Source of the DNA: Parabacteroides hominis
GTDB taxonomy: Bacteria > Bacteroidota > Bacteroidia > Bacteroidales > Tannerellaceae
Direction: 5' to 3'
Assembly (NCBI RefSeq): GCF_014287585.1
Contig: NZ_JACOOJ010000048.1
Coordinates: 1 to 28,427 of the forward strand
Length of the DNA: 28,427 nt
Shown here: piece after piece, positions 1 to 28,427 of the stretch
How positions within the stretch are numbered: the stretch's first letter is position 1
Layout of the letters: the number at the start of each line of letters is the position of its first letter
Position numbers and translations under genes: made by a program
The notes under the pieces: generated by a model
Told to the model about the DNA's origin: nothing
The model's database searches: none
The model's input: the letters and a program-made list of their open reading frames with translations, nothing else

Positions 1-257
1 CGGGATGATTGGGAGCTATCTTTTCCGATAAACTAACCGGAAAAAGTACATTTTGGTTGGATGTTAACTCTTTAAATACTATCTTAGCCATTGCTATAAT
101 GTTTGTTTTTTTGCAACGGGAAGTTACGAAAAGAGTGTATTTTATTGGAAATGAGCGTATATTAATCGCTCATGATAGTAATAGGTTACGATTTAGTTAG
201 TTATCTGCTGCATTATTCTTCTGCGCGTTGCGTAACCTTCAAAGAACTCTTCGTATG
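1..257. other. Left edge, no supported gene
   Basis: AT-rich stretch. A plus-strand frame opening with TTG at 9 runs to 200 (63 codons, one hydrophobic segment), but it starts directly after an in-frame stop, has only a TTG start and resembles no family I know. Another frame is open from base 1 to a stop at 34-36, which could be the last 11 codons of a gene cut by the window edge. A 7-bp inverted repeat (GGTTACG 184-190 / CGTAACC 231-237) lies near the end. A box matching the Bacteroides -7 consensus on the minus strand (TACTTTTG, 265-258) has no clear -33 partner. Confidence 0.3.
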
Positions 258-275
258 CAAAAGTAACAATAAAAC

Positions 276-299
276 GGGAGATTTTGATATGAATCTCCC
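276..299 (-). terminator. Terminator-like hairpin, leftward
   Basis: GGGAGATT (276-283) and AATCTCCC (292-299) form a perfect 8-bp stem with an 8-base loop. Read on the minus strand it is followed by GTTTTATTGTT, a T-rich tail, so it fits a Rho-independent terminator for leftward transcription coming from the 850 region. Termination activity is inferred. Confidence 0.45.
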
Positions 300-347
300 T
301 GATTTTTTCTATCTCATACAAGTTTTTCCGTAAAAGCGGCTTTATTC

Positions 348-394
348 GTCGGCACACCATCGTACAAAAGGATTTTGAACGAACGTGTGCCGAC
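348..394. repeat. 10-bp inverted repeat
   Basis: GTCGGCACAC (348-357) and GTGTGCCGAC (385-394) are perfect reverse complements separated by 27 bases. It lies between two terminator-like hairpins in a non-coding stretch and could be an RNA stem in a leftward transcript or a protein-binding site. Confidence 0.55.
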
Positions 395-414
395 TATCGC
401 ATAAGCGGAGAAAA

Positions 415-464
415 GGGCTTTGCCTCACGCCTAAACAACAGTTTAGACTGATGAGGCAAGGCCC
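415..464 (-). terminator. Nested hairpin with T-tail, leftward terminator
   Basis: The outer arms GGGCTTTGCCTCA (415-427) and TGAGGCAAGGCCC (452-464) pair over 13 bp with a single mismatch. Inside sits a second hairpin, CTAAAC (431-436) / GTTTAG (441-446), with an AACA loop. On the minus strand the stem is followed directly by TTTTCTCC. This is the strongest terminator-like structure in the first kilobase and it points left, although no minus-strand gene precedes it. Confidence 0.6.
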
Positions 465-845
465 ATTTCTTTTATGTTTATGCCAAAGAGGTGCTTTTAC
501 GGTTTTTCAGATGATTTTTCTTTTTCGCTGTTCCTTTGAGCCGGAAGCGGAAAGCCGTGTATGACCGCTTGTTCATAAATGGAACAAGCCGTCACCCACA
601 GCAGGCAAACCGGGAAGAATGATTTTATTTGCCCGCCCCGACACGTCTGGCCGGACAGATAAAACCATACTTCCTTACAGGTGGTTTGCCCGGTTTCACG
701 CTACCGGCTATGTTCTTTTTTTGTTGGGGACTTCCTTTGCTCACGGATTTCTCTTTTGAAGTTTTCTGTCTAATCTGCCTCTACTTCCGTTTACCTCCAT
801 TTTCGCGCCTTTCAGCGAGCCGCATCAGGTAGTCATTTTCGTTCT
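415..845 (-). ncRNA. Possible structured leftward RNA
   Basis: No convincing protein gene fills this stretch on either strand. On the minus strand it is bounded by a consensus-like -7 box (858-851) and a strong terminator-like hairpin (464-415). In between are an 8-bp hairpin (567-574 / 582-589) and an inverted repeat with two registers (604-614 against 683-696). That arrangement fits an RNA of about 430 bases. Its existence is inferred. It could instead be a decayed gene remnant: one minus-strand frame just after the promoter stays open for about 22 codons and then stops. Confidence 0.3.
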
Positions 846-850
846 GGGCA

Positions 851-858
851 CAAAGGTA
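851..858 (-). promoter_or_regulatory. Bacteroides -7 promoter box, leftward
   Basis: The minus strand reads TACCTTTG, an exact match to the Bacteroidetes -7 consensus TAnnTTTG, followed by TGCC. The -33 TTTG is not perfect: a TTG lies about 22 bases upstream. Transcription would run left into the hairpin-rich stretch. Confidence 0.5.
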
Positions 859-1121
859 ACTCCGGGATTTGACGGGAAAGCAAGGTCAAGCCTCCTGTTT
901 TCGGGAAAAATCTCCAGCCCTTTGGGTAGTATTTTTCCCGAAAAACCTTGCATTCCCGAATCCCTACCTTTTTAAGCACCCGAAACGAAAACGACCGATG
1001 CGACAGAAAGACGCATTAAAAAAAATGTCGGATAAACGAGAGGCAGATAAGATAGTTTGAAACTCAACTCCCTCAGCTCTTGAATCCGCATTAAAAACAA
1101 AAAATCAAAAACAGAACGGAT

Positions 1122-1457
1122 ATGGGAACAACAATGGCAACAAAATTCGTGGCTTGGGAAGTGCCGACATTGGAAGCACTGAAAGGCAGTAAGGTTTACA
1201 TTCTTCGTGAAAAACTGAACAACGGAGGACAGATGAACCGAGAGGAAAAGGATTGGCTTACACGCAACGTGAACAGCAACACCTATTTCAAGAGCGCAGT
1301 CCCCTTGCAAGGCTGGAGGTTTGACTTCTCCGATGTTCTCCGCACGTTTATCGTGTGCCAATACGGACATTGGACGGAATACAAGGCAACAGACAAGACA
1401 GGACTTCGCAGATACCTATACGGCAGGATAGACAACATTGTGGAACTTGAAAAATAG
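1122..1457 (+). CDS. Hypothetical protein of conjugative-transposon operon
   Basis: This is the first gene of an eight-gene plus-strand operon: 111 residues, soluble, with no signal peptide or membrane segment. I do not recognise a catalytic motif; it looks like a small conserved cargo protein of Bacteroides conjugative elements. Two ATGs are possible: 1122 (MGTTMATKF) and 1134. The first is preceded by an A-rich leader (TTAAAAACAAAAAATC), typical for translation starts in this phylum. The next gene begins 7 bases after its stop. Upstream, 859-1121 holds no gene and no complete promoter; TACCTTTT at 965-972 and TAGTTTG at 1053-1059 only approximate the -7 consensus. Confidence 0.7.
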   Translation: MGTTMATKFVAWEVPTLEALKGSKVYILREKLNNGGQMNREEKDWLTRNVNSNTYFKSAVPLQGWRFDFSDVLRTFIVCQYGHWTEYKATDKTGLRRYLYGRIDNIVELEK

Positions 1458-1464
1458 CGAAAAT

Positions 1465-1680
1465 ATGACGGCAACGGCAGACTTCAGACAAATGGCGCAA
1501 TACATAGGGCTTGCGATATGCGCCTTAATCATGCGCACCACCTTTTGGGTATTCGGCATCCTTTGGGGCATCGTCAGAGAAATAGTAAACGGAGTGTTCC
1601 GAGTGGCGATAGGCATCATCGTGGCTATCCTTTCCACAATCGCCTTCTTCGGCTTCATCCTTTGGTTATTCACCCTTTAA
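1465..1680 (+). CDS. Small membrane protein
   Basis: 71 residues from ATG 1465 (MTATADF), placed 7 bases after the previous stop. An ATG at 1438 is in frame but overlaps the preceding gene by 20 bases and is less likely. Roughly residues 10-35 and 42-68 form two strongly hydrophobic segments (AQYIGLAICALIM; FRVAIGIIVAILSTIAFFGF), so an inner-membrane hairpin is expected. No motif gives a function. Its place in a transfer-element operon suggests an auxiliary role, but this is only context. Confidence 0.65.
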   Translation: MTATADFRQMAQYIGLAICALIMRTTFWVFGILWGIVREIVNGVFRVAIGIIVAILSTIAFFGFILWLFTL

Positions 1681-1691
1681 TCCTTACCGAC

Positions 1692-1913
1692 ATGGCAAAG
1701 AGAAACAGCAAGACGGCAGCGCAGCAATGCAGATACTACGAGGTGGACAACATATTCGAGTACATGGTGGAAACATACATCAACGGCAACATATCCGTGT
1801 TCCGTGAACTATACCACGAACTGAACAAGGACGCACGGAAGGACTTTATGGACTTCCTTTTGAACGAGGTGGAGCCGATTTATTGGAGAGAGATACTGAA
1901 ACAGACAATCTAA
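1692..1913 (+). CDS. Hypothetical protein, small acidic
   Basis: 73 residues from ATG 1692 (MAKRNSKTAAQQC), 11 bases after the preceding stop; the frame is open further upstream but that part is an out-of-frame shadow of the membrane-protein gene. The protein has a basic N-terminus, then an acidic helical region (VDNIFEYMVETYINGN; LYHELNKDARKDFMDFLLNEV). No family is recognised. Helical content and operon position suggest a small accessory or regulatory protein. Confidence 0.65.
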   Translation: MAKRNSKTAAQQCRYYEVDNIFEYMVETYINGNISVFRELYHELNKDARKDFMDFLLNEVEPIYWREILKQTI

Positions 1914-1925
1914 AGCGACAGCGAT

Positions 1926-2354
1926 ATGAAAACAACAGACCATTTCAAGAGAACGATACAGATGTATTTGGAGCAACGTGCGGCGGAAGATGCGCTCTTT
2001 GCCAAGAACTACCGCAACCCTGCCAAGAACATAGACGATTGCGTGACCTACATTCTGAACTATGTGCAGAAAAGCGGTTGCAACGGCTTCACGGACGGGG
2101 AGATATACGGACAAGCCGTACACTACTATGACGAGAACGAGATAGAGGTGGGCAAGCCTATCCAATGCCAAGTAGCCGTGAACCATGTGGTGGAACTCAC
2201 CGCAGAGGAAAAGGCGGAAGCACGTCAGAAGGCTATCCGACAATATCAAGAGGAGGAAGTCCGCAAGTTGCAGAACCGCAACAAACCGAGAACCGCCACC
2301 AAAGCGACCACCCAAGAAGTACAACAACCCTCATTATTTGATTTAGGCTTATGA
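1926..2354 (+). CDS. PcfK-like protein
   Basis: 142 residues. Sequence style and pairing with the next gene match the PcfK-like family found beside PcfJ in conjugative elements, including enterococcal pCF10; the biochemical role is not established. The N-terminal ~90 residues are a compact domain (MKTTDHFKRTIQMYLEQ; NIDDCVTYILNYVQKSGCNG) and residues ~95-130 are a charged helix rich in E, K, R and Q. The C-terminus ends in QPSLFDLGL, which resembles a bacterial sliding-clamp-binding peptide (QLxLF type). The stop overlaps the next start as ATGA (2351-2354), indicating translational coupling with the PcfJ-like gene. Confidence 0.75.
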   Translation: MKTTDHFKRTIQMYLEQRAAEDALFAKNYRNPAKNIDDCVTYILNYVQKSGCNGFTDGEIYGQAVHYYDENEIEVGKPIQCQVAVNHVVELTAEEKAEARQKAIRQYQEEEVRKLQNRNKPRTATKATTQEVQQPSLFDLGL

Positions 2355-3634
2355 AACCGAGAACACATATACAGCAGGAAGTCGCACATCTGAGCAAGCG
2401 ACTACCGAGATTGACCGCCACGCAAAAGGCATACGCTTTCCGTCATTGCTTCAAGCACTACGCAATCAAGAGAGCGGACGGCACGAACATCTGTACCGAG
2501 TGCGGACATTCGTGGAAGAGCGACCACGACCTTGCAGACACCCTTTGCGGATGCACCTGCCCCCATTGCGGTATGCAGTTGGAAGAGTTGCGCACCCGAA
2601 AGAGCGTTTTCAACGACAATGAGTATTTCTCCATCGTTACGACCAGCAGGCAGTACCAAGTGATACGCTTCTTCTTCGTCAAGTCCCGATACAAGGCAGG
2701 GCAAGCAGCCGAGTATTCAATTTATGAAGTGGTGCAGAGGTGGATTTCACCCGATGGAAAGACAACGACCGTTGCCCGACTGCGTGGTATGTCAATGTTG
2801 TATTACGACCAATGGTCTGAATACAGCGACATGGAGGTACGCAAGCAAAACAAACTCCAAGCATACGATATTGCCCCAATATGCACCCATCCCCGACAGC
2901 GTTTCATCCCCGAACTGAAACGCAACGGCTTCAAGGGGAACTATCACAACACACTGCCGTATGACCTTTTCACGGCTATCCTTTCCGACAGCCGAGCCGA
3001 AACACTCTTGAAGGCAGGGCAATACGCCATGTTGCGCCACTATATCCGCAGTTCCTTTGACATGGGACGGTATTGGGCATCCGTTAAGATTTGCATCCGC
3101 AACGGCTACACCATTTCGGACGGCTCCGTATGGTGCGACACCATAGACCTCCTGCGTCATTTTGGCAAGGACACGAACAGCCCGAAGTACGTCTGCCCTA
3201 CCGACCTCAAAGCGGAACACGACAAGTTGGTGAGAAAACGCAACCTGCAAAGGGAGCGTGAGCGGACGGAACAGCAACGGCAAAAGGCGATTGAGGACGA
3301 GAAGAACTATCTGAAAGCCAAAGGCATCTTCTTCGGACTTGTGTTCTCCGACAGCCTTATCTGCATCAAGGTCATAGAGAGCGTGGAGGAAATGGCAGAA
3401 GAAGGGCGGATGATGCACCATTGTGTGGGCGGTTATCACAACAAGGCAAACTCCCTTATCCTATCCGCCACCATTGACGGCAAACGGATTGAAACGATAG
3501 AAGTGTCACTGAAAACGCTGAAAGTGGTACAGAGCAGAGGGGTATGCAATTCCAATACCGAGTACCACGACCGCATCATCCGACTTGTGGAGAACAATGC
3601 CGGACTTATCCGTCAGCGGATGAACGCAGCATAA
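2351..3634 (+). CDS. PcfJ-like protein
   Basis: 427 residues. The hallmark is the C-terminal PcfJ domain with MMHHCVGGYHNKA at about residues 353-365. PcfJ-like proteins occur on plasmids and conjugative transposons; nucleic-acid processing is suspected for the family but unproven. The N-terminal part carries Cys pairs that look like a zinc ribbon: C48-x2-C51 and C70-x2-C73, with extra C66 and C68. Residues ~295-320 form a highly charged coiled-coil-like helix (LVRKRNLQRERERTEQQRQ). Translation is coupled to the PcfK-like gene by a 4-base overlap, so the two probably act together. Confidence in the family is good, in the function low. Confidence 0.82.
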   Translation: MKPRTHIQQEVAHLSKRLPRLTATQKAYAFRHCFKHYAIKRADGTNICTECGHSWKSDHDLADTLCGCTCPHCGMQLEELRTRKSVFNDNEYFSIVTTSRQYQVIRFFFVKSRYKAGQAAEYSIYEVVQRWISPDGKTTTVARLRGMSMLYYDQWSEYSDMEVRKQNKLQAYDIAPICTHPRQRFIPELKRNGFKGNYHNTLPYDLFTAILSDSRAETLLKAGQYAMLRHYIRSSFDMGRYWASVKICIRNGYTISDGSVWCDTIDLLRHFGKDTNSPKYVCPTDLKAEHDKLVRKRNLQRERERTEQQRQKAIEDEKNYLKAKGIFFGLVFSDSLICIKVIESVEEMAEEGRMMHHCVGGYHNKANSLILSATIDGKRIETIEVSLKTLKVVQSRGVCNSNTEYHDRIIRLVENNAGLIRQRMNAA

Positions 3635-3658
3635 TATCAACCTATAATAAAGAACAAT

Positions 3659-3916
3659 ATGGAAGTAAGATTTGAAAGCATGGTTTGCTTGTGGGACGAT
3701 AAAATCCCCACGATGTTCCTTGAATTTATGAACCTCCTCACTTTTTGTCAGAGTGAGGAGCAGTTAAGGGCGGGTGTAAAAGACTTTTCCGAGAAGCACG
3801 AACTTGACAAGTTCTTCCTTTACGGCTTCGGCTCACACCATTTCTACCTGCACCAACGCTATACGAGTAACCCCGAAATGGTGATGCAGAACAGAGTTTT
3901 GTCAGTACATTTCTAA
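3659..3916 (+). CDS. Hypothetical protein
   Basis: 85 residues starting at an ATG preceded by an A-rich leader (AATAAAGAACAAT), 24 bases after the PcfJ-like gene. Soluble and slightly acidic, with an aromatic-rich C-terminal half (FFLYGFGSHHFYLHQRYTS). No motif is recognised. It is one of several short proteins that commonly follow PcfJ in Bacteroides elements; the operon assignment rests on close spacing and shared strand. Confidence 0.62.
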   Translation: MEVRFESMVCLWDDKIPTMFLEFMNLLTFCQSEEQLRAGVKDFSEKHELDKFFLYGFGSHHFYLHQRYTSNPEMVMQNRVLSVHF

Positions 3917-3935
3917 CCACTTAAAAACAACGATT

Positions 3936-4166
3936 ATGAGTACACGGATGACCATCAACGGAGTAAGCACCTGCACGAAAGCAGGGACAGAGAAATACGA
4001 GAAGTTCCAAACGGGTATCGGCAGACGCAAGCGGACACTTGTGCAATACGACTACCGCCACACGGACGGGGAATTATTCTCTTGTGTGAAACCCACGTTG
4101 GACGAGTGCCGAACCGCACGGGACAAGTGGCTGACGGCAAAAAGAGGAAAGGAGGACAAGCGATGA
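3936..4166 (+). CDS. DUF3873-like protein
   Basis: 76 residues beginning MSTRMTINGVSTCTKAG. The sequence, with the segment YDYRHTDGELFSC and the end DECRTARDKWL, fits what I know of DUF3873, a small family frequent on Bacteroides conjugative elements with no known function. Two Cys residues (about 13 and 50) might bind metal or be incidental. It lies 19 bases after the preceding gene, and its stop overlaps the next start as ATGA at 4163-4166. Confidence 0.65.
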   Translation: MSTRMTINGVSTCTKAGTEKYEKFQTGIGRRKRTLVQYDYRHTDGELFSCVKPTLDECRTARDKWLTAKRGKEDKR

Positions 4167-4411
4167 ACGAAGCAGGCTACCAAACGCTGATAGTCAAGTT
4201 CAGCAAGCCCATCACGGAATTGGACGGCATCTTTGACGATGCCGAAGCGTGGGGAGTTGAAACCCTTAAAGGATGGGTAGAGGACTATGAGAGCAGTCGG
4301 TTTACCGCCATTGACACCCACACGGCAGTCATAACGAGCGAGTACAATATGGAGTGTGTGAAAACATGGTTGGAAAGGAACACCCCCATAGCCGAGAAAA
4401 CAGAATTTTGA
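4163..4411 (+). CDS. Hypothetical protein
   Basis: 82 residues from ATG 4163 (MNEAGYQTLIVKF), chosen because it overlaps the previous stop by 4 bases and follows AGGAGGACAAGCG, an unusually good Shine-Dalgarno-like stretch for this phylum. The frame extends upstream but only as a shadow. The protein is acidic (ITELDGIFDDAEAWGVETL) with no recognised motif. Probable translational coupling with the DUF3873-like gene. Confidence 0.6.
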   Translation: MNEAGYQTLIVKFSKPITELDGIFDDAEAWGVETLKGWVEDYESSRFTAIDTHTAVITSEYNMECVKTWLERNTPIAEKTEF

Positions 4412-4458
4412 ACATTCGGGCGGTGTCCGCACCGCCCGAACATAGCACCCAAAGAAGA

Positions 4459-4773
4459 ATGAATATGATAGCAAAGACAATTTTGGAGCAGATAGGTGGC
4501 AGACGCTTTGCCGCCATGACGGGAAGCAAAGACTTCATAGACATGGGCAACGGCTTACGCATGAGCCTTGCGAGGAACAAGACGAGTGCCAACCGCCTTG
4601 ACATCATCTATGATGCAGGGGCAGACCTCTACAATATGCGCTTCTACCGCAGGACGTTCAGCAAAAAGACATTCGAGTGCAAGACGAAGGACATTGAAAC
4701 GCACGAGGGAATATATTGCGATATGCTGGAGGAAATGTTCACGATGGTGACGGGGCTTTACACCCGTTTTTGA
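4459..4773 (+). CDS. Hypothetical protein, last gene of PcfJ operon
   Basis: 104 residues from ATG 4459 (MNMIAKTILEQ); ATG 4465 is also possible. It contains IGGRRFAAMTGSKDF near the N-terminus, then alternating strand and helix character (RLDIIYDAGADLYNMRFYR), ending in LEEMFTMVTGLYTRF. This style of protein is common on Bacteroides mobile elements and phages, but I know no function. It is followed within 6 bases by a strong hairpin terminator, marking the operon end. Confidence 0.62.
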   Translation: MNMIAKTILEQIGGRRFAAMTGSKDFIDMGNGLRMSLARNKTSANRLDIIYDAGADLYNMRFYRRTFSKKTFECKTKDIETHEGIYCDMLEEMFTMVTGLYTRF

Positions 4774-4778
4774 GAGGT

Positions 4779-4796
4779 GGGCGGCGAAAGCCGCCC
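4779..4796 (+). terminator. GC-rich terminator of PcfJ operon
   Basis: GGGCGGC-GAAA-GCCGCCC forms a perfect 7-bp stem with a stable GNRA tetraloop immediately after the last stop codon, followed by TACTTTCTTTC. It should end rightward transcription of the accessory operon. Confidence 0.75.
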
Positions 4797-4851
4797 TACT
4801 TTCTTTCAGTGAGCATGATGGCGGACAAAGAAAGTAGCAAAGAAACCTTTG
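4796..4851. repeat. 11-bp inverted repeat plus small hairpin
   Basis: CTACTTTCTTT (4796-4806) and AAAGAAAGTAG (4827-4837) are perfect reverse complements around 20 bases, directly followed by CAAAG-AAAC-CTTTG (4838-4851). Together with the GC-rich hairpin this gives three stacked stems between convergent genes. It may back up termination from both sides. Confidence 0.55.
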
Positions 4852-4866
4852 TCCCAATCTACGATG

Positions 4867-5514
4867 TTATTGCCTAATTTCTGACATATAAATTCGTTTG
4901 TATTCACTACTTTCTATTGGCTCTATATCGGTTATTTCAAATGAAGTTCCTCTCAAAAAATTGACTTGCGTTTCCTGACCATGATTATAAATCATGTATA
5001 GACAATGTGCTTGCGTTTCATTTTCAGGAAGAGTTTTTATAACATAAACATCACTTCTGTTTTGTTTCCAATCTTCGGTTGTTGTCGTAAGGCTATGGGA
5101 AGGTTGGTATATATCACCTACTTCAAAATTTGTTTTATCTCCAGTTTTAGTAAAACGATATAATATATTTCCGTTAAACTTAGGTGCTTTGTTTATTATA
5201 CTGTTTAGTACAATTTGCATTTCGTGAACAATATCAGGCACTTCTCCATAATAATTGTCATCTCTAAATGCATACGATATATTACCAAGAAAACAGGCTA
5301 ATATCATTTTTTCCACATCGGTTAGCCCATAGCGATTTTCCTTGTCAATGTTGTTGTGCTGAAAACTCTGAAAAGGTTTTTTACCCAAGAAACTCAAAGG
5401 GTCATATGAAAAGCCAAATTCTTCAAGTTCCTCATTCCAAACTAATTCCGGCTCAGCTTGTGAGGATGCTAAATACTTTTCTTCTTCCGATAAGAAATAT
5501 TGAATATCTTTCAT
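4867..5514 (-). CDS. Putative mono-ADP-ribosyltransferase-like protein (AT-rich cargo)
   Basis: 215 residues starting MKDIQYFLSEEEKY. The layout resembles R-S-E type mono-ADP-ribosyltransferases: a helical N-lobe (LTDVEKMILACFLGN), then LYRF with candidate Arg120, an S-T-S-like strand (SLTTTT, 141-146), and a C-terminal ETQVNFLRGTSFEI where the catalytic E-x-E loop is expected. The second, catalytic Glu is replaced by Gln183 (E181-T-Q183). If the fold is right, the protein may be inactive, altered in activity or a binder. It is clearly more AT-rich than both flanks and has its own -7 box (5544-5537), so it looks like a separately acquired cargo gene. It converges with the PcfJ operon. The family call is from pattern recognition only. 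Confidence 0.5.
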   Translation of the reverse strand: MKDIQYFLSEEEKYLASSQAEPELVWNEELEEFGFSYDPLSFLGKKPFQSFQHNNIDKENRYGLTDVEKMILACFLGNISYAFRDDNYYGEVPDIVHEMQIVLNSIINKAPKFNGNILYRFTKTGDKTNFEVGDIYQPSHSLTTTTEDWKQNRSDVYVIKTLPENETQAHCLYMIYNHGQETQVNFLRGTSFEITDIEPIESSEYKRIYMSEIRQ

Positions 5515-5536
5515 TTTATCTCTAAATTACTAACAA

Positions 5537-5544
5537 CAAAGGTA
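5537..5544 (-). promoter_or_regulatory. -7 promoter box of the ADP-ribosyltransferase-like gene
   Basis: The minus strand reads TACCTTTG, an exact Bacteroides -7 consensus, 22 bases upstream of the ATG at 5514. The -33 zone (CATTG) is imperfect and falls in the arm of the 5561-5606 hairpin. Confidence 0.55.
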
Positions 5545-5560
5545 ATTGTTTTATTTGAAA

Positions 5561-5606
5561 CAATGGCATTTAAGTTCTTAGAATAACCAGAACTTAAATG
5601 CCATTG
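5561..5606 (-). terminator. 18-bp hairpin terminating the tra operon
   Basis: CAATGGCATTTAAGTTCT (5561-5578) and AGAACTTAAATGCCATTG (5589-5606) are perfect reverse complements with a 10-base loop. The structure starts 8 bases after the lysozyme stop codon on the minus strand and is followed by TTTCAAATAAAAC, only a weak T-tail. It would end the leftward tra transcript and insulate the next gene, whose promoter lies just beyond. Confidence 0.65.
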
Positions 5607-5613
5607 AAATCTA

Positions 5614-6144
5614 TTACGGGATATACAGCAGTGCAAACTCCGCCTTTCTCCGTTTGAGCAGCATGGCGTGCCGTTTTCCCTTGAAGTTGCAGAAAGCGAT
5701 ATACTCCCGATAAATGTTTCTGTCACCCGCCTCCAGCTTTCGGATCAGCGTACTTTTGGGTATCTTTCCGCTTCCCAAGAGCCGATACGGACCGACATTG
5801 TATGCAAGGGTGGCAAGCAAGAGCGAATCCTTCCCGAACTGCCGGAACATCGCGCAGAACTTCCGCAGGTCTTTCCGCAGAAGCACGTCCGCCTGCCGCT
5901 TCGTCATGGTGCGTGCCGAATACCTTTCGCCCGGTAACAACTTATGCCCATATTCCACATACGGGTGATGTTTCTCCGAGTGCCAACCCTCAAAATATTT
6001 AGTGCATCGCACCGCCCTCTCAAATGGTGGCAGCCGGTAGATAGCCGCCTGCCGCCCGTCCGTTCCCTCATGGCGGCTGTCCCGTGCGGACACGGAACAG
6101 ACCGCCAAAAACGAACAAAGGATAGCCATGAATACACGCATCAT
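5614..6144 (-). CDS. Lysozyme (GH24-like) of the conjugation operon
   Basis: 176 residues with an N-terminal signal peptide (MRVFMAILCSFLAVCSVSA). It resembles phage-type lysozymes: a candidate catalytic Glu in YFEGWH (E52), the YGH motif at 65-67, and NVGPYRLLGSG further on. It should cut peptidoglycan so that the transfer channel can pass the wall. As the last gene of the tra operon it matches the lysozyme commonly found after traQ in Bacteroidetes elements. The first ATG (6144) overlaps the traQ stop as ATGA; a second ATG follows at once at 6141. The usual TIGYGH is YVEYGH here, so the family match is divergent. Confidence 0.78.
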   Translation of the reverse strand: MMRVFMAILCSFLAVCSVSARDSRHEGTDGRQAAIYRLPPFERAVRCTKYFEGWHSEKHHPYVEYGHKLLPGERYSARTMTKRQADVLLRKDLRKFCAMFRQFGKDSLLLATLAYNVGPYRLLGSGKIPKSTLIRKLEAGDRNIYREYIAFCNFKGKRHAMLLKRRKAEFALLYIP

Positions 6145-6653
6145 CGTGTAAGGGACTTGAAGTTGCCGATGGGAATAACTGAAATAACCCCGTCATTCTT
6201 CACGTTACGGTTGTTGAAATCAAATTCCAACTCGTAGGAGTTGCCGAAGTTGTCCTCCACCACCACGATGAAGTTGTGTGCCTCGTCACCCTCTGCCGTG
6301 TAATACAGTCGGAACTTTTCGTTTTCGAGCAGGTAGCGGTCGTTGGGCAGGAACGTGATTCCGTTGTCCATTTTCAGCGTACCTTCTCCCTCGAACTGGA
6401 AATACCGGATGGTATAGAGTGTGTTGGCGAAGTCACCCGTCTTTTTCAATTCACAGCGGATTTCCACCGTCTGTCCCTTCGTTACCTTGTTCGGCACGGG
6501 CATGGTTTCCACCGTGAAGGGATAGGATTGCTGGATGTCCATGTCATCGTCACACGACACGAGCGTGAGCGACACAGCGGCGAACAGGCAGAGTGCCAAC
6601 GCCTTGAAGATTGATGTTCTCTTGTTCTTGTTTTTGTTGTTCAGTATGTTCAT
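6141..6653 (-). CDS. traQ: Conjugative transposon protein TraQ (DUF3872 lipoprotein)
   Basis: 170 residues. A basic N-terminus, hydrophobic segment and lipobox (TLVSC, Cys34) mark a lipoprotein, followed by a Bacteroides-like acidic stretch (DDDMD) that favours surface export. The rest (TKGQTVEIRCELKKTG and many short strands) looks like an immunoglobulin-like beta domain, consistent with DUF3872/TraQ. Its place between the primase-like gene and the lysozyme fits the CTnDOT order. The leader (CTTAAAAATCAAAGGACAATG) is A-rich and loosely resembles the repeated leader motif found before traN and traI. Confidence 0.85.
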   Translation of the reverse strand: MNILNNKNKNKRTSIFKALALCLFAAVSLTLVSCDDDMDIQQSYPFTVETMPVPNKVTKGQTVEIRCELKKTGDFANTLYTIRYFQFEGEGTLKMDNGITFLPNDRYLLENEKFRLYYTAEGDEAHNFIVVVEDNFGNSYELEFDFNNRNVKNDGVISVIPIGNFKSLTR

Positions 6654-6671
6654 TGTCCTTTGATTTTTAAG

Positions 6672-7550
6672 TTATTGTTCTTTTTTCGTTGTCAGTTGCA
6701 GATACTCGTTCAAGTCCTTGCAACCATCATAGAGGGCGGAACGGTCATAGATACGTTCCCCATAATGTCCTTTCAGCGTTTTCAACGTGCGCCGTCCGGC
6801 TGCGTCATGGTCGAGATAACAGTCTATGCACCCGTAGCCGTCCAAATGCTTCATTGCCTTTTCCACGTTGGCAACAGAGTTCAATACGAGGCAGTCACCC
6901 TTTTCCAATCCGAGCGTGGCAGCGGAAAGGAAGTCCATGAAGCCCTCAAAGACGTTACACACGTCAGCCGGAGAACCTTCCGCCTTGACCAGCGTCACAT
7001 CCTTCGGCGGCACGCATCCCTTGAAGAAGCGGCTGCGGATTTCAAAACCACCCGCCACGTTCGGAAAACCGACGGCGAAATACCGCTTGCCACGCACTCC
7101 GTAATTCAGTCGGCAACAATACCGGGATGCAATGCCGTAAGGGATGCCCCGTTCCGCCAGATAGTCCGTCAGTGGAGAACGAAACAGCGGGACGGCTTCC
7201 ACTCCCTCAAAGGCAGGTTCTGACGGTTTAGGCAGGAAAGTCGGTCTGCTCACTTCGGGAACAGGCATAGGTATATTGGCGGTTTCTGCTATGAATTTCA
7301 CTTGCTCCATGAAGTCGTTGCTTCCGATAAACTCCCCCGCAAGCGTGAATATGTCGCCACCTTTGCCCAGTCCGAAGTCGTACCAGAGCTGTTTTGCCAC
7401 GTTCACACGGAAAGATGGCGTGCGCTCATTGCGGTATGGCGCACGATACCACAGCTCGTTGCCGCTTCTTCGGACAGGCTCATGTCCCAGCCGTGCGAGG
7501 AAGTCCGCAAGGGGTATATGCCTCATGGCGTCGATTTCCGTCCGTTCCAT
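6672..7550 (-). CDS. traP: TraP, DnaG-type primase-like protein
   Basis: 292 residues from ATG 7550 (MERTEIDAM); the open frame reaches 7631 but that would overlap traO by about 70 bases. The N-terminal ~90 residues match the CHC2 region of primases (YRAPYRNERTPSF; YDFGLGKGGDIF), but the expected zinc-binding Cys and His are replaced. A Toprim-like domain follows, with CNVFEGFMDFL and CYLDHDAAGRRT supplying the acidic residues. A role in priming the complementary strand after transfer is plausible from the family. It starts 8 bases after the traO stop. Confidence 0.85.
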   Translation of the reverse strand: MERTEIDAMRHIPLADFLARLGHEPVRRSGNELWYRAPYRNERTPSFRVNVAKQLWYDFGLGKGGDIFTLAGEFIGSNDFMEQVKFIAETANIPMPVPEVSRPTFLPKPSEPAFEGVEAVPLFRSPLTDYLAERGIPYGIASRYCCRLNYGVRGKRYFAVGFPNVAGGFEIRSRFFKGCVPPKDVTLVKAEGSPADVCNVFEGFMDFLSAATLGLEKGDCLVLNSVANVEKAMKHLDGYGCIDCYLDHDAAGRRTLKTLKGHYGERIYDRSALYDGCKDLNEYLQLTTKKEQ

Positions 7551-7558
7551 GCGGTGCG

Positions 7559-8134
7559 TCAGTTTATGATGAACTTGATACCCACGCCCCATTGCGTATG
7601 AAACTTTCTCGTGTCGCCACCCCACAGGCAACGTTCCCGGAGGTTGGCAAGCAGGGCGATACGGTCTGCCACATAAAACTCCACATCGAGCGTCAGCGCA
7701 CCACCGTAGATGAAAGCGTCTCGGTCATGGAGCGTGGAGCCGTCATGCAGCACCTTATCGCCCCAGTTCACCGATTCATATCCGGCAAGAGCCGAAGCCC
7801 CTGCATAGACGAACACGATTTTACGCGCATCGGAGAGTATCTTGAAGTAGTATCCGCCCTCCGCCGTGAACTGTGCCACGGGTATCTTCCCGTCCTTGTA
7901 AGGGTTGTTCTTCAACAGGTACTCGCCGCCGAACACCCATTTGTTTCCGCCTTTGGTATAAGTGGAAAGAGCCGCCCCGAAGCTGTACCCGCCGTCGTTG
8001 CCGCCGGGATTGAAGCCGTCCGCCATGTTCGCCCTGACCTCGATGCCCTGCATCTTCGGCAGGCATCGCTGGGCGTGCGCCTGCCCCGTACACAGGGCAA
8101 GCGACGCGATGATTATTGCGATGTACTTTCTCAT
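7559..8134 (-). CDS. traO: Conjugal transfer protein TraO
   Basis: 191 residues with a clear signal peptide (MRKYIAIIIASLALCTGQAHA). The mature part has alternating aromatic and glycine-rich strands (GYSFGAALSTYT; KWVFGGEYLL; TAEGGYYFKIL), like a small outer-membrane beta-barrel. TraO is conserved at this position in MPF_B systems and is thought to be an outer-membrane component. It lies 2 bases after the traN stop, so the two are tightly coupled. Confidence 0.85.
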   Translation of the reverse strand: MRKYIAIIIASLALCTGQAHAQRCLPKMQGIEVRANMADGFNPGGNDGGYSFGAALSTYTKGGNKWVFGGEYLLKNNPYKDGKIPVAQFTAEGGYYFKILSDARKIVFVYAGASALAGYESVNWGDKVLHDGSTLHDRDAFIYGGALTLDVEFYVADRIALLANLRERCLWGGDTRKFHTQWGVGIKFIIN

Positions 8135-8136
8135 GG

Positions 8137-9123
8137 TCAGCGTACTTGAAGTTCGTTGATGGTATTGGCACGTACCAAGTCCTCGTTCTCAATCACGAAA
8201 GACTGATGGCGACCTCCGTTCTTCTCGTTGAGTTCCACTACGAGGCACTTGTCGTCGGGGATGGTGAACTTCGCCATCGTGAATACCGTGCGCTCGCTCT
8301 TCTTGCCCGGCACGCAGGTGGCGTAGTTCTGCGCACGGAGCGGCAGGATGATCTGCTCCTGCACGGCGGTACGCTTCGCCACCTTCTTGTCCACGATTTT
8401 CCATGTGATGTAGTCCACATCGAAAGGCACGTTGCTCTGGTTCTTGATTTCCGTGTGGAAATAGAGCAAACCGTTATGCGTGTAGATACCTTTCAATAGG
8501 TACTGGATACCGAATCGCTTGCAGCCGATGTGCTTCACCTCGCGCTTGTTCTGCTTGTGGATGGACTTCATGATAAGGCGCACCAGCATCGGGCTTTCGC
8601 TGCCCAGCTCCTTCAGATAGATTTCCTGCGCGTTGTTCGGGCGGTTCACCTTCTCGCCGTCATGGATGAAGTCGCACATCTCCACGTTAAGCAGCAGCGG
8701 TTCGGAGGCGTACTTCACGTTAAAAGTATAGAAACTCCCGTCCTCCGTTATCACGGACATATTGGTTTCGTTCGGGAAGTTCCTCACGGTAGCCTTTACG
8801 CGGATGACATTCTCCGCTCCGTCGGCTTTGCCCGCAATCAGGTCGGGCGAGCCTAAATCGACGTAGCGCACTTCCGAAGGGAAAATGACGTGGACGGTCT
8901 TGTCGTAGGTCACTTCCAAGCCGTGCGGAGGAACCATGCGGTCGAAGGTCAGCTTCTTTGTCAGACCGTGATACAGGTCGCCGTCCGCCTCCTTCTGCGG
9001 ATAGACCTCCTTTGTCAAAGTCGGTTGTTCACTTACGTTGTCCGTTCCAACGGTTACGTTCTCCTGCGCGTTGGCAGTTACGATGCCCATAGCGAGGGCA
9101 AGCATGATGATTACTTTTTTCAT
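8137..9123 (-). CDS. traN: TraN, VirB9-like secretin-complex protein (DUF4138)
   Basis: 328 residues from ATG 9123 (MKKVIIMLALAMGIVTANAQ), a canonical signal peptide; the open frame extends to 9183 but that start lacks a leader. The sequence (YDKTVHVIFPSEVRYVDLGS; NVIRVKAT) matches the DUF4138/TraN family, the Bacteroidetes counterpart of VirB9 in the outer-membrane core. The start is immediately preceded by the leader motif shared with traI and mobA. The traM stop lies 56 bases upstream, a larger gap than usual in this operon. Confidence 0.9.
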   Translation of the reverse strand: MKKVIIMLALAMGIVTANAQENVTVGTDNVSEQPTLTKEVYPQKEADGDLYHGLTKKLTFDRMVPPHGLEVTYDKTVHVIFPSEVRYVDLGSPDLIAGKADGAENVIRVKATVRNFPNETNMSVITEDGSFYTFNVKYASEPLLLNVEMCDFIHDGEKVNRPNNAQEIYLKELGSESPMLVRLIMKSIHKQNKREVKHIGCKRFGIQYLLKGIYTHNGLLYFHTEIKNQSNVPFDVDYITWKIVDKKVAKRTAVQEQIILPLRAQNYATCVPGKKSERTVFTMAKFTIPDDKCLVVELNEKNGGRHQSFVIENEDLVRANTINELQVR

Positions 9124-9124
9124 T

Positions 9125-9143
9125 TTACTTTGGATTTTAGTGG
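9125..9143 (-). promoter_or_regulatory. Repeated 19-base leader motif, traN copy
   Basis: The minus strand reads CCACTAAAATCCAAAGTAA, ending one base before the traN ATG. An identical 19-mer precedes traI and variants lie upstream of traE and mobA. Function unknown; possible translation enhancer, RNA-binding site or regulatory RNA target. Confidence 0.7.
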
Positions 9144-9179
9144 TAAATAAAAAATGGTTTGTTATTACTTTTTCTGTTT

Positions 9180-10529
9180 TCAATCTCTGTCCTGATAAAG
9201 CATGACCTTGTATCCGGATTTCAGATGCACCTTGACGGTACGCATATTCTTGGCTATATACTGGCTCGTGCCCTGTATCAGCCCCTTGCCCAAGTCGGAG
9301 GCGAGCTGTGCCCCGGCGTTGGTGGAGATATTGATGCTGCTGCCCAGCGAGCCGCCCATGTTGGCGGCAACCTCCCTGACGGCATTCATTTCCATCGAGT
9401 TAGGAATGAAGATGCCGGGCTGTCCGTCCGTGTCATACACCGCCAGTTCTACCGGTATAATCGTACCTGCGTACTCCAGCGAAGTAATTTCAATATCGAG
9501 CCGTTCGCCCTGAATCTTTGCCGTGCCGACCACCACTGCATTGCGGGGTATGATTTTGTCCGCTACCGCCATCGGCTCCAGCAACCGAAGTTTGACAGCC
9601 TGCCCGTCCGTCACACTCTGCGCCCCATAGACACACGCCGATATGGTGTTCTTGTCCGATACGGTCGTGACACCCACCGCCGTATTGAAACTGCGGTTAC
9701 GCTCCTGCGCGAAGGAGGCGACAAATTCAGAGTTGCTCATCGGCTGCGAGAGCGAGGATACCACCTGATGCGCCACCTGCCTGACAGGTGCAGCCGTGTT
9801 CTTTCCGGCTTTCTGCACGGGGTAAGGCTCTGCCGCCTGTCCGACAGGTGGCTGTGTACCGTTCTGACCGCCCATGTACTTCGCCGCCAGTTCGTAGGAC
9901 TTCTCCATGAGTGCCACTTGGTCATCCATAGCGGACGCCTTGCCTTTCTCACTCTCCAGTTCCGATTCCAGCGAGGCGATACGCTCCAACAATTCGTCCA
10001 TATCCGCGTTGTCGTTCTTCGGCTGTTCGTAGAAGTTACCGAGCGTGGCATTGAGGTCACGGTAGGCGGCTGCGGAGGATTGGATGGTCTTCGGAGCGGA
10101 CTTCACGTTCTCTTCCGTGCCTCCGGGATTGGCAAGGTCGAAGTCCCTGCCGCCGTCCGTTTCCGCCACCTCGCGGTCGAACATATCGCCCAGTTCCTGC
10201 ATGGCGCGGCTGCGGTTCTCCTGCCGTTCCTCCATCGCCCCCTGCTCGTAGGCTTTCGCCTTGTCGCCGATGATCTGACGGTTCGCCTTGTCAGCGTCGG
10301 GCATCTCGATGTTGTAACCACCCGTTCCCGGCTGCTGCTCCTTGTCGGAAGACGAGGCGAATATCAGCCACATCGCCCCGATAAATACCAGCACCATAGC
10401 GGGCAGCACTATCATTTTCTGACGTTTCAGCCTTTGGGCTTCGGTCAGCGGCTTGCGCTCCTTCTTCGGTTTCCCGTTGTCGGAAGCCGCCTTGTTCTCG
10501 TTTTTAGGTTCATTCTTCGTCTGTTCCAT
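9180..10529 (-). CDS. traM: TraM, VirB10-like protein
   Basis: 449 residues: a cytoplasmic Lys/Glu-rich N-terminus (1-38), one membrane span (about 39-60, MIVLPAMVLVFIGAMWLIF), a long periplasmic linker with a coiled coil (about 178-215, MDELLERIASLESELESE), and a C-terminal domain (about 270-449) containing ISACVYGAQSVTDGQ and RNAVVVGTAKIQGERL, as in TrbI/VirB10 proteins. It links the inner-membrane complex to the outer-membrane core. Its ATG lies 20 bases inside the traL gene, implying coupled translation. Confidence 0.9.
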   Translation of the reverse strand: MEQTKNEPKNENKAASDNGKPKKERKPLTEAQRLKRQKMIVLPAMVLVFIGAMWLIFASSSDKEQQPGTGGYNIEMPDADKANRQIIGDKAKAYEQGAMEERQENRSRAMQELGDMFDREVAETDGGRDFDLANPGGTEENVKSAPKTIQSSAAAYRDLNATLGNFYEQPKNDNADMDELLERIASLESELESEKGKASAMDDQVALMEKSYELAAKYMGGQNGTQPPVGQAAEPYPVQKAGKNTAAPVRQVAHQVVSSLSQPMSNSEFVASFAQERNRSFNTAVGVTTVSDKNTISACVYGAQSVTDGQAVKLRLLEPMAVADKIIPRNAVVVGTAKIQGERLDIEITSLEYAGTIIPVELAVYDTDGQPGIFIPNSMEMNAVREVAANMGGSLGSSINISTNAGAQLASDLGKGLIQGTSQYIAKNMRTVKVHLKSGYKVMLYQDRD

Positions 10530-10818
10530 ATAAATAAGGTATTACATTATGATTGTTGTCCGGCTTTACGGACAGTTCCACCTGTCCGGCATGGTCTGTT
10601 ACTATCCGGCTGCCGTCATTCCTGCCGATGTCATAGACGGCTTTGCCGAAGGTGTAGAGGGCAAGCACCGCGAAGGCGGCGAGCATCGCCAGCACGATGC
10701 GTTTGCGTGTCTTCGGAGGCAAACCGTCCAGATAGCCTTTGAGCCTTGCCACCAGCATTTTCTTTTTGTCGTGGAGCTTCCAGTACGCACGCCAAAATGA
10801 TTTTTTGATTTTCTTCAT
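10510..10818 (-). CDS. traL: Conjugal transfer protein TraL (DUF3989)
   Basis: 102 residues, strongly basic N-terminus (MKKIKKSFWRAYWKLHDKKK), one membrane span around residues 41-60 (IVLAMLAAFAVLALYTFGKAV), and a short periplasmic tail. Size, topology and position between traK and traM match the DUF3989/TraL family, an inner-membrane component of the Bacteroidetes transfer channel of unknown detail. It begins 6 bases after the traK stop and overlaps traM by 20 bases. Confidence 0.85.
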   Translation of the reverse strand: MKKIKKSFWRAYWKLHDKKKMLVARLKGYLDGLPPKTRKRIVLAMLAAFAVLALYTFGKAVYDIGRNDGSRIVTDHAGQVELSVKPDNNHNVIPYLYGTDEE

Positions 10819-10824
10819 ATCCGT

Positions 10825-11448
10825 TTACCTTTTGATGGTTTGTAAATCCTTGTTCTCGATGATGGTGAATCCCTCGATGGTGAAACCGTTGGGATTGTCG
10901 TCCGAACGGGACGAGTTCAAGAGGCGGCACGTGGTCACGAGGCTGCGCTCGGTAACGTTGCTCTGCCGGATGATTTTCTGCGTGGCATAGGTTACGGCAC
11001 GGTAGGGATAGCCGTTGAAGTCGCACACCACGCTGTCCACCTTCAGCACTTGGTTGATGTTTCCGGCGATGATGCGGTTGTAGTACCCCTTCTCGGCAAA
11101 GTCCGAATAGTAGTTGTACACGCTTTTGTCCGCTAATAGCAGGGCGCGTTTCACGTTATGTTCTATCGCGCTCTTTTCGGGCGAGAGCGTGAAGAACAGC
11201 TCGTGGAAGCGGCGCACGTGTTCCCTTGCCTCCGCCGGACGGTTCTGCGACAAGTCCTGCGAAAGAGCCAGCATCAGCGACTTGCCGTTGTCCAGCACGT
11301 AAATCTTTTCCCGTTGCCGCTCCGCGAAGCGGTAGGAACTCCATACGCTCCATACCGTTATCACGGCGCACAGCGAGAGGAAGACGATACCGAACAGGCG
11401 TATCTGCCTGAACGATGATTCGATGTTCTTGAGTGACTTGAATTCCAT
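10825..11448 (-). CDS. traK: TraK, VirB8-like protein
   Basis: 207 residues: a short cytoplasmic N-terminus, a single membrane span (about 19-38, FGIVFLSLCAVITVWSVWSS), and a periplasmic domain. The layout and the gene order traJ-traK-traL fit the VirB8/TrbF-like assembly factor of MPF_B systems. The start is preceded by an A-rich leader (TTAAAAACGAATAAACAAC). About 31 bases separate it from traJ. Confidence 0.88.
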   Translation of the reverse strand: MEFKSLKNIESSFRQIRLFGIVFLSLCAVITVWSVWSSYRFAERQREKIYVLDNGKSLMLALSQDLSQNRPAEAREHVRRFHELFFTLSPEKSAIEHNVKRALLLADKSVYNYYSDFAEKGYYNRIIAGNINQVLKVDSVVCDFNGYPYRAVTYATQKIIRQSNVTERSLVTTCRLLNSSRSDDNPNGFTIEGFTIIENKDLQTIKR

Positions 11449-11479
11449 TGTTGTTTATTCGTTTTTAATTGTCAGTTGA

Positions 11480-12484
11480 TTATTTCAGCAGTTTCCCGGC
11501 ACGTCCGACCACGTTTCCTGCGGCTGCACCCGCCACGCTGCCCGCCATGCCTCCGGCTCGTCCTGCCGTCTGGTTCACGTTGCGGCCGTAGCTTCCCATG
11601 CCTCCGGCTTGGATAATCCAGCCCGCTACCGTGGGGATGGTGAAGTAGCCGATGATGCCGATTATCATGAAGACGATATAGACCCCGTCGCTCGAATCCA
11701 GCGAGAAGTTCGGGTCAGCCTGCATCCGTTCGATATCGCTTTGCAGCATCAGTACCTGTATCTTCGCCAGTATGGTGCTGAACATATCCGACACGGGCAG
11801 CCACAGATAGACCTGAATGTATCGGCATATCCACTGCGTGAGCGTGCTTTGGAAGCCGTCCCACACCGATATGGCGAAGGCTATCGGACCGAGTATCGCC
11901 AGCACCACGAGGAAGAACGTGCGGATGGTGTCTATCACGAGGGCGGCGGCTTGGAACATCAGTTCCAGTATCTCGCGGAAGAAGTCGCGGATGCCCTTCT
12001 TCATGTTGTACATCCCGCGCTCGATATACATCCCCGCCATTGTCACCATGTCGCCGGGGGACCAGCCCAGTTCCTCCAGCTGTTTGTCAAACTCCTCGTT
12101 CGACACGAGGTAGGCGGTTTCGGGGTTACGCATCATCGCCTCGTATTCCAGCTTGTCCTTCTGCTCACGGTATCGGTTCATGTCCAACGTTTCCGCCTCC
12201 AGCATCTTTGCCGTACCCTGCACGACGGGCGACATGATGCTGTTTATCGTACCTAATACTACCGTCGGAAAGAACATGATGCACAGACCGATGGCGAACG
12301 GGCGGAGCATGGGAAACACGTCTATCGGTTCGGCTCTCGCCAGCGACTGCCACACCCGGTAGGCAACGTAGAACAATGCACCCAGCCCGGCGATGCCTTT
12401 CGCCACGCCCGCCATGTCCCCGCATAGCGGCATCATCTGCTCGTAGAGCGAGCGCAGAATCTGGTGAAGGTTATCGAAATTCAT
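11480..12484 (-). CDS. traJ: TraJ, VirB6-like polytopic membrane protein
   Basis: 334 residues with several membrane segments (ALFYVAYRVW; FAIGLCIMFFPTVVLGTI; FFLVVLAILGPIAFAI; VYIVFMIIGIIGYFTIPTVAGWI) and a Gly/Ala-rich C-terminus (AGGMAGSVAGAAAGNVVG). This fits the VirB6-like TraJ family, the polytopic inner-membrane part of the channel. It follows traI by 3 bases. The traJ-traK spacing is 31 bases. Confidence 0.9.
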   Translation of the reverse strand: MNFDNLHQILRSLYEQMMPLCGDMAGVAKGIAGLGALFYVAYRVWQSLARAEPIDVFPMLRPFAIGLCIMFFPTVVLGTINSIMSPVVQGTAKMLEAETLDMNRYREQKDKLEYEAMMRNPETAYLVSNEEFDKQLEELGWSPGDMVTMAGMYIERGMYNMKKGIRDFFREILELMFQAAALVIDTIRTFFLVVLAILGPIAFAISVWDGFQSTLTQWICRYIQVYLWLPVSDMFSTILAKIQVLMLQSDIERMQADPNFSLDSSDGVYIVFMIIGIIGYFTIPTVAGWIIQAGGMGSYGRNVNQTAGRAGGMAGSVAGAAAGNVVGRAGKLLK

Positions 12485-12487
12485 AGG

Positions 12488-13117
12488 CTACCAGTATCTT
12501 TCGTTCATGTTCCCGTACAGCCCCATGATGCGGTCGAGGTCGTTCTTCTTCTTTGCCCGCAGGTAACTGACGCTGATGTTCTTGTTAGTGTAGTAGCTCA
12601 CAAGGTTGCGGTAACGTTTCATCTTGGAATAGCAGCGTTCCACCACGTCCATGCGCTCCTTGTCCGTCATGGAGAGCGTGGTGATGTTCACCACGTTCTT
12701 CAGCTCCGTCAGCACGTCATTGGATTCCTCCAACAGCTTGGCGTAGCCGAAGGCGATGGCTCCCAGTTCTTCCACCGTGAAGTTGTCGTCACGCATCATC
12801 CTCTGGAAGCTGGTCACATAGGTGTCGGTGATGTCACCCACCATCAGGATGGTCTGCTGCACCTTCCGGGCGTCCTTTACCAGATTGTTCACGGATTTGA
12901 GTGCGTCGTAATACTTCTTGCCCTGCTCGTAAATCTTCACTGTCTCTTGAAAATTTTTTATCATATTCTGGGCGGTCGTGGAAGTATGTACCACGTTCTT
13001 GGAGGTGTTCACGATGCTCTGCGCGATATTGGACGGGTCTATCACCGCCCACTGTGCGCTTGCCCTGCCGACAGCAAACAGGCACAGGCAAATAATAAGT
13101 GTTATTCTTGTTCTCAT
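12488..13117 (-). CDS. traI: Conjugal transfer protein TraI (DUF4141)
   Basis: 209 residues from ATG 13117 (MRTRITLIICLCLFAVGRASA), a good signal peptide; the frame is open back to 13144 but that ATG precedes the shared leader motif. The mature protein is almost entirely helical (MIKNFQETVKIYEQGKKYYD; YSKMKRYRNLVSYY), consistent with DUF4141/TraI and comparable in style to VirB5/TrbJ, a periplasmic or surface-tip component. The comparison with VirB5 is by analogy. Confidence 0.87.
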   Translation of the reverse strand: MRTRITLIICLCLFAVGRASAQWAVIDPSNIAQSIVNTSKNVVHTSTTAQNMIKNFQETVKIYEQGKKYYDALKSVNNLVKDARKVQQTILMVGDITDTYVTSFQRMMRDDNFTVEELGAIAFGYAKLLEESNDVLTELKNVVNITTLSMTDKERMDVVERCYSKMKRYRNLVSYYTNKNISVSYLRAKKKNDLDRIMGLYGNMNERYW

Positions 13118-13118
13118 G

Positions 13119-13137
13119 TTACTTTGGATTTTAGTGG
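13119..13137 (-). promoter_or_regulatory. Repeated 19-base leader motif, traI copy
   Basis: The minus strand reads CCACTAAAATCCAAAGTAA, ending one base before the traI ATG. It is identical over 19 bases to the traN copy although the flanking bases and the coding starts differ. Confidence 0.7.
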
Positions 13138-13147
13138 ATTTCATTAT

Positions 13148-13537
13148 TTATTGCTCGTTTATCGGATGGTCCGGTTTCGGGTTCACGCGCACATAGTCCC
13201 CGTTGGGCGAGAATGTCAGGATGTCCGTCGCCTCGTTGTAGGACACGTCGATACGGAATCCGGTGTTCATGAACAGGTTGCCGTTCTCCTCCTGCAAGAG
13301 ATAGGTTTCCGGCTTCAGCTTGCGGCGCAGACCGCTCCGCTTGAACACCGTCACCTTGTAGGCTTCGCCCTCCTTGTAGATAAGCACGTCGGGGTTTCCT
13401 TCCACGCTTTCCCAGTTTCCGCAAAGCAGGTCACGGCGGTTGTCCGCTACATCGCAGGATTGCAGCACCATGACCGCCAGCCCGATTAAACACTTGCTGA
13501 CTTGCAGCATTTTCGTTCTTGATATACTCATACGCAT
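13148..13537 (-). CDS. traH: TraH-position lipoprotein (DUF3876)
   Basis: 129 residues with a lipobox (MVLQSC, Cys28) after a hydrophobic stretch, so a lipoprotein. The mature part (LLCGNWESVEGNPDVLIYKEG; VSYNEATDILTFSPNGDYVRV) fits DUF3876, found between traG and traI in CTnDOT-like elements. Its role in transfer is not known in detail. Start chosen at 13537 with a strongly A-rich leader (TTAATTAAAAAAAGAAA). It follows traG by 28 bases. Confidence 0.8.
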   Translation of the reverse strand: MRMSISRTKMLQVSKCLIGLAVMVLQSCDVADNRRDLLCGNWESVEGNPDVLIYKEGEAYKVTVFKRSGLRRKLKPETYLLQEENGNLFMNTGFRIDVSYNEATDILTFSPNGDYVRVNPKPDHPINEQ

Positions 13538-13565
13538 TTTCTTTTTTTAATTGATGAATCTGTTT

Positions 13566-16067
13566 TTACTTATTCCTTCGTCTTTCGGCAAGCTGCCGGA
13601 TGGCAGCTTCGATGTCGCCGCCCAGCTGCTCCGCCAGACGGTAAACCTCCACCTTCTCCGTTTCTTCGGTGGTGTACGCCAGATACTCTTCAGCACTAAC
13701 TTCGGTGGCATAGACCGCCGACTGCGTGCCGCCCAGTCCTATCCACACTTCTTTGTAGAGCCTTGATGGATTGTTTGCCATGTTGATGGAGAGTATCTGC
13801 GACTTCTCCTTCTCCGTCAGACCCAACAGGGACTGTATGGCATCAAACTTGTTCATGTACTTCCGCTGGTCGAGGAGTATCTTGCAGTCGGAGTTATTGA
13901 TGATGCTCTCCTTGACCACGGGCGAGGAAATGATGTCGTCCACCTCCTGCGTCACCACGATTGCCTCACCGTAATACTTGCGCACGGTTTTGTACATATA
14001 GCGAAGATACTCAGCCATGTTCGCCGAAGAGAGAGCCTTCCAAGCCTCTTCCACTATCAGTTGTTTGCGCACGCCTTTCAGACGGCGCATCTTGTTGATG
14101 AAGGCTTCCATAATGATGATGGTCACCACCGGGAAAAGCTCGCGGTTTTCCTTTATCGAATCAATCTCAAAGACGATGAACCGCTTGCCGAGCAGGTCGA
14201 TGTTCTCCGTGGAGTTGAGCAGGAAGTCGTAGCGTCCGCCCCGGTAATACTGCCGCATGGTGGTGAGCATATTGTCGATGTTGAAGTCTGACTTCTCCAC
14301 CTTTATCTCACGTTCCGCCAACTCCCTTCGGTAGTCGTCACGCATATACTCGTAGAAGGTGTTGAACGAGGGGACGATGCTCCGGTCAGCCCGGATGCGC
14401 TCAATATAGGCGTTCACCGCACTGCCCAGTTCGCCGCTTTCCGTCTTCGTCACTTTGTCGTCCTCCGACTTCCAGAGCGTCAGCAGCAATGTCTTGATGC
14501 TGTCCTTCTTCTCCACGTCGAACACGTAATCATCGGTGTAGAACGGGTTGAACGAAATCGGTTTCTCCTCCGTGTAGGTGAAGTACACGCCGTCCGCCCC
14601 GTTTGTCTTGCGCCGGATCATCTCGCACAAGCCCTGATAGGAGTTTCCCGTGTCCACCAGCACCACGTGCGTACCCTGCTCGTAGTATTGCCTCACGAGG
14701 TGGTTCATAAAGAAGGATTTGCCGCTGCCCGAAGGACCCAACACGAACTTGTTGCGGTTGGTCGTGACGCCCCGCTTCATCGGCAGGTCGCTGATGTCGA
14801 GGTGCAACGGTTTTCCCGTAAGCCTGTCCACCATCTTGATGCCGAAGGGCGAGAGTGAACTGCGGTAGTTGGTTTCCTCCGTGAAGAGGCACACCGCCTG
14901 CTCGATGAATGTATGGAAACTCTCTTCCGCCGGGAAGTCCGCCGCGTTGCCGGGCATCGCCGCCCAGTAGAGCGTCGGGCAGTCGATGGTGTTGTGGCGC
15001 GGCACGCACTCCATGTTTGCCAGCTGGCTGCCCACATCGTTCTTGATATGTTTCAGTTCCTCCGCATCGTCGCTCCACGCCATGACGTTGAAATGCGCCC
15101 GTACCGAGGTCAGCCCGTAGGAATGGGCTTCGTTCAGGTACTGGTCTATCCACTCGCGGTTGATGCTGTTGCTCCGGCTGTATCGGGAGAGCGACTGCAT
15201 ATTTCTCGCGGACTTCTCGAACTTCTGCAAATTTTCCTCGCTGTTGTCGATAATCACATACTGGTTGTAGATGTGGTTGCAGGAGAGCAGCAGCCCCACG
15301 GGGGAGGCGAAGGAAAGGCGGCAGTCCGAGCGGTCGGTGGAAAGTTTTTCGTACCGGATGTCGGTAGCCACCTTTCCGGGCATATCCTCCGCGTCGGAGA
15401 GTGTATGCAGGCACAGGCGGTTGTCGCCGATGCGCATTTCTCTTGCCGAGAGGTCGATGTCCTGCAAGGTCGTGTCGCCTTCGGGCATGAGCGAGAAATA
15501 ACGCTCTATCAGCCCCGTCTTTTCTTCCGTGCCTACAATCTCATCGGTGGAGAGGCGACGCAGCCTGACAAAGCCGCTGTCGTTCATGATGCGCTCGAAC
15601 TGTTCGGCGGCCTCCATGAACTTCCCGGCGGTCTCCCTGTCCAGCTCCTTCGGGATGATATGCCCACGGCACAGCGTGCTGAAGTTGCTCTGCATCCGGT
15701 TACGCTCCTTCGTCGTCTTGGTCAGGTAGAGGTAGCAGGTGTGTTTCAGGTACGGACGCTCATTGAAGTGACGCTCGAAACTCCGTGAGAGAAAACTCAT
15801 GTCGTCCTTCTCCAGTTCCGGTTTGTAGCGTTCCTTGATGAACCAGTCCTGCTTATGCACGACGGAGAAGTCCGGCAGCACCTTGATAGCCTTGCACCAG
15901 CAGCCGTGTATCGCCTCGTACTCCGCGCCCGTCACGGTGTAAAGCTCCGGCAGCTCCACCTCGAAAGCCACCGTGATGTCGGCGTCTTTGGAAATGATGC
16001 AGCCATGCTCCACCGCCAGCAGCGGGAACTTGTTTTCCAGTGTAGTCATTTTGGATGTATTTCTCAT
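13566..16067 (-). CDS. traG: TraG, VirB4-type conjugation ATPase
   Basis: 833 residues from ATG 16067 (MRNTSKMTTLENK); the open frame extends to 16253 inside traF and that part is a shadow. Walker A is GPSGSGKSF at about 443-451; a Walker B-like strand with acidic residues follows (KQLIVEEAWKAL). The N-terminal ~400 residues are the VirB4/CagE-type domain. It powers assembly of the transfer channel and substrate transport at the inner membrane. The start overlaps the traF stop as ATGA (16067-16064), so translation is coupled. A second ATG at 16049 is a possible alternative. Confidence 0.93.
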   Translation of the reverse strand: MRNTSKMTTLENKFPLLAVEHGCIISKDADITVAFEVELPELYTVTGAEYEAIHGCWCKAIKVLPDFSVVHKQDWFIKERYKPELEKDDMSFLSRSFERHFNERPYLKHTCYLYLTKTTKERNRMQSNFSTLCRGHIIPKELDRETAGKFMEAAEQFERIMNDSGFVRLRRLSTDEIVGTEEKTGLIERYFSLMPEGDTTLQDIDLSAREMRIGDNRLCLHTLSDAEDMPGKVATDIRYEKLSTDRSDCRLSFASPVGLLLSCNHIYNQYVIIDNSEENLQKFEKSARNMQSLSRYSRSNSINREWIDQYLNEAHSYGLTSVRAHFNVMAWSDDAEELKHIKNDVGSQLANMECVPRHNTIDCPTLYWAAMPGNAADFPAEESFHTFIEQAVCLFTEETNYRSSLSPFGIKMVDRLTGKPLHLDISDLPMKRGVTTNRNKFVLGPSGSGKSFFMNHLVRQYYEQGTHVVLVDTGNSYQGLCEMIRRKTNGADGVYFTYTEEKPISFNPFYTDDYVFDVEKKDSIKTLLLTLWKSEDDKVTKTESGELGSAVNAYIERIRADRSIVPSFNTFYEYMRDDYRRELAEREIKVEKSDFNIDNMLTTMRQYYRGGRYDFLLNSTENIDLLGKRFIVFEIDSIKENRELFPVVTIIIMEAFINKMRRLKGVRKQLIVEEAWKALSSANMAEYLRYMYKTVRKYYGEAIVVTQEVDDIISSPVVKESIINNSDCKILLDQRKYMNKFDAIQSLLGLTEKEKSQILSINMANNPSRLYKEVWIGLGGTQSAVYATEVSAEEYLAYTTEETEKVEVYRLAEQLGGDIEAAIRQLAERRRNK

Positions 16068-16396
16068 GTCGTTTCTTCCTTTCGTTGCCGTTTGAATAAT
16101 CGGGTGATCCGCCGCCGGTTGATAAGGTATCGGGGATGGCTCCTTGCCGCTCCCAATTTCATCAGCCCGTGTTCGCCGTACCGGGCGTTCAGCGCGAAGG
16201 TCTGCCATACGAGGACGGAAGACGATGCCGCGCCGAAGCCGATACATATCCACTGGTCGATGCCGACCATGTAGAGGATGACGAACAGGACGAAGAGAGC
16301 CAGCAGACCTCCGCAGAAGATGAAGAGGTACTGAGCCTTTAGACCCTTGAACTCGACCGGACGGCCAATACCCTTGTTTATCGGGTATTCAGCCAT
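16064..16396 (-). CDS. traF: TraF (DUF4133), VirB3-like membrane protein
   Basis: 110 residues: MAEYPINKGIGRPVEFKGLK, then two adjacent membrane segments (YLFIFCGGLLALFVLFVILYM and WICIGFGAASSSVLVWQTFAL) and a basic cytoplasmic tail (RRRITRLFKRQRKEE). This is the DUF4133/TraF family and resembles VirB3 in size, topology and position just before the VirB4-like gene. It begins 10 bases after the traE stop. Confidence 0.9.
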   Translation of the reverse strand: MAEYPINKGIGRPVEFKGLKAQYLFIFCGGLLALFVLFVILYMVGIDQWICIGFGAASSSVLVWQTFALNARYGEHGLMKLGAARSHPRYLINRRRITRLFKRQRKEETT

Positions 16397-16406
16397 ACAT
16401 TGTTTA

Positions 16407-16718
16407 TTAAAGGAAGAATGAGCGCAGGATAGTCGCAGCTACAATTAAAAAAATGCACGCGCCGAACCACGAGGCGGCAGTCTTCGAGGTGTCCGGGTCG
16501 CCGGACGAAAACTTGCCATAGACTTTCACGCCGCCGATAAGACCGACTACCGCGCCGATGGCGTAAATTAATTTCGTGCCGGGGTCAAAATACGAACTCA
16601 CCATAGAGGTGGCTTCGTTGATGCCTGCCAGACCGTTTCCCTGTGCGAAAGCGGAGGCGGTTGCGGCAATCATGAGTGCCGCAGAGATGATGAACTTTTG
16701 TCTGATGTTCTTGTTCAT
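16407..16718 (-). CDS. traE: TraE (DUF4134), VirB2-like small membrane protein
   Basis: 103 residues from ATG 16718 (MNKNIRQKFIISAALMIAATASAFAQ), a cleavable signal peptide; an upstream in-frame ATG at 16745 is less likely. The mature part has two hydrophobic segments (LIYAIGAVVGLIGGVKVYG; SWFGACIFLIVAATILRSFF), the layout of DUF4134/TraE and of VirB2-type pilins. The pilin analogy rests on size and topology, not direct evidence. Confidence 0.88.
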   Translation of the reverse strand: MNKNIRQKFIISAALMIAATASAFAQGNGLAGINEATSMVSSYFDPGTKLIYAIGAVVGLIGGVKVYGKFSSGDPDTSKTAASWFGACIFLIVAATILRSFFL

Positions 16719-16921
16719 AAACTGTTCTTGTTTTGTGCCGTCCAAAGGGTGGATAGTCCTTTTTCGGGCGGTTGATACTTGATTACTTTACTTTGGTTTT
16801 AGTGGTAGCCCGTTTGTTTCCACGGACTTGGGTGTGTCCGTTGCGGATTGGCTGTACCTTGTACTACCGTGCGCATGGTGTGATACCGTCTTACGTTTTC
16901 ATTTCCATTCTTTTTTAGCCG
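16719..16921 (-). other. traD-traE gap with leader motif and 25-codon ORF
   Basis: This 203-base gap is the largest in the tra operon. On the minus strand it holds an ATG at 16876 opening a 25-codon frame (MRTVVQGTANPQRTHPSPWK then five more) whose TAA (16801-16799) lies inside a copy of the repeated leader motif. A small hairpin ACGGAC/GTCCGT spans 16822-16841. It may contain an internal promoter or a leader regulating traE onward; no exact TAnnTTTG box is visible. Confidence 0.4.
16787..16805 (-). promoter_or_regulatory. Repeated leader motif, traE copy
   Basis: The minus strand reads CCACTAAAACCAAAGTAAA, one base shorter than the traN/traI form (AAAACC in place of AAAATCC). Unlike those copies it does not abut an ATG: it lies about 70 bases upstream of the traE start. 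Confidence 0.6.
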
Positions 16922-17659
16922 TTATACATAGTTTCGGAAGTCGAACTCCTCGATGTTGTCGGGAATCACGAACACCTTTTCCTTTTGTTGTGTCACGGTC
17001 ATGTTCACCGCGTCCACGAAAACAGCCATCGCCTTTGCAAGCCTATCGCTCATTGCCTCATCGGTCAGGCGTTCTGTTATTCTTGTGAAAAGTTCTGTCC
17101 CGTCCAGTTCCGTCATGACCTTTCCGGCGTGTCGCATTTCCTCATCGGACGGTGAATCTTTCCGAATGGCGCGTACTGCCATGTCAATATCCTCGAAACT
17201 GCTTCCCGAAGCCTGCTTTTTATCCGGTTCTTCGTCCTCCGACTCATCCTCTCCGTATTCCAGTTCCGAAGGCGGGATGCTCGTGAAGGTTTCATCGAGT
17301 TTTTCCTCCGGGACTTGTGCCGGATGGGACACGGTTTCCATGTTTCCGTCGTCAAAAGTAGCCTCTTCCTCCGACAGCTCAATGCCTTTTTCCGAAATGG
17401 CGGCTTCTTGCGTCGGTATGGCAGCGGTTGTCTGGGTCGGAGCCATTTTGAAACGGCTTTTGCCGATGATGTCCGGTGTGTCTGTGGGCGGTGCTTCCTT
17501 TGCCTCCGGCTTTGCCGCCGTACTGTCCAATGACCTCCACAGACCGGCAATGTGTCGGAAGAAACGGACAAGTTTCGTTTCCATGATACGGTCATAAAAC
17601 AGCAGGATCAGGAACCACACGTTGCAGGCTACCGATACGATTAGAAACACCTTTGTCAT
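16922..17659 (-). CDS. traD: Conjugal transfer protein TraD
   Basis: 245 residues: an N-terminal membrane anchor (MTKVFLIVSVACNVWFLILLFY), a long acidic, Pro- and Ser-rich middle (GEDESEDEEPDKKQ) likely disordered, and a helical C-terminal domain (ITERLTDEAMSDRLAKAMAVF). Position and composition match TraD of CTnDOT-like elements; its role is unknown. The start overlaps the traC stop as ATGA at 17659-17656. It is not related to the F-plasmid coupling protein of the same name. Confidence 0.78.
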   Translation of the reverse strand: MTKVFLIVSVACNVWFLILLFYDRIMETKLVRFFRHIAGLWRSLDSTAAKPEAKEAPPTDTPDIIGKSRFKMAPTQTTAAIPTQEAAISEKGIELSEEEATFDDGNMETVSHPAQVPEEKLDETFTSIPPSELEYGEDESEDEEPDKKQASGSSFEDIDMAVRAIRKDSPSDEEMRHAGKVMTELDGTELFTRITERLTDEAMSDRLAKAMAVFVDAVNMTVTQQKEKVFVIPDNIEEFDFRNYV

Positions 17660-18018
17660 AGTCTTACTTTTTGGGCGTTTTCAATCTGTTCCATGTACTG
17701 CGCCCCGTACTCCCGGAAATGGTCACGGAGGATGTTGTCCACGAACTTGCCGATGCTCAGTTTTTTCCCCATACGGCTGACAACGACGGCAACTTTCTCA
17801 TGGACCTCGCGGCTGATGTATATACATTGCCGTGTGTTGATCTCCGATGCTTCCAAGAAAACAGAGAGTGGCTTACCCCTGCCTTCATCTTTGCGGAAAT
17901 CTCTGCCGGTCTTTTCCTGACCGTATCCGTTTGCACACTTTGCTGCATTGGCAGCGGTTCTTTCACTCTTCCCTGTTTGCAGATACTCAGCCTGACGGTT
18001 CTTCTTTGTTCTTTTCAT
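17656..18018 (-). CDS. traC: TraC (DUF3408-like)
   Basis: 120 residues with a very basic N-terminal half and a C-terminal segment INTRQCIYISREVHEKVAVVVSR...IGKFVDNILRDHF, a pattern shared with the next gene upstream and typical of DUF3408. The strand-helix-helix look is that of a ribbon-helix-helix DNA-binding fold, so a partner of the ParA-like TraA is plausible. It is 24 bases downstream of traB and translationally coupled to traD. Confidence 0.78.
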   Translation of the reverse strand: MKRTKKNRQAEYLQTGKSERTAANAAKCANGYGQEKTGRDFRKDEGRGKPLSVFLEASEINTRQCIYISREVHEKVAVVVSRMGKKLSIGKFVDNILRDHFREYGAQYMEQIENAQKVRL

Positions 18019-18042
18019 ACTTCTTTTTTGTTTATTGGGTGT

Positions 18043-18492
18043 TTATAGGTTATAGGATTCCATGTGCCGTTTGAACGATTCGGATATCTCGTCTTGGAAC
18101 AGCGTGAAATGGTGTGTCAGCACGTTGTCAAGAAAAGCCGCGATAGTCACCTCGTTGCCTCCGATTACATGAAGCATCTTCTGTATGCGGTCGTGGTATT
18201 CCTTGCGGATATATACTTGTTTGCCGAGTCTTGCCGTGACGTTGGACCCGCATATGAATACGGTGTCATAATCCAATTTTTCCGGCTTGCTGTTCCTGCG
18301 CCTGCGTTCCGGCTCCTCTTTGGAATGCGAGGCAGGTGGAGAAACGGCTTCCTGTATCGCTTCTTTCGGAGGTGGGGAAGGAGCGTTTCCGTCCGTGCTT
18401 CTCGCTTCCGGCGGAATGCTTGTATCGTCCAGTCGAAAAGAGTTAATTACGGCTTCGCTGTCGATGTCCTCGATTCTTGTTTTCTTTGCCAT
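18043..18492 (-). CDS. traB: TraB (DUF3408)
   Basis: 149 residues: an acidic, Pro-rich N-terminal region (1-85) and a DUF3408-type C-terminal domain (VFICGSNVTARLGKQVYIRKEYHDRIQKML...VTIAAFLDNVLTHHF). The C-terminal part parallels the TraC domain, so traB and traC are probably diverged paralogues. A ribbon-helix-helix type DNA-binding role next to a ParA-like ATPase is an inference from fold and context. It starts 5 bases after the traA stop. Confidence 0.8.
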   Translation of the reverse strand: MAKKTRIEDIDSEAVINSFRLDDTSIPPEARSTDGNAPSPPPKEAIQEAVSPPASHSKEEPERRRRNSKPEKLDYDTVFICGSNVTARLGKQVYIRKEYHDRIQKMLHVIGGNEVTIAAFLDNVLTHHFTLFQDEISESFKRHMESYNL

Positions 18493-18497
18493 GACAT

Positions 18498-19253
18498 TCA
18501 GTTTTTAATGATGCCGAGAATCTCATCGACGAGTTTGTCGAGGTTGCTGCCGCGTACCAGTATTTTGTCCGCCGGAAACGCCGTGGAGCGGAATACCGCC
18601 TTGCGTTCTGCCGCCGTCTCCTTGCGGAAACGCTTGCTGTCCGGCAGATGTGTTTCCAGAATGGGCAGGGCGAACTCGGCACATACCTTGTCGTATGCCT
18701 TGTAAAGTTCCGTCTTTTCGCGCCCGTCCACCATGTTCCACACGAGGTAAATCCCTTTGATGCCGGACTTGCCCGTGCTTATCATCTGTTCGTTGATAAC
18801 GGTGGCGAACTTGATGGAACTCTCCATCACCACACGGTCGGCGATGATGGGCGTGAAGATGTAGTCCATTTTGGAAATGGTCTGCACCACATCGGCATTG
18901 TTGATGGTTCCCGGCAGGTCGAAGAACACGAAATCAAGGTCGGGCTGCGCTGCCACCAGATTTTCGGCGGTCTTTACCGCATCTTCCGCACGGCTGCATC
19001 TGATGGTGTACGGGTTCTTCTTCAGCCGTTTGAGCTGCTCATACGCCATCACCTTGTAATGCCCGTCCTCCATGACGGCTTTCATGTCGCGCTTGCGCAT
19101 GTCATGGATACTGTACTGCGGAAAATCGCAGTCCACCACGGCTACGTTGTAGCCTTTCACATAGTGCAGGTAGCTTGCTACAAGCACCGTCAGGGTTGTC
19201 TTACCCGCTCCACCTTTCTGCGTGGAGATTGCCACATAAGTTGCTTCTTTCAT
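18498..19253 (-). CDS. traA: TraA, ParA/MinD-type ATPase
   Basis: 251 residues with the deviant Walker A of ParA ATPases (KGGAGKTT, residues 13-20), a switch-like VVDCDFPQYS, and FVFFDLPGTINNAD as Walker B region. First gene of the tra operon, followed closely by two DUF3408 genes that could be its DNA-binding partners. A role in positioning or partitioning the transfer machinery or element is plausible but not shown here. Start ATG 19253 follows an A-rich leader (AATAAATTATCAAACAA). No full promoter consensus is visible upstream. Confidence 0.9.
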   Translation of the reverse strand: MKEATYVAISTQKGGAGKTTLTVLVASYLHYVKGYNVAVVDCDFPQYSIHDMRKRDMKAVMEDGHYKVMAYEQLKRLKKNPYTIRCSRAEDAVKTAENLVAAQPDLDFVFFDLPGTINNADVVQTISKMDYIFTPIIADRVVMESSIKFATVINEQMISTGKSGIKGIYLVWNMVDGREKTELYKAYDKVCAEFALPILETHLPDSKRFRKETAAERKAVFRSTAFPADKILVRGSNLDKLVDEILGIIKN

Positions 19254-19560
19254 TTGTTTGATAATTTATTTGGTTATACATCTGTCCGGTGGCGGTAGCG
19301 TATTGCCATTAGTACGTACGCACGCACTCCCATTCATTTATTTATTCACTCCTTAATCCGGCTGTGCCTGCGGGTATTCATCGGTTTGTCCAACCGTCCA
19401 TGCTTTTATCCGTCCGCACGGACGTGTGCTTGGAAAACTATCTGTATACATACACCTGTTTTCAACCGTTTGGATTGATGCCCGGATTGGTGTCCGAACA
19501 TCTGGTTGAAGGAGTGTATTTTCAGTCCCACATCCGAATCACGCTGCAAATAAACAATGA
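19254..19560. other. Divergent intergenic region, traA side
   Basis: No gene is supported here. It must hold the tra promoter, but I see no exact minus-strand TAnnTTTG box. Visible structure: CGGTT/AACCG (19382-19396), the perfect hairpin CGTCCG-CA-CGGACG (19411-19424), a 7-bp inverted repeat TTCAACC (19461-19467) / GGTTGAA (19504-19510), and a simple run TACGTACGCACGCAC near 19315. These may be regulator sites. Confidence 0.45.
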
Positions 19561-19662
19561 TATTTTTGAATCCGTATCACTTCTCCGGCAAGTGGCAGCA
19601 CGTTGCGCCGGTTGGCACTGATTGTCCGGGTCAAGCCTCTGTCCGATACCGCGTTAAGGGCG

Positions 19663-19670
19663 TAACTTTG
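19663..19670 (+). promoter_or_regulatory. -7 box TAACTTTG, rightward
   Basis: An exact match to TAnnTTTG, followed by CACC, about 260 bases upstream of mobA and 60 bases upstream of a terminator-like hairpin. No clear TTTG at -33. A second match, TATTTTTG, lies at 19561-19568. Either could drive the mob genes or a short RNA. Confidence 0.45.
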
Positions 19671-19676
19671 CACCCG

Positions 19677-19752
19677 AACGGCAGGGTTCGCCGCAGGTGG
19701 CGCAGCCCGGAGTTTGAAAGGCATTCCCCCAATCCGTCCCCGACGGATTTTT
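19677..19752 (+). ncRNA. Possible small RNA or mob leader attenuator
   Basis: The interval between the TAACTTTG box and the terminator-like hairpin would give a transcript of about 75 bases. It has an internal stem near its 5' end (CGAAC 19675-19679 / GTTCG 19686-19690) and no plausible start codon context. It may be an sRNA, or readthrough of the terminator may control mobABC. Entirely inferred from structure. Confidence 0.3.
19731..19752 (+). terminator. Terminator-like hairpin upstream of mobA
   Basis: AATCCGTC-CCC-GACGGATT is a perfect 8-bp stem (19731-19749) whose 3' side runs into TTTTT. It faces right but no protein gene precedes it on the plus strand, so it would act on an untranslated leader. 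Confidence 0.5.
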
Positions 19753-19914
19753 ATGTTCACCTGAACATAGCAAGGTATGTTTTCAGCCGCTCAAAATATT
19801 TTGAGCATCCCGGAAAACGCCTTGCCCTTGCAGGGGGCGGGCTTTCCCTCCGAAGTCGGAAAGCCTTTCAGAACTGCGGTGCTGTAATCCGAAGCGGCGG
19901 CTTATGCCGTCAAT
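19752..19914. other. Candidate oriT region with clustered palindromes
   Basis: Four inverted repeats are packed in 120 bases directly upstream of the relaxosome genes: TATGTTCA-CC-TGAACATA (19752-19769), the 18-base perfect palindrome GCTCAAAATATTTTGAGC (19789-19806), CCCT-TGC-AGGG inside a larger GC-rich repeat near 19825-19838, and GCTTTCC (19841-19847) / GGAAAGC (19858-19864). Location next to mobA/mobB and symmetry are those expected of an origin of transfer with accessory-protein sites. The nick site cannot be assigned by eye. Confidence 0.45.
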
Positions 19915-19932
19915 CCGCTAAATCCAAAGTAA
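19915..19932 (+). promoter_or_regulatory. Repeated leader motif, mobA copy
   Basis: Reads CCGCTAAATCCAAAGTAA one base before the mobA ATG, differing from the traN/traI form by one substitution and one deleted A. Its presence on the opposite strand in a different operon argues against simple local duplication. Confidence 0.6.
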
Positions 19933-19933
19933 T

Positions 19934-20362
19934 ATGAAAGAGAAAAGGAAAAGCAAAGCAGGGAGAAATCCCAAACTTGATCCGGCGGTGTACCGTTACA
20001 CCGTCCGTTTCAACGAGGAGGAACACAATCGTTTCCTCGCCATGTTCGGAAAATCGGGTGTCTATGCACGGTCGGTTTTCCTCAAAGCGCACTTCTTCGG
20101 ACAGCCGTTCAAGGTGCTGAAGGTGGACAAGACGCTGGTGGACTATTACACCAAGCTATCGGATTTTCATGCGCAGTTCCGCGCCGTGGGTACGAATTAC
20201 AACCAAGTCGTGAAGGAACTGAGGCTGCATTTTTCAGAGAAAAAGGCGATGGCGTTGCTCTACAAATTAGAGCAACACACCGTCGAACTCGTGAAACTGA
20301 GCCGCCGGATTGTGGAACTTTCAAGGGAAATGGAGGCGAAATGGTCGCAAAAATCAGTGTAG
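19934..20362 (+). CDS. mobA: MobA, relaxosome accessory protein
   Basis: 142 residues: a basic N-terminus (MKEKRKSKAGRNPKLD), a strand followed by helices (YRYTVRFNEEEHNRFLAMF) typical of ribbon-helix-helix mobilisation proteins, and a helical C-terminal half (NYNQVVKELRLHF). It should bind oriT and help the relaxase, as for the MobA/MobC-type accessory proteins of CTnDOT and related elements. The following relaxase gene starts 22 bases inside this gene, so the two are translationally coupled. Confidence 0.83.
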   Translation: MKEKRKSKAGRNPKLDPAVYRYTVRFNEEEHNRFLAMFGKSGVYARSVFLKAHFFGQPFKVLKVDKTLVDYYTKLSDFHAQFRAVGTNYNQVVKELRLHFSEKKAMALLYKLEQHTVELVKLSRRIVELSREMEAKWSQKSV

Positions 20363-21588
20363 GAAACTCGTTGTACGGCGCGATTGCCTATAACGGGGAG
20401 AAGATTAACGAGGCGCAGGGGCGGTTGCTTACGACCAACCGCATCTACAATGACGGTTCGGGAAAGGTGGACATCAACAAGGCGATGGAGGGTTTTCTCA
20501 CCTTCATGCCGCCACAGATGAAGGTGGAGAAGCCGGTGGTGCATATTTCGCTCAACCCACATCCGGAGGATGTGTTGACCGATGCGGAATTGCAGGATAT
20601 AGCCCGCGAGTATCTGGAAAAACTCGGTTTCGGCAACCAGCCTTATCTTGTTTTCAAGCACGAGGACATCGACCGCCACCACCTGCACATCGTGACGGTG
20701 CGGGTGGACGATAACGGGAAATGTATCAGCGACAAGAACAACTACTATCGTAGCAAACAAATCACCCGTGAGCTGGAGAAGAAATACGGGCTGCACGGCG
20801 CGGAGCGCAGGAACCGCCGGCTTGACACGCCGCTAAGCAAGGTGGACGCATCGGCAGGTGATGTGAAGAAGCAGGTGGCTGGCACTGTGAAGGCTCTGAA
20901 CGGGCAGTACCGTTTTCAGACGATGGGCGAATACCGTGCGCTCCTTTCCTTATATAATATGACGGTGGAGGAAGCGAGAGGCAACGTGCGCGGACGGGAG
21001 TATCACGGGCTGGTTTATTCCGTCACGGACGACAAGGGTAACAAGGTGGGCAACCCGTTCAAGTCCTCGCTTTTCGGGAAGTCCGCAGGTTATGAAGCCG
21101 TACAGAGAAAATTTATCCGTTCCAAATCAGAGATTAAGGACAGGAAGCTCGCCGACATGACGAAACGCACCGTTCTTTCCGTGCTGCAAGGCACTTATGA
21201 CAAGGACAAATTTGTATCCCAACTCAAAGAGAAGGGCATCGACACCGTACTGCGCTACACGGATGAAGGGCGTATCTATGGAGCGACGTTTATCGACCAC
21301 CGCACAGGATGTGTACTGAACGGCTCTCGCATGGGCAAGGAGCTTTCGGCGAATGCCTTGCAGGAACACTTCACCCTGCCATACGCCGGACAACCGCCGA
21401 TACCGTTATCCATCCCTATGGATGCTGCGGACAAGGCATACGGACAGACCGCATACGACCGTGAAGACGTATCGGGCGGAATGGGCTTGCTCACTCCCGA
21501 AGGTCCGGCGGTAGATGCTGAGGAAAAGGCTTTCATCCGGGCGATGAAGCGCAAAAAGAAGAAAAAGCGCAAGGGCTTGGGTTTGTAA
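20341..21588 (+). CDS. mobB: MobB relaxase (MOBP-like)
   Basis: 415 residues. The relaxase histidine triad is visible as H107-x-D109-x4-H114-x-H116 (KHEDIDRHHLHIVTV), and a candidate catalytic Tyr is Y12 or Y17 (NSLYGAIAY). The N-terminal ~240 residues are the relaxase domain; the C-terminus ends in a very basic tail (RAMKRKKKKKRKGLGL). It would nick one strand at oriT and lead it into the recipient. ATG 20341 overlaps mobA. Confidence 0.92.
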   Translation: MVAKISVGNSLYGAIAYNGEKINEAQGRLLTTNRIYNDGSGKVDINKAMEGFLTFMPPQMKVEKPVVHISLNPHPEDVLTDAELQDIAREYLEKLGFGNQPYLVFKHEDIDRHHLHIVTVRVDDNGKCISDKNNYYRSKQITRELEKKYGLHGAERRNRRLDTPLSKVDASAGDVKKQVAGTVKALNGQYRFQTMGEYRALLSLYNMTVEEARGNVRGREYHGLVYSVTDDKGNKVGNPFKSSLFGKSAGYEAVQRKFIRSKSEIKDRKLADMTKRTVLSVLQGTYDKDKFVSQLKEKGIDTVLRYTDEGRIYGATFIDHRTGCVLNGSRMGKELSANALQEHFTLPYAGQPPIPLSIPMDAADKAYGQTAYDREDVSGGMGLLTPEGPAVDAEEKAFIRAMKRKKKKKRKGLGL

Positions 21589-21618
21589 TCGGAGTATCAA
21601 CAATTAAAAAATCAATGT

Positions 21619-23628
21619 ATGTCACAACAAGAAGACGATTTGAGGGCATTGGCGAAAATCATGGATTTTCTGCGTGCCGTGAGTATTATTTTAGTGGTTA
21701 TGAACGTGTACTGGTTCTGTTACGAAGTCATCCGGCTGTGGGGCGTGAACATCGGTGTGGTGGACAGAATCCTTCTGAACTTCGACCGCACGGCGGGGCT
21801 GTTCCATTCCATACTGTACACAAAGCTGTTTGCCGTCCTGCTGCTTGCCCTGTCCTGTCTGGGTACAAAGGGGGTCAAGGGAGAGAAAATCACTTGGGGA
21901 AGAATATGGACGGCACTCGCCGCCGGGTCCGTGCTGTTTTTCCTAAACTGGTGGATACTGGCTCTGCCGCTTCCGATTGAGGCGGTGATGGGGCTGTATG
22001 TCCTTACCATCGGTACGGGCTATGTCTGCCTGTTGATGGGAGGTCTGTGGATGAGCCGTCTGTTGAAACACAATTTGATGGAGGATGTTTTCAACAACGA
22101 GAACGAGAGTTTCATGCAGGAAACAAGACTCATCGAAAGCGAGTATTCGGTCAATTTGCCGACACGCTTCTATTACAAAAAGCGTTGGAACAACGGTTGG
22201 ATCAATGTGGTGAATCCCTTCCGTGCGTCCATCGTGTTGGGTACGCCGGGCAGCGGCAAGTCATACGCCGTGGTAAACAATTTTATCAAGCAACAGATTG
22301 AAAAGGGCTTCTTGATGTACGTGTATGACTTCAAATTCAGCGACTTGTCCACCATTGCCTACAATCATCTGCTGAACCACCCTGACGGCTACAAGGTGAA
22401 GCCGAAGTTCTATGTGATCAACTTCGACGACCCGCGACGCTCTCATCGGTGCAATCCCATTCACCCGGATTTTATGGAAGATATTACGGACGCCTACGAG
22501 AGTGCCTATACAATAATGCTCAACCTCAATAAAACGTGGGTGCAAAAGCAGGGTGACTTCTTTGTGGAATCACCTATCATTTTGTTCGCCAGTATTATAT
22601 GGTATCTTAAAATCTATCAGAACGGGAAATATTGCACGTTTCCCCATGCCATCGAATTTTTGAACCGCCGCTACGAGGATATTTTTCCGATACTGACTTC
22701 CTATCCCGAACTGGAGAACTACCTTTCCCCGTTCATGGATGCGTGGCTCGGAGGGGCTGCGGAGCAGCTCATGGGGCAGATAGCGTCGGCAAAAATTCCG
22801 CTTTCGAGGATGATTTCACCGCAGCTCTATTGGGTGATGTCGGACAGCGAGTTTACGCTGGACATCAACAATCCCGAAGAGCCGAAAATCCTATGCGTGG
22901 GCAACAATCCCGACCGTCAGAATATCTACGGGGCGGCTCTCGGATTGTATAACTCCCGCATCGTGAAGCTCATCAATAAGAAGGGGATGCTGAAGTCGTC
23001 GGTCATCATAGACGAGCTGCCGACGATATATTTCAAAGGGTTGGACAATCTTATAGCTACCGCCCGAAGCAACAAGGTTGCCGTGTGTCTGGGATTTCAG
23101 GATTTCAGCCAGCTGGTGCGCGACTACGGTGATAAGGAGGCGAAAGTGGTGATGAATACGGTCGGTAACATTTTCTCCGGGCAGGTGGTAGGTGAAACGG
23201 CAAAGACACTATCGGAACGATTCGGTAAGGTGTTGCAGAAACGGCAGTCTATCTCCATCAACCGGCAGGATGTTTCCACCTCCATTAACACGCAGATGGA
23301 CGCGCTTATCCCGCCCAGCAAGATTTCCGGTTTGACGCAGGGAATGTTTGTCGGTTCGGTGTCCGACAACTTCAACGAGCGTATCGAACAGAAGATTTTC
23401 CACTGCGAGATTGTGGTGGATGCCGATAAGGTAAAACGGGAGGAAAGTGCCTACAAGAAAATCCCCGTTATTACCGATTTCACTGACGCAGACGGCAACG
23501 ACCGCATGAAGGAAACGGTGCAGGCAAATTACCGGCGCATCAAGGAGGAGGTGAAGCAGATTGTTCAGGAGGAATTGGAGCGCATCGCGGGCGATGACAA
23601 CCTGAAGCATCTGTTGCAGCAGAAGTAA
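21619..23628 (+). CDS. mobC: MobC, VirD4-type coupling protein
   Basis: 669 residues. The first ~150 contain about four membrane segments (SIILVVMNVYWFCYEVI; LFAVLLLALSCLG; LFFLNWWILALPL; LYVLTIGTGYVCLLM). Walker A is GTPGSGKSY at about 208-216, and a Walker B strand SSVIIDELPTIYF lies near 461-473. This is a type IV coupling protein of the TraG/VirD4 family, which brings the relaxosome to the channel. It begins 30 bases after mobB and is followed by a strong shared terminator. Confidence 0.93.
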   Translation: MSQQEDDLRALAKIMDFLRAVSIILVVMNVYWFCYEVIRLWGVNIGVVDRILLNFDRTAGLFHSILYTKLFAVLLLALSCLGTKGVKGEKITWGRIWTALAAGSVLFFLNWWILALPLPIEAVMGLYVLTIGTGYVCLLMGGLWMSRLLKHNLMEDVFNNENESFMQETRLIESEYSVNLPTRFYYKKRWNNGWINVVNPFRASIVLGTPGSGKSYAVVNNFIKQQIEKGFLMYVYDFKFSDLSTIAYNHLLNHPDGYKVKPKFYVINFDDPRRSHRCNPIHPDFMEDITDAYESAYTIMLNLNKTWVQKQGDFFVESPIILFASIIWYLKIYQNGKYCTFPHAIEFLNRRYEDIFPILTSYPELENYLSPFMDAWLGGAAEQLMGQIASAKIPLSRMISPQLYWVMSDSEFTLDINNPEEPKILCVGNNPDRQNIYGAALGLYNSRIVKLINKKGMLKSSVIIDELPTIYFKGLDNLIATARSNKVAVCLGFQDFSQLVRDYGDKEAKVVMNTVGNIFSGQVVGETAKTLSERFGKVLQKRQSISINRQDVSTSINTQMDALIPPSKISGLTQGMFVGSVSDNFNERIEQKIFHCEIVVDADKVKREESAYKKIPVITDFTDADGNDRMKETVQANYRRIKEEVKQIVQEELERIAGDDNLKHLLQQK

Positions 23629-23630
23629 CC

Positions 23631-23675
23631 TATTAAAATAAGGGAGGATAGCTAAAATCCTCCCTTATTTTAATA
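23631..23675. terminator. Bidirectional terminator between mobC and the unknown gene
   Basis: TATTAAAATAAGGGAGGAT (23631-23649) and ATCCTCCCTTATTTTAATA (23657-23675) are perfect 19-bp reverse complements with a 7-base loop; A-rich on one side and T-rich on the other, so it can work in both directions. Its right arm contains the stop codon of the convergent minus-strand gene. Confidence 0.85.
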
Positions 23676-24236
23676 TTCCTCCAAAAGTTTATTTTGACGT
23701 AAATCTTCAATGTAACATGCTAAGTTACTTGAAACTTTATTAAATACTTTATCAAGATATGGGATGATATTTTCCAAATTCAATTCCAACTCTAACGGGA
23801 AACTATGATATTGATGTAAAAACCTTGTGATGTCATTTCTTTCTGAAACAGATAAAAGCAAAAATGGATTACTGTTTTTATAATATACCATTGCTGAAAG
23901 ATGAATAAAAGCGCATCCTAATTTATAAACAAAAAAAGGCCAGCCATAAAATTTATCAGCTAAATCCACCATTTGTTTATCGGTCACGACTTTCTTTGTA
24001 TTGGGATAAGACCATTTTATTCCCTCCAAAGTTTGGTTTATAAAATGCTCTCTAAGGTTTAAGTCGCTAATTGACAACAAAAACATAACTCTTACCATAG
24101 AATCTAATTCTTGACGCAGAATAGATATTACCTGCCCATATAATTGTTGTTGCAACAAAATATTTATAGCGCAAGAATGTTCTCCTGACCTTTGAGTAAC
24201 TATATCGCAAAATAAATTAATATTATTTGTTTTCAT
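23670..24236 (-). CDS. Unknown AT-rich cargo protein
   Basis: 188 residues from ATG 24236 (MKTNNINLFCDIVTQ); the frame extends to 24287 but would run into the preceding gene. Mostly helical with no signal peptide (ILRQELDSMVRVMFLLSIS; FVYKLGCAFIHLSAMVYY). I do not recognise the family. The helical layout, with paired Arg/Glu segments, is reminiscent of small defence or abortive-infection proteins, but no R-x4-6-H HEPN motif is present. Its base composition is far more AT-rich than mobC or the GNAT gene, suggesting later acquisition. It lies 16 bases downstream of the GNAT fusion gene and may be co-transcribed with it. Confidence 0.6.
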   Translation of the reverse strand: MKTNNINLFCDIVTQRSGEHSCAINILLQQQLYGQVISILRQELDSMVRVMFLLSISDLNLREHFINQTLEGIKWSYPNTKKVVTDKQMVDLADKFYGWPFFVYKLGCAFIHLSAMVYYKNSNPFLLLSVSERNDITRFLHQYHSFPLELELNLENIIPYLDKVFNKVSSNLACYIEDLRQNKLLEEY

Positions 24237-24252
24237 TGTTGAGTGATTTCGC

Positions 24253-25416
24253 TTATAAGATATAGGATTTACTATTGGTTGCCACATATATCTGATGCGG
24301 CATTTCTTTTTCGTTGTATATTATTGTATGGTTGTCGCACAAGGTCATTCCCAGCCTTTCAACCACACGGATGGATGCCACGTTTTCCGGTCGGATACTG
24401 CAACAGACAGTTTTCAGTTCCAGCTCTCCAAAGGCGTATTCCAAACACGCGCGGGCGGCTTCCGTACCGTAACCGTTATGCCAGTATGTGTTATCGAGTA
24501 TATAGCCAAGCTCGACAGTCTCGTTCCCGTTTAGGGTACTATTCATCAGACCGGCTTGTCCTATCAATGCGCCGCTTTCTTTCAGTATGACGGCAAAATA
24601 TCCGAACCCGTCCTTGCGGTATCGGATGAGTTGCCTGTTTATCCATTTGCGCACGTCCTTTTTGGTAAAGCCGTGTTCCCAAGCGTACATGACTTCCGGC
24701 TTTCCCATTATGGCAAGGAGTGCGTCCATATCCTTACGGGTTATCCTGCGGATAAGCAGCCGTTCCGTTTCCATGACGACCAGCGATGCGGAATAGGTCT
24801 TTATCTCAAATCCGTCCTCTTTCCATTCCTTCACAAGCCTGTTGATCGTTTCTTCCACCAGACTGTCATAAGCGGCATCGGGAATAACCTTTATAAAAAA
24901 GGTGTCACGGGTTTCTTTCATGACCCATTCGTTGATGTCTTTCAGTTCCTTGCCTTCGGGAATGTAATTCTTGTGTATCATGAACTCGTTGATGTTGTCC
25001 GCCAACAATTCTTCCAACTGATAACGGATGTCATCCTCCAGTTCGGCAAATGGTATGGTTTCCTCTTCATAGATGCCTTCTATTAAAACATCATCCTCTT
25101 CCATATCCTCGTCCGGTGTCTGATTGCCCCGTTTCATGTCCAACATATCCTGCGCGAACTGCCCGGATTCCTTGTCCTTGTACTTCTTGGCATATTTTTC
25201 CAGCAGTTCCCAGTCCTGACGGCTCATCGGGCATTTGAAAACGGCTCGTTCCACCTCGTTACAGCGCACCATGTCCGCCTTCACATCATCGGGAAGCGAC
25301 CGGCATTCCTTGCAGATATGCCGCGAGTGTCCTTTGCCGCTGAATTGCTCGTTGGCTTTGTACTCGCTACAAATCCGACAGTAATGCCCCTGTTGTTTCT
25401 TCTTTTTCGCCACCAT
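24253..25416 (-). CDS. Zinc-finger / GNAT acetyltransferase fusion
   Basis: 387 residues in two parts. Residues 1-~212 begin with a Cys4 zinc-binding motif (C13-x2-C16, C35-x2-C38, with HICKEC) followed by an acidic, helical region rich in D and E. From Met215 the protein is a standard RimJ-like GNAT acetyltransferase: METERLLIRRIT, GALIGQAGLMNS, the acetyl-CoA loop region HNGYGTEAARACLEYAF, and NVASIRVVERLGM. METERLLIRR is exactly how free-standing GNATs begin, so a gene fusion is likely. Substrate unknown; a modified small molecule or protein N-terminus is possible from the family. It starts 9 bases after the upstream regulator gene. Confidence 0.75.
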   Translation of the reverse strand: MVAKKKKQQGHYCRICSEYKANEQFSGKGHSRHICKECRSLPDDVKADMVRCNEVERAVFKCPMSRQDWELLEKYAKKYKDKESGQFAQDMLDMKRGNQTPDEDMEEDDVLIEGIYEEETIPFAELEDDIRYQLEELLADNINEFMIHKNYIPEGKELKDINEWVMKETRDTFFIKVIPDAAYDSLVEETINRLVKEWKEDGFEIKTYSASLVVMETERLLIRRITRKDMDALLAIMGKPEVMYAWEHGFTKKDVRKWINRQLIRYRKDGFGYFAVILKESGALIGQAGLMNSTLNGNETVELGYILDNTYWHNGYGTEAARACLEYAFGELELKTVCCSIRPENVASIRVVERLGMTLCDNHTIIYNEKEMPHQIYVATNSKSYIL

Positions 25417-25425
25417 ACCCCGTTA

Positions 25426-26877
25426 TTATATCAACAGTTCTTTTCCTTTATCGGTAAGACGATATTTCTGCCGGGGATGTTTCGGATTTTCCGGGTAAAT
25501 AGGCTCTACCAAATTCTGCCTTATGGCTGGATACAGATATAGTTCTAAAAAATTACTTTTGTCCTTTAATCCTATCACACACATAATCTCTTTGGTTGAA
25601 AGTGTCTGTGTGCCGATTGCAGACAACACCTTTTCCACCTGTGGGGTAACTGTGGGGTGACTGTGGGGTAACTGTCGGGTAATTGTCGGGTCGTGCCCCA
25701 CAGTTTTTCGGGTATAGCGGAAAATAACCCATACACTATTTCCATCTGTATGAAACTCCGGATCGGGAATGCCGACACGCCGGCATTCGCTTATCATAAG
25801 CCCGATGCCTCGTCCCCAGCTTTCCAGAACCTCGCTTTTATACAGAACATTCGCAATAATCAGGTTTTGAGGTTCTGAATTATGCCCGCTCAATAACTTT
25901 TCCATTGTTATATCCGGCGGAAAAGTTCCACTGTTCTCAATCTCCACACGGTCATCATAGATGGCAATTCCTACCGAACTGCCGGGACGGTGGTATGAGC
26001 GGTGGCAAAGGGCATTTGTGCAGCATTCCCTCAATGCCTTGTAAGGAATCTCAAGCTCTTCCTCCCGATACAAGCCTTCAACTTTGCCCGAAAGGGAAAG
26101 ATGCTTGAAAAAGAACGACATTGCAGTGTCCAGCAGTGTGTAGATATTGCCAGTGGTACGCTGATTGTCTATAAACTCGTCTTTTGTAGTTCCTTTGAAA
26201 CGCGCCAACCGAAGCAGGCACTGGGGATAGAAGTAAAAATCACGACCGAACAAGACTGCGGAAGCATTATTCAGTTTTCCGTCATGTAACAGGTTGAATT
26301 TTTCGAGTATGGTCGGCAAATCCTCCCTTATGGTGGCTTCGGGTAGGCGACCGCACCGGATGCCTCCACGTACCGCTCCCATAATGGCATGTTCATCAAG
26401 GTCAGTAACTTTGATGTCGGGATTCGTCATCGCCTCCCAAGCGTATTTCCCACCTCGCTGCATAAGCAGTTGGTTATATACGTCTTGCGGCATGGAGGAT
26501 GTCACGCTCTCCAATCGAAGATAAGCCCGTCCCTTATAGGAGAACGGACGCATATAACGTTGGCTGTCCGCAGACAAGGCTATCACACTCTTGTCTGTAT
26601 TTTGGATACTGATATACGAAACTTCGAGTGTGGCAAATGGTTCAAAACGCCGGATGGCTTCCGCAATATCACGCTTCGTCTTGTCGCTCACTTCCTGCCC
26701 GATGATCTTTCCTTTGTCGGTCACACCGAACAACACCGTGCCACCTTCGCTGTTAAGGAAAGCGCAGAGCGTTTCCATGCCGCGCTCCAACTGCCCGGTG
26801 GTTTCCTTGAACTCCACCTGCCCGTTTTCCTTTTCGGCTATCAGTTGTTTTACTATATCGAGGTTGTCTATGTTCAT
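25426..26877 (-). CDS. Schlafen/AlbA-type ATP-binding transcriptional regulator
   Basis: 483 residues from ATG 26877 (MNIDNLDIVKQLI). The N-terminal ~130 residues are an AlbA_2/Schlafen-like domain (VEFKETTGQLERGMETLCAFLNSEGGTVLFGV). A C-terminal HATPase-like region follows (YKALRECCTNALCHRSY; SWGRGIGLMISECRR), then a linker encoded by an 11-bp tandem repeat, and a winged-helix-like end (IMCVIGLKDKSNF). Such proteins are annotated as putative transcriptional regulators; targets are unknown. A -7 box TATCTTTG lies 22 bases upstream, so it probably heads a three-gene operon with the GNAT fusion and the AT-rich gene. Confidence 0.83.
   Translation of the reverse strand: MNIDNLDIVKQLIAEKENGQVEFKETTGQLERGMETLCAFLNSEGGTVLFGVTDKGKIIGQEVSDKTKRDIAEAIRRFEPFATLEVSYISIQNTDKSVIALSADSQRYMRPFSYKGRAYLRLESVTSSMPQDVYNQLLMQRGGKYAWEAMTNPDIKVTDLDEHAIMGAVRGGIRCGRLPEATIREDLPTILEKFNLLHDGKLNNASAVLFGRDFYFYPQCLLRLARFKGTTKDEFIDNQRTTGNIYTLLDTAMSFFFKHLSLSGKVEGLYREEELEIPYKALRECCTNALCHRSYHRPGSSVGIAIYDDRVEIENSGTFPPDITMEKLLSGHNSEPQNLIIANVLYKSEVLESWGRGIGLMISECRRVGIPDPEFHTDGNSVWVIFRYTRKTVGHDPTITRQLPHSHPTVTPQVEKVLSAIGTQTLSTKEIMCVIGLKDKSNFLELYLYPAIRQNLVEPIYPENPKHPRQKYRLTDKGKELLI
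25639..25693 (-). repeat. Five-copy 11-bp tandem repeat inside the regulator gene
   Basis: On the plus strand the units are CTGTGGGGTAA, CTGTGGGGTGA, CTGTGGGGTAA, CTGTCGGGTAA and TTGTCGGGTCG. They encode the linker between the ATPase-like and winged-helix parts. Because 11 is not a multiple of 3, gain or loss of a unit shifts the reading frame. Confidence 0.8.
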
Positions 26878-26898
26878 ATTCAATTCGTAACAATTGTA

Positions 26899-26906
26899 CA
26901 AAGATA
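26899..26906 (-). promoter_or_regulatory. -7 promoter box of the AlbA-type regulator gene
   Basis: The minus strand reads TATCTTTG followed by TAC, an exact match to the Bacteroides -7 consensus, 22 bases before the ATG at 26877. A TTG lies about 23 bases upstream as a weak -33. Confidence 0.6.
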
Positions 26907-26975
26907 GCGTTTTTCGCTGAAATTCGGGGCAATAGCGCGCCGAAAACGCCCTTTTTCGTATAGATTTTACTCAAA

Positions 26976-27004
26976 CGGGAGAACAGCATGATACCATTCT
27001 CCCG
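26976..27004 (-). terminator. Terminator-like hairpin after rteC
   Basis: CGGGAGAA (26976-26983) and TTCTCCCG (26997-27004) pair perfectly around a 13-base loop. On the minus strand it begins 13 bases after the rteC stop and is followed by TTTGAGT, a short T-run, so it probably separates rteC from the downstream promoter. Confidence 0.6.
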
Positions 27005-27017
27005 CTTATACCTGATT

Positions 27018-27620
27018 TTATCTTCTCATACGTTCCAGCTCTTCATCGCGCAGCATTCTCTCGTTCAGTTTCTCCTGCATCTTGTCGAGGAAATAGGTAC
27101 GGCTTTCGTTTTTCCGACGTTTGATGTCGGTATAGAAGCGGTAGCAATCCTTCGACTCAATACCGAATATCTTGTAGAGAATCGGGGCGAGCTGTTTTAG
27201 CGGCATATTGCCGTTGTTGATACAGCCCATCTCGTCTATGCCGTAGATAAGTTCCACGAGGTCGATGGCGTTGCCCGTCCAAAGAAGGCTGGCGGTGGTT
27301 TCTGTTGCGTTGTTGGCGGATATTAGTGGTGGCACTTGGGGCGTGGCAAGGAATTTCTGCATCTTTCTTACGAAAGACAGAGCCTTGCTGACGTAGGCGG
27401 CAATCTCTCTTCTTTCTTCTGACAGATTACGCACCGGATGGTGCTGCAACTCGATTTCGATGTAGGCAAGCGCGATGACGGTAAGGTTCATGTCCATGCC
27501 GCCGTTGCACAGTTCTATTACTTGGGTGGCGAAAGCCGTGTATGCTTTTTCCATATTGCAGTCTCCGGCTTCGTTTATCCGGCGGAAGAACTCGGTTTCC
27601 GCCAATAAAAAATAATTCAT
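27018..27620 (-). CDS. rteC: RteC-family regulator of excision
   Basis: 200 residues. The C-terminal half (MPLKQLAPILYKIFGIESKDCYRFYTDIKRRKNESRTYFLDKMQEKLNERM) is the characteristic RteC signature, a winged-helix DNA-binding region. In CTnDOT, RteC is switched on by the RteA/RteB two-component system after tetracycline exposure and activates the excision genes. rteA, rteB and the excision genes are not in the window, so this linkage is from established knowledge of the family. Start ATG 27620 has an AT-rich leader. Slight divergence from the CTnDOT protein is likely given its length. Confidence 0.85.
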   Translation of the reverse strand: MNYFLLAETEFFRRINEAGDCNMEKAYTAFATQVIELCNGGMDMNLTVIALAYIEIELQHHPVRNLSEERREIAAYVSKALSFVRKMQKFLATPQVPPLISANNATETTASLLWTGNAIDLVELIYGIDEMGCINNGNMPLKQLAPILYKIFGIESKDCYRFYTDIKRRKNESRTYFLDKMQEKLNERMLRDEELERMRR

Positions 27621-27858
27621 GTCCTGTCAATTTTGAAATTTTACACTCTGTTTTCGGTATGCGCACATGAATATAATTGGCAAAAAACGCGGCAGAAAAC
27701 AAAAAATCCAACGCTCAATTTTACAAAGTGTTGTATTTCAGTGGTATAAAATTCAATATTTTTTCACAGGGACAAATTATCTCCGACTTAAATTGTTTGT
27801 AATCAGAACATTTATTCTATTCTTGAAAATAAAAATGTATGCTTGCCGCACATTTTGG
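27621..27858. other. AT-rich rteC upstream region
   Basis: About 240 bases without a gene, very A/T-rich (homopolymer A runs near 27675-27710). It should hold the rteC promoter, which in CTnDOT depends on RteB, but no exact TAnnTTTG box is visible on the minus strand, in line with an activator-dependent promoter. No strong terminator follows the RibD-like stop at 27859. Confidence 0.45.
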
Positions 27859-28281
27859 CTATCTTGCTTTTTTATCAAGGATGTAGATAATGCGGCATAC
27901 ACCGTTGGGAAAACTTTTCAAAGAGGAAAGCGTCCAGTGTTGCTCTGGCAGAGCCGACTTAAAAAAATGTCGTCCGCTTCCGGATATGAAAGGAACGGTG
28001 TATAGTATGATTTCATCCACAGCGTGCATACGCAGTAGTCCGTTTATATAGTCTGCCGTGTCCGGTGTGGCTTCCGCGAGGTAACGGATGTTTGTGCCGT
28101 CTTTTCTCCATTCGTGCAGCATTGAAATGGAATAGTCTGGTGTCACGCGGTAAAGGGCGTTCTTCCTGATTTCATCAAGACCGCAACGGTCAAGGCACAA
28201 ATCCTGATGTGCTTTATAATATAACTCTGAAGAAAGACATCCGTCCATCGTCAGTACGGCGAGAATCTGAACTTTACCCAT
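27859..28281 (-). CDS. RibD C-terminal / dihydrofolate-reductase-like protein
   Basis: 140 residues. The N-terminus MGKVQILAVLTMDGCLSS and the segment VDEIILYTVPFISGSGRHFF are typical of RibD C-terminal (DHFR-like) oxidoreductases, usually about 170-190 residues, so this one is short and lacks part of the central fold. It may bind NADPH, but substrate is unknown. Such genes are common near tetQ/rteC in Bacteroides elements. The ATG at 28281 is overlapped by the end of a 45-codon leader ORF, and a terminator-like hairpin lies 28 bases upstream. Confidence 0.7.
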   Translation of the reverse strand: MGKVQILAVLTMDGCLSSELYYKAHQDLCLDRCGLDEIRKNALYRVTPDYSISMLHEWRKDGTNIRYLAEATPDTADYINGLLRMHAVDEIILYTVPFISGSGRHFFKSALPEQHWTLSSLKSFPNGVCRIIYILDKKAR

Positions 28282-28411
28282 AATCGTTACCTTTCATTAG
28301 GCAAGGGCAAAAAAGTAGCGTGCAATTCACACTACCTTCAAGCGATGGCTCTGGTAAAGCCTTTACGGAGAGTACGTGAATGCACGCTATGCGTAAGCAT
28401 AGCATAAGCAT
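28274..28411 (-). CDS. 45-residue leader ORF, Cys-rich
   Basis: The frame opens with ATG 28411 (MLMLCLRIACIHVLSVKA) and stops with TAA at 28276-28274, overlapping the RibD-like gene start by 8 bases. It contains five Cys, with CPC near the end. The frame spans all three competing stems of the leader, so it is more likely a regulatory leader peptide than a functional protein; a ribosome stalling near its start would change which stems form. Met3 is another possible start. No homologue recognised. Confidence 0.4.
   Translation of the reverse strand: MLMLCLRIACIHVLSVKALPEPSLEGSVNCTLLFCPCLMKGNDYG
28309..28335 (-). terminator. Intrinsic terminator in the RibD-like gene leader
   Basis: The minus strand reads GTAGTGTG-AATTG-CACGCTAC (28335-28315), an 8-bp stem with one T-G wobble, followed directly by TTTTTT (28314-28309). 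It precedes the gene rather than following one. Confidence 0.75.
28317..28403 (-). promoter_or_regulatory. Attenuator-like leader with competing stems
   Basis: Three further pairings exist on the minus strand. GCTATGC-TTAC-GCATAGC (28403-28386) is a perfect 7-bp hairpin. GTAAAG/CTTTAC (28366-28354) is a short middle hairpin. AGCGTGCATTCAC (28388-28376) can pair, with one bulge, with GTGAATTGCACGCT (28330-28317), which would consume the terminator's 3' arm and part of its 5' arm. The long pairing overlaps the first hairpin by 3 bases, so the stems are mutually exclusive: the classical protector/antiterminator/terminator arrangement. Confidence 0.55.
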
Positions 28412-28427
28412 CACGCAATCGTCTCCG

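Follow-up and report, generated by a model that had tools for sequence, protein, structure and literature searches.

The window (the whole stretch of DNA analysed here, 28,427 nucleotides from Parabacteroides hominis) carries, on the minus strand and close to its end, a gene for a protein of 140 amino acids that is preceded by a structured leader. The product is a weak match to Pfam RibD_C, barely over the cut-off; no NCBIfam model matched it at an E-value of 0.001 and no solved structure at 0.01, and in two annotated relatives (L089 and L090; L numbers denote loci throughout) the gene is annotated as 'dihydrofolate reductase family protein'. An RteC gene lies downstream within the window. Two further ORFs were noted: one of 387 amino acids at 24256-25416, in which a cysteine-rich N-terminal part (CxxC pairs, by eye) is followed by a GNAT acetyltransferase domain, and one at 25429-26901 with Schlafen AlbA_2, HATPase_c_4 and Fic-like C-terminal domains, which sits between the acetyltransferase gene and rteC. 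The features of the leader and its gene, all on the minus strand, are the following.

28366..28427, minus strand: stem P3, enclosing P4; CGGAGA at 28427-28422 pairs with TCTCCG at 28371-28366, and the stem continues upstream past the end of the window
28420..28425, minus strand: 3' strand of putative helix E, GAGACG; the 5' strand, CGTTTC, lies outside the window (U:V duplex test)
28414..28418, minus strand: 3' strand of putative helix F, TTGCG; the 5' strand, CGCAA, lies outside the window (U:V duplex test)
28373..28417, minus strand: hairpin P4 with its lower stem P4a, the predicted apex of the rod (folding; P4 cells 99.2% paired in 33 distant members)
28274..28411, minus strand: 45-codon ORF with ATG at 28411 and stop at 28276-28274, overlapping the downstream start; judged incidental from the comparison of leaders
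28389-28376, minus strand: 5' strand of helix T, doubling as the 3' strand of P4, TAGCGTGCATTCAC; one bulged base in the pairing with 28330-28316
28347..28361, minus strand: ALT hairpin, GGCT-TTACCAG-AGCC, incompatible with full P2 (compensatory cells)
28350..28358, minus strand: 3' strand of P2; the 5' partner, TCTGGTAAA, lies outside the window and is seen in L001
28337..28345, minus strand: 3' strand of P1; the 5' partner lies outside the window
28335-28315, minus strand: local terminator hairpin of the mobile-element lineage, GTAGTGTG-AATTG-CACGCTAC (sequence and folding)
28330-28316, minus strand: 3' tail, which is the 3' strand of helix T, GTGAATTGCACGCTA; pairs with 28389-28376
28309..28314, minus strand: U run of six T, 27 nt upstream of the ATG
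27859..28281, minus strand: RibD_C/dihydrofolate-reductase-like gene, 140 amino acids (Pfam RibD_C, 24.2 bits against a cut-off of 24.1)

The initial annotation had read this region as an attenuator, and its structural elements were recovered. The terminator hairpin with six T's lies at 28335-28309 on the minus strand, a G+C-containing hairpin with an adjoining U run as in an intrinsic terminator; the hairpin and U run thus precede the gene as described, at a spacing of 27 nt and not the 28 that had been given. A simple mechanical scanner did not return this terminator in its output. The long alternative pairing, placed initially at 28388-28376 with 28330-28317, was found as 28389-28376 with 28330-28316 with one bulge, and the upstream hairpin (28427-28366) and the 45-codon ORF that runs through the leader and overlaps the gene start were confirmed. 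When the minus strand was folded in both proposed states, positions 28282-28427 gave -61.4 kcal/mol against -35.9 +/- 3.8 in 200 shuffles (z -6.75; z -6.5 for the 119-nt stretch ending at the T run), and the same RNA begun past the 5' arm of P4 formed the competing pairing (z -4.8).

The leader is truncated by the end of the window. In relatives it begins about 100 nt farther upstream, between rteB and the gene; in L001 it follows a TATCTTTG box that lies 257 nt upstream of the gene. This box follows the pattern TAnnTTTG, which we take to be the Bacteroides promoter box. The 5' strands of P1, P2, E and F and the promoter box thus lie beyond position 28427 and are visible only in relatives (L001), and since the partner strands of the window's 3' half are outside the window, the initial annotation could not have seen them. 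In L071 the DNA before the TATCTTTG box is unrelated and likeness sets in at about the box, which supports the box as the start of the module; upstream of position 5001 of that locus, two opposite-strand ORFs, recombinase-like by eye, precede the module.

The same neighbourhood recurs at most loci with the gene. Among the best 80 of 106 loci carrying it, an RteB-like gene ends 150-500 nt upstream in 68 and lies farther off in four more, three have little upstream DNA, and an RteC-like gene follows downstream in 78. The order in L089 and L090 is tetQ, an ATP-binding protein, a sigma-54 regulator, the leader, the 'dihydrofolate reductase family' gene, RteC, further genes and mobCBA; by position, the ATP-binding protein and the sigma-54 regulator are rteA and rteB. 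According to the sections of PMC1976400 consulted, RteB activates rteC expression and the regulators are produced only with tetracycline; RNA mapping of a related element is reported in PMC10865816, likewise consulted in part. Several loci depart from this order: L022, L030, L036, L038 and L064 have no rteB match upstream and carry instead a TolC-like ORF (by eye) and an unnamed 304-amino-acid ORF, and L087 and L121 carry the RteB-like gene and the RNA with no RibD-like ORF directly behind. In L041, a window-type leader and gene lie in a contig filed as Actinomycetota, perhaps misbinned.

The leader belongs to a large and widespread Bacteroidota RNA family. A covariance model (R1) of the alignment of 11 close relatives (A1) matched 63 of 393 Bacteroidales genomes and 47 of 206 genera at E-values up to 0.01. 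From 33 of 42 distant matches, nine outliers being omitted, we made a second alignment (A5), and a model built from it without window-type mobile-element members (R2) matched 60 of 395 Bacteroidota genomes at E-values up to 0.001, about 15% of the sample, with a maximum of six matches per genome, and 22 of the 60 carry at least two copies. R2 nevertheless recovers the window's lineage (L001, 45.3 bits, E 6.5e-5). The samples comprised 100, 393 and 395 genomes, and the search was confined to Bacteroidota. For the family-wide tests, two antisense matches were dropped from 172 and the 170 kept were reduced by similarity to a non-redundant set of 108 members, in which L067 and L080 represent the window's close lineage. 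A pattern scan of viral contigs returned 78 matching stretches, four of which are members by R2 (E 0.0001); the IMG/VR viral contigs with family members are L304, L289, L275 and L339. At five loci a single fragment carries the RNA twice: the distance between the copies is about 40 nt in L141 and L142, and 0.5 to 2 kb in L149, L157 and L160.

The family has no match in Rfam 15 and is apparently undescribed. The window (gathering thresholds) and L001 (E up to 5) gave no Rfam 15 match, and 18 and 14 further loci (gathering; E up to 0.5) gave none at the RNA; outside it, a tRNA (L188) and one sub-threshold match (L190) were returned. Neither the leader nor the family is described in the open-access full-text literature consulted, which includes, each in part, PMC8040213, PMC7366714, PMC1976400, PMC10865816 and PMC11697453; an unlabelled earlier sighting may be present among the 3161 candidate RNAs in the supplements of PMC8040213. 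The word 'dihydrofolate' is absent from PMC1976400, as are 'leader' and 'dihydrofolate' from PMC10865816.

Comparative analysis shows that the family has two competing sets of predicted helices, both with compensatory changes. The strands follow one another in the order F/E 5', P1, P2 and P3 5', E/F 3', P4 5', P4 3' (which is also T 5'), P3, P2 and P1 3', the tail (which is also T 3') and the U run, and the sequence of the tail resembles the 5' strand of P4. In predicted fold A, P1, P2, P3 and P4 form one long rod. In predicted fold B, the 5' half is closed on itself through F and E, ALT dismantles P2, and the tail pairs with the 3' strand of P4 to give T beside the U run.

Compensatory changes in homologous leaders, on which the initial annotation had staked its reading, were present among the 11 relatives, the 33 distant members and the 108-member set. 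Among the 11 relatives, 16 of the 55 pairs of the rod and local terminator changed on both sides, against 8.4 in shuffles, and 90.7% of cells were paired (shuffles 86.5%, slid versions 30-50%). In P3, six of nine pairs changed on both sides and 72.6% of cells were paired; the local terminator hairpin was 98.8% paired, with no pair changed on both sides. In the family-wide comparison, helix E had unpaired cells in several relatives. In the alignment of 33 distant members, 18 of the 33 rod pairs changed on both sides, among them nine of the ten in P1, and both-sided changes filled 138 cells against 44.9 in shuffles. T was paired in 97.3% of cells there (shuffles 94.6%, slid versions 36-71%); two of its eight pairs changed on both sides, a count reached by 32 of 500 shuffles, and its five cells with such changes were reached by none of the 500. 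For ALT, 12 both-side-changed cells stand against 4.5 in shuffles (none of 500 reached 12), and its two of four pairs changed on both sides were reached by 428 of 500. Twelve rows of this alignment lack the P2 pair adjoining the ALT base, and seven of them retain the ALT pair. Invariant columns are mostly explained by pairing in one fold or the other; the AA between P1 and P2 is unpaired in both.

We also compared, for each of the 108 members, the duplex energy of its own strands with that of strands swapped between members, a test used because it avoids alignment bias. The rod helices gave z values of -45.8 (P1), -26.1 (P2), -30.9 (P3) and -14.2 (P4), and the helices of the other fold gave -17.9 (E and F together, U:V) and -22.9 (T, W:X). 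Control pairs gave -2.8 (U:X), +1.5 (U:W), 0.0 (V:X), -0.5 (V:Y), -3.2 (U:Y) and -2.4 (V:W); of 2000 permutations, 0 beat U:Y and 4 beat U:X, so the null is inexact and small z values carry little weight. For the tail paired with the stretch behind the U run (X:Y), the value was -7.2. This stretch holds a hairpin with a variable stem and a loop like GGGACU that can pair with the AGUUCC of the tail (L144-L165, L181-L210), and by eye the letters of loop and tail covary in L180, L266 and L267. T itself is spelled in wholly different letters in L264 and L265.

Folding of the 108 members agreed with this picture. The free minimum-energy fold contained the rod in 102. With the rod forbidden, T formed in 94, E/F in 96 and both in 90, and with shuffled tails T formed in 14 of the 108. 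The rod was better than the rod-free fold by a mean of 11.9 kcal/mol, so that equilibrium alone would hardly switch the RNA. It also seems unlikely that both folds coexist as kissing loops: the two strands of E lie at the foot of P1 and at the top of P3, about 25 base pairs apart along the rod, and E could hardly form while the rod is straight.

The signals around these helices fit a transcript. TAnnTTTG occurs within 130 nt upstream in 84 of the 108 members (mean 9.9 and maximum 18 in 200 mononucleotide shuffles), and at least six T in eight occur within 45 nt after P1 in 100; control stretches contained such a run in 40 of 107 and 40 of 108 cases (37%). The U run is imperfect in L182, L183, L186, L193 and L202; with the run broken in several members, termination may not be the only output.

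Which hairpin stands at the U run differs between the family and the window's own lineage. Of the 100 members with a U run, 97 have T, with at least five uninterrupted pairs, beside it, and 23 have a local hairpin of five or more uninterrupted pairs in that place. The pairing that the initial annotation took as the terminator's competitor thus looks, across the family, like the terminator-side stem; the competitor reading may still hold in the window's lineage, where the local hairpin is the stronger of the two. With the rod forbidden, 12 of 14 leaders from the window's and nearest lineages kept the local hairpin (nine pairs) and formed no T, which appeared only in L087 and L088; the letters of T change together in these two. 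In the 108-member folding, run with other bounds, L080 formed T and L067 did not. Forcing T on L001 gave -67.3 kcal/mol against -87.9 in the free fold, about 20 kcal/mol worse. For the window's lineage, therefore, a T switch is supported by the letters of the sequence and not by energy, and the energy models favour the rod together with the local terminator, which would mean termination by default.

The genes behind the RNA are diverse. In the first sample, the nearest downstream ORF was on the same strand for 55 of 64 matches with a downstream ORF, mostly 16-130 nt away. In a separate count, 18 of 94 matches had no same-strand ORF of 70 amino acids within 320 nt. Domains were scanned in 57 of 60 downstream ORFs of the first sample (65 matches; L087, L159 and L163 omitted), giving RibD_C in 19, DHFR_1 in eight, and N6 methylase, GmrSD, RmuC and secreted proteins among the others. 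In the second sample (72 of 76 ORFs, L235, L239, L244 and L270 omitted), a TonB plug domain and CarbopepD_reg_2, as in SusC-like proteins, were each found in 20, along with four response regulators and four sigma factors. RibD_C/DHFR genes thus follow the RNA on mobile elements, and SusC-like proteins, sigma factors, restriction systems and secreted proteins follow it elsewhere. Members of the RibD_C type also stand behind RteC-like genes in other elements (L127, L133, L136, L140). In the SusC group (L184-L209), some 200-300 nt separate the RNA from the SusC-like start, and close to the gene letters of this stretch recur.

We propose that the RNA is a bistable leader controlling read-through into the following gene, the likeliest of the uses considered, though one for which we see the case as evenly balanced. 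The leader RNA would be made from its own promoter, and E/F would form first while the RNA is being made. The 3' half would then either invade E/F, giving the rod, or refold on itself, with ALT, T and the U run making a terminator, and this outcome would decide whether the polymerase continues. For the window's lineage, both folds are predicted to include a strong local hairpin beside the U run, so termination would be the default, and the tail would leave that hairpin only if the 3' strand of P4 were freed from its 5' arm. With 27 nt between the U run and the start codon, a further promoter would hardly fit, so transcription of the gene probably comes through the leader (or from rteB). The balance may be tipped by a protein, a ligand, the speed of transcription or temperature; to judge from the leaders compared, a conserved peptide is not what does so. 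That the tail can also pair with the hairpin beyond the U run (X:Y) counts against the proposed mechanism, since a plain terminator has no need of it. More tentatively, as a possibility to which we give the lesser weight, two self-closed hairpins with complementary loops (E/F and T) may convert into a single rod, with nucleation starting from the ALT loop on the CUGGUA strand. The family might then be a phylum-wide, as yet unnamed class of Bacteroidota switch, plugged into conjugative elements, surface-protein loci, sigma factors and restriction systems and answering one common signal.

A first alternative, which we consider rather unlikely, is that the RNA is a free-standing small RNA with two folds, its own promoter and its own terminator, and that the next gene is a bystander reached by leak-through. 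The promoter box in 84 and the U run in 100 of the 108 members would suit this, as would the multiple copies in 22 of the 60 matching genomes, the gap before the next ORF, which reaches about 300 nt in the SusC-like group, and the retention of the RNA in L087 and L121, where no RibD-like ORF lies directly behind. The arrangement of the genes argues the other way: in 55 of 64 cases the next ORF has the same orientation as the RNA, mostly at 16-130 nt, and the same combination of RNA and gene is found again in a second genome of the genus (L141/L142, L152/L157). The conserved hairpin after the U run, which pairs with the tail, is likewise at odds with a free-standing RNA.

An unlikely reading is that of a metabolite riboswitch, whose rod or internal loops would bind a small molecule and so choose between rod and terminator. 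The bistable architecture with a competing helix and U run, the position before unrelated genes (as with second-messenger riboswitches) and the invariant AA unpaired in both folds are consistent with it; pairing, however, accounts for most of the other invariant columns, the alignment of distant members shows no larger unpaired conserved pocket, the downstream genes share no common pathway, and no Rfam riboswitch family matched.

Very improbable is the mechanism that the initial annotation had favoured, a ribosome-stalling attenuator in which the 45-codon leader peptide senses tetracycline or macrolides. What stood of that interpretation is a regulated-looking leader with a terminator and competing helices; its peptide failed the frame test. 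A frame is open through the leader beside tetQ-rteA-rteB, a 43-residue ORF is present in 68 of 81 loci (all of them copies of five sequence types), and among the 16 distinct leaders of mobile elements from these 81 loci the first ten residues are identical in 15. Those ten codons lie in P4, however, so that pairing alone would conserve them. Across the same 16 leaders the distance between the conserved ATG and the start of the gene, modulo 3, is 1, 0 or 2 in six, six and four, and the peptides are 22, 35, 36, 41, 43, 53, 78 or 181 residues long. With neither frame, stop position nor peptide kept between types (L088 has MLCPWHSV, L087 MLCASIAC), a conserved leader peptide is disfavoured and a translated sensor is unlikely on this comparison; competing terminator and antiterminator helices of the kind an attenuator has were found, a conserved frame with stall codons was not, and the stems are maintained by compensatory changes.

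That the element acts as DNA, a recombination or transfer site folding as a single strand, is hardly to be credited: its location in conjugative elements, its rod-like imperfect palindrome and the paired copies on single fragments in L141, L142, L149, L157 and L160 would fit, but in P1, P2 and T of the distant members 38 G-U cells far exceed three A-C cells, the sense strand folds better than the antisense in 105 of 108 members, a promoter box lies upstream and a U run downstream, and both alternative folds are conserved.

As a putative bistable leader, the family resembles transcription attenuators and riboswitch expression platforms in being a 5' leader with a promoter box and competing helices, one of which ends at a U run. 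It differs from them in having no conserved leader peptide and no Rfam match, in involving the whole rod, and in keeping both folds across a phylum before unrelated genes. The tetQ-rteA-rteB leader of CTnDOT reportedly works by translational attenuation, with hairpins Hp1 and Hp8 and a leader peptide of three residues. Compared by that description, it shares with ours the mobile element and the competing hairpins, and differs in acting on translation through its short peptide, whereas the present leader has a U run and no conserved peptide. In hok-type mRNAs, which form metastable hairpins, an early 5' hairpin is later displaced by long-range pairing. The present family is alike in that respect, but its sequence, hosts and genes are others and no toxin gene was seen.

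Within the phylum there is also FopS of Bacteroides thetaiotaomicron, which, according to the consulted part of PMC11697453, comprises paralogous RNAs that have sigma-ABfr promoters and a terminator and are associated with SusC genes. These traits (paralogues in Bacteroidota, promoter and terminator, the SusC link) recall our family; as that part of the source describes it, however, FopS has a single-stranded 5' part and one terminator hairpin and is deposited in Rfam. None of the loci scanned here matched a family of Rfam 15 at the RNA.

The RNA occurs in about 15% of the sampled genomes of the phylum (60 of 395) and adjoins the regulators of conjugative elements that carry tetQ. In the Bacteroidota, one of the major groups in the human gut, few regulatory RNA classes have to our knowledge been described. 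Because both folds can be read from the sequence, the RNA is prevalent and it lies beside these regulators, the idea of a common signal and of a possible control step of tetQ-carrying elements is directly testable.
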